Positions 1 through 64,000 of a stretch of 64,000 bases of DNA are shown in pieces; position 1 is the first letter of the stretch, and the number at the start of each line of letters is the position of its first letter. Source of the stretch: Atopobium massiliense (GTDB lineage: Bacteria > Actinomycetota > Coriobacteriia > Coriobacteriales > Atopobiaceae); NCBI GenBank assembly GCA_900343135.1, contig OPYK01000003.1, forward strand, positions 1-64,000, written 5' to 3'. Both the position numbers and the translations under genes were made by a program. The notes under the pieces are model-generated. The model was not told the origin of the DNA. It ran no database searches and was given only the letters and a program-made list of their open reading frames with translations.

Positions 1-67
1 ATATGCTGATATTTTTACACACTTTTTGTCCAGGTGAAAAATTCGATTTTTTTGAATTGTTTACGAA

Positions 68-101
68 AAATCGGCTGTTTACCTGGGCAAACAACCGATT
101 T
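68..101 (-). terminator. Terminator-like hairpin at the left edge
   Basis: Complementary arms AAATCGG and CCGATTT, extended by GTTT/AAAC, flank a short loop. Read on the minus strand the hairpin is followed by five T residues. It lies beyond the stronger terminator of the first surface gene, so it may serve a gene outside the window. The surrounding 1-120 stretch also carries a direct repeat of ACACACTTTTTGTCC (about 17-31 and 107-121). I see no coding sequence in 1-321. Confidence 0.35.
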
Positions 102-130
102 TATACACACTTTTTGTCCTATAGCTCCAC

Positions 131-166
131 AAAAACGTTGCCGCTGTGCGGGTGCACAGCGGCAAC
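131..166 (-). terminator. Intrinsic terminator of the first surface-protein gene
   Basis: A perfect 13-bp stem (137-149 with 154-166, arm GTTGCCGCTGTGC) closes a four-base loop. On the minus strand it is followed by a run of five T (131-135 as A on plus). It sits about 155 bases after the stop codon of the surface-protein gene, after the conserved long hairpin. Confidence 0.85.
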
Positions 167-218
167 AGTAATTGCTCTTCAGTCTTTTTGTATTGGCGTT
201 AAGGAATGTAAGGGAAAT

Positions 219-305
219 ACACAAACGGGCAGCTGGGAGCTTGGTTGCATTCGAAGTTTCGCTTTAGCGCACTTCGCAGACAACAAAGCGTCTGCCCGTT
301 TGTGT
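219..305 (-). repeat. Long conserved 3'-UTR hairpin, copy A
   Basis: Outer arms of 14 bp (219-232 and 292-305, ACACAAACGGGCAG and its complement) enclose further short complementary stretches (GCTT/AAGC, GTTG/CAAC, CGAAGT/ACTTCG) around a small apical loop, giving one extended imperfect stem of 87 nt. It lies between stop codon and terminator. A second copy with the same arms and loop follows the other surface-protein gene (5702-5787). The inner stem differs between the copies but still pairs better in the second. Function unknown. Confidence 0.7.
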
Positions 306-321
306 TTACAAGTAATAGCGC

Positions 322-3300
322 TTACTTAGCGGCGTACCACTTGATTTCCTCTTTGCGCCAACCATCTTTCACCATCTTGGCAATCTCGTCTGCGTCAGAC
401 GTGTAGTGGTGGTAGAACTTCTTTTCGTACGGGTTGTACATGCTTACCATGCCAACTGTCTGCTTATCGGCGTCCAGCACGCTAAAGAACTTCACACCTT
501 CGTTTTTCCAGCCTGCCTTAACGCATGCTGCCACCTCGTCTTCTTTGGTAGTGTAGTGGTGCTCGCCCGTGTTTGGATTGTACAGGCGGTACACGCCGCC
601 CTTTTCGCCATGCATGTACACTTTGCCAGTTATACCCTCAAAGTTCCAACCAAGGGAAACAAGGTTATCTTTTTCGGCAGCATCAGTCGTAAACAGGTGC
701 TCATGTGTGTAAGGATTATACAGGCGATACATCGCGTGCAGCGCGTAGAAATCATCATCCGACCTGCTAACGCTTATAAGGCTATCGGCCTTAAGCTCCG
801 TTTTAGTGCCGTCTTTGTAGGTAATGGTCGCGTTGCCGTTTTTGTCCACCGCAACGTTTGCCGCGGGCAACGAAATGTCAGCATTAGCCTTAACGATTGC
901 GTCTTTCAACTTGGCTTGCTGCTCTGCCGTAAGCTCAGAGGAGCTAACGGCAAGCTTTTCCTGCGGCGCTTTAATAGTCGTGTTAGCGCTTGTGTGCTCA
1001 ACAATGGTGTCGGTTGCGGATAGCTCCACTTTGTCCGTCTGCTTCGCGCCCCACGTTACCGTGGTTGTGCCTGCAGTTTTGTTCGAGGTAGCATCTGTTT
1101 TCTTTTCTACAACAACCTGATTGGCGGCTAATTTGCTGTTTGGATTAGCGGCAATCACGCCATCTTGCACAGCCTTTACCTCGGCATCTGTAAGGCTCGC
1201 CGCATCCCACACCTGGATTTTATCCTTGGGCCCTTTAATGGCGCCATTGAGTGCCGAAACAGCAGCGTTAAGCGCTTTAGTTGCGTTCGCAATTTCTTCC
1301 GCCGATGCACCGTCCTTTTGCAAAATTTTATTAGCCTCGGTCATAGCCTTGGTAAGCGCCCCTTGCTTGTCTTTGTTGGCCTCAATATACGCAGGAGTTT
1401 TTTTCTTTTTGTTTGCTGCCGCCAGCGCATCACGCAGCGCTGTTTTATCAACAGTATCGCCGCCAAGATCCTTAAGGGCATTCTTTAGTGCAGTAATCTT
1501 TTCTGTAACTTTAGTTGCATTGTCGTTGTCGCCAGCATCTTTGTTAAGCAAATCTTTGCCGTTTTTAAGCGCAGTCTCAAACGCAGTTTTCTTGGCTTGG
1601 TCAACACCCGACTTTCCGGTAAGTGCATTGTTTTCGTTTTGCTTGTCTGCAAGCTTAACAAGTTTATCCAAATCGCCCATAGCGCCATCGAGCGTGCTTA
1701 TTTCATTAGCAAGATCTTCCAGCAACTTATTTACTTTTTCGGGCGAATTTTTAGTGGTATCAGCCGGGTTAATAACCGCGTCATCAAGCTTGGCTTGCAG
1801 CGCCGCTTTTTGCTTGTTGTTGAGGTTCTTTGCATTATCGAGCAGCTGCTGGGCTTTCGTGCGCGCCGCCGCCGTTTCCGCATCGCTTACAATATCACTA
1901 ATTGCACGAGCACTCTTCGCCTCATTTATCTGTTTTTCGTAATCGGCAGCCTGGGTTTCCGTAAGCTTGCCGTCTTTTTTGAGCTGCTCAATCTTTGCCT
2001 TGCCATCGCGTTTAGCGTTTTCGAGCTCGGCTTTGTCATACTCTTTCCATACGTCTTCTACGCTTCCAGCGCCGTCAATGTTGCCGCTGTATGTATTGCG
2101 CTCAGCGTCTGTAAGTTTCGTAAGACCTTTGAGCTTCTCTTTTGCGGCGTTCATTGCATTTGTTAGGTCTTGTTTGTCCTGCGCGTCTTGTGCCGTTTTG
2201 TTGGCAGTATTCTTTTCTTTAGCCGAGTTAAGCGCATCTGTTACGCCGCTCTCATCGGCTGCATCATCAATCGCTTTTTGGGCGTTTGCTTTGTCTTCGG
2301 GCGATAGGTTATCAAGCGTGCCAAGTTCCTGTTTAGCAGCAGCTTTTTTCTTTTTGAGCTCGTCTTCTTTCTTTTGCTTTTCGGCATCCTTCTTATCGTC
2401 ACTATCGGTATTCGCTTCATTCGCAACGTTAGCATCTACCTTACCATCGTCAGCTTGTTGTTGCGTTGAAATCTCGTCCTTTTGTTTCTGATCTTCTGTT
2501 TTTTGTTCTTGTTCTTTCTTCTCGTCATCAGCTTTAGCGTGTTCTTGTTGCTTCTCAGCAATTTTCTTATCGATCTCGCCGGGGTCAGCGTTTTCGAGAT
2601 CCTTCTTAAATTTCTCTTTGTCATCACCGCTTAAGCCAAGGCTATCTGCAGCAGCGTCGATTTTCTTCTTCTTGTCCGCTTCTTTCTTCTTATTATTGGC
2701 GTGTTCATCAATCTTTTGCAAAAGTTTATCCACATCAGATTGGTTTTTAATACCCTCTTTATCCTTTTTGAAGTCAGGGTCGTTTTCTAGCTCTTTTTTA
2801 AGTTTATCGAGTTCATCGCCCGTAAAGCCTTTATCCTTAAGCGCTTTATCAAGTGCGTTATCAACTTCCTGTTTGGCTTTATCGGGTTCAAATGCACCGC
2901 CATCTTTGTAGAAAATGTCCGTGTTTTTAATCGTTAAAATTGAGCCTTTAGAACTACTAAAATCTACCGTATTGTTGGAGCAGTTTACTTTTTCAATTAC
3001 ATTATCGTTCCATGCACCTTTTAGCTTCAAACCATTCGTACCTGTTTTAGGTACCCAACTATCTTTTACATTACTAAATGGAATATCACTATTAGTAAAA
3101 TTATTGAACGATTGCGTATCGGCAGATGTCAGTTCAGAACCATCCTGTTTTTGGTAATTATCCTTAAGGAACTGATCGATAAACCTATTCCAGTCACTGC
3201 TCTGCGGAGCTTCAAAAGTTCCGTCTTTAACAGCTATAGGCGTTAAGAAGTATTTTATATTGCCTAAATTTTTCAAGCTCTTGGTTGGCGTTGTTGCATT

Positions 3301-5229
3301 TCCCACAGTATATACAAGGCGTCCACCTGGTATTACATGCTTGCTATTATCCTTATACGTAATGGTGGTCGTGCCATTTTCATCAACTTTAATAGCGTCC
3401 GCGCCCGCGGCAAGATCCTTTACAATATCCTGGTTCCTTTCTTTAATGAGTTTCACTAAGCCTTCTTTTTCTGTTGTTTCAAGCTTAGTTGCATCCTTTA
3501 CACCCATACGTGCTGGAATGGAAATCGTATGCGTATCTGCCATAGACGGCGCCTTCTTAACAAGCAAATCACGATTCATATGGTCTTTCGACTCAAAGCC
3601 TTGCTCGTCATCGCTATACGTAATAGTTACGGCACCATCCTTGCCAACAACAATGTTCTTCTTTTTGTCCTCGTCCGATGTACCTTTGAGTGCATCCATA
3701 AATTTTTTATTAGTTTTATTCGCATTAAAAACAGCGTCGCGTACCTTATTACGATTAGTTTCGTCGACATTGTCTATATCCGGCACCTCGGTAATAAACG
3801 GTGGATACCAAGGAGTAATGTCGTCTGCAAGCGGATGTTTCTTGCCAATAAGGAATTTTCCTTCAAGCACTTTGGTAGAATGCGGCTCATACTTATCCTT
3901 AAACGTAATGGTAGCATTACCATTTGCCTTATCTACCTCTACTTTTTCGATAAGATTTTTAGTAGCTTCGTCCTGGGCGGCTGTAATTTTTTTCTCAATT
4001 TCAGCTTTTTCGCTATCACTCAGTGCTGCTGGATTCTTTACCAGCGTGCGATCAGGATATTTGAGCTTGGTAATATCGCTTAATTTGGTGTAGCGGCGCG
4101 TAAGATTTGCCTTGTGAATAGTATCTTTAGAATCATCTGCATACGTAACTGTTGCGCTACCATCATCGTTAATCGTAACTGCAGCATTAAAGCCATTTTC
4201 GTCGGTTGGCTTGCCCTTAAGATGACTCAGCAAATCCTTATTGTCTTTATTCTTTTCCCACAAATCGTTTGTAATTTGCTTCTTTTCTTCAGCGCTCGGC
4301 TTTCCATACTCACCAATAACGCGCGGTTTGTCGGGATAAGCCAGCTCATCAGTATCGGCATAAGACGGCAGTGTTACCGGCAGCAAGGTTTTGCCCATTG
4401 TGTAATGCCAGTTGCCCATAACCTGATACACACCGGCTGCAAAGTATAACGGCGTGTTTTTGTCTTCAAGCTTAATGCGGAATTTAAATTGTGTTTTATG
4501 CTTGCCGCGTCTTTCCCAATTAATAAACAATCCTTGGCTTTGAGCTGCATATTCTTTTGATAAATCGAGAGTTTTGCCGTCGTTGTTATACGCATCCTGG
4601 CCAGTCATGCGAGTCCAGTTGTCATTAAACTGCTGTTTATGTGCTGCGTCGTTTGCAAAATAGAAGCGAGAAGGTTTTTCTCCCTTCCATTCCTCGAAAC
4701 TTGCTGTTTCCTGCTCCGGGGTGTCGTTACGAGAAAATTCAATATTGCCATCGATGGTTACACCTTTTGGCAAACTTCCCCACCAAAATGGGCGGCCTCC
4801 CCACCATTCACCATCCTGGTTAAAGGTGTACTCAACGGTGTAATACGAACCAAAACTAGCACGATCGGGGTTATTATCAATACCCTTACCGTCTTTATCA
4901 ACAGGCACAAAATTCATTGTTACGTACGACTCTGCATTTGTTGCTCGATCGCGGTTAGAGTAAATGTACGAATTGTCACCATGTTTAATACCCTCGGCAT
5001 ACGTTGCCTGCATAGTTGCAGCACCGCTACCATATGCAAGAATACCTACTAATGCTGCAGTTACAGCAACACGAGCAATCCGCACGCCCGATTTTTTGGA
5101 CTGTTTGTTCCATAAAAATGAATAACCATGCGACTCATGGACAAATGATGCCGTACGGTGGGCGGGTTGATCGTGCATAGTGCTGGTTGACGATGCTGTA
5201 TAGTTGAGAGAACTTTTGCTATGTTTCAT
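322..5229 (-). CDS. Large secreted surface protein with GA/FIVAR-like helical modules and C-terminal DUF5648-type repeats
   Basis: A 1635-residue exported protein of unknown role, probably an adhesin or host-protein binder. Residues about 48-80 form a basic-then-hydrophobic signal segment ending near TYAEG. Residues about 280-1000 contain repeated short modules with the pattern VxxxGxATITYxDxS, each preceded by a charged helix. Residues about 800-1330 are very Lys/Glu/Asp-rich. They include stretches resembling albumin-binding GA modules (LSPEDKANAQKAIDDA, LTDAERNTY) and FIVAR modules (ALNAAVSALNGA). The last 145 residues hold three aromatic repeats of the type YRLYNPNTGEHHYT, as in DUF5648. 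There is no LPXTG or C-terminal membrane anchor, so the DUF5648 part may attach it to the wall (inference). The start has an AGGAG site six bases upstream. The promoter contains a G9 tract, and a paralogue lies just upstream. Confidence 0.85.
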   Translation of the reverse strand: MKHSKSSLNYTASSTSTMHDQPAHRTASFVHESHGYSFLWNKQSKKSGVRIARVAVTAALVGILAYGSGAATMQATYAEGIKHGDNSYIYSNRDRATNAESYVTMNFVPVDKDGKGIDNNPDRASFGSYYTVEYTFNQDGEWWGGRPFWWGSLPKGVTIDGNIEFSRNDTPEQETASFEEWKGEKPSRFYFANDAAHKQQFNDNWTRMTGQDAYNNDGKTLDLSKEYAAQSQGLFINWERRGKHKTQFKFRIKLEDKNTPLYFAAGVYQVMGNWHYTMGKTLLPVTLPSYADTDELAYPDKPRVIGEYGKPSAEEKKQITNDLWEKNKDNKDLLSHLKGKPTDENGFNAAVTINDDGSATVTYADDSKDTIHKANLTRRYTKLSDITKLKYPDRTLVKNPAALSDSEKAEIEKKITAAQDEATKNLIEKVEVDKANGNATITFKDKYEPHSTKVLEGKFLIGKKHPLADDITPWYPPFITEVPDIDNVDETNRNKVRDAVFNANKTNKKFMDALKGTSDEDKKKNIVVGKDGAVTITYSDDEQGFESKDHMNRDLLVKKAPSMADTHTISIPARMGVKDATKLETTEKEGLVKLIKERNQDIVKDLAAGADAIKVDENGTTTITYKDNSKHVIPGGRLVYTVGNATTPTKSLKNLGNIKYFLTPIAVKDGTFEAPQSSDWNRFIDQFLKDNYQKQDGSELTSADTQSFNNFTNSDIPFSNVKDSWVPKTGTNGLKLKGAWNDNVIEKVNCSNNTVDFSSSKGSILTIKNTDIFYKDGGAFEPDKAKQEVDNALDKALKDKGFTGDELDKLKKELENDPDFKKDKEGIKNQSDVDKLLQKIDEHANNKKKEADKKKKIDAAADSLGLSGDDKEKFKKDLENADPGEIDKKIAEKQQEHAKADDEKKEQEQKTEDQKQKDEISTQQQADDGKVDANVANEANTDSDDKKDAEKQKKEDELKKKKAAAKQELGTLDNLSPEDKANAQKAIDDAADESGVTDALNSAKEKNTANKTAQDAQDKQDLTNAMNAAKEKLKGLTKLTDAERNTYSGNIDGAGSVEDVWKEYDKAELENAKRDGKAKIEQLKKDGKLTETQAADYEKQINEAKSARAISDIVSDAETAAARTKAQQLLDNAKNLNNKQKAALQAKLDDAVINPADTTKNSPEKVNKLLEDLANEISTLDGAMGDLDKLVKLADKQNENNALTGKSGVDQAKKTAFETALKNGKDLLNKDAGDNDNATKVTEKITALKNALKDLGGDTVDKTALRDALAAANKKKKTPAYIEANKDKQGALTKAMTEANKILQKDGASAEEIANATKALNAAVSALNGAIKGPKDKIQVWDAASLTDAEVKAVQDGVIAANPNSKLAANQVVVEKKTDATSNKTAGTTTVTWGAKQTDKVELSATDTIVEHTSANTTIKAPQEKLAVSSSELTAEQQAKLKDAIVKANADISLPAANVAVDKNGNATITYKDGTKTELKADSLISVSRSDDDFYALHAMYRLYNPYTHEHLFTTDAAEKDNLVSLGWNFEGITGKVYMHGEKGGVYRLYNPNTGEHHYTTKEDEVAACVKAGWKNEGVKFFSVLDADKQTVGMVSMYNPYEKKFYHHYTSDADEIAKMVKDGWRKEEIKWYAAK

Positions 5230-5284
5230 ATAAACTCCTAGCTCTCAATGATTAACGACCGGCAAAATATAAAAAGATATGTTT

Positions 5285-5313
5285 ATCTTAGAGCACCCCC
5301 CCCCGCTCGTCAA
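5285..5313 (-). promoter_or_regulatory. Promoter with a poly-G9 spacer, candidate phase switch
   Basis: On the minus strand a -35 box TTGACG (5308-5313) and a -10 box TAAGAT (5285-5290) are separated by exactly 17 bp. Nine of those spacer bases are an uninterrupted G run (plus-strand C at 5296-5304). The start codon of the 1635-residue surface protein is about 55 bases downstream. Slippage of the G tract would move the spacer away from 17 bp and change promoter strength, a known phase-variation mechanism in other bacteria. Confidence 0.65.
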
Positions 5314-5611
5314 TTATGCAAGGATGTAATTTATGTAGCTACCAGCTAAAATGCTTTAAGGTATATGATTTTTTATTAAAAAACGTTTGAACCGCTTAAT
5401 GTATATATCTAGTTTTTTATACATGATCGTTGATACTCTGCTCACGTGCACTGCAGCAAACATGCGTGGCACGCGTATCAATTGCACAATTGCTCATATG
5501 CAATACACCTCGCACTCCACCTGCCCCGTGGCGCTGACTCTTACAAAAAATATTGATCGACATTAGAAAAAAACTTTTGTAGTATCCGCTCACCCAGCAG
5601 CATGCTTCTCA
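5314..5611. other. Intergenic stretch between the two surface genes
   Basis: About 300 A/T-rich bases upstream of the first surface gene's promoter. No open reading frame with a plausible start site and no tRNA or clear repeat was seen. It probably holds only upstream regulatory DNA for the surface gene. Confidence 0.5.
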
Positions 5612-5649
5612 CTAAAACGCGCCGTTTTGCAATTTTTGCAAAACGGCGC
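5612..5649 (-). terminator. Intrinsic terminator of the second surface-protein locus
   Basis: A perfect 13-bp stem, GCGCCGTTTTGCA (5619-5631) with its complement (5637-5649), closes a five-base loop. On the minus strand it is followed by four T. It follows the conserved long hairpin in the same order as at the first surface gene. Confidence 0.8.
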
Positions 5650-5701
5650 ACTCATTGCTCTTCAGTCTTTTTGTATTGGCGTTAAGGAATGTAAGGGAAA
5701 T

Positions 5702-5787
5702 ACACAAACGGGCAGCTGGGAGCTTTGTTGTGGCGAAGTTTCGCTTTAGCGCACTTCGCCCACAACATAGCGTCTGCCCGTTTGTGT
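5702..5787 (-). repeat. Long conserved 3'-UTR hairpin, copy B
   Basis: Same outer 14-bp arms (5702-5715 and 5774-5787) and same apical sequence as the copy at 219-305. The inner stem GTTGTGGCGAAGT / ACTTCGCCCACAAC pairs almost perfectly. The flanking 40 bases on either side, up to the stop codon and down to the terminator, are also nearly identical between the two loci, so gene end plus 3' UTR were duplicated as a unit. Confidence 0.7.
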
Positions 5788-5803
5788 TTACAAGTAATAG
5801 CGC

Positions 5804-7546
5804 TTACTTAGCGGCGTACCACTTGATTTCTTCTTTACGCCAGCCATCTTTCACCATCTTGGCAATCTCGTCTGCGTCAGACGTGTAGTGATGGTAGAAC
5901 TTCTTCTCATACGGATTGTACATACTTACCATGCCAACTGTCTGCTTATCGGCGTCAAGCACGCTAAAGAACTTAACACCCTCGTTTTTCCAGCCCGCCT
6001 TTACGCATGCTGCCACCTCGTCTTCTTTGTTAGTGTAGTGGTGCTCGCCCGTGTTTGGATTGTACAAGCGGTACACGCCACCTTTCTCACCATGCATGTA
6101 CACTTTGCCAGTTATACCCTCAAAGTTCCAACCAAGCGATACAAGGTTGTCCTTCTCGGCAGCGTCTGTTGTAAACAGGTGCTCGTGCGTGTAAGGATTG
6201 TACAAACGGTACATCGCGTGCAGCGCGTAGAAGTCATCTGTGCCACTTTCCACGTCATCCGGCTCATCATCCTGACACACGCCATTCAAGTCGCAAAATA
6301 ACCATTTGCCAATTAGTTTTGTATCCTCGGTAATTTGGGCTGAATTTAACAAATACTTTTTTCCACCGTCTTTTTTCCAACCGCGGAATTCCCATGTGCC
6401 AAGTTTTTCTCCCGTGTCATCTTCTATTGCATCAAACACTGTTTCTTTCCAACCGTGCGGTTGAATGAGGTCATACAGCTCCCCATAGTTCGTTTTAGGA
6501 TTCAGCACATACAAAGTACTAAAATCATTCATGAAATCGTCGAGCGGATATGGTAAATATGGCTTTGCTTTGGTTGCGCTTGCAAACTTATACTGCACCT
6601 CAAGCGGTACGGTCACATCAACGCTCGTGGTAGCTTTATCAAACGTAAATGAATGCGTTTTATACACGGTGTTAGGATTCGAATTATTTACAATCTTATA
6701 CGTCAGTGTGCCCTCAACCTGCACATGTGCGCTATACGCTTTGCCGTGCACTGCATCCTTAGTATACCAATAGGGCATGCTCGTAAGTGCAAATGGCGTT
6801 TCTGCTGCGTACTTAATACGTTCCGCAAAAGTAGCGTATGGCATAGATGTTAACACATACCGAGGATACCAATTCGTCGGGGGTCTTAGCGAAATGGTGG
6901 TAGTCAAGGTGTTCTTCGCTACATCTTCGGTTTCGCTTTGTACTTCAAAGAAACCTTTTGGGTCTTGATACTTGGGAAAGTCAGATCCCTCATGTAAAAA
7001 ATAACTCGTGTTATTAATAAATTTATCACCTTGAGCACCACTCGAGCATTGTTCGCTGAAGCCAAGCACACTCGGCGCATCATTGTTAGTAGATGTTTTT
7101 GGCAGCGTATACGTTACGGTAAGCGCAAGTGTGGGGTTTTGTATGGAGATATCGTTATCAGTAAGACCATTCTCTTTTTTTATTTGCGCAATCTCATCTG
7201 CAAGTGTCGTATTATTAGGCGATTAAATTTTATTTAACCCGCTTAGCTGCAACGTAGTAGTAAATTCTGCAGCTGGATAATCGCGATGGGTTGATAAATA
7301 GTTGTCATAAAGTACATTTTTAGAAACTGCAGATACGATTGGTTTATCTAACGTAATAAATTGATTATTATTTTGAGTGAGGGGGGGGGTAATTGCATTT
7401 GCCATGGTAGATGCCGCCAGCGCGGGCGTTTGCAGCGCAAACGTACACAAACCTGCGATTAGCGTTGAGACAAAACCTGTATAAGCTGCACGCGCAGCAA
7501 AGGCGCAAGCACGTGTTTTATGATAATAACGTTGTGAATAATGCAT
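5804..7546 (-). pseudogene. Paralogous secreted DUF5648-type surface protein, interrupted by an in-frame TAA and carrying a poly-C9 tract
   Basis: One reading frame of 581 codons begins with ATG at 7546 (GTGAGG ribosome site). A signal peptide (hydrophobic core about residues 24-40, AALAA-type end) is followed directly by a C9 run at codons 53-56 (7381-7389 as G on plus). The frame meets TAA at 7223-7225 (codon 108) and then continues without shift: SPNNTTLADEIAQIKKENG and on through a GTG codon at 7069 to the end. Its last 144 residues match the larger neighbour's C-terminus with one internal substitution. A promoter with a perfect -10 lies upstream. Either the gene is broken by a nonsense change, or the tail is made by re-initiation or readthrough. 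A sequencing error is also possible. Confidence 0.7.
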
Positions 7547-7568
7547 AAAACCTCACTCAGGTGCATAA

Positions 7569-7597
7569 ATTATACAATTACGCGCTGCTACATACAA
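7569..7597 (-). promoter_or_regulatory. Promoter of the interrupted surface gene
   Basis: On the minus strand a perfect TATAAT (7569-7574) lies 17 bp from TTGTAT (7592-7597). The start codon follows about 23 bases later. This suggests that the gene is, or until recently was, transcribed. Confidence 0.6.
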
Positions 7598-7703
7598 AAG
7601 CGCGTTGCGAGTACCTAATATCATAATCTCAATGCAGCAGACGAGCAAGAAAAATGCAAAATGTCGCACAAAAAACCGAATGTGTCAGCGGTGAATTGCG
7701 GCG

Positions 7704-8432
7704 CTACGGCAAGCGCCAGTCGATGGGCTCCACACCGTGCGTGCGCAAAAATTCGTTGGTGCGAGAGAACGGCCTCGACCCAATAAACGCAGGTACACGC
7801 CCTGCCGCACGAAGCGCCGAAAACGGGCTTGGATGCGTTGATCGCAGCACACACACATTACGCGCCGCCGCTGCATCCACATGGGAAAGCGCATCTTGCA
7901 CAATGGTAAACGCAAAGTTTCCCCAGCACAAAAGCACTTTTGGCTGCGGATGCATAAGCGCCACACGCAAAATTTCTTGCGTAACAACATTCCACCCAAG
8001 CTCTACATGACTATTTGGCTTGTGCTCCTCAACACTCAGCGACGCATTAAGCAGCAACACGCCCTGCCGCGCCCACGGCTCCAAATTGCCTGATGTAGGC
8101 ATATCAACGCCCAAATCGTTTACTAATTCAACAAAAATATTACGAAGCGACGGCGGAAACTTCACGCCATCATTCACCGAAAACGCCATCCCGTTTGCCT
8201 GATGCGGTCCATGATACGGATCCTGACCAATGATAATCGCCTTTACGCAGTTAGGCGGCGTACACTGCATGGCATAAAACAGCCGGTTAAGCGGCGGATA
8301 AATTGTTTTGTGTTCAACGTCTATCAACGTATGAAGCTGCGCCTCAATCGCACGCACACGCGCTTGAACAGCAGGTTGCATAGAGGGAAACCATTTTTCA
8401 ACATTGTGTGTATCTGCATCATTAGTTGCCAT
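7704..8432 (-). CDS. ung: Uracil-DNA glycosylase, family 1
   Basis: Removes uracil from DNA to start base-excision repair. The 242-residue protein has the family-1 water-activating motif GQDPYHG (about residue 68) with its catalytic Asp. It also has a central FPPSLRNIF segment and the DNA-intercalating loop HPSPFSA near residue 205. The length is normal for the family. A TTG codon three bases upstream is also possible, but the ATG at 8432 is favoured with GTGAGG nearby. It is transcribed in the same direction as the ligase-like and folate genes upstream, after a gap of about 100 bp. No T-rich terminator was seen between it and the surface gene. Confidence 0.95.
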   Translation of the reverse strand: MATNDADTHNVEKWFPSMQPAVQARVRAIEAQLHTLIDVEHKTIYPPLNRLFYAMQCTPPNCVKAIIIGQDPYHGPHQANGMAFSVNDGVKFPPSLRNIFVELVNDLGVDMPTSGNLEPWARQGVLLLNASLSVEEHKPNSHVELGWNVVTQEILRVALMHPQPKVLLCWGNFAFTIVQDALSHVDAAAARNVCVLRSTHPSPFSALRAAGRVPAFIGSRPFSRTNEFLRTHGVEPIDWRLP

Positions 8433-8539
8433 CAAAACCTCACTTGCCTGCCGTGCCTCAGGCGCGAAAGCTCCAAACGCAAAAATTCAAGCGTGAAAGC
8501 CTCAAGCGCAAAACCCGCAGCACAGGGCATACGCACACG

Positions 8540-9283
8540 CTACAGCGCCACCACCGACACCTGCTCGGGCGCACACTCAATCTCTTCGCCACTTTGGCTC
8601 AGCAAATGCGCACGACCCCAGGCATCAATCCCAGCAAAGGTATACCGTTCGCCCGCACCAGCTGTGCCGTTGCTCGCGTCAGCTGCACCATTGCTCGCAC
8701 CAGCGCCGCTTGCACCAGCACCAGCACCGCGCGCACAACCACCATCCTCGTACGCATCATCAACGCAGGGCGAATCCACGCCGCGCGCACCAAGCTGCTC
8801 AGGCCCACGCTGCATACAAACGGGTTTTCCAATAAGCGAAATCAACGAAAAATACTCATCCATAACAGGCGCAAGTGCCCCAGCCAGCGGTTTATCCGCG
8901 CGGCAGGCATGCTCCCACACGCGCACACGTTCCTCCACCGCAGCGGCCACAGCAACATCAAAATTAAATGGCAACGTTTGGAGCGTTGGCGTATCGCCCG
9001 TGCAAACAATATCAACATCAACAAACACACCATTGTCGTCGCAACCGCCGTGCGTTTGCACGTCAAACCTCAGCCACTCGTAATACACTTCAACCTCAAC
9101 GCGATACGGCCAATGTATGCGCGCCCGATGATTCAGCGTTTTGTAGCACACATCCCACACGCCAAGCGCGCAAATGTACGGCAGCCCCGCCATGTACATC
9201 ATGGGCACGCGCGGCCGCAGACGCACTCCTACCAGGGGAAATGGCACTTGTGACGGACGATTATCTGTGTTGTTCCAGCTCAT
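8540..9283 (-). CDS. Divergent biotin/lipoate protein ligase-like protein
   Basis: A 247-residue protein weakly resembling the catalytic and C-terminal domains of BirA. It has a WP motif after a helix (IHWPYRVEVEV, where BirA has KWPNDI), a valine-rich strand VFVDVDIVCTG, and a C-terminal SH3-like stretch (YTFAGIDAWGRAHLL). The usual GRGR biotin loop is not evident and there is no N-terminal helix-turn-helix. An Ala/Gly/Ser low-complexity insert lies at about residues 185-215. The start at 9283 is preceded by AGGATT; the longer reading would overlap folK. It probably follows folP-folK in one transcript. The function could be biotinyl transfer, but the missing motif leaves this open. Confidence 0.45.
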   Translation of the reverse strand: MSWNNTDNRPSQVPFPLVGVRLRPRVPMMYMAGLPYICALGVWDVCYKTLNHRARIHWPYRVEVEVYYEWLRFDVQTHGGCDDNGVFVDVDIVCTGDTPTLQTLPFNFDVAVAAAVEERVRVWEHACRADKPLAGALAPVMDEYFSLISLIGKPVCMQRGPEQLGARGVDSPCVDDAYEDGGCARGAGAGASGAGASNGAADASNGTAGAGERYTFAGIDAWGRAHLLSQSGEEIECAPEQVSVVAL

Positions 9284-9348
9284 AGTAATCCTATCGATAA
9301 AACAGTGCTCGTTTCGGCATGGCAGTTCTCGGCAGTTCTCGGCGCCGC

Positions 9349-10782
9349 CTACTCCTGCCACTCGAGCACGCCCAAATCGCCAATCACGTGGCCAACGCGC
9401 TCTTCCGGCGGCACCACCGTAACGCCCGCATGCGTAAAGAACCGCACAGGATCGTGCATCAAATCCTCCATCGGCACAAGCACAAAGTCGCGCTCACCTA
9501 AGCGCGGATGCGGCAGTGTAAGCTTGTTACCAGCATGTTCTTCATCTTCTATATACAATAAATCGAGGTCGAGGGTACGTTGCTGCGCCTGCTTGCCCTT
9601 CGTAGCGCGCGTACGTTTGTGCTGCTTTTCAATGGCCATAAGGTGGTCGAGCAACACAAGCACAGGCAGCTCGGTGCGAATTTCAACAACGGCATTTGCC
9701 ACCGTGGTAGTAAGGCCATAGGCGCCCTCACTTTCGTAAGCGCGACTTGCCTGCACAACGCGGGTAAGCGGGATGTCGTTAATACTATGAATTGCCTGCG
9801 TAATGTGCTCAAGCCTATCGCCCACATTTGAGCCAAGCGCCACAAAACCGCTCCGTGCATCCTGGCGCGACGATGCCCAATAGCACGAAAGCATTTCGGA
9901 CGCCATCGACACGTTATGCACGCGAATAACCCGCGCTCCCTGCTCAATAGCAGCTAAACACACGCCCATCGTGGCACTATCGCGAGCCGGCGCTTTTTCG
10001 ATGCCCGAAAGCGCACCAACAAATCGCTTGCGCGACGGCGCACAAAGCACAACGTACCCCATCGACACCAATTTGTGTGTGGCACGCTGAATAACAACAT
10101 TTTCGTCGACGTCTTTATCAAAGCCAGGACCAGGATCGATGCAAATCCGATTGTGTGCAACACCCGCACGCATAAGCAGCCGCGCTTGATCGCCTAAAAA
10201 GCCCATGATAGAACGCATGATAGGGCCTTCATCGGGCAGCGTGTGGCGGCGCGAACTAATGGGAACGTTGCGCTCAACAATAGGATGAGCGCCATCAAGC
10301 TGCACTTGCTTGCGGCTTGCGGCAGAGCTGTAGCGCTCCCAGTGCATAACAATGCAGCCACATTGCGTTTGCGCAGCTACTTCTATCATTTTTGGGTCGG
10401 AGAAACCCGTAACATCGTTAATAATTGAGGCGCCAAGCCGCACGCACATTTTTGCAACATCGGCGTGACGCGTGTCAATCGAAATAATGGCGTGAGGCGC
10501 ACGCTCAAGAATACCGCGAATAACAGGCACAACACGCTGCGCTTCTTCTTCTGGCGAAACGGGCTCACTACCCGGGCGCGTAGACTCACCACCCACATCA
10601 ATAATATCGGCACCCTCATCGAGCATGGCTAACGCGTGTGTAATGGCCTTTGCCGGGTCAAAATTTTCTCCCCCGTCGGAAAACGAATCGGGTGTCACAT
10701 TGAGCACGCCCATAATGCGCGGGCGCGCAAGCGAAAGCATATGTGCACCGCAATGCCAGGAAGAAAAATCTTGTCGTAGCAT
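9349..10782 (-). CDS. folPK: Bifunctional dihydropteroate synthase / HPPK (FolP-FolK fusion)
   Basis: A 477-residue fusion joining two consecutive folate steps. FolK pyrophosphorylates 6-hydroxymethyl-dihydropterin and FolP condenses the product with p-aminobenzoate. Residues about 15-300 are the DHPS barrel, with MGVLNVTPDSFSDGG and DVGGESTRPGSEPV. Residues about 315-475 are HPPK, with FVALGSNVGDR and RTLDLDLLY followed by LPHPRLGERDFVL. The start has GGAGG seven bases upstream. folE lies 167 bp upstream in the same direction. The folB aldolase gene normally found between these functions is absent here. The fusion order FolP-FolK is the reverse of the common FolK-FolP fusion. Confidence 0.93.
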   Translation of the reverse strand: MLRQDFSSWHCGAHMLSLARPRIMGVLNVTPDSFSDGGENFDPAKAITHALAMLDEGADIIDVGGESTRPGSEPVSPEEEAQRVVPVIRGILERAPHAIISIDTRHADVAKMCVRLGASIINDVTGFSDPKMIEVAAQTQCGCIVMHWERYSSAASRKQVQLDGAHPIVERNVPISSRRHTLPDEGPIMRSIMGFLGDQARLLMRAGVAHNRICIDPGPGFDKDVDENVVIQRATHKLVSMGYVVLCAPSRKRFVGALSGIEKAPARDSATMGVCLAAIEQGARVIRVHNVSMASEMLSCYWASSRQDARSGFVALGSNVGDRLEHITQAIHSINDIPLTRVVQASRAYESEGAYGLTTTVANAVVEIRTELPVLVLLDHLMAIEKQHKRTRATKGKQAQQRTLDLDLLYIEDEEHAGNKLTLPHPRLGERDFVLVPMEDLMHDPVRFFTHAGVTVVPPEERVGHVIGDLGVLEWQE

Positions 10783-10949
10783 ATTAAACCTCCAACAGCT
10801 CGATAAAGCTACACAGATAGTTACATTTTAGCGAATGTGCGCGTGACGTGCGCGGGGCGCTTAGGTGCAGGTACATTACGCAGCGTAGGTGGGTGAATTA
10901 CGTACAGTTCTGCCCAGCCAAGCTACCTAAACAGACAAAGCTACCCAAG

Positions 10950-11648
10950 CTACCCAAACAGCAGTCGCTGCACTTCTTGCTTTTTTTCGGGCTGCAACAA
11001 AATACCGCGTGCTACCTGCGTTGTTGTATGCGCCTTGCGCATGCGCACCCCGCGAAGCGACATACACGCGTGCACGGCGTCCATATACACGTACACACCC
11101 TGCGCGTCAATGCCGCGCATCAGCGCGTCCGCCACCTGCTCACACAAACGCTCTTGCATTTGCAGCCGGCGCGCATAGGCATCTACCAGGCGCGCAAGCT
11201 TCGACAGCCCGCACACATAGCCATGCTGCGCAGGCACATACGCCACATGCGCAACACCCCAAAACGGCAACAGGTGATGCTCGCAAACAGACGTAAATTC
11301 AATGTCGCGCACGCAAACAATGTCCTGGTAGGAGCTATCAAAGCGCTTTTCAAATAAATCCTCAACGCGTACATCGCCGCCCGCTGTGCACTCATGCAGC
11401 GCGCGGGCAACGCGGTTGGGCGTGTCGCGCAGGCCAGGGCGCGTTATATCTTCGCCCATACCTTGCAATATGAGGCGCACACCCTCTTCAATTTGGTCGA
11501 AGTTATAGGGCGTCGTCCCGCCAGCACAATTCATCTGCGCCGCCGCATCACCAGTGGTAGACGATGTCGTAGCTGCGGCCTTCGCACCAGCCGCCACGCC
11601 AGGAACTGCAGGTATATCTGCACACGTAGTATTGCTGTGTAAATTCAT
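10950..11648 (-). CDS. folE: GTP cyclohydrolase I
   Basis: Converts GTP to dihydroneopterin triphosphate, the first step of folate synthesis. The C-terminal 180 residues contain the zinc and catalytic motif [17 protein letters not shown] and the segment [19 protein letters not shown] second zinc-site Cys occurs in HACMSLRGV. The ATG at 11648 is preceded by GGAAG, which fits better than a start 15 codons upstream. The chosen start gives 232 residues with a poorly conserved Ala/Thr-rich N-terminal 45. It is divergent from xth, and folP-folK follows downstream. Confidence 0.93.
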
Positions 11649-11817
11649 CAAACACTTCCATTCTTTATATCGCGTGTGACACAATGGGCACAAAACGGGT
11701 AAGACGAAACAGGTATAGCATATGATGTATACCCATTTGTTATAATTACAGCACTAATTACAGCACGCTTTATATACTAGCGAACAGCCGCACGCGCGCG
11801 GTGTAAAGGAGCATGAT

Positions 11818-12597
11818 ATGTCACAAAAACACACGTACCGCCTTGCCTCATGGAACGTAAACGGACTGCGCGCGGTTATGAAAAAAGATCCAAACTTTAT
11901 CGACGTAGTGCAAAGCCTTAATGTAGACATCATTGGCATTCAAGAAACTAAGCTGCAGGAAGGTCAAATTGCGCTTGACCTGCCCGGTTACACGCAAACA
12001 TGGAGCTATGCTGAGCGTAAAGGCTATTCGGGTACGGCGGTGTTTTCCAAAGAGGCACCATTGCAAACAATTCACACGATTGGGTGTAGCGCTGCAGATA
12101 ACGAGGGTCGTGTGTGTGCGCTTGAGTTTAACGATTTTTGGTTTGTAAATGTGTACACGCCCAACTCCAAAAACGAGCTTGCGCGGCTTGATGAGCGCAT
12201 GGAATGGGACGAGGCATACCGCAGCTTTTTGCACACGCTTGATGCTAAAAAACCAGTTATTACCTGCGGCGATTTTAACTGCGCTCACGAGGAAATAGAC
12301 CTTAAAAACCCCGCAACTAACCATCAAAACGCGGGCTTTTCGGACGAGGAACGCGCAAGTTTTACCAAGCTGCTCAACGCCGGCTTTACCGACACATTTA
12401 GGGCGGCGCACCCAACGCTCACCGATGCATACAGCTGGTGGAGCTATCGGATGCGCAGCCGCGAGCGCAATGCGGGCTGGCGTATCGACTACTTTTTGGT
12501 GTCGGATCGCATTAAAAACCAGGTAAGCGATGCGCGCATTCATGCAGATGTATACGGGTCGGATCACTGTCCGGTGGGTCTTACCATTACGTTGTAG
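11818..12597 (+). CDS. xth: Exodeoxyribonuclease III / AP endonuclease
   Basis: Cleaves abasic sites and 3' blocking groups in base-excision repair. The 259-residue protein has the EEP-family signatures: LASWNVNGLRA at the N-terminus, IQETKL with the metal-binding Glu, and GDFNCAH around residue 150. Near the C-terminus it has GWRIDYFLVS and YGSDHCPVGL with catalytic Asp and His. A strong AAGGAG site precedes the ATG. Upstream there is a 12-bp exact tandem repeat (TAATTACAGCAC, 11743-11766). The gene is convergent with the PHP gene 68 bp away. Confidence 0.95.
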   Translation: MSQKHTYRLASWNVNGLRAVMKKDPNFIDVVQSLNVDIIGIQETKLQEGQIALDLPGYTQTWSYAERKGYSGTAVFSKEAPLQTIHTIGCSAADNEGRVCALEFNDFWFVNVYTPNSKNELARLDERMEWDEAYRSFLHTLDAKKPVITCGDFNCAHEEIDLKNPATNHQNAGFSDEERASFTKLLNAGFTDTFRAAHPTLTDAYSWWSYRMRSRERNAGWRIDYFLVSDRIKNQVSDARIHADVYGSDHCPVGLTITL

Positions 12598-12665
12598 GCG
12601 CGCAAGCGGACAAGTGCGCAAGCGTTTTGCCCACGCACGCGCCCGCTCGCCCGTGCCTAAGCGTT

Positions 12666-13472
12666 TTACCCAAGCGCCTTTTTCAAACACGCCGTAAGCG
12701 TTTTACCATCGCTTGTTGCAATAAGCTCCTGCGGAAAATCAATTTCATCAAGCATGGCTTCTACGTGCGGAAACTTACCAATATCGCCCGAAAAGTGCGA
12801 GTCGGAACCCGTTACAATCATCGTGCCCTCTTCGGCGCACATGCGGGCAATTTCTTTGCAGCTTGTATTTTTATATTCGGCAAGCGTTGCCTCATTAATT
12901 TCTATGCATTTATTGCATTCGCGCGCATACCGCACCAGCTCACGAATATTAAACTCAACGCCATAGCGGCCAAGGTGCCCCAAAATAAACACCTTTGGGT
13001 TGTCGAGCACGTGCATGTACATGCGTGTTACCTCGTCTTTTGAGGCGCCGCGCGCAATGTCGAGGTTGTGCAGTGACGCCAGCACGTAATCGCACTGCGA
13101 CACCACCATATCCTCAAGGATGCGCGGATGTTTATACACGCCGCCCGATATACCATAGGTTACCTGCACGTTATGCCCAAAAATGTGCCCGTCCATATCG
13201 ACAATATCAACCTCACATGCACGCAAAATGCGCACGCCCTCCCACGTTTTTGGCAGCGTTGGATAGTTAAGAAAATGCTGAAAATCGCGGGAATCGTAGC
13301 CGTGTGCGCGTTCGTAATCGGCTTCACGCGTAATAAGTGACGAAAAATGATCGGTTGTGCCAAGCGCATCAAGCCCAACCATGGCTGCTGCGTGCACGTT
13401 TTCTTGTAGTGTTGAAAAAGCATGTCGAGAAAAAATTGTGTGCGAATGAGTGTCACAGGCAATACGAACCAT
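12666..13472 (-). CDS. PHP-domain phosphoesterase (YcdX-like)
   Basis: A 268-residue metal-dependent phosphoesterase of the PHP superfamily. The N-terminal DTHSHT motif, the TTDHF motif near residue 40, EVDIVD near 90 and the late TGSDSH motif supply the expected metal ligands. The length fits YcdX-type phosphatases, which are shorter than DNA-polymerase PHP domains. The substrate is not deducible; histidinol-phosphatase-like activity is possible. AAAGGAG lies before the ATG. No histidine genes are nearby, so a role in His synthesis is not supported by context. Confidence 0.85.
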   Translation of the reverse strand: MVRIACDTHSHTIFSRHAFSTLQENVHAAAMVGLDALGTTDHFSSLITREADYERAHGYDSRDFQHFLNYPTLPKTWEGVRILRACEVDIVDMDGHIFGHNVQVTYGISGGVYKHPRILEDMVVSQCDYVLASLHNLDIARGASKDEVTRMYMHVLDNPKVFILGHLGRYGVEFNIRELVRYARECNKCIEINEATLAEYKNTSCKEIARMCAEEGTMIVTGSDSHFSGDIGKFPHVEAMLDEIDFPQELIATSDGKTLTACLKKALG

Positions 13473-13663
13473 ATAAGCTCCTTTTCGTCCTTATGGGTAT
13501 TGCATACAGTATAGCGGTTATGCACATGCGCGTGCACATGCAGATGCGCGTGCAAAACACATGCGCATACAGCCGCACGTGTGCCACCTTCGCGCTCACA
13601 CTGCGCCTATATAACATGGTTTTATACTTTTAACGCATGCTATGTCATATTATAAAAATGAAG

Positions 13664-14860
13664 TTAGAGCTGCTCAAAGGCGGTGCGCGAACGCACAATC
13701 ATGTCGTAGGGCGCACAATAACCCAAACGAAGCCAGCCGGGCACACCAAAACTGTCAGAAGGCACAAGCAGCAGCTCGCGGGCGCGAGCGCGATTGGAGA
13801 ACTCCGCAGCGTCGGCGATTGGTGACTTCATCCACAGATAAAATGCCCCTTGAGGCGTAACATAACTGAGCTTGCAATCGTCCAAAATTTCACACAGCGC
13901 GGCACGATTCTTGGCATACGCAGCCACGGGCGCAGGTGCATCAACGCAATCGATAAGCGCGCGCTGAAAAAGCGCAGGCGCGCACACAAAACCAAGGCGT
14001 CTACCAGCACCGGCAACGGCATATACAAGCACATCGTGCAGGGGGTTTGTAGGTGGAACCAGTACCCAGCCAATACGCTCGCCCGGCAAAGAAAGCGACT
14101 TTGAATACGAGTAGCACACAAGCGCGTGCGAAATAATATTGGGCACCCAGGGCACCGTGTCGCCATAAGTAAGCTCACGGTAAGGCTCATCGCTAATAAC
14201 CATAATTGGATGGCCGGTGCGCGTTTGCGCAGCACAAAGCAGGTTTTGTAGCTCCTGCAGCTCGCGGGCGCTGTAAATTACACCCACGGGATTGTTGGGC
14301 GAATCGATGATAAGCGCCTTGGTGCGCGGCGTAATGGCGCGGTCGATAGCGTTTATGTCGAGGTGGAAGGTGGCGGGATCGGCCAGCACTTCAACACAGG
14401 TTGCTCCGGCGGCTTCTATCCACACGCGGTACTCGGGGAAATAGGGTGCAATTACGATAACTTCGTCGCCCGCGCGCACGCACGATTGCAGTGCGATGGA
14501 AACCGACGCAGCAGCGCCGCAGGTAAGGTACAGGTCGTCGGCGTGATACGCGGTATCAAAGCGACGGTTGAGCGACGCGGCAACAGCAGCACGCGCTTCG
14601 GGTAGGCCGGGAGCTGCGGTGTAGCTGTGCAGGGCAAGCGGGCTAATGGTGAGGTTTTTCTCAATAGAAGCTTTTACGCAATCGGGCGCAGGCACGCTCG
14701 GGTTGCCAATCGAAAAATCAAACACGTTTTCGGCGCCAATAGCCGCTTTACGTGCGGCTCCCCACGCAGCAAGCTCGCGGATTGCCGATTTTGTTTTGCC
14801 CGCCGCAAAACTTGCGTCGTTAATACCAGATAGTACTGCTGTGTTCGTCGCCGGTTGCAT
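13664..14860 (-). CDS. PLP-dependent aminotransferase, class I/II
   Basis: A 398-residue fold-type I aminotransferase of the aspartate-aminotransferase family. Visible motifs are DFSIGNPSVPAP at the substrate end, SPNNPVGVIY with the conserved Asn, and ISDEPYRELTYG with the cofactor Asp-Tyr. YSYSKSLSLPGERIG carries the PLP-binding Lys. The C-terminus holds the carboxylate-binding Arg region WLRLGYC. Specificity is not readable from sequence. It lies alone between ftsH and the PHP gene in the same direction. Confidence 0.85.
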   Translation of the reverse strand: MQPATNTAVLSGINDASFAAGKTKSAIRELAAWGAARKAAIGAENVFDFSIGNPSVPAPDCVKASIEKNLTISPLALHSYTAAPGLPEARAAVAASLNRRFDTAYHADDLYLTCGAAASVSIALQSCVRAGDEVIVIAPYFPEYRVWIEAAGATCVEVLADPATFHLDINAIDRAITPRTKALIIDSPNNPVGVIYSARELQELQNLLCAAQTRTGHPIMVISDEPYRELTYGDTVPWVPNIISHALVCYSYSKSLSLPGERIGWVLVPPTNPLHDVLVYAVAGAGRRLGFVCAPALFQRALIDCVDAPAPVAAYAKNRAALCEILDDCKLSYVTPQGAFYLWMKSPIADAAEFSNRARARELLLVPSDSFGVPGWLRLGYCAPYDMIVRSRTAFEQL

Positions 14861-14946
14861 ACGTGTACTTCTTTCTGTTAATTGCGCTGGCAGGCGCAGG
14901 TGCGCCTGATCCGTAAGCGTGTGTGGTTAGCGCGTTAGTTGGCGCG

Positions 14947-17325
14947 TTAGTTGGCAGGTGCGTCACCTTTCGGTGCATCCTCGTTGGCTGCATCCTCGTT
15001 GGCTGCATCCTCGTTGGCTGCATCCTCGTTGGCTGCATCAGCGGTCGAAGAAGCGCCCTCGTTTGGGGCTTTAGCACAGTCGTCGTGCGATGCAAACTCA
15101 GGGTGCGACGCCACAAACTCGTCCCACGTATTGTCGAGCAGTGCAGACACTGCCTCGCCATCAACGGTTTCGCGCTCAAGGAGCACCTTCACAATGGTTT
15201 TCATGTGCTCTTCACGAGGTTTAAGCACGTCAAACGCACGCTGGTGAGCCTCACGCATAAGGCGCTCAACTTCATCGTCGATACGCTGCGACGTTTGCTG
15301 CGAGTAGTTTGAACTGCTTGCGTAGTCGCGGCCGAGGAATACCTCGTGCTGCGCCTCGCCATACACCTGTGCGCCCAAATCGTCACTCATACCGTAGCGC
15401 ATCACCATGTTACGTGCAAGTTTAGTAGCTTTTTCGAGGTCGTTACTTGCACCGGTGGTTATGTCGCCGCAAAAGAGCTCTTCAGACGTGCGCCCACCGA
15501 GCATAACGGCAAGCTGGTCGAGCATTTCGCCCTTTGTTTCGAGCACTTTGTCTTGATCGGGAATTTGCAAGGTATACCCAAGCGCAGATCCCCTGCTAAT
15601 AATCGTAATTTTGTGGACGGGGTCGGCATTGTTAAGAATGTGACCCACCAGCGCGTGACCGCCCTCGTGAAATGCAATGGTGCGGCGTTCGCGCTTGGTA
15701 AGAATGCGACCCTTCTTTTCGGGACCGGCAATAACGCGTTCAAGCGCCTCTTCAATTTCGTCCATACCAATAACCGTTTTGTTGCGACGCGCGCACAAAA
15801 GCGCAGCCTCATTCAAAAGATTTGCCAGGTCGGCACCGGTAAGACCGGGGGTGAGCTTAGCTACATACTTCAAATCAACCGCAGGCGAAAGCGGCTTATT
15901 AGCTGCGTGAACCTTAAGGATTGTTTCCCTACCCACAACGTCGGGCGAGCCAACCTGCACGCGACGGTCAAAACGACCAGGGCGAAGCAGCGCCGGGTCG
16001 AGAATGTCGGGACGGTTTGTAGCTGCAATAAGGATAACGGCATCGTTTTCTTCAAAACCATCCATCTCAACAAGCAGCTGGTTTAGGGTTTGCTCGCGCT
16101 CATCATGACCGCCACCAACACCCGTGCCACGTTGACGTCCTACGGCGTCGATTTCGTCGATAAACACGATGGCCGGAGCAGCATGTTTTGCCTGCTTAAA
16201 GAGGTCACGCACACGCGATGCGCCTACGCCTACAAACATTTCAACAAAGTCGGAACCCGAAATTGAGAAAAACGGCACGCCCGCCTCGCCGGCAACCGCC
16301 TTGGCAAGCAGGGTTTTACCCGTACCAGGCGCACCAACAAGCAGCACGCCGCGCGGAATTTTGGCGCCGAGCTTGCGGTAGCGTTTGGGGTCTTTAAGAA
16401 AGTCGCGCACCTCTTTAAGCTCTTCAACCGCCTCATCAATGCCAGCGACGTCTTTAAAACGCACCTTCGGCTTGCTTTTAAGGCCAACGCGCGCCTTTGC
16501 CTTGCCAAACGACATTGCTTTACCGTTTTGGCTCATAATTTGATTGATAAAGAAAATCATCACGCCAATGCCAAGCACCATGGGAATAACCGAGCCAACA
16601 AGGGTGTTGAGCAGCGAATCTGTTGATGTATCAATGCTAAATGGCACCTTGGGGTGCTTGCTCATCAGCTCCTGGAGGCTGTCGTGACCAATGTAGTAGC
16701 TCTTAAACTGGCGCGGTTTATCGGCAGGCTGACTGTCACCAAGCGCCACTTGCGACGTGTCGTCTACAGAAGGCGTATATGCGCCGCTCACCGAGCTATC
16801 CTGCGTTTTGTACACAACTTTTTCCACGCGATTTTCGTTTACCGCGGCAATAAACTGGTTAGTGGTAAGGGTATCGACGGGCACCGCAACCAGCGCGTTA
16901 TACGCACTATACGCAAGGTAAATGCCCAGCATAACAGCCAAAATTATCCAAATATTACGGCGGCGAGACCCCTTGGACGAAGAAAGCCCATCCATTAAGT
17001 CTTTAAGCTCGTCTGGCGATAAGTTGTCAAAGTCGATGTGCTTAAAGCGGCTCTCGGACTCATCGTCGTTTTGCTCGTTATCTTCGTTTTCTGCTTCGCG
17101 TGCATGCTGCACAGCACGGCGCTCGTCTGCGTCGGTGCCCGCATCTCCGGCGACGTTGTCAGCGGCGTTTGCAGCAACATGAGCGTCGCTCGCACTGTGA
17201 GCCGTGCGCGCATCACCCTCATGTGCAGCTGCGTGCTCGTCCACACGAGCATCAGCCTGCATGTGCGCAGGCGCGGCGGGTTCGTTTGAATTAGTCGTCA
17301 TAATTGGTTTTTGTCCGTCTGCCAC
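14947..17325 (-). CDS. ftsH: ATP-dependent zinc metalloprotease FtsH
   Basis: A membrane AAA+ protease that degrades misfolded membrane proteins and some regulators. The 792 residues begin at GTG behind AAGGAG. An unusual acidic hydrophilic extension of about 125 residues precedes the first membrane span ([18 protein letters not shown]). The second span is near residue 250. The AAA domain has [19 protein letters not shown] and the second region of homology [13 protein letters not shown]. The zinc protease motif is HEGGH near residue 555. The C-terminal tail ends in five-residue repeats AANED, encoded by a 15-bp tandem repeat. The family is normally 610-680 residues, so both ends are extended. 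Hpt and TilS lie upstream, the usual Gram-positive cluster. Confidence 0.96.
14975..15034 (-). repeat. 15-bp tandem repeat in the ftsH 3' end
   Basis: Four exact copies of GCATCCTCGTTGGCT plus a partial fifth. The unit length is a multiple of three, so copy-number change would lengthen or shorten the acidic tail in five-residue steps without a frameshift. Confidence 0.9.
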
Positions 17326-17454
17326 GGTATCTCCTTGGTGCGTATTGTATGTCGTACGTTATACGTGTTACGTGTTACATTTTACGAGATTGAGCTAAAG
17401 CATGGTGAACACATACGGCTCGCTCCACGTTCAGCTCCACGTACGTCTTGCGGT

Positions 17455-18006
17455 TTACTTTGTGTAGACTTCCTCTTTAAGCTCGCCTACATACGGCAAA
17501 TTGCGGTAGCGCTCGGCATAGTCGAGACCGTAGCCCACAATAAAGCAATCGGGCACGTGCACTCCCACATATTTAGGGTCGATAGCTGGGCGTTTGCCTT
17601 TAATATCCTTAATCGAAAACGCTGCAACTTCAATGGAGGCAGGCTTGCGTGCAGAAAGCAAATCGATAAGGTAGCTTAACGTAAGCCCCGAATCGAGAAT
17701 GTCTTCGGCAATAATAATGTGACGCCCTTCAATTTTGGTGTCGAGGTCTTTTACAATACGCACAACACCAGACGTTTTTGTACCATCGCCATAGCTCGAT
17801 ACCGCCATAAAATCAATGGCGCACGGCACCGTAACTGCACGTAGCAGGTCGGCGGCAAAGATGTACGCCCCTTTAAGCACGGTAATGAACAGCGGGTTTT
17901 TGTCTTTATAGTCGCGTGAAATTTCGGCGCCCAGGCGCGAAACGATGCCTTTAATTTCGTCCTCGCCCAGCACAATGCGCTTTATATCTTTATGTTCTAC
18001 CGACAT
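17455..18006 (-). CDS. hpt: Hypoxanthine phosphoribosyltransferase
   Basis: Salvages hypoxanthine (and guanine) to IMP or GMP using PRPP. The 183-residue protein has the PRPP-binding loop IIIAEDILDSGLTL with its two acidic residues near 105. It also has the early loop VLKGAYIFAADL and the late base-binding region DCFIVGYGLDYAERYRNLPY. It follows tilS and precedes ftsH on the minus strand, the common Gram-positive order. A G-rich ribosome site (AGAGGGG) lies upstream of the ATG. Confidence 0.95.
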   Translation of the reverse strand: MSVEHKDIKRIVLGEDEIKGIVSRLGAEISRDYKDKNPLFITVLKGAYIFAADLLRAVTVPCAIDFMAVSSYGDGTKTSGVVRIVKDLDTKIEGRHIIIAEDILDSGLTLSYLIDLLSARKPASIEVAAFSIKDIKGKRPAIDPKYVGVHVPDCFIVGYGLDYAERYRNLPYVGELKEEVYTK

Positions 18007-18134
18007 GCCAACCTGTCCCCTCTTATGTTGTCAACCCTGCGTGTACAAGCTCATTTGCAACGGTCTGTACAGCAGCTCAACAACAGCTCGTATACAACGC
18101 GAACACGAACGTGCGCACGCACGTACGTATCATT

Positions 18135-19760
18135 CTAAATTAACTGAAATCCTAATTCTAGCAAAACACGCGAATGTTCGGTTACGCGAAAACGCTCATC
18201 GGTGCGAATACCTCCAACCCACACGATTTCGCCGCGCACGCCCGTTTTAAGAACGGGCATGTACGACCGCTCATGCATAGGAATATGCGCCTCTTGCATG
18301 AGGTCGCTCAACTTTTTCGACCTACCTTCCATACCAAACGGACACATACTATCACCTGCTTGCGGCAGGTCTACCCATAGCGACGAACACGAAGGTCCCG
18401 CCGATTGCGCACGTGCCACTTTTTCGGCATCGAGTAGCACCACACGGCCGTTTGACTCCACGCTTTTGTTGCGTGCAAATTCCGCAGGATTTTTGTCTAC
18501 CAGCGGCGTTACAATTCGCGCGGTAATCATACCCGGACGGGCAGCTGCGTCAAACCACGACACACTGCCCGGTACCGTAAGCCATGCTGGTTGGGGCGTG
18601 TGCGCAACACGAGTTGCGCGAATAAAAAGCACACCATACTCAACGCGCGCTTCGGCATGCAGCGACAAACTCACCGATCCTGTGCCCTTAAACACGTGCG
18701 ACAAAATCGCATTAATATGATCCGCATCGAGCCGCAAGTCGCCAAACAGCTCCAAGCAGGCAAGACGCACAACACGACGGGCAAGCGCAATATCCAACCG
18801 CACAAGCCGCACGGCGCAAAGCGCAATGGTATACCTCGTTTTAACACGGGTTAAACGCGTAAGCTCCTCGTGAGCAAGACGCTCCAAAAACGCATGTTCA
18901 TCTGCAAGAATATCACACGACGCGGCAATATTTCTCACCACGTTGATGTTTTTTGTTTGAAGGCGCGGCAGGACGGCATGGCGCATATACGCGCGCATAT
19001 ACCAGGTATCTTGGTTAGTTTCGTCTTCGCGCCAGGGAATATCTTGTTTACTGAGAATGCCGCACAACTCCTCGTGGGTAAAGTCGAGCAGAGGCCTTAC
19101 AATAATCTGCCGTTTGCGAGGAATGGAACTTAAACCCGCAAGCCCCGACCCTTGCGTGGCGTTAATTAAAAAGGTTTCGGCACGATCGTTTGCCGTATGA
19201 GCAGTTACAATGCGTGCGTCAGCATAGCGCGTGTTCGTTTGCGCGCATAAATGACGCGCCAGCTTGGTGGCACAATCGTAGCGCACCTGCCTGCCAACTG
19301 CTTCGATATTAGAAGACGCACCCGCATGTGCAGCGGCTTGCTTTTTTGCAAGCTGAGCGACATTTACGTGCTCAACATAACAAGGAATATGAAAATGGGC
19401 AGCAAGCAAACGTACGTAAGACTCGTCCTCATCGGCATCAGCGCCGCGAAGACCATGGTTTACGTGCAGAATTGCAAGGCGCGCGGGGTTTATGCGAACA
19501 GAGCCGCGGCCGTCGCGCAAATCGAGTGGACGGCTGCAGGCAAGCACCGTTAACGCAACCGAATCGGCGCCGCCCGAAACCATGAGGATAACGGGAGACT
19601 GGGAGGTGTCAGCGAATGTGGGTGCTGCGGCGTTGGCTGTGGCGGGGCCTGGAGCTGCGGCGCCAGATGCTGCGTTTGCGCTGGCTGCAGTGTTGACGCT
19701 CCCCGGCTCGGGCTTTGGCATGGGCTGCCTCGATGAAAAATACGTGTAGACGCTCGACAC
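18135..19760 (-). CDS. tilS: tRNA(Ile)-lysidine synthase
   Basis: Converts C34 of the CAU-anticodon tRNA-Ile to lysidine so that it reads AUA. The N-type ATP pyrophosphatase motif SGGADS is present, followed by HVNHGLRG and a TAHTANDRAETFLINATQGSG segment typical of TilS. The C-terminal domain ends with KKLSDLMQEAHIP and a GIRTDERFRV stretch. A GTG at 19760 with TAAGGAG six bases upstream is the most convincing start and gives 541 residues. A longer ATG reading lacks such a site. The 45 residues between the start and the ATPase core are Ala/Pro-rich linker. Confidence 0.93.
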   Translation of the reverse strand: MSSVYTYFSSRQPMPKPEPGSVNTAASANAASGAAAPGPATANAAAPTFADTSQSPVILMVSGGADSVALTVLACSRPLDLRDGRGSVRINPARLAILHVNHGLRGADADEDESYVRLLAAHFHIPCYVEHVNVAQLAKKQAAAHAGASSNIEAVGRQVRYDCATKLARHLCAQTNTRYADARIVTAHTANDRAETFLINATQGSGLAGLSSIPRKRQIIVRPLLDFTHEELCGILSKQDIPWREDETNQDTWYMRAYMRHAVLPRLQTKNINVVRNIAASCDILADEHAFLERLAHEELTRLTRVKTRYTIALCAVRLVRLDIALARRVVRLACLELFGDLRLDADHINAILSHVFKGTGSVSLSLHAEARVEYGVLFIRATRVAHTPQPAWLTVPGSVSWFDAAARPGMITARIVTPLVDKNPAEFARNKSVESNGRVVLLDAEKVARAQSAGPSCSSLWVDLPQAGDSMCPFGMEGRSKKLSDLMQEAHIPMHERSYMPVLKTGVRGEIVWVGGIRTDERFRVTEHSRVLLELGFQLI

Positions 19761-20028
19761 AAAAAACTCCTTACCGATAACGGTGTACCAAGATACCTGC
19801 ACATACGCCTGGCAACGGCTGCGCGGCACATGTGGTTGCAGGCGGTCAGCTGGCACGGGCATGTATTTGGCGAAATTATAACTCTTGTTGTTCGTGCAGG
19901 GTGCGCACATGGGCTAGCGCGAATAACTGCGCGAAGTTTGCACACATACACGCGGAGTGGCGTGCGCGTGGGGTGCAGATTGGCGGCTACAGACGGCTGC
20001 AAGGCACATACGTAAAGGTTTTGAATCA

Positions 20029-20757
20029 ATGCGCAACGACTGCTCCCAAGCGGGGCGAGTAGGCTATGATATACGTAACGTACATTACAACGATTGGCAT
20101 CGGATGAATACCGCACACACAAATACGTCGACAAACGACAACACACAAGCTCACGCAGGCACTGCAGCTCACGCAGGCACTGCAGCTCACGCAGGCACTA
20201 TTGTGGGCGATGGTATGGGCACCGCAATGGCTGATAGTATGAGCAGCGCTATCGGCGATGGAGCTACAAGCAGCTCGTATGGCGTCGCGCACGACGGCAT
20301 GGGCGTTGGCGCCGGTGTTGACAGCACGGGTGTTGGTGTTGGCGGTGTTGGTAGTGTTGCAGGTGCTAACACGGCAGCCGGCGTTTCGGGCGTCAGCGAC
20401 ATGCCGCAACAGCATGCGCGGTATGTGCGTCCGCTCACCTATCACAAAGCGCAGGGTATTATCGACGATTTACAGCCGCAAGACGATGCGGACGAAGCAA
20501 ATACGCAGGTACCTTCCGTGTCAAGCGTGCCAAACAGTCAGCTGCATCGCCGTCAGCGACGTATTTCCAAGCGCGACGAAACGATCCTAAAAAGTTCACA
20601 ATATGGACAATATCTTGAGATCCCGCGCAACAAAAAGAGCATTTTCCAAACGCCCGAACAGCAAAAAAAGTCCAAGATGCAGCGCGCGATGCTGGTTGGA
20701 GCCGTGCTTGTGCTTATTCTCATCGTTGCCCTGAGTATCGCTATGCACATGTTTTAA
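20029..20757 (+). CDS. Unrecognised protein with Ala/Gly-rich N-terminus and C-terminal membrane anchor
   Basis: No family was recognised. The first 110 residues are low-complexity Ala/Gly/Thr/His/Val, including three AHAGTA repeats. The middle is charged and contains HRRQRRISKRDE. The last 23 residues form one strong membrane helix (AMLVGAVLVLILIVALSIAMHMF), so the protein is probably tail-anchored with its bulk in the cytoplasm. The start is uncertain: ATG at 20029 has AAAGG ten bases upstream, and ATG at 20104 and one at 19957 are alternatives. It is divergent from tilS. A 53-bp segment of this gene (20606-20658) recurs at 39329-39381 beyond the CRISPR/PTS region. Confidence 0.6.
   Translation: MRNDCSQAGRVGYDIRNVHYNDWHRMNTAHTNTSTNDNTQAHAGTAAHAGTAAHAGTIVGDGMGTAMADSMSSAIGDGATSSSYGVAHDGMGVGAGVDSTGVGVGGVGSVAGANTAAGVSGVSDMPQQHARYVRPLTYHKAQGIIDDLQPQDDADEANTQVPSVSSVPNSQLHRRQRRISKRDETILKSSQYGQYLEIPRNKKSIFQTPEQQKKSKMQRAMLVGAVLVLILIVALSIAMHMF
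20149..20200 (+). repeat. 18-bp tandem repeat in the membrane-anchored-protein gene
   Basis: Nearly three copies of GCTCACGCAGGCACTGCA, in frame, encode AHAGTA repeats. The third copy is cut short after 16 bases. Confidence 0.85.
20606..20658 (+). repeat. Left copy of the 53-bp direct repeat bracketing the accessory region
   Basis: Lies in the coding sequence for QYLEIPRNKKSIFQTPE of the membrane-anchored protein. The other copy (39329-39381) is in the same orientation and differs at about two positions. Homology stops sharply at both ends. Confidence 0.85.
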
Positions 20758-20862
20758 TTTTACTGTGCGCCGTGCACGTGCGCATAGACTTACTAACAGC
20801 GCTAACTTTGGTTTCACCATACTTCTAAAATAGCATGCAAATTTTGTGTCTAGCCACCCATG

Positions 20863-20868
20863 TATACT
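20863..20868 (+). promoter_or_regulatory. Possible -10 box of the cas operon
   Basis: TATACT directly preceded by TG lies about 55 bases before the cas3 start in an A/T-rich gap. No good -35 box at 16-18 bp was found, so the call is tentative. Confidence 0.3.
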
Positions 20869-20920
20869 AGAAAATGTAACGCCTTAGCTTACATAATTTA
20901 GCAGCTTTGGAAGGATCGTT

Positions 20921-23713
20921 ATGACCGAGATTAACGCAGCTCTTTGGGGCAAAAAAGCAGAATATGATGGAACTATGCTGTGGCTTCCACTGGCACAACA
21001 TTTAGTAGACACCAGCAATGTAATTGGATTGCTTTGGGAGCATTGGCTCAGTTCGAGTCAGCGAACTATGCTTACTTCTTCGCTATCGAATCCCGCATGC
21101 GTAAAAAATTTGGTTCAATTTATAGCGTCTGTTCATGATATTGGCAAGGCTACACCAGTTTTTCAGTTTAAAGAGGTCTTCACCAACTCAAAAGAGTTAG
21201 ATATACAGCTCAAAAATAAGCTAATAGCTGCTGGTTTTAAAGGAGCTGACGAGTTTATAACCTCTACCAAGGATTGGAGCACGAGCCATCACACCATTAC
21301 AGGACAAGCAATACTAGAAACGTGTGGAGTACCTCAAGGAATATGTGCAGTTGTAGGGGCGCACCATGGGAAACCCCTGGATAGTCCTCGAGTGTACTTA
21401 GATGATCGTGCCGCCTACCCCGATCACTTTTATCAAACAGAAAGTATAAGTGAAGTTGCGCAGTTATGGAAAAGTACACAAGAACAGATTCTTGCATGGG
21501 CACTCGAAAGAAATGATTTTCAATGTGTTGCAGATCTTCCAGAAATAAGTGAGCCAGCTCAAATGGTTCTCTGTGGCCTCGTTATTATGGCAGACTGGAT
21601 TGCAAGCAATGAGCACTTTTTCCCTCTTATATCAATTGAAGAAAGCAAGATTGCTAATCAGAACGAGCGTCTCGAAAAAGGCTGGAACGCATGGATTAAC
21701 CATGGAACAAAAGATTTGTGGCAACCATCGTTATGCACAGCCAATGCAAACCAACAATATAACAAGCGTTTTGGGTTTACGCCTAATGGTATTCAACAAA
21801 CAATATATGAATCCATGAGCACTTGCAACAACCCTGGAATAGTTATTCTTGAAGCGCCAATGGGGTCTGGAAAAACAGAAGCGGCACTCATTGCCGCCGA
21901 ACAATTAGCTCGCCAAACAGGAAAAAGCGGATTATTTTTTGGACTTCCCACTCAAGCAACCTCAAATGGCATGTTTTCGCGTGTACACCAATGGCTTAAA
22001 GGTATTATTGGCGATTTCAATGGATCACTTGGACTTAGATTAGTGCATGGAAAAGCAGCACTTAATGAAGACTTTGCATACATTGCTAAAGCGTGTAAAA
22101 GTATGAATAATGGCGATGTGAATTCTGCAGTAATTCTAAATGACTGGTTTTCTGGAAGAAAGACAGCCTTGCTAGATGACTTTGTAGTAGGAACTGTTGA
22201 TCAGTTTTTATTAGCTGGACTTAAGCAGAAACACCTCATGCTCAGGCACTTGGGACTTAGCAAAAAAGTGGTAGTTATTGATGAAGTGCATGCATACGAT
22301 ACATACATGAATCAGTATCTTGAAGAAGCAATCATGTGGATGGCAGCATATGGTGTTCCAGTACTGTTGCTTTCCGCAACATTACCTTCTGATCGAAGAG
22401 ATGCCCTACTACGAGCTTATGTAAAAGGGCTTGGTTTAAAGTGGAAAACTCAGTGCGATAGAACCGAATACAACCCCCAGTCTGAAACGTATCCGCTGCT
22501 TACGTATACCGATGGTGCGCGCATTAAACAAAAAGCCATATATGAGCGCAACGGACTGCATTCCTTACAAATTGAGGTGCACAAACTTGTTAATGATGAA
22601 AAACATGGCGTTTTACTAGCCACATTGAAGGAGCTATTACAAGGTGGCGGAGTTGCGGGAATCATCGTTAATACAGTGCGCCGCGCTCAAGAACTCTATA
22701 ACGCATGTCTAGAAGAGTTTGACCATGATGAGCTTACGCTTATTCACTCCCAGTTCATCGCCACCGACCGCATAAGAAAAGAAAAAAGGATTAGCGAAGC
22801 AATCGGAAAAGGCACAAAACGGCCCTATAAAGCCATTATTATAGGAACTCAGGTTCTAGAACAATCACTAGATATCGATTTTGATGTATTGATTACCGAT
22901 TTAGCGCCAATGGACTTGATTTTACAAAGGGTAGGTAGGCTACATAGACATGTGATAGCAAGACCCGCGCGTGTAACAACCCCACACGTATATATACTTG
23001 GCACATCAGAAGAATTTAAGTTTGATACGGGCGCAATCGCAGTGTACGGTGCTTATCTCCTCATGAGGACGCAGTATTTTTTACCCCAAGTAATACACAT
23101 ACCAGAAGATATCTGTCATCTGGTGCAAGAAGTATATAGTGATTCAGATATTGCGCTACCAGATGATCTCGAAGATTTATATGTACAAGCAAAGGACCAG
23201 TACATGAACGAAAGTAATACCAACAAGGACAAAGCCTGTGTGTATCGCATTGATAGGCCTCATTTAGGTATTGGTAAAAAATCCATCATGGGGCTACTGT
23301 CTAATAGCGTTGCCGAAAACTCAGAAGAAGCAGGGATTGCGCAAGTTCGTAATACTAGGGAGTCAATCGAAATAATAGCTCTGAAAAAGATTGGCTCTGG
23401 GTACGGTACATTTTCTGATGACAACGATATTAAAAACCAACTCGACATACCTCATGTTGCTATGAAGATCGCTCGTGAAACTATTAGCCTACCAGCTCTG
23501 TTTACGAGAACAGCAAAAGATACAGAACATTGCATTCGAGAGCTAGAAGCCTATCGACAGGCTCACCTAGCTGAATGGAAGAATCAGCCATGGTTGCACG
23601 ACTCGTTAGCTCTCATTTTTGATGAGAGCGCTACGTGCACTTTTTGTGGCTATACATTAACATATAACCAAGAACTAGGTATCCTCTGCCAAAAGGAGTC
23701 TCACGATGCATGA
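20921..23713 (+). CDS. cas3: CRISPR-associated helicase-nuclease Cas3 (type I-E)
   Basis: The effector nuclease recruited by Cascade to unwind and degrade target DNA. The 930-residue protein has an N-terminal HD nuclease with HD at residues 72-73 (VHDIGK), SHHTITG and AHHGK downstream. It also has an SF2 helicase with Walker A EAPMGSGKT near 312, DEVH at about 455, motif SATLP near 483 and QRVGRLHRH near 668. A Cas3 C-terminal domain follows. GGAAGGA precedes the ATG. It is the first gene of an eight-gene operon and overlaps cse1 by 8 bp. All catalytic motifs appear intact. Confidence 0.95.
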   Translation: MTEINAALWGKKAEYDGTMLWLPLAQHLVDTSNVIGLLWEHWLSSSQRTMLTSSLSNPACVKNLVQFIASVHDIGKATPVFQFKEVFTNSKELDIQLKNKLIAAGFKGADEFITSTKDWSTSHHTITGQAILETCGVPQGICAVVGAHHGKPLDSPRVYLDDRAAYPDHFYQTESISEVAQLWKSTQEQILAWALERNDFQCVADLPEISEPAQMVLCGLVIMADWIASNEHFFPLISIEESKIANQNERLEKGWNAWINHGTKDLWQPSLCTANANQQYNKRFGFTPNGIQQTIYESMSTCNNPGIVILEAPMGSGKTEAALIAAEQLARQTGKSGLFFGLPTQATSNGMFSRVHQWLKGIIGDFNGSLGLRLVHGKAALNEDFAYIAKACKSMNNGDVNSAVILNDWFSGRKTALLDDFVVGTVDQFLLAGLKQKHLMLRHLGLSKKVVVIDEVHAYDTYMNQYLEEAIMWMAAYGVPVLLLSATLPSDRRDALLRAYVKGLGLKWKTQCDRTEYNPQSETYPLLTYTDGARIKQKAIYERNGLHSLQIEVHKLVNDEKHGVLLATLKELLQGGGVAGIIVNTVRRAQELYNACLEEFDHDELTLIHSQFIATDRIRKEKRISEAIGKGTKRPYKAIIIGTQVLEQSLDIDFDVLITDLAPMDLILQRVGRLHRHVIARPARVTTPHVYILGTSEEFKFDTGAIAVYGAYLLMRTQYFLPQVIHIPEDICHLVQEVYSDSDIALPDDLEDLYVQAKDQYMNESNTNKDKACVYRIDRPHLGIGKKSIMGLLSNSVAENSEEAGIAQVRNTRESIEIIALKKIGSGYGTFSDDNDIKNQLDIPHVAMKIARETISLPALFTRTAKDTEHCIRELEAYRQAHLAEWKNQPWLHDSLALIFDESATCTFCGYTLTYNQELGILCQKESHDA

Positions 23714-25382
23714 GTTCAATCTTTTAGAAGAGCCGTGGATTTCGGTAATTGTAGACGATTTGGGTCATACAAAATTGGTCTCAATGATGGATGTCTTTCA
23801 ATCCGCGCATGAGTATAAAGCTCTTGCAGGCGATATGAAAGCGCAAGATTTTTCCATTTTGCGCTTACTGCTTGCAGTGCTCCACACGGTGTTTTCTCGC
23901 TACGATACTAAGGGTCATGCTCGCACGTTTGATCCAGATGAAGATGAAGCAGAAGATTTTGATGAAGAGAGCATCGAAATATGGAAAGAAGTATGGAAAG
24001 CGCGCCGTTTTCCAAATATCGTATGTGATTATCTGAATCGTTGGCATAACAGGTTTTATCTTTTTGATGACGAGTACCCGTTTATGCAGGTGCTAGCAGA
24101 AGATATTAGTAGCGATAAACTCGGAGGAAAGAAGCCCAGCACAATTTCAGGGAAAAACATTAACCGTTTGATCTCAGAAAGCAATAATAAGATTGCATTG
24201 TTTTCTCCAAAAAATGGAGACGAGCAAGATAAAAATCGCTTAAGCTGCGCTGAGCTTGCACGATGGCTTGTTACACTGCAAGGCTATGTGGGGCTTTCTG
24301 ATAAAACACTTTTTGGTACACAAAAATATAAAGCCTCTAAAGGTTGGCTTTTTGACTTAGGCGGTATTACACTTGCGGGATCCAATCTGTTTGAAACACT
24401 TACGCTAAACTGGGTGGCTGCAAATCCATATCAATCAGCAGCAAGTAACCAAAAACCATGTTGGGAATATTCAGGTGCCGAAAACATACAGCATACTTTT
24501 TCAAGTGCGCGAGTTGACAATATAGCGCAGCTATATACGCGATGGAGCCGTGCAGTGTCTATCCCCTCAAGAAAGGATGAAAACGAACCGTTTATTCCTT
24601 CTATGGTTAAGCTTCCCGACCTCGATCACAAAAATGCGTTTATAGAACCAATGACCTTGTGGCATTATAATAAAACTGGAGACAATAAAGACGCATTTAC
24701 TCCCAGAAAACACCGCACCGAAGAAGCAATGTGGCGCTCCTATAGCTTACTTACCTTAACACACTCTCTTGATGATAGAGAAAAATATCATAAGCCAGAG
24801 GTAATAAGCTGGCTAGACTGCATTAGTCCATGTATAGAAAATTCACGCATTGTACTAGAAGCTATTAGCGTTAAGGATGATGGCAATGCAACATCGTGGG
24901 TCCCCACTGACGAGATATATGATAATTTATACGTTCACGAAGAATTGATAACAGACGTAGGCAATGATGGATGGGTGTATCGTGTAAACAATGAGGTAAA
25001 CCATACAAAAACTGCTGTTAGCTCAACGTATAGGGGCTTCCTTAAAGACATGTGCGACATACAAAATCGGAGCGACGATAATGCCACTACATTTATAAAT
25101 AGAACAATCAGCCATGTTTACTTTTTGCTCGATCGCCCATTTAGAGATTGGCTCGCAGGGATTAATCCAAGCGATTCAAAAAACGAATGCTGCGATAGGT
25201 GGAGAACAACCGTTAGGCAACTACTAGAAAAAGAAGCAAGCCAGATGGTTGCTAACGCCAATACAAGAGATTTAAATGGTATTACCGTAACAGAAAAAAC
25301 AAGCGGAGCTGCTACAACAAAAAATATTATTACAGCTTACAACGCTTTTATATATCGACTTAACAAACTGTCAGAACAGTAA
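23706..25382 (+). CDS. cse1: Cascade large subunit Cse1/CasA (Cas8e)
   Basis: The PAM-recognising large subunit of type I-E Cascade. The 558-residue protein opens with FNLLEEPWISVI, the hallmark N-terminus of Cse1, and then LRLLLAVLHTVF. It overlaps the end of cas3 and has AAAGGAG upstream. A central PWEYSG-like segment (KPCWEYSGAEN) and long helical C-terminus fit the family. The length is slightly above E. coli CasA (about 500). Confidence 0.92.
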   Translation: MHEFNLLEEPWISVIVDDLGHTKLVSMMDVFQSAHEYKALAGDMKAQDFSILRLLLAVLHTVFSRYDTKGHARTFDPDEDEAEDFDEESIEIWKEVWKARRFPNIVCDYLNRWHNRFYLFDDEYPFMQVLAEDISSDKLGGKKPSTISGKNINRLISESNNKIALFSPKNGDEQDKNRLSCAELARWLVTLQGYVGLSDKTLFGTQKYKASKGWLFDLGGITLAGSNLFETLTLNWVAANPYQSAASNQKPCWEYSGAENIQHTFSSARVDNIAQLYTRWSRAVSIPSRKDENEPFIPSMVKLPDLDHKNAFIEPMTLWHYNKTGDNKDAFTPRKHRTEEAMWRSYSLLTLTHSLDDREKYHKPEVISWLDCISPCIENSRIVLEAISVKDDGNATSWVPTDEIYDNLYVHEELITDVGNDGWVYRVNNEVNHTKTAVSSTYRGFLKDMCDIQNRSDDNATTFINRTISHVYFLLDRPFRDWLAGINPSDSKNECCDRWRTTVRQLLEKEASQMVANANTRDLNGITVTEKTSGAATTKNIITAYNAFIYRLNKLSEQ

Positions 25383-25406
25383 TGTGCCATGCAGAAAGGA
25401 GTGCTC

Positions 25407-26021
25407 ATGAACGAGGCAACTACGGGCTATTATGAAGTGTCAAATGCTGTGCAAAAAATTATTAGGCAGTATCTTAGCAATGCTGATGCAGCATCACGCC
25501 GAGCAATTCTTGCAAAGTTGCGACATTCTATTGGAAAGCCACTTAGCCAGTCGGTAGATATCTGGCCGTTAGTACTAACGAGTGTCCCCGATGACTTTTT
25601 AAGCGAGTATGAGGGGAAAAATCTGAAATTGCAGGCGGTGATTTATACCCTGCAAATATATGCCCTGTATGAACAGGGAAACTTGTCAATAGAAGATATA
25701 AGCGCTGACAACACTGGCGCCAACGAAAACGCTTTGGCTCAATCTTCTTCATATAATATGGGTTCTTGCTTGAGAATATTGCGTTCAGATGAAAAGCAGC
25801 GCAACGCAATGGATAGGCGTTTTTCTAATTTAATTACCTCAGATAATATCGACCACTTTTACTATAACCTAAGGCAATTAACTGGGATTCTTAAAAGTAA
25901 GACAAAGGATAGCCACCAACATATCAATTATCCACGTTTGGCACGCGATTTGTATTTGTTTAACTTTATCCCAGAGGAGATACGTCTTTCATGGGCACAG
26001 GAATACTATCGCTTTAATTAA
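25407..26021 (+). CDS. cse2: Cascade small subunit Cse2/CasB
   Basis: A 204-residue helical protein in the position of Cse2, which dimerises along Cascade and stabilises the R-loop. The features are RRAILAKLRHSIGKPL near the N-terminus and a late segment NYPRLARDLYLFN, both typical of CasB. The ATG at 25407 is chosen because AGAAAGGAG lies six bases upstream; an ATG 18 bases earlier has no such site. Confidence 0.88.
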   Translation: MNEATTGYYEVSNAVQKIIRQYLSNADAASRRAILAKLRHSIGKPLSQSVDIWPLVLTSVPDDFLSEYEGKNLKLQAVIYTLQIYALYEQGNLSIEDISADNTGANENALAQSSSYNMGSCLRILRSDEKQRNAMDRRFSNLITSDNIDHFYYNLRQLTGILKSKTKDSHQHINYPRLARDLYLFNFIPEEIRLSWAQEYYRFN

Positions 26022-26073
26022 TTATCACGTATAAACACTGCTTATAAGGAAGTACCAAAGAAAGGAATTTATT

Positions 26074-27150
26074 ATGAACAATCTGAACAATCGTCTCTTT
26101 ATAGATATTCACGCACTACAAACGCTTCCCCCATGCAATATTAATCGTGACGATACCGGCAGTCCAAAGACGGCACAATATGGAGGTGCTACACGTGCAC
26201 GCGTGAGCTCTCAGTGCTGGAAGAGGGCAATGCGCACATATTTTAAAGAACACAGCGCCGAAGAAAATGTAGGAGTGCGCACGCTCTATCTTGTTGACTA
26301 TATAGCAAAGAAGATTGTTACGCTCGATTCATCAATCTCATACGAAGACGCATTGAAGATCGGAGAAAAAGCACTCAATAACGCGGGCGTTAAAACAAAA
26401 GATGGAAAAGCAAAAGCTCTTTTCTTCATAGGAGAAAAACAGGCAAACGCGCTTGCCCAAGCTGCAATAGACGGCGTTGACGATAAAAAATCATTGCAGG
26501 CGATACTGCATAAGAATCTTCCTATAGATATAGCGCTTTTTGGTCGCATGTTAGCTGATGATCCATCACTTAATGAAGATGCCTCTGCACAGGTAGCTCA
26601 TGCAATTTCCACACACGCTATACAGCATGAATTTGACTACTTTACAGCAATTGACGACTTGTCGCCTAAGGACAATGCAGGCGCAGGTATGCTTGGTACA
26701 GTAGAGTACAATTCATCTGAACTGTATCGCTACGCAAGTATTGCTTTGCATGAGTTTTTGTCACAGCTAGATAATGACAAGGAGGCCCTTGTAGCTGCTG
26801 TAAAACTTTTTGTTAAAGGGTTCGTAGAGTCTATGCCTACAGGAAAAGCTAATACATTTGCAAATCAAACGTTGCCACACCTACTTTTGATAACGTTACG
26901 AGATGACCGCCCTGTAAATCTTGTAAGCGCATTTGAAGAGCCTGTAAAATCAACGGATGGATATGCGAACCAATCTACTGCTAAACTTGTACAAGAGATG
27001 GCAAAAACTGAAAAAATTGTCCACAAACCACTTGTTTCCTTTTACGTTAGCCTTGCAACCTGTGAACATATGCAGGAATTAGGAGAAGAAAAACCATCCA
27101 TGCAAGCTTTACTAGATGATCTGGCAACCAAAATAACTGAAATTCTATAG
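26074..27150 (+). CDS. cas7e: Cascade backbone subunit Cas7e (Cse4/CasC)
   Basis: Six copies of this RAMP protein form the crRNA-binding backbone in type I-E Cascade. The N-terminus FIDIHALQTLPPCNINRDDTG and TRARVSSQCWKRAMR are diagnostic of the Cse4 family. A later stretch MPTGKANTFANQTLPHLLL also fits. Its 358 residues are the usual size. AGAAAGGAA precedes the ATG. Confidence 0.95.
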   Translation: MNNLNNRLFIDIHALQTLPPCNINRDDTGSPKTAQYGGATRARVSSQCWKRAMRTYFKEHSAEENVGVRTLYLVDYIAKKIVTLDSSISYEDALKIGEKALNNAGVKTKDGKAKALFFIGEKQANALAQAAIDGVDDKKSLQAILHKNLPIDIALFGRMLADDPSLNEDASAQVAHAISTHAIQHEFDYFTAIDDLSPKDNAGAGMLGTVEYNSSELYRYASIALHEFLSQLDNDKEALVAAVKLFVKGFVESMPTGKANTFANQTLPHLLLITLRDDRPVNLVSAFEEPVKSTDGYANQSTAKLVQEMAKTEKIVHKPLVSFYVSLATCEHMQELGEEKPSMQALLDDLATKITEIL

Positions 27151-27184
27151 CAATACATTTGCACATTATTTGGTGAGGATTCTT

Positions 27185-28013
27185 ATGAAAAGCTTATTGC
27201 TAAAATTTGCGGGGCCTCTACAATCCTGGGGGACAAGTTCTCATTTTGAGACGCGTCATACCGATTATTACCCGTCTAAGAGTGCAGTCATCGGAATGAT
27301 AGCTGCTGCTTTTGGCTATAGAAGAAATGAGCCCCATGATGCTGACCTTATGCAACTTAACGAACTTGCTTTTGCAGTTCGAATTGACCAGCAAGGAAAC
27401 CTGCTTAAGGACTATCACATTGCATCAAAATGCAAACCTACTGGAGAGTTCGACCGTAACTATGTCACTAACCGTTATTGCCTTGAAGACGCTGTGTTTT
27501 TAGTTGCTCTTGGCTCAGAGGATATTCTTTTGCTTGAAAAAATTGAGCAGGCTCTTGCTGCGCCATACTTCCAACTTTGTTTGGGACGTAGGTCTTTTCC
27601 ACTTTCGTACGATTTTATAATTGGCTTGCAAGAAGAAGACCCGTTTGCGCTACTAAGAACATACCCATGGATGGCGCAAAAATGGCAACAAAAGAAACTC
27701 CAGTCCCTGAATAGTACAAGTGACGATTCGTTTATTCCCATATATGCGGATGCCGATCTCCTTGCTCCCTATCAAAGCAGTATAGAGCGCCCTTTTGTCC
27801 GAAAACTAAGACACGATATTGCGTTTTCCTTTTCTAATAAAAATAGAAGATTTGGCTACCGGTACGAAGCTCGCTTTGACCTCCCCCTCAAGGCAATATG
27901 CCCTATGTTTAATAACACCCACGATAAAAAATCAGCTTCTGTTAATGAGTCGGCATTCGATAAAGACTACGTAAGCATAGAGCATGATGCATTCAGTATG
28001 TTAGAGGTGAACA

Positions 28014-28030
<17 letters not shown>
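27185..28030 (+). CDS. cas5e: Cascade subunit Cas5e (CasD)
   Basis: Caps the 5' handle of crRNA in Cascade. The N-terminus LLLKFAGPLQSWG is the Cas5e signature, followed by TDYYPSKSAVIGMIAAAFGY and the G-rich turn CLGRRSFPL. The ATG at 27185 has GGTGAGGA upstream, giving 281 residues. The end overlaps the cas6e start by 17 bp. Confidence 0.92.
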
Positions 28031-29653
<1,623 letters not shown>

Positions 29654-29654
29654 C

Positions 29655-30614
29655 ATGCCGCTTACCATAATTACCCTCAGCAAATGTCCTAGATCACTAC
29701 GAGGAGACCTAACTAAATGGATGCAAGAAATTGATACAGGAGTGTATGTAGGGAACCTTAATAGTCGTATTCGCGAGAAACTTTGGAGTAGGGTTTCTAG
29801 CTGTGTAGGTTCAGGATCTGCTACATTATCTTTTGTTGCCCAAAATGAGATTGGTTATGATTTCTGTACTATTAATTCTGCCAGAAAAGTTGTATATCTG
29901 GACGGGATACCACTTATATTTACCCCAAATGGTAATAAGCGTGATGATATTCCGGAACATGGTTTTAGCAAGGCGTATCATTTTCATAAGGCACGCACGT
30001 ACGGTAATAAAAAGCTCAAAAAGGCTGATTGTTGCTCTTTAGATCCCACAGTCAACAATGAAGATATTTATACTGCAAGCGACTTTGAGATGTTATCTGA
30101 TAAGAAATTTGTGGTTTTGGACATTGAAACTAGTGGGCTAAACGAAGCGGACGACAAAATAATAGAAGTAGGGGCAATTAAAATTTGTGACAAGCATATA
30201 GATTCATATCAGTGTTTAATTAAACAGGATTTATTGGAGCTTTCCCCAGCTATAACCCATCTAACTGGGCTTACCGATAGAGATCTCGCCAACCGAGGGG
30301 TAAGTCCTAGTGCAGCTCTTAATGGGCTGAAACAGTTTATAGGAAATTTGCCTATTCTAGGCTATAACATTGCATTTGATACACGATTTATAAATAATGA
30401 GCTGCGCTCTATGAATGAAGAGCTCCTTGATAACCGAGAAATTGATGTAATGCGATTTATCAAGAAAGAAAAGATGTTCTTAGAGAGTTACACGCTTGAT
30501 AATGTTCTTAAAGTGTATGGAATCTCAACTCCTGTTCCACACCGTGCACTTGGAGATGCTAAACTGATAGCAAAGCTTGCATTAAAAGTGAATAAAATCT
30601 TTAATATTCTTTAG
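29655..30614 (+). CDS. cas2: Cas2e fused to a DnaQ-like (DEDDh) exonuclease
   Basis: Residues 1-95 are Cas2e (MPLTIITLSKCPRSLRGDL, then TGVYVGNLNSRIREKLW), the structural dimer of the Cas1-Cas2 integrase. After a linker, residues about 150-315 are a 3'-5' exonuclease. Its motif I is VVLDIETSG, motif II GYNIAFDTRF and motif III HRALGDAK, so all DEDDh residues are present. Similar fusions are known in some type I-E systems, for example in Streptococcus thermophilus, where the exonuclease trims prespacers. The ATG at 29655 fits Cas2e better than an upstream GTG at 29640. Only 31 bp separate the stop from the first CRISPR repeat. Confidence 0.93.
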   Translation: MPLTIITLSKCPRSLRGDLTKWMQEIDTGVYVGNLNSRIREKLWSRVSSCVGSGSATLSFVAQNEIGYDFCTINSARKVVYLDGIPLIFTPNGNKRDDIPEHGFSKAYHFHKARTYGNKKLKKADCCSLDPTVNNEDIYTASDFEMLSDKKFVVLDIETSGLNEADDKIIEVGAIKICDKHIDSYQCLIKQDLLELSPAITHLTGLTDRDLANRGVSPSAALNGLKQFIGNLPILGYNIAFDTRFINNELRSMNEELLDNREIDVMRFIKKEKMFLESYTLDNVLKVYGISTPVPHRALGDAKLIAKLALKVNKIFNIL

Positions 30615-30645
30615 TTAACGCAGCTTTGAACAGGGGATCTTATGA

Positions 30646-31650
30646 GTTTTTCCCGCACACGCGGGGGTGATCCCGTATGCTAACTTGTTAAAACAAATAT
30701 ATTCAAGTTTTTCCCGCACACGCGGGGGTGATCCTAAATGAAGGTGCTAGAGCGAGCTTTTATGGTAGTTTTTCCCGCACACGCGGGGGTGATCCCTGAA
30801 CACGGAAGGTGCAAGCGCACTCATGCAGAGTTTTTCCCGCACACGCGGGGGTGATCCCCTCAAGAATTACTACACGATTGTATAGCGCTTGTTTTTCCCG
30901 CACACGCGGGGGTGATCCCATCGCACAGTATGGAACGCCGTTTGCTGCGCAGTTTTTCCCGCACACGCGGGGGTGATCCCAAAGTACGACCTGGTAAAAA
31001 GGTGTCTCAATCGTTTTTCCCGCACACGCGGGGGTGATCCCGGTCGCTTTCAGGCGTTGCTTGCGCGCTTTTTGTTTTTCCCGCACACGCGGGGGTGATC
31101 CTAGAATCGGTTGAGCACGTAATCGGCAACCTGAGTTTTTCCCGCACACGCGGGGGTGATCCCGAGGGTTTTAATAAAGGCAAGCAGGAAGGAGGGTTTT
31201 TCCCGCACACGCGGGGGTGATCCTACAGAAGGCGCGTCAGCACTGATGCAGAAACTGTTTTTCCCGCACACGCGGGGGTGATCCTTGGTACACCTGAATA
31301 TCACGGAGCACAACAATGTTTTTCCCGCACACGCGGGGGTGATCCTGGCGTAATCGCACTGGCGATGTTGCGCTGGCGGTTTTTCCCGCACACGCGGGGG
31401 TGATCCCAACTTGTGCAATATTACCTTTTGTTGCTTCAGGTTTTTCCCGCACACGCGGGGGTGATCCCTCACATAACCTATTAAGTCGCGGCGGTACGTG
31501 GTTTTTCCCGCACACGCGGGGGTGATCCCAACTGCCGCCTACGCGTCCGCGGACACACGCAGTTTTTCCCGCACACGCGGGGGTGATCCTTTCACGTTCT
31601 GCGCTGCGTCCATCATCTGAGTATTTTTCCCGCACACGCGGGAGTAGATC
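30646..31650 (+). CRISPR. Type I-E CRISPR array, 17 repeats and 16 spacers
   Basis: Sixteen identical 28-nt repeats start GTTTTTCCCGCACACG and end GGGTGATCC. They have a CCCGC/GCGGG stem with a four-base loop. They start at 30646, 30707, 30768, 30830 and then every 61 bp. The seventeenth repeat (31623-31650) is degenerate (first base A, altered end), which marks the distal end. Spacers are 33 nt (the third is 34). The leader side is therefore next to cas2, with only 31 bp between. All spacers are different and none matches this window on inspection. The first base after each repeat is always C or T. Confidence 0.97.
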
Positions 31651-31906
31651 TGGAAATGCAGATATAAATTCGCATCATTATTTTGTTATTACCAAAATAG
31701 TTCTATACAAGTAAGCAACTGAATAAACTTGCTGAAAGCATGCATTTCATAGCAATGTTTTTATTCACAACTATTAGAGAAACCATCCGATGGAAAACCC
31801 ATAAACCGCAACACTTACAACGCGTAGTTTTAATATTACCAGTTAGCCGTTTTCGAAAGCGGCGTAGCAACCTTGCTACTAAACAAACGCTCTAGTTTAA
31901 TTAACA
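31651..31906 (-). other. Intergenic region with two hairpins after the GntR gene
   Basis: Two adjacent short hairpins (31846-31863, GCCG/CGGC stem; 31864-31879, GTAGCAA/TTGCTAC) lie just downstream of the minus-strand GntR stop. They lack a clear T run, so a terminator role is uncertain. The rest is A/T-rich without coding signal. Confidence 0.4.
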
Positions 31907-32632
31907 CTAAAGAACGAACTGATAGCGACTTCCAACATAATACTGTTTACCAATCGATAAAGGGTTTTGTTTTTGATCAAGAAATAAAATATGAAGATAT
32001 AGAAGAGCAGCGCGCAGGTTAATCTCTAGATTATGTGATTGCTCTATATCCGCATTTACTGCTTTTATTGCGCACTCATGAGTGTTTTTCGGGTAAATGC
32101 CATATAGAGATTTCAGTGTCATAAATAAAGACTTGTCCTCAAGATCAGCTGAAAACAGATCTCTGAATTTTTCGTAAGGGAAAAATAGATTCTCTTCAAA
32201 AATAGGTGTACCATTAGCCGTTCTTATTCGTTTAATATGGAGAAGCAGTGCATCTTTAGGAAGTCGTAAAAAAACGCGTTCATTCTCTCTAGCGGGAACA
32301 ATCTGACGAGAAACGACATGCGCCCCAGGCTCAGCATCAACATCTGCACATAGAGTGCTAAAAGGCTTTACGATATTTGACTGTAAAAAGGTATGATTCA
32401 TGTGTTGAGATGCAACAAAGGTACCTCTTCCTTGATGCTTTACGAGATACCCATTGACACAAAGGTTTTCTATTGCCCTTCTAATAGTAATTCGGCTAAC
32501 ACTATACTTATCTATGAGCTCTTTTTCAGTCGGGAGCATTTGACCTTCGTACAGCTCACCATTATCTATCGCCGCTTGGATATTCTCATAAATTTGTTGG
32601 TACAGGGGAACTGCCATGTCATTTACGCTCAC
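31907..32632 (-). CDS. GntR-family transcriptional regulator with UTRA domain
   Basis: A 241-residue regulator with an N-terminal winged helix (VPLYQQIYENIQAAI, then LPTEKELIDKYSVSRITIRRAI) and a UTRA sugar-phosphate-binding domain (about residues 85-235). It is the last gene of the PTS operon and overlaps the HAD gene by 14 bp. Regulators of this type usually repress their own sugar operon and respond to a phosphorylated sugar. The 19-bp palindrome at 37158-37176 upstream of the first PTS gene is a likely binding site (inference). Confidence 0.88.
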   Translation of the reverse strand: MSVNDMAVPLYQQIYENIQAAIDNGELYEGQMLPTEKELIDKYSVSRITIRRAIENLCVNGYLVKHQGRGTFVASQHMNHTFLQSNIVKPFSTLCADVDAEPGAHVVSRQIVPARENERVFLRLPKDALLLHIKRIRTANGTPIFEENLFFPYEKFRDLFSADLEDKSLFMTLKSLYGIYPKNTHECAIKAVNADIEQSHNLEINLRAALLYLHILFLDQKQNPLSIGKQYYVGSRYQFVL

Positions 32633-33308
32633 AATTTGTGTAGTTGTATTTTAAGAACTTTTCTCCATCATTATGCTTGATATATGACAAAATATCAAGC
32701 AAATTCTCAATGGCTACACCGCTATTAGGCTGTGTTGATTGATCATTTGTATACTGTGATAGTCTAACGACTCGCGCATCACTTGCATTGGCCGCCGCAA
32801 TCCCTATGGAAGAATCTTCTACAATTAAACATTGGTTGGCTGTTACATGTAGCGCTCTTATTGCCCGAAGATATATCTCTGGAGATGGCTTATTTTGGGA
32901 ACACTGAGTCCCGCTAATTACATAATCAACGAGATGATCTACCTTGTTGGCATGCAAAAAGTTAGAAATTATAGTTGGTTCAGAAGAAGAACACACTGCT
33001 ATTAGAATGCCGCTATTCTTTAATGTCGCAAATACATCATATACTTGAGGATTTCCATAGCCTAAGTAATCAATTGGATTCTTTACGCAGTATTTCCTAT
33101 ATTGTGAATGTAATTCTTCTCTCAAATCAGTGTCTTCTGGTACTAAAGTCTCCCATATAGCGCGTTCATTAAAACCTGTAAACTCCATGGAACAACGTGG
33201 CGAATATTTCACCTTTTGCAGGAATTTACTACGTCTATTCTTGTAAAATCTCTCCGAGTCAATAAGTACGCCATCCATATCAAAAAGTACTGCTTTTATA
33301 GCCCCCAC
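32619..33308 (-). CDS. HAD-family phosphatase or phosphomutase
   Basis: A 229-residue haloacid-dehalogenase protein of the beta-phosphoglucomutase/phosphoglycolate-phosphatase group. Motif I is VLFDMDGVLID, motif II lies around AVCSSSEP and motif IV is IVEDSSIGIAAA. The GTG at 33308 is chosen because GGAGG lies directly upstream; the longer reading would include that site. It probably dephosphorylates or isomerises a sugar phosphate made by the neighbouring deglycase-like enzyme (inference). Confidence 0.8.
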   Translation of the reverse strand: MGAIKAVLFDMDGVLIDSERFYKNRRSKFLQKVKYSPRCSMEFTGFNERAIWETLVPEDTDLREELHSQYRKYCVKNPIDYLGYGNPQVYDVFATLKNSGILIAVCSSSEPTIISNFLHANKVDHLVDYVISGTQCSQNKPSPEIYLRAIRALHVTANQCLIVEDSSIGIAAANASDARVVRLSQYTNDQSTQPNSGVAIENLLDILSYIKHNDGEKFLKYNYTNCERK

Positions 33309-33389
33309 ATATCCTCCAAACACATTATGACCAGAGGGGAAAGCTACCTCTCCCCTCTATCATTAATTCAAAATGCCTGCGGCGCGCTA

Positions 33390-34376
33390 TTAGTAATTAA
33401 GTTTCCACATATAACGGCGTAATGTAAGCGGATGTTGACGTTCTGTAGCTAACGCTTCAGCATAAGTTCTGAAAACTGCGGTGTGAATAAATGGATTGAA
33501 GAATGTAACAACACTAGGGTCAATTTCAGATCCAATACCATAGTCTTTAGCATCAACAACTGCAACCTTCGCATCGAAACGTTTAAGAAACTCAAGTGCT
33601 CTAGCATCGATACTGCGAGTTTTCCCTTCGTTCATCATAAGGACAAACGGAACGCCTTTCTGAACAATCTCAAATGGCCCATGGAAGAACTCTCCCGAGT
33701 GGAAGCTACCAGAATTAACCCATTGCATTTCCATCATGAGACAAATTGAACTAGAATATGCCACCTGAGCAGATGCTCCAGAACTCATATAGTAAATAAC
33801 TTCACTGTCTTTAAATTTTTCGCCGAATTCAGCTGCAAATTTTCTGCCAAGTGCTGAAGACTTCTCACCAAGGTCGAAGATTTTATCAAAACCAGTTTTC
33901 ATTTCATCATATAACTCACAGCCTTCAATCTGATTAGAGAATTCAACTGCTAGAGCCATTGCATAGCCCATTTTTTCGAGCTTAGTTGCATAATTTTTTT
34001 GGAAACCATGGACGATTGTATAATCTGCATGTTCAGTTAGTGGCGAACCAGCTGTTCGTGTTAAGGCAATAACAATTGCTCCTTTAGCCTTAGCAACAGA
34101 AACAGCATGAACCGACTCGGGCGTATTCCCACCTAAAGACGCAGCAATTACAACACTACTTGCTCCCAACCATTCCGGTGTGTCATTGTTAAATTCTGAA
34201 GCAGTGAAATGATAGCTACGGATTGTCTTAGCAGTGCTTCTTAAAAAATAGTATCCGGGATATAGTTCAGAGAAAGATGCGCCACATCCGACGTAAACGA
34301 TTTCCTTTATAGGATGTTGTGACAAAATATCTGTAACAATTTCTTTTACTAATGAGAGTGTAATTCCATTATCCAT
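33390..34376 (-). CDS. SIS-domain sugar-phosphate deglycase/isomerase (FrlB/GfrF-like)
   Basis: A 328-residue protein with two SIS domains and no glutaminase domain. Sugar-phosphate binding segments include VYVGCGASFSELYPG and AASLGGNTPESV. SGSFHSGEFFHGPFEIV is close to the ESGEFRHGPLEIV segment of fructoselysine-6-phosphate and glucoselysine-6-phosphate deglycases. Together with a mannose-family PTS, this is the gene set of the Salmonella gfr and related operons, so an Amadori product is the best guess for substrate. An amino-sugar deaminase-type activity is an alternative. RBS AGAGG precedes the ATG. Confidence 0.75.
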   Translation of the reverse strand: MDNGITLSLVKEIVTDILSQHPIKEIVYVGCGASFSELYPGYYFLRSTAKTIRSYHFTASEFNNDTPEWLGASSVVIAASLGGNTPESVHAVSVAKAKGAIVIALTRTAGSPLTEHADYTIVHGFQKNYATKLEKMGYAMALAVEFSNQIEGCELYDEMKTGFDKIFDLGEKSSALGRKFAAEFGEKFKDSEVIYYMSSGASAQVAYSSSICLMMEMQWVNSGSFHSGEFFHGPFEIVQKGVPFVLMMNEGKTRSIDARALEFLKRFDAKVAVVDAKDYGIGSEIDPSVVTFFNPFIHTAVFRTYAEALATERQHPLTLRRYMWKLNY

Positions 34377-34456
34377 TTTAAAACCTCTTTATATCTGATA
34401 GTAATTGATAAAATTTCCAGTGATGCATGCAGCGCGTGCAGAATAAGACAAAGTAT

Positions 34457-35296
34457 TTATGCAAAGATGCCAGCAACACTTAAAACAAGACCACCAATAA
34501 TACATATGGTTAACAACCAACCAGTTTTAACTCCTTTTCTAATGAGATAAAACATGAGCATGGTAATAGCAAGTGGCAACATCTTTGGAAATATGCCATC
34601 AAAGATAGCCTGGAGGTTATTTGCATCGCCAGGAAGTACTAAAGGTGTTGTAACATTTACTAATGTGGCCACCATTCCGCCAATTGCCATAAGGCCGACT
34701 ATGCCACAAGCATACATAACCTTGCTCATGATATTACTGCTCTGCAATTTTTGAAGGTAAGAATTGCCCATCTCATATCCAAATTTACCGGCATACCATG
34801 TAATAGGGACTGATGTCGCAATTGAGATGATCATAGCAAGAATCGGCCCCATTATTGAGCCTTGAGCAGCAAGAGATGCACCTAGGCCAAAAGCAATAAC
34901 ACGAATAGTGCCTTGGAAAAATGAGTCGCCAATTCCCGATAGCGGACCCATGAGCGAAGTTTTAACAGCGGTGATTGTCTCTGGGTCAAAATGCTCTGGA
35001 TCGCGTGCATACTCCTCTTCCATAGACGATGCTAGGCCAAGGACAAAAGCGCTTGTTTGGGGCGTGCAGTTATAAAACGCCATATGGCGCTTGTAAGCCT
35101 CTTTGCGCTTTTCTACCTGTTGAGGATCATCTTTATCCGGGTATAAGCGGTCGATTGTAGGAGCGATACCATATAAGAAGCCAAGGTTCATTTGGCGCTC
35201 ATAATTCCAGGAATTCTGAATTGCCCATGACCTCCAAAAGAATTGGCTGTAACGCTTTTTGCAAGTTATTTGTTGGTTGTGAGTGTTATTAGCCAT
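34457..35296 (-). CDS. PTS mannose-family EIID component
   Basis: A 279-residue membrane subunit of the mannose-type PTS permease. The N-terminus FFWRSWAIQNSWNYERQMNLGFLYGI is typical of EIID. The central LMGPLSGIGDSFFQGTIR is the family signature, and hydrophobic C-terminal spans follow. It works with EIIC to form the sugar channel. It lies 12 bp after EIIC with AGGAG upstream. Confidence 0.92.
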   Translation of the reverse strand: MANNTHNQQITCKKRYSQFFWRSWAIQNSWNYERQMNLGFLYGIAPTIDRLYPDKDDPQQVEKRKEAYKRHMAFYNCTPQTSAFVLGLASSMEEEYARDPEHFDPETITAVKTSLMGPLSGIGDSFFQGTIRVIAFGLGASLAAQGSIMGPILAMIISIATSVPITWYAGKFGYEMGNSYLQKLQSSNIMSKVMYACGIVGLMAIGGMVATLVNVTTPLVLPGDANNLQAIFDGIFPKMLPLAITMLMFYLIRKGVKTGWLLTICIIGGLVLSVAGIFA

Positions 35297-35308
35297 AATA
35301 CTTTCTCC

Positions 35309-36112
35309 TTAATCCTCATCGTCTTCTAATGGGTCATAGGTATTACCATTGCTTGTATCAACAGCAACGCCTTCTGGCTTATTAAACTTAATCGGTAAAA
35401 GTATTGCAGCGGTAAGAACGCCAAAAATAGAGATAGCAGTAACATTGATATTAAAGTAAGCACATACAAAGAACCCTAACAGGAAAAATGCAATCATCTT
35501 CCCATTAACCATAAGCGATAAGAGCAATGCTAAACCATAAGCAGTTAACAATTTACTGGCAAGCTTAAGACCAGCTGTTACCCATGCTGGAATAGACGAA
35601 ACTATTGTTTGGACGAAATCCGTACCAAGATAAATAGCTAAGAAAATAGGAATAAAATACATGAGAGAATATAAAACTGTACCCCATATAATGTGATAAC
35701 CAGTGGCTTTGCTAAATTCTGCAGCGTCTATAGCTTTATCAGCGCTGTGTGTTAATGCTGCGATTAGTGTTCTGAATGCAATACCCAACAGTTGTCCTAA
35801 AACAGCTACCGGCACCGCGATAGCAACAGCTGTTTCGGGATCGGTGCCCGTTAATATTGAGAATGCCGTGGCTATAATACCGCCCATAACCATATCGGGT
35901 GGCATTGCAGCACCCACATGAACCAAACCCATACTCATTAACTCAATAGTTGCACCCGCAGCTAAACCAGCTGGCAGATTGCCTAAAACAAGGCCAACCA
36001 AAGCTGATGTAATGAGAGGTTGTTCACCATTAAGACGGCCAAGTAACCTAGAATCTAGAATTGCATAAACACCTATGAGTCCAATAAGAACTGCTATACC
36101 TAGCATGTCCAT
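35309..36112 (-). CDS. PTS mannose-family EIIC component
   Basis: A 267-residue membrane subunit with the EIIC motif GLVLGNLPAGLAAGATIEL and the segment MPPDMVMGGIIATAF, plus several membrane helices. The ATG at 36112 with AGAGGAA eight bases upstream is preferred to a GTG nine bases earlier that touches the ribosome site. The C-terminus is short and acidic. Confidence 0.92.
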   Translation of the reverse strand: MDMLGIAVLIGLIGVYAILDSRLLGRLNGEQPLITSALVGLVLGNLPAGLAAGATIELMSMGLVHVGAAMPPDMVMGGIIATAFSILTGTDPETAVAIAVPVAVLGQLLGIAFRTLIAALTHSADKAIDAAEFSKATGYHIIWGTVLYSLMYFIPIFLAIYLGTDFVQTIVSSIPAWVTAGLKLASKLLTAYGLALLLSLMVNGKMIAFFLLGFFVCAYFNINVTAISIFGVLTAAILLPIKFNKPEGVAVDTSNGNTYDPLEDDED

Positions 36113-36167
36113 TATTCTCACTTCCTCTGTTTTGTTTTAAGATAGTTATGAAATGAATAGTCCTATT

Positions 36168-36635
36168 TTATAAACTCGAAAGTTTGGTTGCTGTGGAGCC
36201 AGCTGTTTGTTGAACGACTATCTCGACACCCATTTGAAGTAGCTCCTTAGTATCTGCAATTTGTTCCTCGTTTAAAAACACCGATTGTCCAACCTGCAAA
36301 GCACCATCAGCATTCGCCGTGGCACCATAATTAACTTCGGAGTATTTCGGGAATTGCTGCATGAACCTAAGTAAGCATGAGGTTTTACCAAAAATCATAA
36401 TGATATTTTCGTCTAAACGCTCGATTTTTGGCATCTTCTCAACTACGCGTTCGACACTAAAAATATTGAGTGAAATACCAGAAGGTTTTGCAAGTTTGAG
36501 CACACTCTTCTTGAGGTCGTCCTTTGCGGTATCATCATCAACAATAATGACGCGCTGTGCATCCATAGCCTTAACCCAACTTACAATCACTTGTCCGTGT
36601 AGTAGGCGGTAATCAAGACGTATTAGTCTAATCAT
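36168..36635 (-). CDS. PTS mannose-family EIIB component
   Basis: A 155-residue soluble phosphotransfer protein. RLDYRLLHGQVIVSWVK carries the phosphorylated His (residue 14 region) and IIVDDDTAKDDLKKSVLKLA is typical of this EIIB family. The start codon overlaps the EIIA stop, so the two are coupled. Confidence 0.93.
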   Translation of the reverse strand: MIRLIRLDYRLLHGQVIVSWVKAMDAQRVIIVDDDTAKDDLKKSVLKLAKPSGISLNIFSVERVVEKMPKIERLDENIIMIFGKTSCLLRFMQQFPKYSEVNYGATANADGALQVGQSVFLNEEQIADTKELLQMGVEIVVQQTAGSTATKLSSL

Positions 36636-37063
36636 AAGGCATCATCATCCTCAGTAGCAGCTACTTTAATTAATTGCGAGTTACAGTCAATAACACTTTT
36701 ACAAGATAACTGTATTAACTCTTCTATATCGTCTTCAGAAAGCAGCTGTAGATCTGATGTCACAAGAGATAAAACTAGTGGTAAATTCATACCGCATATA
36801 AGATGCATTTGAGGATATTCCGGCAGTAGAGTAAGCATATCATTATTAACACTACTTCCCAGCATATCAGTTACCACAATAATCTCATCATGTGCTTGGA
36901 ATGAATTAAAAAGATTGCGAGCTTTTGCAGCCATTCCAGTTTTATCATCACGCAGCAGCATTAGCACATAAACATTGCGTAGTTCTCCCACTATCATCTC
37001 TAAGCTGTCGTGCATTCCATCGGCTAATGCTCCATGCGAAGCCAAAACTATGCGTAACACCAC
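36632..37063 (-). CDS. PTS mannose-family EIIA component
   Basis: A 143-residue phosphocarrier. The His in VLASHGALADGM near the N-terminus is the expected phosphorylation site, and VTDMLGSSVNND matches the EIIA-Man fold. It starts at GTG (37063 or the next GTG) behind a strong GGGGAGGTGA site. It is the first gene of a seven-gene operon EIIA-EIIB-EIIC-EIID-SIS-HAD-GntR. Confidence 0.92.
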   Translation of the reverse strand: MVLRIVLASHGALADGMHDSLEMIVGELRNVYVLMLLRDDKTGMAAKARNLFNSFQAHDEIIVVTDMLGSSVNNDMLTLLPEYPQMHLICGMNLPLVLSLVTSDLQLLSEDDIEELIQLSCKSVIDCNSQLIKVAATEDDDAL

Positions 37064-37157
37064 TCACCTCCCCACGGTCACCCTGATTATGAAGACAACA
37101 TCTGTATAAGCGCTATATTTACCCATACATCTTAAGCATCTCCTTTTAGATACATCG

Positions 37158-37176
37158 TATACGTATCATACGTATA
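37158..37176. promoter_or_regulatory. 19-bp palindrome upstream of the PTS operon, candidate GntR operator
   Basis: TATACGTATCATACGTATA is a perfect dyad around a central base and contains two copies of the self-complementary ATACGTAT. It lies about 100 bp upstream of the EIIA start, and no other such dyad was noticed in the window. The operon encodes its own GntR/UTRA regulator. Confidence 0.6.
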
Positions 37177-37381
37177 TTACCTTTGTTAGGATCAGAGTAG
37201 CATAAAAGTTAAAGTTTGGGTAGAAAAATTAAAATTTTTTAGGCAATAGGTTGGTTTCGGCTTATGACCGTTACGTTTCGTTAATTTCAAAGGTTAGTAG
37301 AACACGATGCAGGGCACTACGTACGGTTCCAAGACTTAGTAGGACGCTGAGGAGAACTTGGCGCATAGTTCGACCCTCAAA

Positions 37382-37624
37382 AATTTTTCGGCGGGATTTT
37401 TGGCTGAAATTGTACAAAATACCCACTTTGACACGAGGTTACTCGCGCCTGAAGGCAAGCCGGCTGTGCCTTGCTTGGCAGCGTTTTGCATTTCCGCAGC
37501 TAACGCGTTTGTTGACTTATTTAACCAAGTGGCCCGGCGAGCACATTTGGGCGATTTTGAGCCCCAGCCTCGTGTCAAAGTAGGGTTTTTGTCCAATTTT
37601 GTTCAATATTTTTGCCGAAAAATT
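37382..37624. mobile_element. Small MITE-like element with long imperfect terminal inverted repeats
   Basis: About 58-bp imperfect inverted arms begin AATTTTTCGGC at 37382 and end with its complement at 37624. The best-conserved inner part is ACTTTGACACGAGG (37435-37448), matched at 37568-37581. The 243-bp unit has no transposase and no convincing gene; a short minus-strand frame through it looks incidental. No clear target duplication was seen. It could also be a large regulatory hairpin. Confidence 0.5.
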
Positions 37625-37700
37625 GCTGCGCTATCGCACGCGCAGGTAACTTTTGAATGTACAGAGTATATGTACATGCGCTTATTCATATTAGAGTAGT

Positions 37701-37799
37701 AAAATGCTGATTTTGGGGTAATTTACTAACATAAAAATGCCGATTTTTGGGCTAATATGCTAAAATAAAATTGTCGATTTTGGGAAGAAAGGTGGAATT
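37701..37799 (+). repeat. Three 33-bp imperfect tandem repeats upstream of the ATPase gene
   Basis: Units start at 37701, 37734 and 37767, each with AAAATGYCGATTTTGGG-like cores. The third runs into the ribosome site of the ATPase gene. Regular spacing near three helical turns suggests protein binding. Confidence 0.6.
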
Positions 37800-37802
37800 A
37801 CA

Positions 37803-39215
37803 ATGGTTTACGAAGGTGATAAATCAACCCTCAAATTCCCACGCAAAATCTACTCCGAAATGCTTGCCTGGAAGCGCGAGTCCAACGGCAAAACAGCGCT
37901 GCTTATCGAAGGTCCGCGTCGCGTAGGCAAATCGACAATCGTAAAAGAATTCGTCCAAAATGAATACGAAAGCTACATTCTTGTCGATTTTTATACCGCA
38001 TCAAAAGAAGTAAAGGAACTGTTTGACGACCTTTCGGACATAAACTATATTTTCTTGCAGCTGCAGCTAACGTACAAAACAAGCTTAAAAGAGCGCAAAT
38101 CTTGCATTGTCTTCGACGAAGTGCAGCTTTGCCCTAAAGCACGTCAAGCCATTAAAGCGTTAGTAAGCGACGGCAGATACGACTATATAGAAACTGGTTC
38201 GCTCATTTCTATTCACAAAAATGTTAAGGATATTCTTATTCCGAGCGAAGAACACAAGTTAAAAATGAATCCGATGGATTATGAGGAGTTCACTCGAGCG
38301 CTTGGTGATGAAGTTACGATCCCGCTTCTGCGTAAACTATATGATTCTAAAAAGTCAATCGGTCAGGCTGCATACAGGAAGATTTTGAGAGATTTTCGTC
38401 TTTATATGCTGGTTGGTGGGATGCCGCAAGCTGTAGAAAGTTATATTGAAACTAACGATTTTAGTGCTGTGGATCAAGTGAAACGCAACATTCTTTCACT
38501 GTATGAAGATGATTTTAGGAAGATTGATACGACCGGTAAAATTTCCGCAATTTTCGACGCTATTCCTGCGCAACTTATGTCTAACACGTCGCGGTATCAC
38601 GTTTCTAGTGTTCTTGCTGGGAAAGGTGCAGATGATATTCTTGAGCAACTCGCGCAGCTAAAGGATTCCGGAACCGTTCTCATCGCGAATCATACTTCTG
38701 ACCCCTCTGCAGGAATGGCTCAATATAAGGATTTGGCTAAATTTAAGCTTTATCTTGCTGATACTGGATTATTTGTTACGCTTGCTTTTAAAGATAGGTC
38801 GTTTACGAGCAATGATATTTACGCGCGATTGCTGAGCGGTAAGTTGCAAGCGAATCTTGGGTACGTTTATGAGAATGTGGTTGCACAAATCTTGAGTGCA
38901 CATGGGCACGAGTTGTATTATCACACGTTTGCGGAGGATCTGATTGACGAAGGCGATTGCACAAGTAGTGATGCTGCGATTAGTACGAAAAAGCGCGGCA
39001 GCAGCAATTACGAAATTGATTTTTTGATTGCGGAAAATAATAAAATTGTGCCGATTGAAGTGAAAAGTTCTGGCTATAAAACTCATGCTTCGCTTGATGT
39101 TTTCTCGCGCAAGTTTTCTTCGCGTATTGCGCGCGAGCTGCTGATTTACACTAAAGACTATCAGCGCGTTGGCGCGATTGAATGTTTGCCGATTGTTATG
39201 GCTGAGTTTCTGTAA
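37803..39215 (+). CDS. AAA-family ATPase with DUF4143-type C-terminus
   Basis: A 470-residue protein of the widespread but poorly understood ATP-binding/DUF4143 family. Walker A is EGPRRVGKST near residue 38 and Walker B is CIVFDEVQ near 100, with a TGSLIS sensor segment. The C-terminal part contains YEIDFLIAENNKIVPIEVK, an E-x-D...E-x-K arrangement like PD-(D/E)XK nucleases. The cellular role is unknown. It stands alone behind three 33-bp repeats, with AAAGGTGG before the ATG. Confidence 0.8.
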   Translation: MVYEGDKSTLKFPRKIYSEMLAWKRESNGKTALLIEGPRRVGKSTIVKEFVQNEYESYILVDFYTASKEVKELFDDLSDINYIFLQLQLTYKTSLKERKSCIVFDEVQLCPKARQAIKALVSDGRYDYIETGSLISIHKNVKDILIPSEEHKLKMNPMDYEEFTRALGDEVTIPLLRKLYDSKKSIGQAAYRKILRDFRLYMLVGGMPQAVESYIETNDFSAVDQVKRNILSLYEDDFRKIDTTGKISAIFDAIPAQLMSNTSRYHVSSVLAGKGADDILEQLAQLKDSGTVLIANHTSDPSAGMAQYKDLAKFKLYLADTGLFVTLAFKDRSFTSNDIYARLLSGKLQANLGYVYENVVAQILSAHGHELYYHTFAEDLIDEGDCTSSDAAISTKKRGSSNYEIDFLIAENNKIVPIEVKSSGYKTHASLDVFSRKFSSRIARELLIYTKDYQRVGAIECLPIVMAEFL

Positions 39216-39328
39216 ATACAAACATGTTTTTCATCGGTTTGGCAGGTATACATTATTTTGTGGCTTACTGGCTGCGCGCCCAACCTAAAAATGCAAAATG
39301 TCGCGCAAAAAGTGCAGCTACGAAGGTA

Positions 39329-39381
39329 GACAATATCTTTAGATCCCGCGCAACAAAAAGAGTATTTTCCAAACGCCCGAA
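39329..39381 (+). repeat. Right copy of the 53-bp direct repeat (gene fragment)
   Basis: Same orientation as 20606-20658 with two or so changes. One change makes TAG in the frame of the original gene, so the copy is non-coding. Sequence on both sides is unrelated to the left copy. Confidence 0.85.
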
Positions 39382-39402
39382 AGCTTAAACAACATGAATT
39401 TC

Positions 39403-39426
39403 AATTCGGTCGAATTCGACCGAATT
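39403..39426. repeat. 24-bp perfect palindrome
   Basis: Fully self-complementary, centred on GAATTC, with arms AATTCGGTCGAA. It lies 22 bp after the right direct repeat and before the bidirectional terminator. Role unknown; an operator, recombination site or cruciform are possible. Confidence 0.7.
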
Positions 39427-39504
39427 AACCGTGTGCAATTCGACACGTTTAGAAGTGAAAAATTTATACAGTGCAATAATAGAGCTCGTAAACCAGTATC
39501 GAGA

Positions 39505-39545
39505 AGAAAAAACCACGGGGCGTGGGGGCGCCTCGTGGTTTTGTA
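39505..39545. terminator. Bidirectional terminator between the ATPase gene and clpB
   Basis: A 14-bp stem (39509-39522 with 39529-39542, arm AAAACCACGGGGCG, one G-T pair) is flanked by A on the left and T on the right. It can therefore work for clpB on the minus strand and for the ATPase transcript on the plus strand. Confidence 0.8.
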
Positions 39546-39690
39546 TGGCAGACCAAATTCGAAAGGTAGTTACGCGCACGTTTCAGCGCTGCGCGTGAGT
39601 GCCGCGCATCACGCGCGCGCGGCATATGCGCAGGTTACAATGCCAGCGGCACGTGCGGTGCCAACATTGCATGCGACAGCAGCACCAGGA

Positions 39691-42630
39691 CTAACGCCAG
39701 GGGTCGCGCTCAAACAGCGGGTCGCGCGGCGGCTTTCTGTCGGAATACGGATCGTACCCGTCGTCGTCCTCGTTTTCAGCGCGAATGCAATCGTCGCCCG
39801 AAGCTGTATGCGCACCCTTTTGCACACCGTTTTGCGCAGTTGAGCATGGGTGTTGGGCGTGCGCCTTAGACGCAGCACCATCACCCGTACCCGCACCGCC
39901 GTCGCCAACGCCAGACGCGCCAACGCCGCCGCCCGCAGGTACATCCGCGGAGCCCGCACCTTGCACGTGCGCCACAAACGAGCCGCGCGCATCAGCATCC
40001 ACAACAATGGTGTCTTCCTCGTGCGCCTTATCATCGATAATAAGGTTGGCAATGGCATCCACCACGTTATGCTGCACCAGGCGCTTGAGCGGACGCGCAC
40101 CATACGTAGGGTCGAGCCCGCGCGACGCAAGTTGCGCACGCGCCGCCGCCGTAAGCACAAGCGACATCCTGTCGCGCTCAAGGCGTTTGCGCACGTCTTC
40201 AAGCTGAATGTCCACAATCTTACCAATCTCGGCAGCACCTAGCGGCTTAAACATCACAATGTCGTCAATACGGTTCAAAAACTCGGGTCTAAACTGCGCA
40301 TGGAGGGCAGCATCAACGGTTGAGAACAGCGTATCTTCATCCACAGTATCGTTGCTATACGCCGCTGTAATTGCGTCGCTTGCAAGGTTGCTGGTCATGA
40401 TAATAATCGTATTCTTAAAGCTCACCTGCCTACCCTGGCCATCGGTAAGCCGCCCATCGTCGAGCACCTGCAGCAGCACGCCAAACACATCGGGGTGCGC
40501 TTTTTCAACCTCGTCCAGCAAAATAACGCTGTACGGACGCCTACGCACCGCCTCGGTAAGCTGGCCGCCCTCTTCGTAGCCCACGTATCCTGGGGGCGCG
40601 CCGATGAGTCGCTGCACGCTAAACTTTTCCATGTACTCGCTCATGTCAATGCGCACAAGCGCCTTTTCGTCGTCGAACAATGCCTGTGCCAGCGTTTTTG
40701 CAAGTTCCGTTTTGCCTACGCCGGTTGGCCCCAAGAAGAAGAAACTACCAAGTGGCCGGTGCGGATCGCTCAAACCCGCCCTGCTTCTACGCACGGCCGA
40801 AGCCACGGCGTGCACCGCCTTGTCCTGGCCAACAACACGAAGGTGCAGTTCGTCCTCCAGGTGCTTAAGCTTTGAAAGCTCGCCTTGCATCATCTTCGAC
40901 ACCGGCACACCCGTCCACGTAGACACAACCTGCGCAATCTCCTGCGGCGTAACTTCCTCTTTAAGCACGCCACCGTCCTGCTGCTTTTCTACCAGCGCAT
41001 CTTCTGCCGCCTGATACTTCTTTTGCAGCTCGGGAATCTTTGCATACCGCAGCTCCGACGCCGTTTGCAAATCGCCCTCACGCGTTGCCTTTTCCATCTG
41101 CGCTTTCGCGTCCTCAACAGCGCGCTTAAGCTCTTGCACAGCATCAATCGCACGTTTTTCGTTTTGCCACGTTGCCCGCGCCGCATCGAGCTTTTCTTTT
41201 GTTTGAGCAATTTCTTGCTGCAGCGCAGCGAGCCGCTCCTTCGACGCCGCGTCGTCTTCCTTCATGAGCGCCTGCTCTTCGATTTGCATTTGCGTAAGCT
41301 GACGCGTTTGCGCATCGATGTCGGCAGGCATGCTGTCGAGCTCCATACGCAGCTGCGATGCCGCCTCATCTACCAGGTCGATTGCTTTATCAGGCAAAAA
41401 ACGCTCGCTAATGTAGCGGTTTGACAAATCGGCAGCAGCCACAAGCGCTGCGTCGCAAATACGCACACGGTGGTGCGCCTCATACGTTTCCTTAAGGCCG
41501 CGCAAAATAGACACCGTATCTTCAACAGACGGCTCACTTACCAGCACCGGCTGAAAACGACGGGCAAGTGCCTGGTCTTTTTCGATATATTTGCGATATT
41601 CGTTAAGGGTTGTTGCACCAATCGCATGCAGCGCCCCACGAGCAAGCGCGGGTTTAAGAATATTGCCCGCGTCCATGGAGCCCTCGGTGGCACCGGCGCC
41701 AACAATGGTGTGCAGCTCATCTATAAACAAAATAACGTTGCCGTTTGATTTTTCGACCTCTTTAAGCACCGCTTTAAGACGATCTTCAAACTCGCCACGA
41801 TATTTTGCGCCTGCTACCAGGGCACTCATGTCAAGTTCAACAAGCTCCTTATGAGCAATCGACGACGGCACATCGCCCGCAACAATACGCTCGGCAAGGC
41901 CTTCGACAATTGCCGTTTTACCAACACCCGGCTCACCGATAAGCACCGGGTTATTTTTTGTGCGACGGCTCAGCACCTGAACCGTACGGCGAATTTCCTC
42001 AACACGACCAATAACGGGGTCGAGTTTTCCGGCGCGCGCCAAATCGGTAACGCACCTACCATACTGTTCTAGTGCCTTAAACTGGGGTTTTGATGTTTTG
42101 CTCGTAACCTTTTCATCTCCTCGTAATTCTTCGTAACTTTGTGCAACACGCGCCGGCAACACCTGTGCCGCGCGCAATATGTCGCCCGCCTCATCCTTGG
42201 CGGCAGCAAGCGCATACAACAGGTGTTCCGATGTTACATAGGCATCGCCTACCCGCTGAGCATACTGCTCGGCAGCATCGGCTAGCTGCACAAACTCACG
42301 CGATACATCGGGCTCAAAGCCCGGCTGCGACGCAGGGGCAGCCTCGCCGTTAACCGCGTCGTTGGCTGCATTGCCTGCCTCAGCATTACCCGGCGTCTCG
42401 CTGGTAGTTACGTGCGGCAAGCGGCCAAGCGCTGCGCGCGTGCGCTCAAGAATGCTTTGAGCTGTGCCACCTGCGTTTTCAATAAGCGCAGCAATATTTC
42501 TCTCATTGTTTGCAAGTAATGCATGCAACATATGGAGAGGCACAAGCTGCGGATTGTGCGCGCGTGTTGCAGTATCCAACGCGCTTGCAAGCACTTCTTG
42601 TGCGCTTGTAGACCATTGTGAAAGTTGCAT
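39691..42630 (-). CDS. clpB: Disaggregase chaperone ClpB
   Basis: A hexameric AAA+ disaggregase working with DnaK. The 979-residue protein has an N-domain, a first AAA domain with [13 protein letters not shown] and a coiled-coil middle domain (about residues 410-540). The second AAA domain has [12 protein letters not shown] and [12 protein letters not shown]. The ATG at 42630 is preceded by AAAGAGGTG; a longer reading lacks a site. The last 110 residues are an unusual Gly/Ala/Asp-rich extension ending in [10 protein letters not shown] beyond the normal length of about 860. It has its own promoter with the dyad shared with dnaK. Confidence 0.95.
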
Positions 42631-42770
42631 ATTCATCACCTCTTTCGTGTGTGCACGCATGCAAGCGGCGTGCAAGCACGTACGCCTTACTTCATCGTGC
42701 ACTCGTAAACAAAAGGTCATGCTAATCATGCCTTTTTGCCTGCATAATTAGTATAACCTTTATACGCTCA

Positions 42771-42804
42771 TTTATACATTATCTAAGTGTGTTTATTATA
42801 GATT
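42771..42804 (-). promoter_or_regulatory. clpB promoter with HspR-type dyad
   Basis: On the minus strand AATCTA-N13-TAGATA (42780-42804) is followed by CACTTAGATAATGTATAAA, with a -10 box TATAAA at 42771-42776. The same arrangement, with 13 bp between half sites, occurs at dnaK. The half sites differ from the classic HAIR motif of Streptomyces, so HspR binding is inferred from shared position and neighbouring hspR. Confidence 0.6.
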
Positions 42805-42851
42805 TCATAGGCTGCAGGTGCACACATGGCAACCACGCAGCCTCAGGCGCC

Positions 42852-43274
42852 CTACTCGCTTTTTGGCGGCTGAAGCAAATTACGCATTACCATCTCGGGA
42901 CTATTTTCGTCGCAGCGAGCAAGCGCGCCAATTTTTTGCTGCATCCGCAGCTCGTGCACCTCGTCCTCAAGCACGCGTATCCGTTTGCGCAGCGAGTCGT
43001 TTTCTTCATCGCGCGCACGTGAACGCTCGCGCATGTCCAAAATGCGCACCACGCCTGCCAAATTTATGCCCTCTTCGGTAAGCTTGCTAATAAGATTTAA
43101 GCGCTCAATATCATTTGCAGAATATAAACGCGTGTTGCCGCGCGATCTACCAGGCGTAACAAGACCTTTTTGTTCATACACACGTAGCGTTTGGGGATGC
43201 ATGCCACAGAGTTCGGCAGCAACGCTAATCATGTACAGCGGCTTATCCTTCGCTTGCGTTCCACTGTCGTCCAT
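42852..43274 (-). CDS. hspR: MerR-family heat-shock repressor HspR
   Basis: A 140-residue repressor with a MerR helix-turn-helix (MISVAAELCGMHPQTLRVYEQ, then GLVTPGRSRGNTRLYS). A coiled coil rich in Arg/Glu follows, as in HspR. In Actinobacteria HspR with DnaK as co-repressor shuts off dnaK and clpB. The gene overlaps the end of dnaJ by 32 bp and clpB follows. The ATG at 43274 is used; M15 is an alternative. Confidence 0.92.
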   Translation of the reverse strand: MDDSGTQAKDKPLYMISVAAELCGMHPQTLRVYEQKGLVTPGRSRGNTRLYSANDIERLNLISKLTEEGINLAGVVRILDMRERSRARDEENDSLRKRIRVLEDEVHELRMQQKIGALARCDENSPEMVMRNLLQPPKSE

Positions 43275-44220
43275 ACGTCAACACGTCCTTTCGGTAATCT
43301 CGCGTATCATTATCGCGCAAGCGTTCAAGAATTTCATGCTCATTTTTCGTAAGACGCGAAGGAACAACAATCGTTACCGTTACAAACAGCGACCCATGCG
43401 CCGTTTCGTTGCGAAACACGGGCGCGCCCATGTCTTTAAAGCGAAACGTTTTACCTGCTTGCGTGCCTGCAGGCACCTTAAGGCGCAGCGTTTCGCCCGT
43501 GGGCGTCATAATGGTGGGCGTACACCCAAGCGCAGCCTCATACATGCTAATAGGCACGTCCATGTGCACGTCGCTGCCCTCAAGACGATAGAGCGGGTGC
43601 GGTTCGATATTAATAGTAACGAGCAAATCGCCGCGCTGATCTTTGGTGGCACCATATTCACCCTTGCCACGAAAACGCAGCTTTTTACCTGCTTCGATAC
43701 CCTTGGGAACCGTTACCTTAAGGGTCATGCGCTCGCGGGTAGAAGGAATTGTATAGTTAACGGTGTGTGTGCAACCAGTAAACACTTCGTGCATTGCAAT
43801 AGTAAGCGTGCAGGTAAGATTTGCCCCGCGCGAAGACGCCTGATACCCTGCTCTACCTGCGGGGCCGCCGCCAAACATGGTAGCAAAATCAAAGCCGCCA
43901 AACGCACCGTCGCCGTTGCGAATGTTGGTAAAAATGTCGTTCCAATCGCCCACGTTACTGGTTGTGTATGTGTAGCTGCCATTTGGCTGTGCGCCAAACC
44001 CGCCGTTTGGTATGCCAAAGCGCAGCATCTGATCGTACTCTTTGCGCTTTTTTTCGTCGGAGAGCGTGGTATATGCTTCGCTAATTGCTTTAAACTTTTT
44101 TTCGTCGCCGCCAGCATCGGGGTGATACTTTGCAGCAAGTTTTCGAAATGCACGACGAATTTCATCGGCAGTGGCATCCGAGCTTACACCCAAGATGTCA
44201 TAATAACTTTCTTGTGCCAT
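43243..44220 (-). CDS. dnaJ: DnaJ-family co-chaperone without zinc finger (CbpA type)
   Basis: Stimulates DnaK ATPase. The 325-residue protein has an N-terminal J-domain (YYDILGVSSDATADEIRRAF, with HPD at about 34-36) and a Gly/Phe-poor linker. Two beta-sandwich C-terminal domains follow (GTQAGKTFRFKDMGAP). The CxxCxGxG zinc repeats of classical DnaJ are missing, so it is built like CbpA although it occupies the dnaJ place in the operon. The ribosome site GGGAGG is about 13 bases upstream. Confidence 0.9.
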   Translation of the reverse strand: MAQESYYDILGVSSDATADEIRRAFRKLAAKYHPDAGGDEKKFKAISEAYTTLSDEKKRKEYDQMLRFGIPNGGFGAQPNGSYTYTTSNVGDWNDIFTNIRNGDGAFGGFDFATMFGGGPAGRAGYQASSRGANLTCTLTIAMHEVFTGCTHTVNYTIPSTRERMTLKVTVPKGIEAGKKLRFRGKGEYGATKDQRGDLLVTINIEPHPLYRLEGSDVHMDVPISMYEAALGCTPTIMTPTGETLRLKVPAGTQAGKTFRFKDMGAPVFRNETAHGSLFVTVTIVVPSRLTKNEHEILERLRDNDTRDYRKDVLTYGRQWNASEG

Positions 44221-44331
44221 ATAAGACGGCGCCTCCCTTTCTGTTCATCGTGAACAAGCCTAATACCTGCGGTTATGTGCCGCAGGCCTAAACCTTGCCG
44301 CAGGCCTGTGCGGCTACGCTGCGCGGCAGGC

Positions 44332-45111
44332 CTATGCCTGCGTATCGTTTTGTGCGCTCTCGGCAGCATCGGCTGCACCGGCAGCGCCAGCACTTTCACC
44401 AGCAACGCCAGCAGCAGCGACATCAGCGTTATCTGCAGGCTCACTTGGACGGCGCGGACCTCCGCAGGTAACAGTAACCATTGCCGTGCGAATTACCTTG
44501 CCGGCCATGCGATAGCCCTTACGGTACACATCAGCAACGGTATCGGCATACACGTCGGGGTTTTGACACTGACCAACGGCTTCGTGAATCATGGGGTCAA
44601 ACACCTCGCCGGCAGGATCCATCACTTCAACGTCGTGTTTTGCAAGAATCCCAAGCAGCTTGTCATGCACAGCAAGCACGCCATCAACAAAATTCGTAAA
44701 GTTCTCGTCTTTGTCTTCAATAGTTTCTGCGTGAGAAAGTGCGCGCTCCATATCGTCGATAACAGGCAACACGCTCACCACAAGATTTTGCGCAGCAACA
44801 GCACGCTCGTCTAAGCGCTCCTGCGCGGTGCGGCGGCGATAATTGTCCCAATCGGCCTGAAGACGCAGGTAGCTATCAGTTGCTTTTGCGGCTTTTTCTT
44901 TTTCGGCATCAAGAGCCGTGCGCGCTTCGTCTATTTGTGCGGTAAGCTCGTCTACGGTGTGCTGCAGTTTTTGCGCGTCGGCAGCAAAATCTTCGGCGGC
45001 AGCCTGCTCCCCTGCTGCGCAGGCAGCAGCTTCGAGCTCTTCGTCGCTCATGCCATCATAGGTATGCGGCGTCGCAGAAGCGTTCTTGGTGGTGCGAGCA
45101 TCGTGTTCCAT
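44332..45111 (-). CDS. grpE: Nucleotide exchange factor GrpE
   Basis: Releases ADP from DnaK. The 259-residue protein has a long coiled coil (about residues 40-110, AQIDEARTALDAEKEKA) followed by the core RLQADWDNYRRRTAQE. The beta domain has VMDPAGEVFDPMIHEAVGQ and GYRMAGKVIRTAMVTV. The C-terminal 35 residues are Ala-rich and not conserved. A perfect AGGAGGT precedes the ATG. Confidence 0.95.
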   Translation of the reverse strand: MEHDARTTKNASATPHTYDGMSDEELEAAACAAGEQAAAEDFAADAQKLQHTVDELTAQIDEARTALDAEKEKAAKATDSYLRLQADWDNYRRRTAQERLDERAVAAQNLVVSVLPVIDDMERALSHAETIEDKDENFTNFVDGVLAVHDKLLGILAKHDVEVMDPAGEVFDPMIHEAVGQCQNPDVYADTVADVYRKGYRMAGKVIRTAMVTVTCGGPRRPSEPADNADVAAAGVAGESAGAAGAADAAESAQNDTQA

Positions 45112-45206
45112 TGTGGTACCTCCTTTATGTGCATAAGCACGTTATAGCACGCAAGGGCAGCACGCATGCGCTGCCCTTGTAGCTGTATCTATGCGCGGTC
45201 AAGCAA

Positions 45207-47132
45207 CTAGTTTTGCTTGTTGTTGTCGTCGTCTACTACCTCGTAATCGGCATCAACAACATCACCATTGTTGCCTTGTGCTGCGTTACCCTGTGCTTGT
45301 GCACCTGCGGCTGCGCCCGCTTGCTGGTCGTTTGCGTTTGAATACACAATCTCAGCAAGCTTGTGACCAACTTCCTGCAGTTTTTCGCCTGCGGCCTTAA
45401 TTGCATCAATGTCACTGCCCTCAAGTGCCTTCTTAGCTGCGGCAACAGCATCTTCTGCAGCCTTCTTTTGGTCGGCAGGAACCTTATCGCCCAAGTCGGC
45501 AAGGGTTTGCTCGGTGCTATATGCGAGGGAGTCGGTTTGGTTACGAACCTCAATTTCGTCTTTGTGCTTCTTGTCCTCTTCGGCGTGAGCTTTTGCGTCT
45601 TTCACCATACGGTCTACTTCGTCGTCAGAAAGTGCAGTAGAACCAGAAATGGTAATTTGCTGCTCCTTACCCGTGCCCTTATCCTTTGCCGTAACTTTTA
45701 CAATACCGTTTGCGTCGATATCAAACGTAACCTCAATTTGTGGAACACCACGACGAGCTGCAGGAATGCCGGTTAAGCTAAACTTACCCAAGCTCTTGTT
45801 GTCGCTTGCAAGCTGACGCTCACCTTGAAGTACGTTAATTTCAACCGACGTTTGGTTGTCGGTAGCCGTAGAGTAAATTTCGGTTTTGCTTGTTGGAATG
45901 GTGGTGTTGCGGTCGATCATCTTGGTCATAACGCCGCCCATTGTTTCTACACCAAGTGAAAGTGGTGTTACGTCCAAAAGCAAAATGCCCGAAACGTCGC
46001 CGGTAAGAACACCAGCCTGAACAGCAGCACCGTCGGCAACTACCTCGTCGGGGTTAACGCTCATGTTTGGTTGCTTGCCCGTGATGGTTTTTACAAGCTC
46101 TTGAACAGCTGGCATACGTGAAGAACCACCAACAAGAATTACCTCGTTTACCTCGGAAATTTGAATATTTGCATCTTGCAGCGCCTTGGTAACTGGAGCC
46201 TTGCAACGCTCAAGCAAGTCGCGCGTAATGCGCTCAAACTCGGCGCGCGTAAGCGTGTAGTTAAGGTGCTTAGGACCAGTTGCATCGGCGGTAATAAACG
46301 GCAGGTTTACGTCTGCTTGCTGAGCACTCGAAAGCTCCTTTTTGGCGTTTTCGGCTGCCTCTTTAAGGCGTTGAAGTGCCATTGGGTCTTTGCGCAGGTC
46401 GATGCCATTGTCTGCATTAAACTTGTCGGCAAGCCAATCGATAACGCGCTGATCCCAGTCGTCGCCGCCCAGGTGGTTGTCGCCGTTTGTTGCAAGTACT
46501 TCTACCACGCCATCAGCCAAGTCGAGCAGTGATACGTCGAAGGTACCACCACCAAGGTCGAATACGAGCACTTTTTGGTCGATATCTTTTTTATCAAGAC
46601 CATACGCAAGTGCTGCTGCCGTTGGCTCGTTTACAATACGTTTTACGTCCAAACCAGCAATTTTACCTGCGTCTTTAGTGGCTTGGCGCTGTGCGTCGTT
46701 GAAGTATGCAGGAACGGTAATAACGGCTTCGGTTACCTTTTCGCCCAAATACTTTTCGGCGTCGGCCTTCATTTTTGAAAGCACCATTGCCGAAATTTGC
46801 TCGGGGGTGTATTCCTCGTTGTTAATGGTAACAACCGCACGATTGCCCGTACCAGCTTTTACGTTGTACGGAATAGTTTTGAGCTCGCTTGTAACCTCGT
46901 CAAAACGACGACCCATAAAACGCTTAATAGAAAATACCGTGTTAGTTGGGTTGGTTACTGCCTGGTTTTTTGCACCTTTACCAACAATGCGGTCGCCTTC
47001 CGCACGAAAACCAACAACCGACGGTGTTGTGCGGTCGCCCTCGGCATTAACAATAATGGTAGGTGCACCACCTTCGAGAACAGCCATTGCTGAGTTGGTG
47101 GTACCAAGGTCGATTCCTAAAATCTTGCCCAT
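45207..47132 (-). CDS. dnaK: Chaperone DnaK (Hsp70)
   Basis: The 641-residue Hsp70 starts [15 protein letters not shown]. It has the phosphate loops [16 protein letters not shown] and [13 protein letters not shown], and the substrate domain with [13 protein letters not shown]. The C-terminal lid ends in a Gln/Gly/Ala tail and [22 protein letters not shown]. First gene of dnaK-grpE-dnaJ-hspR. Confidence 0.97.
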
Positions 47133-47250
47133 GATATATCCTTTCGTTAAGCACGCGCCAAAGCACGTGGTGTTTGTTGAAAATAAATAACGCCGGCGCG
47201 TGATGCCCTGCGCCCTTGCGTCTACGTAGCTTATGCCCGTTATCTTGAAT

Positions 47251-47284
47251 ACTATACATAATCTAAGTGTTCGTACAATAGATT
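47251..47284 (-). promoter_or_regulatory. dnaK promoter with HspR-type dyad
   Basis: On the minus strand TTGTAC (-35, 47273-47278) lies 16 bp from TATAGT (-10, 47251-47256). The dyad AATCTA-N13-TAGATT (47260-47284) overlaps both. The element matches the clpB one including CACTTAGAT and ATGTATA. The rest of the 330-bp gap 47133-47462 shows no other gene or RNA. Confidence 0.65.
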
Positions 47285-47462
47285 TTGTGCTTTTTCACAT
47301 ATCAAGTATAAATTGTCACACATGCCGCACAGGGGGTGCGGCGCAGGTGCGGTGCATACACGTGCTTACACGTGCTTAAACGTGCTACATGGCGGGATAC
47401 ACCATACGCGCATGTCCAGTATTTGCGCTATGATACAAGCGCTATCAAAATAAGGAGGTAGT

Positions 47463-48071
47463 ATGAAACTCGTTATTGCTTCTGATATTCACGGTGCTGC
47501 ACATTGGTGCCGCAAACTTATAGATGCCATCGATGCTGAGCAGCCCGATCGTGTGGTGTTGCTGGGCGATTTGCTCTACCACGGTCCAAGAAACGATGTG
47601 CCACGCGATTATGCACACAAAGAAGTTATCGCGATGCTTAATTCCATTGCAGGAAGCCTTATTGTAGTGCGCGGTAATTGCGAAGCCGATGTAGATCAGT
47701 GGGTGCTCGATTTCCCGTGTCAGGCAGAATACAACTACCTGTGGGATAGCGCGTGCAGAAACGACATTGGCACACACAACGAACGCCGCGATGCCGCAGG
47801 TAAACCCATGCATGGACGCGCGCTCTTTTGCACGCACGGGCATATATGGGGCGCCGGCTATCACAATTCGGCAAATCACATGCCACCACTGCCAGGCGGA
47901 AGTGCGCTGGTATTTGGTCACACGCATAAAAAAGTAAACGAAGAAAGCCCCAACTACCCGGGCATATGGTGTTTTAATCCCGGAAGCGTGGGGCTACCAA
48001 AAGACGGAACACACAGCTATGGCATCTACGAAAACGGTGAGTTTAGGCACCATATTTGGGATAACGAGTAG
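47463..48071 (+). CDS. yfcE: YfcE/MJ0936-type metallophosphodiesterase
   Basis: A 202-residue phosphodiesterase of the calcineurin-like superfamily. All metal motifs are present in order: SDIHG at residues 8-12, LLGDLLYHG near 40, RGNCEADVD near 75, CTHGHIWG near 123 and FGHTHKK near 157. E. coli YfcE hydrolyses artificial phosphodiesters; the natural substrate is unknown. AAGGAGG precedes the ATG. It is divergent from dnaK and convergent with purD. Confidence 0.9.
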   Translation: MKLVIASDIHGAAHWCRKLIDAIDAEQPDRVVLLGDLLYHGPRNDVPRDYAHKEVIAMLNSIAGSLIVVRGNCEADVDQWVLDFPCQAEYNYLWDSACRNDIGTHNERRDAAGKPMHGRALFCTHGHIWGAGYHNSANHMPPLPGGSALVFGHTHKKVNEESPNYPGIWCFNPGSVGLPKDGTHSYGIYENGEFRHHIWDNE

Positions 48072-48103
48072 CTGCGGGTAATTGCACGTAGCCGCAGGTA
48101 ATT

Positions 48104-48143
48104 GCAGGGGTGTAGCACCCGCCACACCCCTGCTGCGCTTTTT
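48104..48143 (+). terminator. Intrinsic terminator of yfcE
   Basis: A 10-bp stem GCAGGGGTGT (48104-48113) pairs with 48124-48133 across a ten-base loop and is followed by GCGCTTTTT. It separates yfcE from the convergent purine run. Confidence 0.7.
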
Positions 48144-48178
48144 ACTGCACTTTTTACTGCACTATGTGCTGCGCTTTT

Positions 48179-49519
48179 CTACTCCGCTTTTTGTGCAATA
48201 TCGGCACGATAAAACATGTCCGGAAGCAAAAGCGCATCAAGGTATTCATACACACGGGCGCGTGCCTTGGCAATCGTTTCGTCACGCGAAAGCGCCATCA
48301 AAATGCGGCCACCTGCCGACACCAATGATTGGGGCTTCTCGCCCGCTTTAACCCCTGCATATATAAGCTCAATACCATGAGGACAGCTGCTAAACGCGTC
48401 AAGCGGAATATCACGAACGTACTGCTTGGGATAGCCGTTTGCCGCCACAACAACGCCCACGCAGCAGCCGTGCGCCGTGGCAGTACGCTTGGTTTGAGCG
48501 CCACTCATGAGGTTGGTTATCATAAGCGCCATGTCTTCATCAAGCACCGATGTAACAACCTGCGTTTCGGGATCGCCAAAGCGCGCGTTAAATTCAATAA
48601 CTTTGGGACCGTGCTGCGTAAGCATAAGGCCCGTGTAAAGCACGCCATTAAATGCAGCGTTTTCCTGCTCTAATGCGGCAAGTGTTGGTTCCACAATGGT
48701 TGAAATTGTTTGCTTTATAAGGGCTTCATTTACAAACGGCACAGGTGTATACGCCCCCATACCGCCTGTGTTAAGGCCAGTGTCGCCCGTACCCTGGCGC
48801 TTAAAGTCTTGCGCACAGGGCAAATACACGCGGCTGTCGCCATACACGAGCGTAAAAAACGAAAACTCGGGGCCTTCAAGCAGCTCCTCGATAACAACCT
48901 GCGTTTGGCTGCCAAATTCGTGCAAGGTAAAAATTTCTTGCAGCGCGCCTTGTGCTTCCTCAAAACTATGCGCAATGATAACGCCTTTACCTGCGGCGGG
49001 ACCATCCGCTTTAATAACCACGGGCACAAAGCCTGCCGGCGTTACATGCTGTGCCTGTACGGCTGCAAGCGCCTCGGCATACGATGTGTACACCGCATAA
49101 GCCGCCGTTGGAATGTGGTACGTGTGCATAAGGTTTTTAGCAAACGCTTTGGATGATTCAATTTGGGCTGCTTTTTTGGTAGGCCCAAAAATGGCAAGGC
49201 CGCGCGATTCAAAATAATCAACAATACCGTCAAATAAGGGCAGCTCAGGGCCAACAAATGTCCAGTTAACGGCGTTAGCTTCGCAAAAATCGGCAAGACG
49301 CTCAAAGTTGTCTTGAGCAATGGGTACGCAGGAAATTTTATGTGTGTACTGCATATCGGCGTTTGCACGAGCGGCGTTTTCGGTGGTTGCGTGTGCGTGA
49401 GGCGTACACATGCCCACATTACCCGGCGCGCAAAATACGTGCTCTACCTGGGGCGATTTTGCAAATGCACGCGCTAATGCATGCTCGCGGCCGCCTTGGC
49501 CAACAACCAAAATGTTCAT
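48179..49519 (-). CDS. purD: Phosphoribosylamine-glycine ligase
   Basis: Makes GAR from phosphoribosylamine, glycine and ATP. The 446-residue ATP-grasp protein starts MNILVVGQGGREHALA. It has the motif FVGPELPLFDG, the Gly-rich ATP loop VVIKADGPAAGKGV and the signature RFGDPETQV near 300. A 15-20 residue insert near the N-terminus (HAHATTENAARAN) is unusual. Last gene of the purine run. Confidence 0.96.
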   Translation of the reverse strand: MNILVVGQGGREHALARAFAKSPQVEHVFCAPGNVGMCTPHAHATTENAARANADMQYTHKISCVPIAQDNFERLADFCEANAVNWTFVGPELPLFDGIVDYFESRGLAIFGPTKKAAQIESSKAFAKNLMHTYHIPTAAYAVYTSYAEALAAVQAQHVTPAGFVPVVIKADGPAAGKGVIIAHSFEEAQGALQEIFTLHEFGSQTQVVIEELLEGPEFSFFTLVYGDSRVYLPCAQDFKRQGTGDTGLNTGGMGAYTPVPFVNEALIKQTISTIVEPTLAALEQENAAFNGVLYTGLMLTQHGPKVIEFNARFGDPETQVVTSVLDEDMALMITNLMSGAQTKRTATAHGCCVGVVVAANGYPKQYVRDIPLDAFSSCPHGIELIYAGVKAGEKPQSLVSAGGRILMALSRDETIAKARARVYEYLDALLLPDMFYRADIAQKAE

Positions 49520-49606
49520 ACAACGTCCTTTCGTGGAATGTGCCTATGTGATTCTAAGAGCGTATGAGTGTGAATTAATGTGTGTCATGCGTACAAAACA
49601 CGGGCT

Positions 49607-50185
49607 TTACCTGCTACTATTCTCTAAGCGGGCGATGTCCATGAGCACCGAAGGGTACAGCACATGCTCAGCCTCGTGAATGCGTGCTTCAAAACTCTCA
49701 CGCGTGTCATCGGCATGGCGCGGCACTTCTACCTGCTTAATTATAGTGCCAGTGTCGATGCCTTCATCAATATAATGCACCGTTACACCCGAGGTAGAAA
49801 CACCGGCCGCAAACGCGTCATCGATAGCTGTTGCACCCGGAAACGCCGGTAAAAGCGCCGGGTGAATGTTGATAATTTTTTGAGGGTACGCCTGCAAAAG
49901 CGGCTTGTGAATAATACGCATATAACCAGCAAGGGCAATGTATTCAATGTGGTAGCGCTGGCACATATCAACAAGTGCCTGCTCATATGCTGCGCGCGTG
50001 GGAAAATCGCTTGGCGAAAACACCTCAAGCGGCACACCCAACTGACGTGCACGCGTGCACACGTACGCGCCCGGCTTGTCGCAAAACAGTAAACACACAG
50101 ATAGCGCCTGGTGCTCACGCTGGCACACGTTGTAAATGGCTTCAAAATTTGTACCGGAACCCGATGCAAAAACAGCAAGATTCAT
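49607..50185 (-). CDS. purN: Phosphoribosylglycinamide formyltransferase (folate-dependent)
   Basis: Transfers formyl from 10-formyl-THF to GAR. The 192-residue protein has NLAVFASGSGTNFEAI at the start and YIALAGYMRIIHKPLL. The catalytic segment is INIHPALLPAFPGATAIDDA with Asn and His, and an Asp in VHYIDEGIDTG completes the site. The GGAG site is five bases upstream. It lies between purM and purD. Confidence 0.96.
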   Translation of the reverse strand: MNLAVFASGSGTNFEAIYNVCQREHQALSVCLLFCDKPGAYVCTRARQLGVPLEVFSPSDFPTRAAYEQALVDMCQRYHIEYIALAGYMRIIHKPLLQAYPQKIINIHPALLPAFPGATAIDDAFAAGVSTSGVTVHYIDEGIDTGTIIKQVEVPRHADDTRESFEARIHEAEHVLYPSVLMDIARLENSSR

Positions 50186-50235
50186 GGTGAACTCCGTTGG
50201 TGGTTGATGGCTTGGTGGTTGATGTGTAGCGCGCG

Positions 50236-51315
50236 TTACGCGTCGATGATAATATTACGGTGTTGCTGCAAAACGCCAGGTGTATGGGGGTGTTCAACTT
50301 GTCCATCACCAGAAGTGGCCGCCGCTGCACCGGTAGGTGCAGGTGCGCACGGCTCAACACGGCCGATGATTGAGGCCTTCTCGCCCGCTTTGCAAAGCGC
50401 GTCTATAACGTGCTGTGCCTGAGCGGCATCTACCGCCAACACAAGACCAATACCCATGTTAAAGTACTCAAACATCGACGCATACGAAAGATTACCCTTG
50501 TGCTGCAGCATGGTGAACACATCCGGCACATCCCACGTACCGTTTTGAATGTGCGCCGCCAGATGTGCCGGCAACATGCGCGGAATGTTTTCAACAAACC
50601 CGCCGCCCGTAATGTGCGAAACACCATGTATAAGCCCCTGTTTAATGAGCGGAAGCACGCTTTTTACGTAAATGCGCGTGGGCTCCAAAAGCTCCGGATG
50701 CTCCGTAAGTTCCTCGCCCAAAATAGATCGCACGAGGCTAAAGCCGTTGGAATGCACACCCGACGAAGCAACACCAATAAGCACATCGCCCTCATGCACA
50801 AGTGCGCTCGAAAGCAGCTTGGTGCGCTCGGCAATACCCACGCAAAAGCCCGCAAGGTCAAACTCCTCCGGCTCATAGAGGCCTGGCATCTCGGCCATCT
50901 CGCCGCCAATAAGCGAACAGCCCGCCTGCGTGCAGCCATCGCACACACCTTTTACCAGCGCTTCCATGCGCTCGGGCACATTTTTGCCCACGCTTATATA
51001 GTCGAGGAAAAAGAGCGGCTCTGCGCCCTGTGCAAGCACGTCGTTTACACACATGGCAACGCAATCGATGCCCACGGTATCCAATTTGTTGAGCTTTTGA
51101 GCAAGCAAAATTTTAGTGCCCACGCCGTCGGTTCCCGATACTAATACGGGCTCATCAAAGTGGAAATCCTTGAGCGCAAACAGACCGGCAAAACCGCCCA
51201 AATCGCCAAGAACTTCCTTGCGGTATGTTGCATGAACATGCTTTTTTATGCGTGAAACTGCTTCGTAACCAGCTTCAACATCAACACCTGCCTGAGCATA
51301 TGCGTTGTTGCTCAT
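50236..51315 (-). CDS. purM: Phosphoribosylformylglycinamidine cyclo-ligase (AIR synthase)
   Basis: Closes the imidazole ring to make AIR. The 359-residue protein starts AYAQAGVDVEAGYEAVSRIK. It has LVSGTDGVGTKILLA (ATP/Mg site), DCVAMCVNDVLAQGAEPLFFLDY and GGEMAEMPGLY. The late ITGGGFVENIPRML is diagnostic. The C-terminal 25 residues after IGRVEPCAP form a low-complexity extension. A strong AAAGGAAGG precedes the ATG. Confidence 0.96.
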   Translation of the reverse strand: MSNNAYAQAGVDVEAGYEAVSRIKKHVHATYRKEVLGDLGGFAGLFALKDFHFDEPVLVSGTDGVGTKILLAQKLNKLDTVGIDCVAMCVNDVLAQGAEPLFFLDYISVGKNVPERMEALVKGVCDGCTQAGCSLIGGEMAEMPGLYEPEEFDLAGFCVGIAERTKLLSSALVHEGDVLIGVASSGVHSNGFSLVRSILGEELTEHPELLEPTRIYVKSVLPLIKQGLIHGVSHITGGGFVENIPRMLPAHLAAHIQNGTWDVPDVFTMLQHKGNLSYASMFEYFNMGIGLVLAVDAAQAQHVIDALCKAGEKASIIGRVEPCAPAPTGAAAATSGDGQVEHPHTPGVLQQHRNIIIDA

Positions 51316-51442
51316 AGCCTTCCTTTCCTCGTAAACGCCACTTGTGGGCGTGTAGCTGCGGTTTGTCGCTGCGGTTTGATGCGCATTGTTGTGTTATGCT
51401 GCAGCACTTTTTCGTCTTTTGCCGCGCACAACGCCGCCATCC

Positions 51443-53068
51443 TTACTGCACGCGCGTGGTAATGTGCGACTTGTGCTTAAGCGGCACCTGATTTACCTCG
51501 GCAAGCGACGCTTTGTAATCCTGCTCATAATCGAATAAGCGTGTTGGGTAATCGCCATTAAAATACGCCATGCAAAGCCCCTGATATGGGGCATCTACCT
51601 GCAGATTAATAGCATCAATAAGGCCTTGCTCGCTAAGGTAGGCAAGCGACGTTGCACCAATAAAATCGCGAATATATGCAAGACTATGACCCGCGGCAAT
51701 AAGCTCGCGCGTGTCGGAAATGTTAATGCCATAAAAACACGGGTAGCGCAACGCGGGGCTGGCAATACGCACGTGCACCTCACGAGCACCTGCCTCAAAA
51801 AGCAGCGCAACAATAAGCCGCGACGTAGTGCCGCGCACGATAGAGTCGTCTACCATAACGATGCTTTTACCTTCGACAATTTTACGCACTGCCGAAAGTT
51901 TCATGCGCACACCGCGGCGACGCTCGGTTTGCGTTGGCTGAATAAACGTTCTGCCAATATACTGATTTTTTACAAGACCCATCTCGTTTGGCAATCCCGC
52001 CGCCTCGGCATAGCCCATAGCTGCGGAAAGTGACGAATTGGGCACACCGATAACCAAGTCGGCGTTGGGACATGGTGCCTCGCGGGCAAGAATTTCGCCG
52101 GAGCGTTTGCGCGCCGTATGCACGCACACATCGTGAATAACCGAATCGGGACGTGCAAAATAGATGTACTCCATCGCGCAAATCGCCTGCTGACGCTGGC
52201 TTGTGTAGTATTCGCGCGTAATGCCGTCGTTGTTGATATATACAATCTCGCCGGGCTCAACATCAAACATAAATGTAGCGCCAATTTGGTTGAGCGCGCA
52301 CGATTCGCTTGCCATGCAATAGCCACCGTCGGGCAATTTCCCAACAGAAAGCGGACGAAACCCGCACGGGTCGCAGGCGCCAATAAGCTCATCTGCTGTA
52401 GCTAAAATGTAGGTAAAACCACCTTTTACCTGTAGCAATGCGTCTTTAATTTGCGCGTGGAACGACGTTTGTGCGCTGTGACGAATGAGGTGCATTAAGA
52501 TTTCGGAATCGCTCGACGAGTTAAAAATAGCGCCTTTTTCTTCAAGCTGTTTGCGCAGCGTAATGCCGTTTACCAAATTGCCGTTATGCGCAAGCGCTAC
52601 GCTTGTATCCGAAAATTTGAATACAAACGGCTGAATATTATTAATTGATGCATCGCCGCAGGTTGAATAGCGTACATGACCCAGGGCAATGGTACCAGGC
52701 AGCTCGGAAAAATCTTTGCGCTGGCTAAACACTTCGCTCACGAGCCCCAAACCGTGCTTTTGGTGCACGTCACTTTTTTGCACGCCATCTTCTTCGCAGG
52801 TGGTAAAGCTCACGATACCTGCACCTTCTTGCCCACGGTGTTGCAGGGCGATAAGCCCAAAAAAGCTAAGCAAGCTGGCGTCGGCATGGTGATACACGCC
52901 AATAAGGCCGCATTCTTCGTGTGGCTCATCGAATGCAATTTCGCGATAATCGCAGCTCACAACCCTGCCCAAGCGCGGGTCGTACTCGTGCGTAAAACGA
53001 TCGGAGCGAGCGGTAGCAGCCATAGCAGGCGCAGCTACTGTAGAGGTATGAACGCTTACATGTGACAC
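51443..53068 (-). CDS. purF: Amidophosphoribosyltransferase
   Basis: Commits PRPP to purine synthesis using glutamine. The 541-residue protein starts at GTG with GGAGGAG upstream inside the purL end. An N-terminal extension of about 52 residues, probably removed, precedes the catalytic Cys of [21 protein letters not shown] and [10 protein letters not shown] mark the glutaminase. [15 protein letters not shown] is the PRPP loop. The C-terminus has [14 protein letters not shown] and [10 protein letters not shown]. Confidence 0.96.
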
Positions 53069-55272
53069 GAAATGGTCTCCTCCCAGCCTTGTTTAAGCTC
53101 GGCTACCGAAGCAAAAATCCGCTCGTTTGCAGTGGTAATGCACAGCGTACCAGTGTTGGTTACTTCGCCTACACGCACTGCATCTGCGCCATATGCAGCC
53201 TCAAACGCAGCGCTTTTATCGCGCGGAACGCTTAGTACAAAGCGAGATTGCGTTTCTGCAAACAGGCGCGGCGTTGGCATAGCAAGAGTAACGGTTGCGC
53301 CCACACCATGCTCAAAGCAGCACTCGCTGAGCGCCACGGCAAGACCACCTTCACTTACGTCGTTGCATGCCGAAACAAAACCGTCTGTAATGGCGCGCAG
53401 CACTACGTTTTGGTTATGCACTTCGCGCTCAAGATTAAAGTTGAACAGTGCACCTGTGACCTTGCCGCACTCAAGATTTTGCAGCTCAGAGCCATTAAAA
53501 TCGTCGCCGGTTTCGCCCACGGTGTAAATAATGTCGCCTGGGGTTGCAAACGACGCGCGGGTAATGTGCGCCATGTCTTCAACCAAGCCAACCATACCAA
53601 TCATGGGCGTAGGCATAATTGCATGGCCGTTGGTTTCGTTGTTGAGCGACACGTTGCCCGACACAACGGGCGTACCAAGCGCTGTACATGCTGCGCTAAT
53701 ACCACGTGCACTTTCTTTAATTTCATAAAAAATTTCGGGGTCTTTTGGATTACCAAAGTTTAAGCAGTCGGTAATAGCCAGGGGCTGTGCGCCCGACGCC
53801 ACCAGGTTGCGCGCGGCTTCGCACACGGCAATTTGGCCGCCCACAAAGGGGTTTAGGTAAATGTAGCGCGCATTGCAATCGGTTGTTGCTGCCAGCGCTT
53901 TGTTTGTTCCACGAACACGAATAACTGCAGATGAGGAGCCTGGTCCTACTACCGTTGAGGTGCGCACCATGGTGTCGTAGGTTTCGTACACACTTTGCTT
54001 AGATGCAATGGTTGGGCATGCAAGCAGGCGTTTTAGCGTGAGCGCAGCATCGGTGATGTGCGGCGTATATTGCGTTTGAACAGCCGTTGCAATGTGCTGC
54101 GGCATGCGCGACTCATTTTCGTATACGGGCGCGTCTTCGCTCAGCGAATCTACCGGAATATCAGCAACAAGCTTACCTTTGTGATAGAGCTTATACTGAT
54201 GTCCCTCACACACTTCACCAATTTTTACCGCGTCTAAACTGTACTTTTCACAAATTTGAATAATTTTGTCTTCGTGACCTTTAGCAACACAAAGCAGCAT
54301 GCGCTCCTGCGACTCCGAAAGCATCATTTCGTAGGGTGTCATGTGCGTTTCGCGTTGCGGCACATAGTCGAGGTTGAGTACCATACCCATGTGCGCTTTT
54401 GATGCCATCTCCGAACTCGAAGAAACCAAACCGGCAGCGCCCATGTCCTGAATACCAACCAGCTCCTCGGGGCACGTAGCGATAATATCCAAACATGCCT
54501 CAAGCAGGAGTTTTTCCATAAAGGGGTCGCCTACCTGCACGGCTGAGCGTTTTGACTTTTTGGTTGTGTCAAATTCTTCGCTCGCAAACGTTGCGCCGTG
54601 AATACCGTCACGACCCGTTTTTGCGCCCACGTACATAATGGAATTGCCAGCGCCGGCAGCACGACCAAGCTTAAGGTCGCTTGTTTTCATAAGCCCAACG
54701 CACATCACGTTTACCAGCGGATTTCCCTGGTACGACTCGTCAAACGCAATTTCGCCACCAACCGTTGGTATGCCGATGCAGTTGCCGTAGCCTGCAATGC
54801 CGTGAATAATCTCCTTAAACAAATAGGCGGTACGTGCGTTATCAAGCGAAGAAAAACGCAGTGAATCGAGAACTGCAATGGGGCGCGCACCCATACTAAA
54901 GATGTCGCGCAAAATGCCGCCAACGCCAGTAGCTGCGCCTTCGTACGGCTCAACCGCAGAAGGGTGATTGTGACTTTCGGCCTTAAACACCACCGCCAAG
55001 CCGTCACCAATGTCTACCACGCCCGCACCTTCGCCCGGACCTTGAATAACGCGCGGTCCTTTGGTGGGAAACGTGCGCAACACGGGTTTGGTGTTTTTGT
55101 ACGAGCAGTGCTCGCTCCACATAACGGCAAACAGCCCGCACTCCGTATAGTTAGGCAGCCTGCCTAAAATCTTGCACGCATGCTCATACTCTTCCTCGGA
55201 CATTGCCCAATCTTTGTAAATTTTAGTTTGACGAATTTCTTCACACGTAGGCTCGCTGACATATGAACTCAT
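53056..55272 (-). CDS. purL: FGAM synthase, large subunit PurL
   Basis: The 738-residue synthetase subunit makes FGAM from FGAR with ammonia from PurQ. Motifs include [19 protein letters not shown], the ATP site [22 protein letters not shown], and [18 protein letters not shown]-terminal [14 protein letters not shown] follows. It is the small form, which needs PurS and PurQ as separate subunits, and both genes are adjacent. It overlaps purQ by 4 bp and purF by 13 bp. Confidence 0.97.
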
Positions 55273-55964
55273 GCATGTACCTCGTCTTTCTTAAGGTCTT
55301 TCTTAAACGCTGCAACCATCGACTTAAACACTAACAAGCCGTCCGCGCCGCCAAGTTGGGCTTCGCAGGCGCGCTCGGGATGAGGCATCATGCCAAGAAC
55401 ATTGCCGCGCTCATTGGTAATGCCGGCGATGTTGGCAACGGATCCGTTGGGATTTTCACCCTCGTAGGTAAACACAATTTGGTTGTGCGCACGCATATAC
55501 GCCAGTGTATCCGCGTCGCAGTAATAATTACCTTCGCCGTGTGCAATGGGAAGCGTGATAATTTGGTTTTTAGCAAATGCCGAGGAAAACGCAGTTGTAT
55601 TGTTCACCACGCGCAAAGGCTGCCACTTACACACAAAGTGTAGGTTGGTGTTGCGCAAAAATGCGCCCGGTAAAAAGCCCGCCTCAACCAAAATTTGAAA
55701 CCCGTTGCACGTGCCGAAAACAAGTTTGCCCTCGTCCACAAAGCGTTTAACCTCTGCCATGATGGGAGCAAAACGCGCGATAGCGCCGCTGCGCAGGTAG
55801 TCGCCATAGGAAAAGCCACCGGGGAGCATTACAGCATCAAAGCCGGCAAGCGATGTCTGCGACGCAGGCACGTATTCTGCCTGCTCACCCAAAACATCGC
55901 GAAGTGCGCAGAGCATGTCCATATCGCAGTTAGAGCCTAAAAATTGAATAACAGCAAATTTCAT
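55269..55964 (-). CDS. purQ: FGAM synthase glutaminase subunit PurQ
   Basis: The 231-residue class I glutamine amidotransferase supplies ammonia to Pur[14 protein letters not shown] is followed by the nucleophile in [15 protein letters not shown]. The His-Glu pair is in [16 protein letters not shown] precedes the ATG. It is coupled to purL by overlapping stop and start. Confidence 0.96.
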
Positions 55965-55976
55965 ACCTGCTCCTTA

Positions 55977-56333
55977 CTATGCCTGAGCAGCATCTGCTGC
56001 TGGAGCTGCTGGAGCTGCAGCATCGGCGCTTGCTGCGGTGTGCGCGGGCTTCGTGTTTGCAACCAACACAGCTTCGCCCGTACGGGCATCTACGTGCCAA
56101 ATTGTGTACACAAACTGCTCGGTATTTACGTTTGCAAGCAGCTTGTCCGAAATCTCTTCAACAACGCGCACGGGGTTTTCTTCGCTGTCGTCGAGCGTCA
56201 TCTCAAAAAATTTGCCCTGACGCACGCTTTCTACAGAGCGGTAATTCATCTGATGTACAGCCTTTTTAATGGCCTGCCCCTGGGGGTCCAAAATCGATTC
56301 TTTGTAGCTTACATAAATCTCAACGGTATACAT
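55977..56333 (-). CDS. purS: FGAM synthase subunit PurS
   Basis: The 118-residue small subunit that bridges PurL and PurQ. The first 85 residues fit the family (VEIYVSYKESILDPQGQAIKKA and VRQGKFFEMTLDD). The last 30 residues are an Ala-rich extension beyond the usual 80-85 residues. purQ follows after 12 bp. Confidence 0.93.
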   Translation of the reverse strand: MYTVEIYVSYKESILDPQGQAIKKAVHQMNYRSVESVRQGKFFEMTLDDSEENPVRVVEEISDKLLANVNTEQFVYTIWHVDARTGEAVLVANTKPAHTAASADAAAPAAPAADAAQA

Positions 56334-56352
56334 GGCAACCCTCTCTTATCAG

Positions 56353-56434
56353 TTTGAACGGGTGGAAAATTGAACTTGAACAAAACTCATGTCGAAATTT
56401 GAACTTGAACAAAGCTGCTGGTAATTTGAACTTG
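56353..56434 (-). repeat. Spaced TTGAAC repeats between purC and purS
   Basis: TTTGAAC at 56353 and three TGAACTTG copies at 56371, 56400 and 56427, roughly every 28 bp, fill the gap upstream of purS. They may be binding sites for a regulator of the downstream pur genes. No coding signal was seen in the 180-bp gap. Confidence 0.5.
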
Positions 56435-56515
56435 CGCAGGTAAGCGGCTTTATTATGCTGAACTCGCGCGGTTCAATAGTCGCAATACGTGCAATACACA
56501 CGCGCACGCGTGCCA

Positions 56516-57265
56516 TTACGCCAGCACCGAACACAGTCTGTCGTACACTGCCTGGTAATATGGAATCATGTCTTCGTCCGAATTTCTAAAGATGTCTTTG
56601 TCGAAGCTCTCATGTGTTTGTGCATCCCACAAACGGCAATTATCGGGCGAGAACTCGTCGCCCAAAATTACATCGCCTTTGGCATTGGTGCCAAACTCAA
56701 GCTTAAAATCAACCAGCATCAGATTGGCGCGTGCAAACAAATCGGAAAGCAGCCTGTTAACTTCGCGGGTAAGGCGCTTTATTTCCTCAAGCTGCGCAGG
56801 GGTAGCAAGCTGCATAAACAGCAAATTGTCGTCGGTTAACAGCGGGTCGTGCAAATCGTCCGACTTAAAGTAAAACTCAACCATGCCGCCCTTAAACTCG
56901 GTGCCTTTTTCTATGCCAAGGCGGCGCACAATGCTACCCGCAGCACGGTTACGCAATACCACCTCAAGCTCAAACATATCCAATTTTTCTACGAGCTCTT
57001 CAGTGTCCGAAACAATCTCCTTAAGGTGTGTAGCAATGCCATGCTCTTCCAGATATGCAAAAATAAGGCGCGTAATTTTTTGATTGAGCACACCCTTACC
57101 TGCAATTTGTTCCTTTTTTGCGCCATCGCCTGCAGTTGCTTGGTCTTTATACACCATCCAAAACAAATGCGGATCGGTGGTTTCGTACATATCTTTCGCT
57201 TTTCCAACATACGCAAGCTTACCTTTTTGCGCATGTTCTTGGTGGTTGTATTCATCGTGTTGCAT
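56516..57265 (-). CDS. purC: SAICAR synthetase
   Basis: Joins CAIR with aspartate. The 249-residue protein has AYVGKAKDMYETTD, VVLRNRAAGSIVRRLG and the signature LMLVDFKLEFGTNAKGDVIL followed by DEFSPDNCRLW. AAAGGATT precedes the ATG, and the start lies next to the purK stop. Confidence 0.96.
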   Translation of the reverse strand: MQHDEYNHQEHAQKGKLAYVGKAKDMYETTDPHLFWMVYKDQATAGDGAKKEQIAGKGVLNQKITRLIFAYLEEHGIATHLKEIVSDTEELVEKLDMFELEVVLRNRAAGSIVRRLGIEKGTEFKGGMVEFYFKSDDLHDPLLTDDNLLFMQLATPAQLEEIKRLTREVNRLLSDLFARANLMLVDFKLEFGTNAKGDVILGDEFSPDNCRLWDAQTHESFDKDIFRNSDEDMIPYYQAVYDRLCSVLA

Positions 57266-57267
57266 AG

Positions 57268-58545
57268 CTAATCCTTTCTTGTTGTGTTAGCTGTCCAAAT
57301 GCCACTTTCCTCAAACGCACAAAGTTGCTGCGCGGGATTATCGCAAAGCGCGGTTATGTGCCCCATTTTGCGCGCATAGCGCGCTTCGCCCTTGCCATAC
57401 AGGTGATAATGCCATGTTTCGTGATGAGGCATACTACGATACGTGCCCTCTACATGCTGACCCAGCACGTTCATCATAACGGCAGGTGAAAGCAGGTGCG
57501 GCTGCGCCACATGTAAGCCACACACCGCACGGATGTGCAAATCGAATTGTGAGAAATCGCAGGCTTCAATGGTGTAATGACCCGAATTGTGCGGGCGCGG
57601 CGCAAGCTCATTAATCATGATGGAGCCATCGTGCAGCACAAACATTTCCACACCCAAATCGCCCACAAGATTTGCAGCCTTGGCAATCTTACGTGCCTCG
57701 GCTAGAGCGCGCTCGCGCACATCGGCAGGAATTCGCGCTGGTATAAGCGACGCGTGCAAAATATTGTGTTCGTGAATGTTTTCGGATGGCTCAAACAAAG
57801 CAAGCGCGCCATACATATCGCCACACACCATAACCGATACTTCACACGCAAAATCAATCCACGCTTCAAGCAAACACACTTGCTGCTCTATCAGCGCATA
57901 TGCGGCATTTAAGTCGTCTTTCGAGCGAATAACAACCTGACCTTTTCCGTCGTAACCAAAGCGCGACGTTTTTAACACGCAGGGCATACCAAGCTGCTCA
58001 ATCCCAGCTAACAGGTCATTTTTAGTGGCAACACGCGCATGCGGTGCCACTTTGGTGTGCGCATCCAATAAAAATTGCCTCTCATCGAGGCGATTTTGGC
58101 TTGCACGCAATAGTTCAGTTCCCTGGGGCAAATAGAGTGCACCTTCTGCTTGCAGGGTGCCCAGCACCTGAGTATCAACATTTTCAAATTCAAACGTAAC
58201 AACGTCACAACGCTGGGCAAACGCACGAAGCGCGGTGATGTCGGTAAATTCATTCTGAAAATGAAAATCGCATACCTGGGCAGCCGAGCAATTCTCAAGC
58301 GGATCGAGCACACCCACTACGTAACCCATTTCCTTGGCAGATTGCGCAAGCATCTGACCAAGTTGACCGCCGCCAATAATACCGATCGTTTGGCCGGGCA
58401 AAATTTGTTTGACGGGTGCAGGCGCGGATGTTGTGGGAGCGGTCGGTGTAGCTGAATCTGCTGGCGCTGCGGTACAATTAGTAGCGTTACCTGCGGAGAT
58501 ATGCATATATGCGTGAGCTTTATCGGTGTTAGTCAAGACTCTCAC
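57268..58545 (-). CDS. purK: N5-carboxyaminoimidazole ribonucleotide synthase
   Basis: Carboxylates AIR with ATP and bicarbonate. The 425-residue ATP-grasp protein has [17 protein letters not shown] at about residues 51-67 after a Thr/Ala/Pro-rich extension. It also has [17 protein letters not shown] and [19 protein letters not shown]. The GTG start lies inside the purE end; an ATG 13 codons later is possible. Works with PurE. Confidence 0.95.
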
Positions 58546-59086
58546 TCATTTCGCGTGCCGATAAATTAAGCTCGCACCTATAGGTAGCGAGCTTTTCGGC
58601 AAGACTTTGATTAGTACATGAAAGAATTTGGATAGCAAGCAAGGCGGCATTTTTTGCACCCGCGGCTCCTATAGCAAGTGTTCCAACGGGTATACCCGCA
58701 GGCATTTGCACAATTGAAAGCAGCGAATCCATACCATTTAGCGCGTGCGTTTGTATGGGAACACCCAACACAGGCAAGGTTGTTTGCGCGGCTATCATGC
58801 CTGGTAAATGTGCACTTCCGCCTGCACCCGCAATAATAACGCGGATACCGTTTTCGCGCGCAGCTACGGCAAATTCGCGCATTTCGAGCGGCATGCGATG
58901 CGCAGAAATAACCTGTTTTGAATAGGGAATCGAAAAGTCTTCGAGAATGCGGCAACACTGCTTCATGGTTTCCCAATCGGATTTGCTGCCCATAACAACG
59001 GCAACGCTCGGCCGCTCAGCGGCAGACGCTGCACCAGAAGGTGATGCTGTTGTTTTGTCGTTTGACAAAACACGTTCATCCGGCAT
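58529..59086 (-). CDS. purE: N5-CAIR mutase, class I PurE
   Basis: Moves the carboxyl group of N5-CAIR to give CAIR. The core begins [17 protein letters not shown] at about residue 23, followed by ISAHRMP and the signature [21 protein letters not shown]-like ([12 protein letters not shown]) and VGTLAIG follow. The ATG at 59086 has AAAGGAA upstream and gives 185 residues; a longer reading has no such site. First gene of the purine run. Presence of PurK supports the class I bacterial pathway. Confidence 0.95.
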
Positions 59087-59556
59087 ACCAGAACTTCCTT
59101 TCTGAACGTAGCGCGAAAACGCGTTATAAAAGGTATAGCTCTGTAAATCATGACGCGGCGTGCGTGCGACTTTAAGCAACTTTACGCGACTTTAAGCAAC
59201 AGCAAGCGTAACGCATTCAAGCGGATAACCACGGCTCAAACGCGCAGCTCAAAGCCGCAACGCAGCGTGCAATTCATGCTCTACATGCACACTATATCTA
59301 CTTTTTATTAGGTTGAGCGTGCATGAAACACATCGTTAATAGTTGTAACGGAACAGTAACAGTACGCTCACAGGCTCTCTATCCTTGAGCGCGGCAAAGT
59401 TTTCAACAGTAGTATGTCCACTGATTTTGGTACTATGTATATCGGTGTTATGCGAAGCTAACTTGTGTCGCACGTCGCATGTCGCGCGCATACGCGTCGC
59501 TGTACACCATGTACGTATGTGCACACGGTCAAATTTCAACTATAAAGCGAGAGTCC
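59087..59556. other. Divergent control region between purE and the ABC exporter
   Basis: About 470 bp without a gene. It holds a 15-bp direct repeat GCGACTTTAAGCAAC (59166-59180 and 59186-59200) just upstream of purE. A minus-strand -10-like TATAGT (59291-59296) has no clear -35. No known purine riboswitch pattern was recognised. The direct repeats could bind a purine regulator. Confidence 0.4.
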
Positions 59557-61386
59557 ATGGTAGATAAACGCCTGTTAGCCCAGGTACCACACGCAAAAGT
59601 GGCAATTGCAAAAACGATTGGTGCAAAATACGCCGGGCTTATAGCAACAATTATGTTTGCCTACAGTTTGGCGCGCGTTCTTACGCAGGTGGTTGAACAA
59701 ACGCCGCTTACACTTACACCCCTGCTTGCACTCTGCGCGCTGGCGGTTATTATTACGTGCTTGTCAGCATACTTCGCGGAGCACTGGTCGTTTGAAGCCT
59801 CACGCACAATTAAACTTACGCTACGCAGCAAACTCTACGCAAAATTAGTGCGGCTGGGCAACAAGGCGTTTGCGCACACAACTTTAGCCGAGCTTGTGCA
59901 AACAACGGTTGAGGGCTGTGAGCAGCTCGAGGTGTACTTTGGCAAATTTTTACCGCAACTTGTGTATGCGTGCCTTGCTCCCCTTACCCTGTTTTGTGTG
60001 CTGTGCTTTGTAAACGTGCTGGTAGCAGCTACACTGCTGGTGTTTGTTCCACTCATTCCCGTTATTATCATGGCCATTCAATCGATTGCTAAGCGCGTGA
60101 TGGGGCGCTACTGGAAGTCGTACACGAATTTGGGCGACATATTTTTGGAAAATTTGCAAGGGCTCGTCACCCTTAAAATTTACAGCGCTGATAGCGCGCG
60201 GCACCGTGCCATGGACGAAAAGGCCGAGAATTTTAGACGCGCCACCATGCGTCTGCTTACCATGCAGCTTAACTCCATTATGGTTATGGACGTAGCGGCG
60301 CTCGGCGGGGCGGCTGTTGGTATTGCTGTTGGATATTGGCAGCTTACTCAAGGTGCGCTTGGCGTGTTTGGCCTGCTTTTTACTGTGCTGGTTTCAGCCG
60401 AGTTTTTTATTCCTATGCGCACGCTTGGCTCCTACTTTCACATTGCAATGAATGGCATGAGCGCAAGTAACAACATTTTTGCATTTTTGAATATTCCCGA
60501 AGAAAAACGCGGTACAACGGAGCTTGATCTGCCGCACAATGCGCCGTGGAACATTGCGTTTCACGATGTGAGCTTTGCGTACGATGCCAACGATGAGGCT
60601 GGTAGCGACTCTGGCGTGACATGCGAAGACAACGCGGGCGATGCCCATGGATCGGGTCATATGGCGCTTTCGCACGTATCGCTCACCCTGCCTTCACGCG
60701 GGCTCTATGCAATTGTGGGTGCATCGGGAAGCGGCAAATCAACCATAGCCCACCTTATTGCGGGCGAATACCTGCAGTATACGGGCAGTATTACACTTAA
60801 CGATATCCCAATCGCCAGCGTTTCTGCGCAAAGCCTCGCGCGCAGCGTTACCACCCTTTCTACCACAAATTACATTTTTAGTGGCAGCGTACAAGACATG
60901 CTGCGCATGGCAAATCCCACGGCAGACGACGCGGCGCTTTGGCACGCACTCACGCAGGCACGCATTGCCACGTTTGTGCAGGAACACGGCGGACTTTCCA
61001 TGCATCTCGATGCCCAGGGTGCAAACCTTTCGGGCGGCCAAAAGCAGCGCCTTTGTTTTGCGCGGGCGCTTCTCCACAACAGCAATTACTACATATTTGA
61101 CGAAGCTACAAGCAGCATAGATGTTGAATCGGAAGAACATATTACCCAGGCAATGTATGAACTTGCCAAAACAAAAGGCGTGCTTGTTATTTCGCACCGA
61201 CTGGCAAACACGGTGCATGCAGCGCGCATTTACGTGATGGAAAACGGCCGTGTTGTAGGATGCGGTACCCATGATGAACTGCTTAAACACTGCAGCACAT
61301 ACGAAACGATGTGGCGCAAACAACAACAGCTCGAACACATTCGCACGCCGCGCGAAGACAGCAACCAAGGAGCACGCAATGAGTAA
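59557..61386 (+). CDS. ABC exporter half-transporter, CydD-like
   Basis: A 609-residue fused permease-ATPase. Six membrane helices occupy residues about 20-310, followed by an ATPase with Walker A VGASGSGKST near 390, signature NLSGGQKQR near 490 and Walker B YYIFDEATSS. The closest known pattern is the CydDC heterodimer that exports cysteine and glutathione and supports cytochrome bd assembly, but no cydAB gene is in the window. The ATG at 59557 has GCGAGAG upstream. It overlaps the next gene by 8 bp, so the two form a pair. Confidence 0.82.
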   Translation: MVDKRLLAQVPHAKVAIAKTIGAKYAGLIATIMFAYSLARVLTQVVEQTPLTLTPLLALCALAVIITCLSAYFAEHWSFEASRTIKLTLRSKLYAKLVRLGNKAFAHTTLAELVQTTVEGCEQLEVYFGKFLPQLVYACLAPLTLFCVLCFVNVLVAATLLVFVPLIPVIIMAIQSIAKRVMGRYWKSYTNLGDIFLENLQGLVTLKIYSADSARHRAMDEKAENFRRATMRLLTMQLNSIMVMDVAALGGAAVGIAVGYWQLTQGALGVFGLLFTVLVSAEFFIPMRTLGSYFHIAMNGMSASNNIFAFLNIPEEKRGTTELDLPHNAPWNIAFHDVSFAYDANDEAGSDSGVTCEDNAGDAHGSGHMALSHVSLTLPSRGLYAIVGASGSGKSTIAHLIAGEYLQYTGSITLNDIPIASVSAQSLARSVTTLSTTNYIFSGSVQDMLRMANPTADDAALWHALTQARIATFVQEHGGLSMHLDAQGANLSGGQKQRLCFARALLHNSNYYIFDEATSSIDVESEEHITQAMYELAKTKGVLVISHRLANTVHAARIYVMENGRVVGCGTHDELLKHCSTYETMWRKQQQLEHIRTPREDSNQGARNE

Positions 61387-63163
61387 AAAACCTGCGGAAA
61401 CTGAATGCGCAAGCGGTGCTACCGTTGCAGGCGCTTCGAATGTAGCCACATCAGCCGCCAAACCGTCCCTGTATGCAGCACTTTCGTGCATTGCACACAT
61501 GCTTACTTTGGTGTCGTCGTTTAGCGGCATCGTGTGCCTGGCGTGCCTTTTTGGCGTGCTTGGATTTTTGTGCGCCATTGCCATTCCTACTACCGGCGCG
61601 CTTTGCCTTGGCACGTACGTCACGGACGCTACAACTACTACATGCGGCGTTATAAGCGCCACGCAACTTCCTCAAACCGCCGGCGGTATAGCCGGCATGT
61701 TGGTGCTTCTTGCCGTGCTGCGCGGCTGCCTTCGCTACTTAGAGCAGCTGTGTAACCACTACATTGCCTTTAAGCTCCTTGCCAATATTCGTAGCCGCGT
61801 GTTTGCCGCGATGCGCCGCCTGGCGCCAGCAAAATTAAGCAGCGCGCAGGCAGGCAACCTCATTTCACTCATTACATCCGATGTCGAATTGCTCGAAGTG
61901 TTTTACGCGCACACCATTTCGCCCGTTATTATCGCGTGCATCACAAGCGTCATTGCTTGCGTGTTTGCTGCATCAATTCATCCCTATTTAGGGCTTGTAG
62001 CTGGCATTTCATATATCATTGTAGGCGCGTGCGTGCCTGTTTGGACGTATCATCACATGGGGCAGATTGGTCTTGCTACGCGTACACAAGCAGGAACGCT
62101 AAGCAATTGCGTGCTGCAAAATCTTCAAGGTGCCAAGGAAGCGCAGCAATTTTCAGCGGCCCCGTGGCGCATGGAGCGCATGGCACACCACGCGCGCACG
62201 CTTCTCGTCATTCAGCAACAAGGTGCACACCACATTGGTGTGGCTGCAGCCGTTTCGCGCGGGCTCGTTATGCTGTGCAGCACCTGTCAGCTTGTTGTAG
62301 CTGCACAATTAGCGGCGGCGCACGTTATTGCGCCTATGGACGCACTTGCCGCGGCGGTGCTGTTATTTTCTTCGTTTGGACCTGTACTCGCGCTCGCACA
62401 GCTTGGCTCAAGCTTGCAGGGCACGCTTGCGGCAGGCACGCGCGTACTTAGCATTTTGGCAGAAAAACCACTGGTAGATGAAGTGCAAAGCGGCACCGAC
62501 GCCGCGTGCGATTCGTGCGAGCTACAAAACGTGTCGTTTGCTTATCCTGGTCAAACAAGCTGTGCGCTTCAAAATGTTTCGCTTACCATACCCAAGGGAA
62601 GCTGCATTGGCATACGCGGCGCCAGTGGCTCAGGAAAATCTACACTCTGCAAGCTTCTTATGAGGTTTTGGGACGCGTCGCGCGGCACTATCCGCCTTTC
62701 TAACGTGCCCATTAATGCTATTACCACGGCACAGCTTCGCGCACACGAAGCCCTGGTTGAGCAGGACACGTTTATTTTTCACGATACCGTGATTGCAAAC
62801 ATTGCGCTGGCAGCGCCTACAGCTTCAATGGATGCCATTGTGCAGGCGTGCAAACAAGCGGCATTTCACGACGTTGTTATGGGTTTGCCACAGGGTTACA
62901 ACACCGTGTTGGGCGAAGGTTCCTACATGCTTTCGGGCGGCGAGCGACAACGCTTAGGGCTTGCACGTGCATTTTTGCATCAAAGTGCCCTTTTGTTACT
63001 CGACGAGCCAACAAGTAATCTTGATGCTCTTAACGAGGCCACCATTCTTACCAGCATTAATGCTATAAAACAATCGCGCACGGTGGTGCTTATATCGCAT
63101 CGTGCATCTACACTGAGCTGCACCGATAGCATCTATCATGTGGATAACGGCACGCTTGCGTAG
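61379..63163 (+). CDS. ABC exporter half-transporter, CydC-like
   Basis: A 594-residue partner of the upstream half-transporter. An N-terminal Ala/Thr-rich stretch of 30 residues precedes six membrane helices. The ATPase has Walker A GASGSGKSTL near 415, signature LSGGERQRLGLA near 520 and Walker B LLLDEPTSNLDA, with the switch His in LISHRAST. CAAGGAG lies eight bases before the ATG and inside the end of the first gene. Confidence 0.82.
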   Translation: MSKKPAETECASGATVAGASNVATSAAKPSLYAALSCIAHMLTLVSSFSGIVCLACLFGVLGFLCAIAIPTTGALCLGTYVTDATTTTCGVISATQLPQTAGGIAGMLVLLAVLRGCLRYLEQLCNHYIAFKLLANIRSRVFAAMRRLAPAKLSSAQAGNLISLITSDVELLEVFYAHTISPVIIACITSVIACVFAASIHPYLGLVAGISYIIVGACVPVWTYHHMGQIGLATRTQAGTLSNCVLQNLQGAKEAQQFSAAPWRMERMAHHARTLLVIQQQGAHHIGVAAAVSRGLVMLCSTCQLVVAAQLAAAHVIAPMDALAAAVLLFSSFGPVLALAQLGSSLQGTLAAGTRVLSILAEKPLVDEVQSGTDAACDSCELQNVSFAYPGQTSCALQNVSLTIPKGSCIGIRGASGSGKSTLCKLLMRFWDASRGTIRLSNVPINAITTAQLRAHEALVEQDTFIFHDTVIANIALAAPTASMDAIVQACKQAAFHDVVMGLPQGYNTVLGEGSYMLSGGERQRLGLARAFLHQSALLLLDEPTSNLDALNEATILTSINAIKQSRTVVLISHRASTLSCTDSIYHVDNGTLA

Positions 63164-63271
63164 GCGTGCAGTACGGCTATGATGAGCAGGCGTTTTATCA
63201 AATGCCGAGGTAATGCCATACGAACAAATAGCGCATTTTTTGTTAGCGTTTAACACATACAAACCTGCCGC

Positions 63272-63313
63272 GTGACAATCCATACATCCACCCCTATAAT
63301 AGAACATGTATTC
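63272..63313 (+). promoter_or_regulatory. Promoter with LexA-like box before the Y-family polymerase
   Basis: GTGACA (63272-63277) and a perfect TATAAT (63295-63300) are 17 bp apart. GAACATGTATTC (63302-63313), one base from the GAAC-N4-GTTC pattern of LexA sites in Gram-positive bacteria, directly follows the -10 box. This would suit SOS control. The rest of the gap 63164-63364 shows no gene. Confidence 0.5.
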
Positions 63314-63364
63314 GTCAAACGATTGTTTTATGGTACACCACGTTTTTGCACGTAAGGGGGTTGT

Positions 63365-64000
63365 ATGGCATATCTAGCAGCACCAATGCCACCTGCGCCG
63401 CGCCAGCCACAGATGCCTGAGCGCGCGTATGCGCACGATAATCGTACAGTTGTTGCTGATGGCAATGCAGCCTGCACGTGCACGGATGGTGCAGGTACAG
63501 CTAGTACAGCAGCGGCAGCCGCAACGCCCGTTTCTTCTTTGCCCTATCCGGATTCTCTCTACTTGTGCATCGATCTCAAAACATTTTTTGCATCGGTAGA
63601 ATGCGCTGCACGGGAGCTAAATCCATTTACCACAAACCTCATAGTTGCCGATCCAACCCGCGGTAGCGGCACTATTTGTCTTGCCGTTACGCCCGCGCTT
63701 AAAAAACTGGGTGTAAAAAACCGTTGCCGCGTATACGAAATTCCCAAAGACATACACTACATACAAGTTATGCCACGCATGCAAGAATATGTAAATGCAT
63801 CCGCACGCATATACGGCATCTACCAGCAATTTTGTGCACCCTGCGACATACACGTATACTCAATCGACGAATGTTTTATATACATAACGCCCTATCTTAA
63901 ACGCTATAACACTACGCCGGAGGGCTTTGCGCACATGTTGATGCGTGCCGTAGAGCAGCGCGAACACATTTGTGCAACGGTAGGTATAGGCCCCAACCTC
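63365..64000 (+). CDS. UmuC/UvrX-like Y-family DNA polymerase (5' part, runs off the window)
   Basis: The first 212 codons of a translesion polymerase. A Pro/Ala/Thr-rich leader of about 60 residues is followed by YLCIDLKTFFASVECAARE, which carries the first catalytic Asp. The palm motif YSIDECFIYIT holds the second acidic pair. ATVGIGPNL at the very end is the start of the conserved little-finger-proximal segment. A GTAAGGGGG ribosome site precedes the ATG. The SPbeta UvrX and UmuC group of Gram-positive bacteria is the nearest family; DinB is less similar. Confidence 0.88.
   Translation, partial: MAYLAAPMPPAPRQPQMPERAYAHDNRTVVADGNAACTCTDGAGTASTAAAAATPVSSLPYPDSLYLCIDLKTFFASVECAARELNPFTTNLIVADPTRGSGTICLAVTPALKKLGVKNRCRVYEIPKDIHYIQVMPRMQEYVNASARIYGIYQQFCAPCDIHVYSIDECFIYITPYLKRYNTTPEGFAHMLMRAVEQREHICATVGIGPNL

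Follow-up and report, generated by a model that had tools for sequence, protein, structure and literature searches.

In Atopobium massiliense, a run of nine G residues lies wholly inside the -35/-10 interval of a candidate promoter for a large secreted protein, and the genome holds further runs of this kind at the starts of other surface genes. Judging from the sequence, the surface-protein repertoire of this bacterium probably undergoes slipped-strand phase variation, with the promoter described here at its optimal spacing. A sequence-only reading of the same DNA had proposed that this promoter is phase-variable, a proposal that is now supported by two sister promoters with G9 or G10 tracts, by twelve tracts at surface genes and by a recurrence among relatives far above that of a reversed control.

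In the window, i.e. the whole stretch of 64,000 nt that was analysed, the plus strand at 5285-5313, read directly from the sequence, is ATCTTAGAGCACCCCCCCCCGCTCGTCAA. On the minus strand, from 5313 to 5285, it reads TTGACG-AGCGGGGGGGGGTGCTC-TAAGAT, with a spacer of exactly 17 nt that is composed of AGC-GGGGGGGGG-TGCTC, i.e. AGC-G9-TGCTC. The -35 hexamer, the 17-bp spacer made mostly of G9 and the -10 hexamer are thus exactly as the earlier reading had given them, and their placement upstream of a 1635-residue secreted protein likewise holds, with 55 nt between the TAAGAT element and the ATG at 5229. The features of the locus are as follows:

5308-5313, minus strand: -35 hexamer TTGACG (sequence and consensus scan)
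5291-5307, minus strand: promoter spacer AGC-G9-TGCTC, 17 nt (sequence)
5296-5304, minus strand: G9 homopolymer, presumed slippage tract (sequence)
5291-5295, minus strand: TGCTC immediately 5' of the -10 hexamer (recurrence of GCTC in the poly-G promoters of the order)
5285-5290, minus strand: -10 hexamer TAAGAT (sequence and consensus scan)
5235-5239, minus strand: ribosome-binding site AGGAG, 5 nt ahead of the ATG (sequence)
322-5229, minus strand: gene for the secreted surface protein of 1635 aa (open reading frame and domain matches)
5804-7546, minus strand: neighbouring DUF5648 surface gene (reading frame open except for one in-frame stop)
7381-7389, plus strand: second G9 tract (nine C on the coding strand), beyond the signal-peptide region of the adjacent DUF5648 gene

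Loci are named below after the contigs of this genome; the window lies on contig C9, and the promoter tract is C9a. As a promoter match, C9a scores 9/12 in the consensus scan. Sites of this type are no commoner here than in shuffled sequence, and when only the flanks of the tract are shuffled the site alone is modestly better than chance (P = 0.029); we therefore rejected the match as significant by itself. Such a score would also fit hexamers that are coincidental, in which case the tract would be part of a leader or upstream region, and any effect it had would pass through RNA or an upstream regulator; three further tracts (C14, C11a and C10b) precede surface genes but have no clear promoter across them. 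However, two sister promoters elsewhere in this genome score 10/12, a value equalled in at most 0.1% of flank shuffles: C8b, with TTGAAA-AATGCTGC-G9-T-TATACT, and C10a, with TTGAAA-AATCCTCC-G10-TATACT, both with a spacer of 18 nt. Overall, 3 of 26 tract strands show a promoter of at least 9/12 across the tract at a spacing of 16-18 nt, compared with 1.3% expected for each (binomial P 0.005; A2 and T6 were required in the -10 hexamer). The G residues are on the promoter strand in all three cases, and both this orientation and the 55-nt distance to the ATG agree with the other cases, again arguing against coincidence.

The tract is anomalous in its length. In the single genome of the species used for the census (a draft assembly of 1,548,103 bases in 16 contigs), exact G/C runs of 7, 8, 9 and 10 occur 1, 1, 11 and 1 times, respectively, compared with 24.5, 4.7, 0.91 and 0.17 expected under a first-order model fitted to the window. 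There is thus a marked deficit of 7-runs and a marked excess of 9-runs, and the tract is not due to chance. The window alone contains two runs of 9 and none of 6, 7 or 8. All 12 runs of at least 9 are located at the 5' ends of genes whose products are large and either secreted or anchored in the wall; the lone run of 8 is close to a gene for a D-Ala-D-Ala carboxypeptidase. Six of the 12 fall into early coding sequence, three into promoter spacers and three into leader or upstream regions:

C4: early coding sequence; peptidase C69 and DUF5648
C7: early coding sequence; protein ends with an LPQTSD-type anchor
C8a: early coding sequence; GA module
C9b: early coding sequence; second gene of the window, DUF5648
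C10c: early coding sequence; aRib/GA/FIVAR/DUF5648 protein of 1823 aa
C11b: early coding sequence; FIVAR, LAQTSD
C9a: promoter spacer; 1635-aa protein, DUF5648
C8b: promoter spacer; DUF5648 protein
C10a: promoter spacer; DUF5648 protein
C10b: upstream or in the leader; LPKTGD protein
C14: upstream or in the leader; LAKTGD protein
C11a: upstream of the C11b gene

A spacer promoter was rejected for C14, C11a and C10b, whose tracts no good pair of hexamers spans. A TTGCCG-17-GATAAT site precedes the C10b G9 (contig C10, 7695-7703) by about 7 nt, and the tract may accordingly lie at the transcription start expected for the LPKTGD gene, a position unlike that of the spacer type. On contig C11, a single FIVAR surface gene, coding for about 2,300 residues, has two G9 tracts (at 24386 and 24975), one ahead of the coding sequence and the other within it, an arrangement that would allow double control.

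At all six coding tracts, the frame is open only at length 9 among lengths 7-11, and the other lengths lead to a stop after 9-163 residues, so that a change by one or two bases in either direction truncates the protein in every case. In the second gene of the window, for instance, the tract at 7381-7389 is in frame now, and any such change brings a stop at codon 58-66. Several tracts are hence placed for a predicted switching of surface genes, either by frame or by promoter. The in-frame state of all coding tracts at length 9 would be equally expected from stable Gly/Pro codons, a point that speaks against slippage. Along the same lines, the G9 in the promoter could be fixed, as a static part of the spacer or a site for protein binding whose length matters only over evolution, as in lineage promoter tuning. 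The identical length of eleven tracts would fit this explanation, but six coding sequences contain the same tract, and a binding site there would be meaningless; moreover, a fixed element does not need a pure homopolymer, and the near absence of 7-runs implies that long pure runs are not neutral. We therefore regard a fixed element as unlikely. An origin of the tracts as assembly or sequencing artefacts has to be weighed as well, because homopolymer lengths are error-prone and the assembly is a draft. Yet length errors would not confine runs to surface genes, deplete 7-runs or keep six frames open, which makes such artefacts extremely improbable.

Poly-G spacer promoters recur well beyond this genome. 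The pattern TTGA-N-G8-N-TAnnnT is found at about 24 distinct sites in 140 genomes of the family, as against 2 for the reversed pattern, and TTGAC-N-G8-N-TAnnnT at 39 distinct sites in 397 genomes of the order, as against 3; the null in both cases is the reversed-pattern control, among the matches listed, and the counts are not independent, since relatives share descent. Spacers of 15-19 nt are seen in 31 of the 39 order-wide sites, compared with 42% expected from the geometry of the pattern. This recurrence, added to the sister promoters, renders coincidental hexamers at C9a quite improbable. An open reading frame with a signal-peptide-like start lies just downstream of 24 of the 43 sites examined, compared with 4 of 47 reading frames of the window (Fisher P 1e-6), as called by a crude hydropathy rule. 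This rule undercounts, given that C9a itself fails it, with a hydrophobic stretch that begins beyond residue 45. G9 tracts sampled without selection from other family genomes are mixed, some being at the starts of secreted proteins and many not, which indicates that long G runs alone are not diagnostic in all members.

In two other genera of the order, surface proteins that share the signal-peptide motif ARLA..GLG.AL..GAAP are encoded downstream of poly-G spacer promoters, at several places in one genus and at two in the other. These related-looking promoters have spacers that span 15-20 nt, a spread that would not be expected of a fixed element. GCTC stands directly or one base before the -10 hexamer in 8 of 47 poly-G promoter sites, C9a included, where about 0.4 were expected; as related sites are not independent, a P-value for this excess is too optimistic. 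The sites with GCTC come from three families, and the first base past the G run is a T in 35 of the 47 sites. The GCTC thus hints at a common promoter type or a conserved promoter element. We see an even chance that there is a promoter class of the Coriobacteriales, spread over at least three families, with TTGAC[A/G], G8-G11 and often GCTC before the -10 hexamer, whose poly-G spacer is built-in and conserved and which, together with loss of mismatch repair, leads to stochastic switching of much of the surface proteome.

The anatomy of C9a closely follows that of known phase-variable promoters. The homopolymer lies wholly inside the -35/-10 interval, the spacer is near the 17-nt optimum (17 nt at C9a and 18 nt at both sister promoters), and a tract of a length beyond chance stands before a surface gene, all as in promoters of the porA / tp0126 type. 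In Treponema pallidum tp0126, poly-G lies between the -35 and -10 elements and transcription is best at 17 nt; for tprL of the same species, most amplicons hold 9 G's (PMC7864442). Both have poly-G in the promoter of a surface gene, and the tp0126 tract occupies the spacer like that of C9a, although this organism is a spirochaete, in which tract variation was measured in vivo. The porA promoter of Neisseria meningitidis similarly has a poly-G spacer, for which 17 nt is optimal (PMC7864442; van der Ende 1995, cited by PMC5084427), and shares with C9a the spacing and a downstream surface protein. However, it belongs to an unrelated gene of a Gram-negative bacterium, and its variation and expression have been demonstrated, whereas C9a is known as a sequence. 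Among the Actinomycetota, Cutibacterium acnes has G/C tracts at surface genes, including dermatan-sulphate adhesin genes, and its HPT_37 tract lies between the -10 and -35 elements, alters the promoter spacing and tracks an expression difference (PMC4746626). In contrast to C9a, HPT_37 comprises only 5-7 C, and the C. acnes tract lengths track phylogenetic clades, suggesting a slow change that would suit a fixed element (PMC4746626). Gardnerella, also a member of the Actinomycetota, although of another class, has G/C tracts of at least 8 that are mostly near gene starts, vary between colonies (9 or 10) and in several cases lie at surface genes; the accessible part of that report describes no class of poly-G spacer promoters (PMC11287997).

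Based on these precedents, the spacer tract is probably a contingency locus, at which slipped-strand mispairing at replication would add or remove G residues and thereby change the distance between the -35 and -10 hexamers. The optimum at C9a is predicted to be 17 nt because it is so in tp0126 and porA. If C9a is a promoter in use and its strength is set by spacing, G9, with its optimal 17 nt, would have the gene well transcribed, G8 or G10 (16 or 18 nt) would lower expression, and further steps would silence it. The 'on' state suggested by the earlier reading is accordingly a reasonable inference only. Switching of a large cell-surface protein in this manner would produce, within one clone, a mixture of cells with and without the protein. 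The six tracts in early codons would act by frameshift, and about a dozen poly-G switches together would generate combinatorial surface variation.

A candidate factor that would favour such slippage is the lack of mismatch repair. Neither MutS (PF00488, MutS_V) nor NucS (PF01939, NucS_C) was found in this genome, while the control genomes were positive as expected; at an assembly completeness of 95.5%, their absence is likely, not certain. Slips should then stay uncorrected, which again weighs against a tract of fixed length. To our knowledge, Campylobacter jejuni and Helicobacter pylori also are without mismatch repair of the MutS/MutL type, and poly-G contingency loci are abundant in both.

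The mechanism itself is already known from porA and tp0126, but its genome- and order-wide occurrence in coriobacteria, which are common gut, oral and vaginal bacteria, appears to be undescribed. What is new is the near all-or-none set of tracts at surface genes together with the order-wide class of poly-G spacer promoters. The earlier reading knew of no description in coriobacteria, and our searches for literature that joins phase variation, homopolymers and coriobacteria, or slipped-strand and Collinsella, found none either, which is weak evidence, as most subscription papers were outside the search. Should poly-G slips switch the coat proteins, a strain would comprise a mixture of surface types, with consequences for colonisation, immune recognition, phage attack and the comparison of strains, and a mainly commensal order would join the handful of bacteria with genome-wide contingency loci. 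For one coriobacterium, Eggerthella lenta, phase variation has been described to proceed through DNA inversions (PMC13174815).

The 1635-aa protein combines a signal-peptide-like N-terminus with six aRib domains, GA, FIVAR and a C-terminal DUF5648 domain. Orthologous promoter DNA of C9a was found in none of 60 relatives, and the viral contigs contained no copy of the locus. Full-length relatives of the protein were absent from the named genomes, in which a search for the DUF5648 domain returned only one Allobaculum locus. Among 140 family genomes, the first 290 aa matched only the paralogue C10c of the same genome, which shares 27-29% identity with the N-terminus of the 1635-aa protein. C10c carries its G9 within the signal-peptide codons and not in the promoter, as C9a does, suggesting independent origins of the tract in these paralogues. 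The DUF5648 domain has 21 matches in the 1.55-Mb genome, several of them at contig ends; this set is a large surface-protein family with the C-terminal domain in common, of which only some members have a poly-G tract. One member, the neighbouring gene at 5804-7546, contains a single in-frame stop (7223-7225, after codon 107), apparently through recent inactivation of the gene or an error in sequencing.
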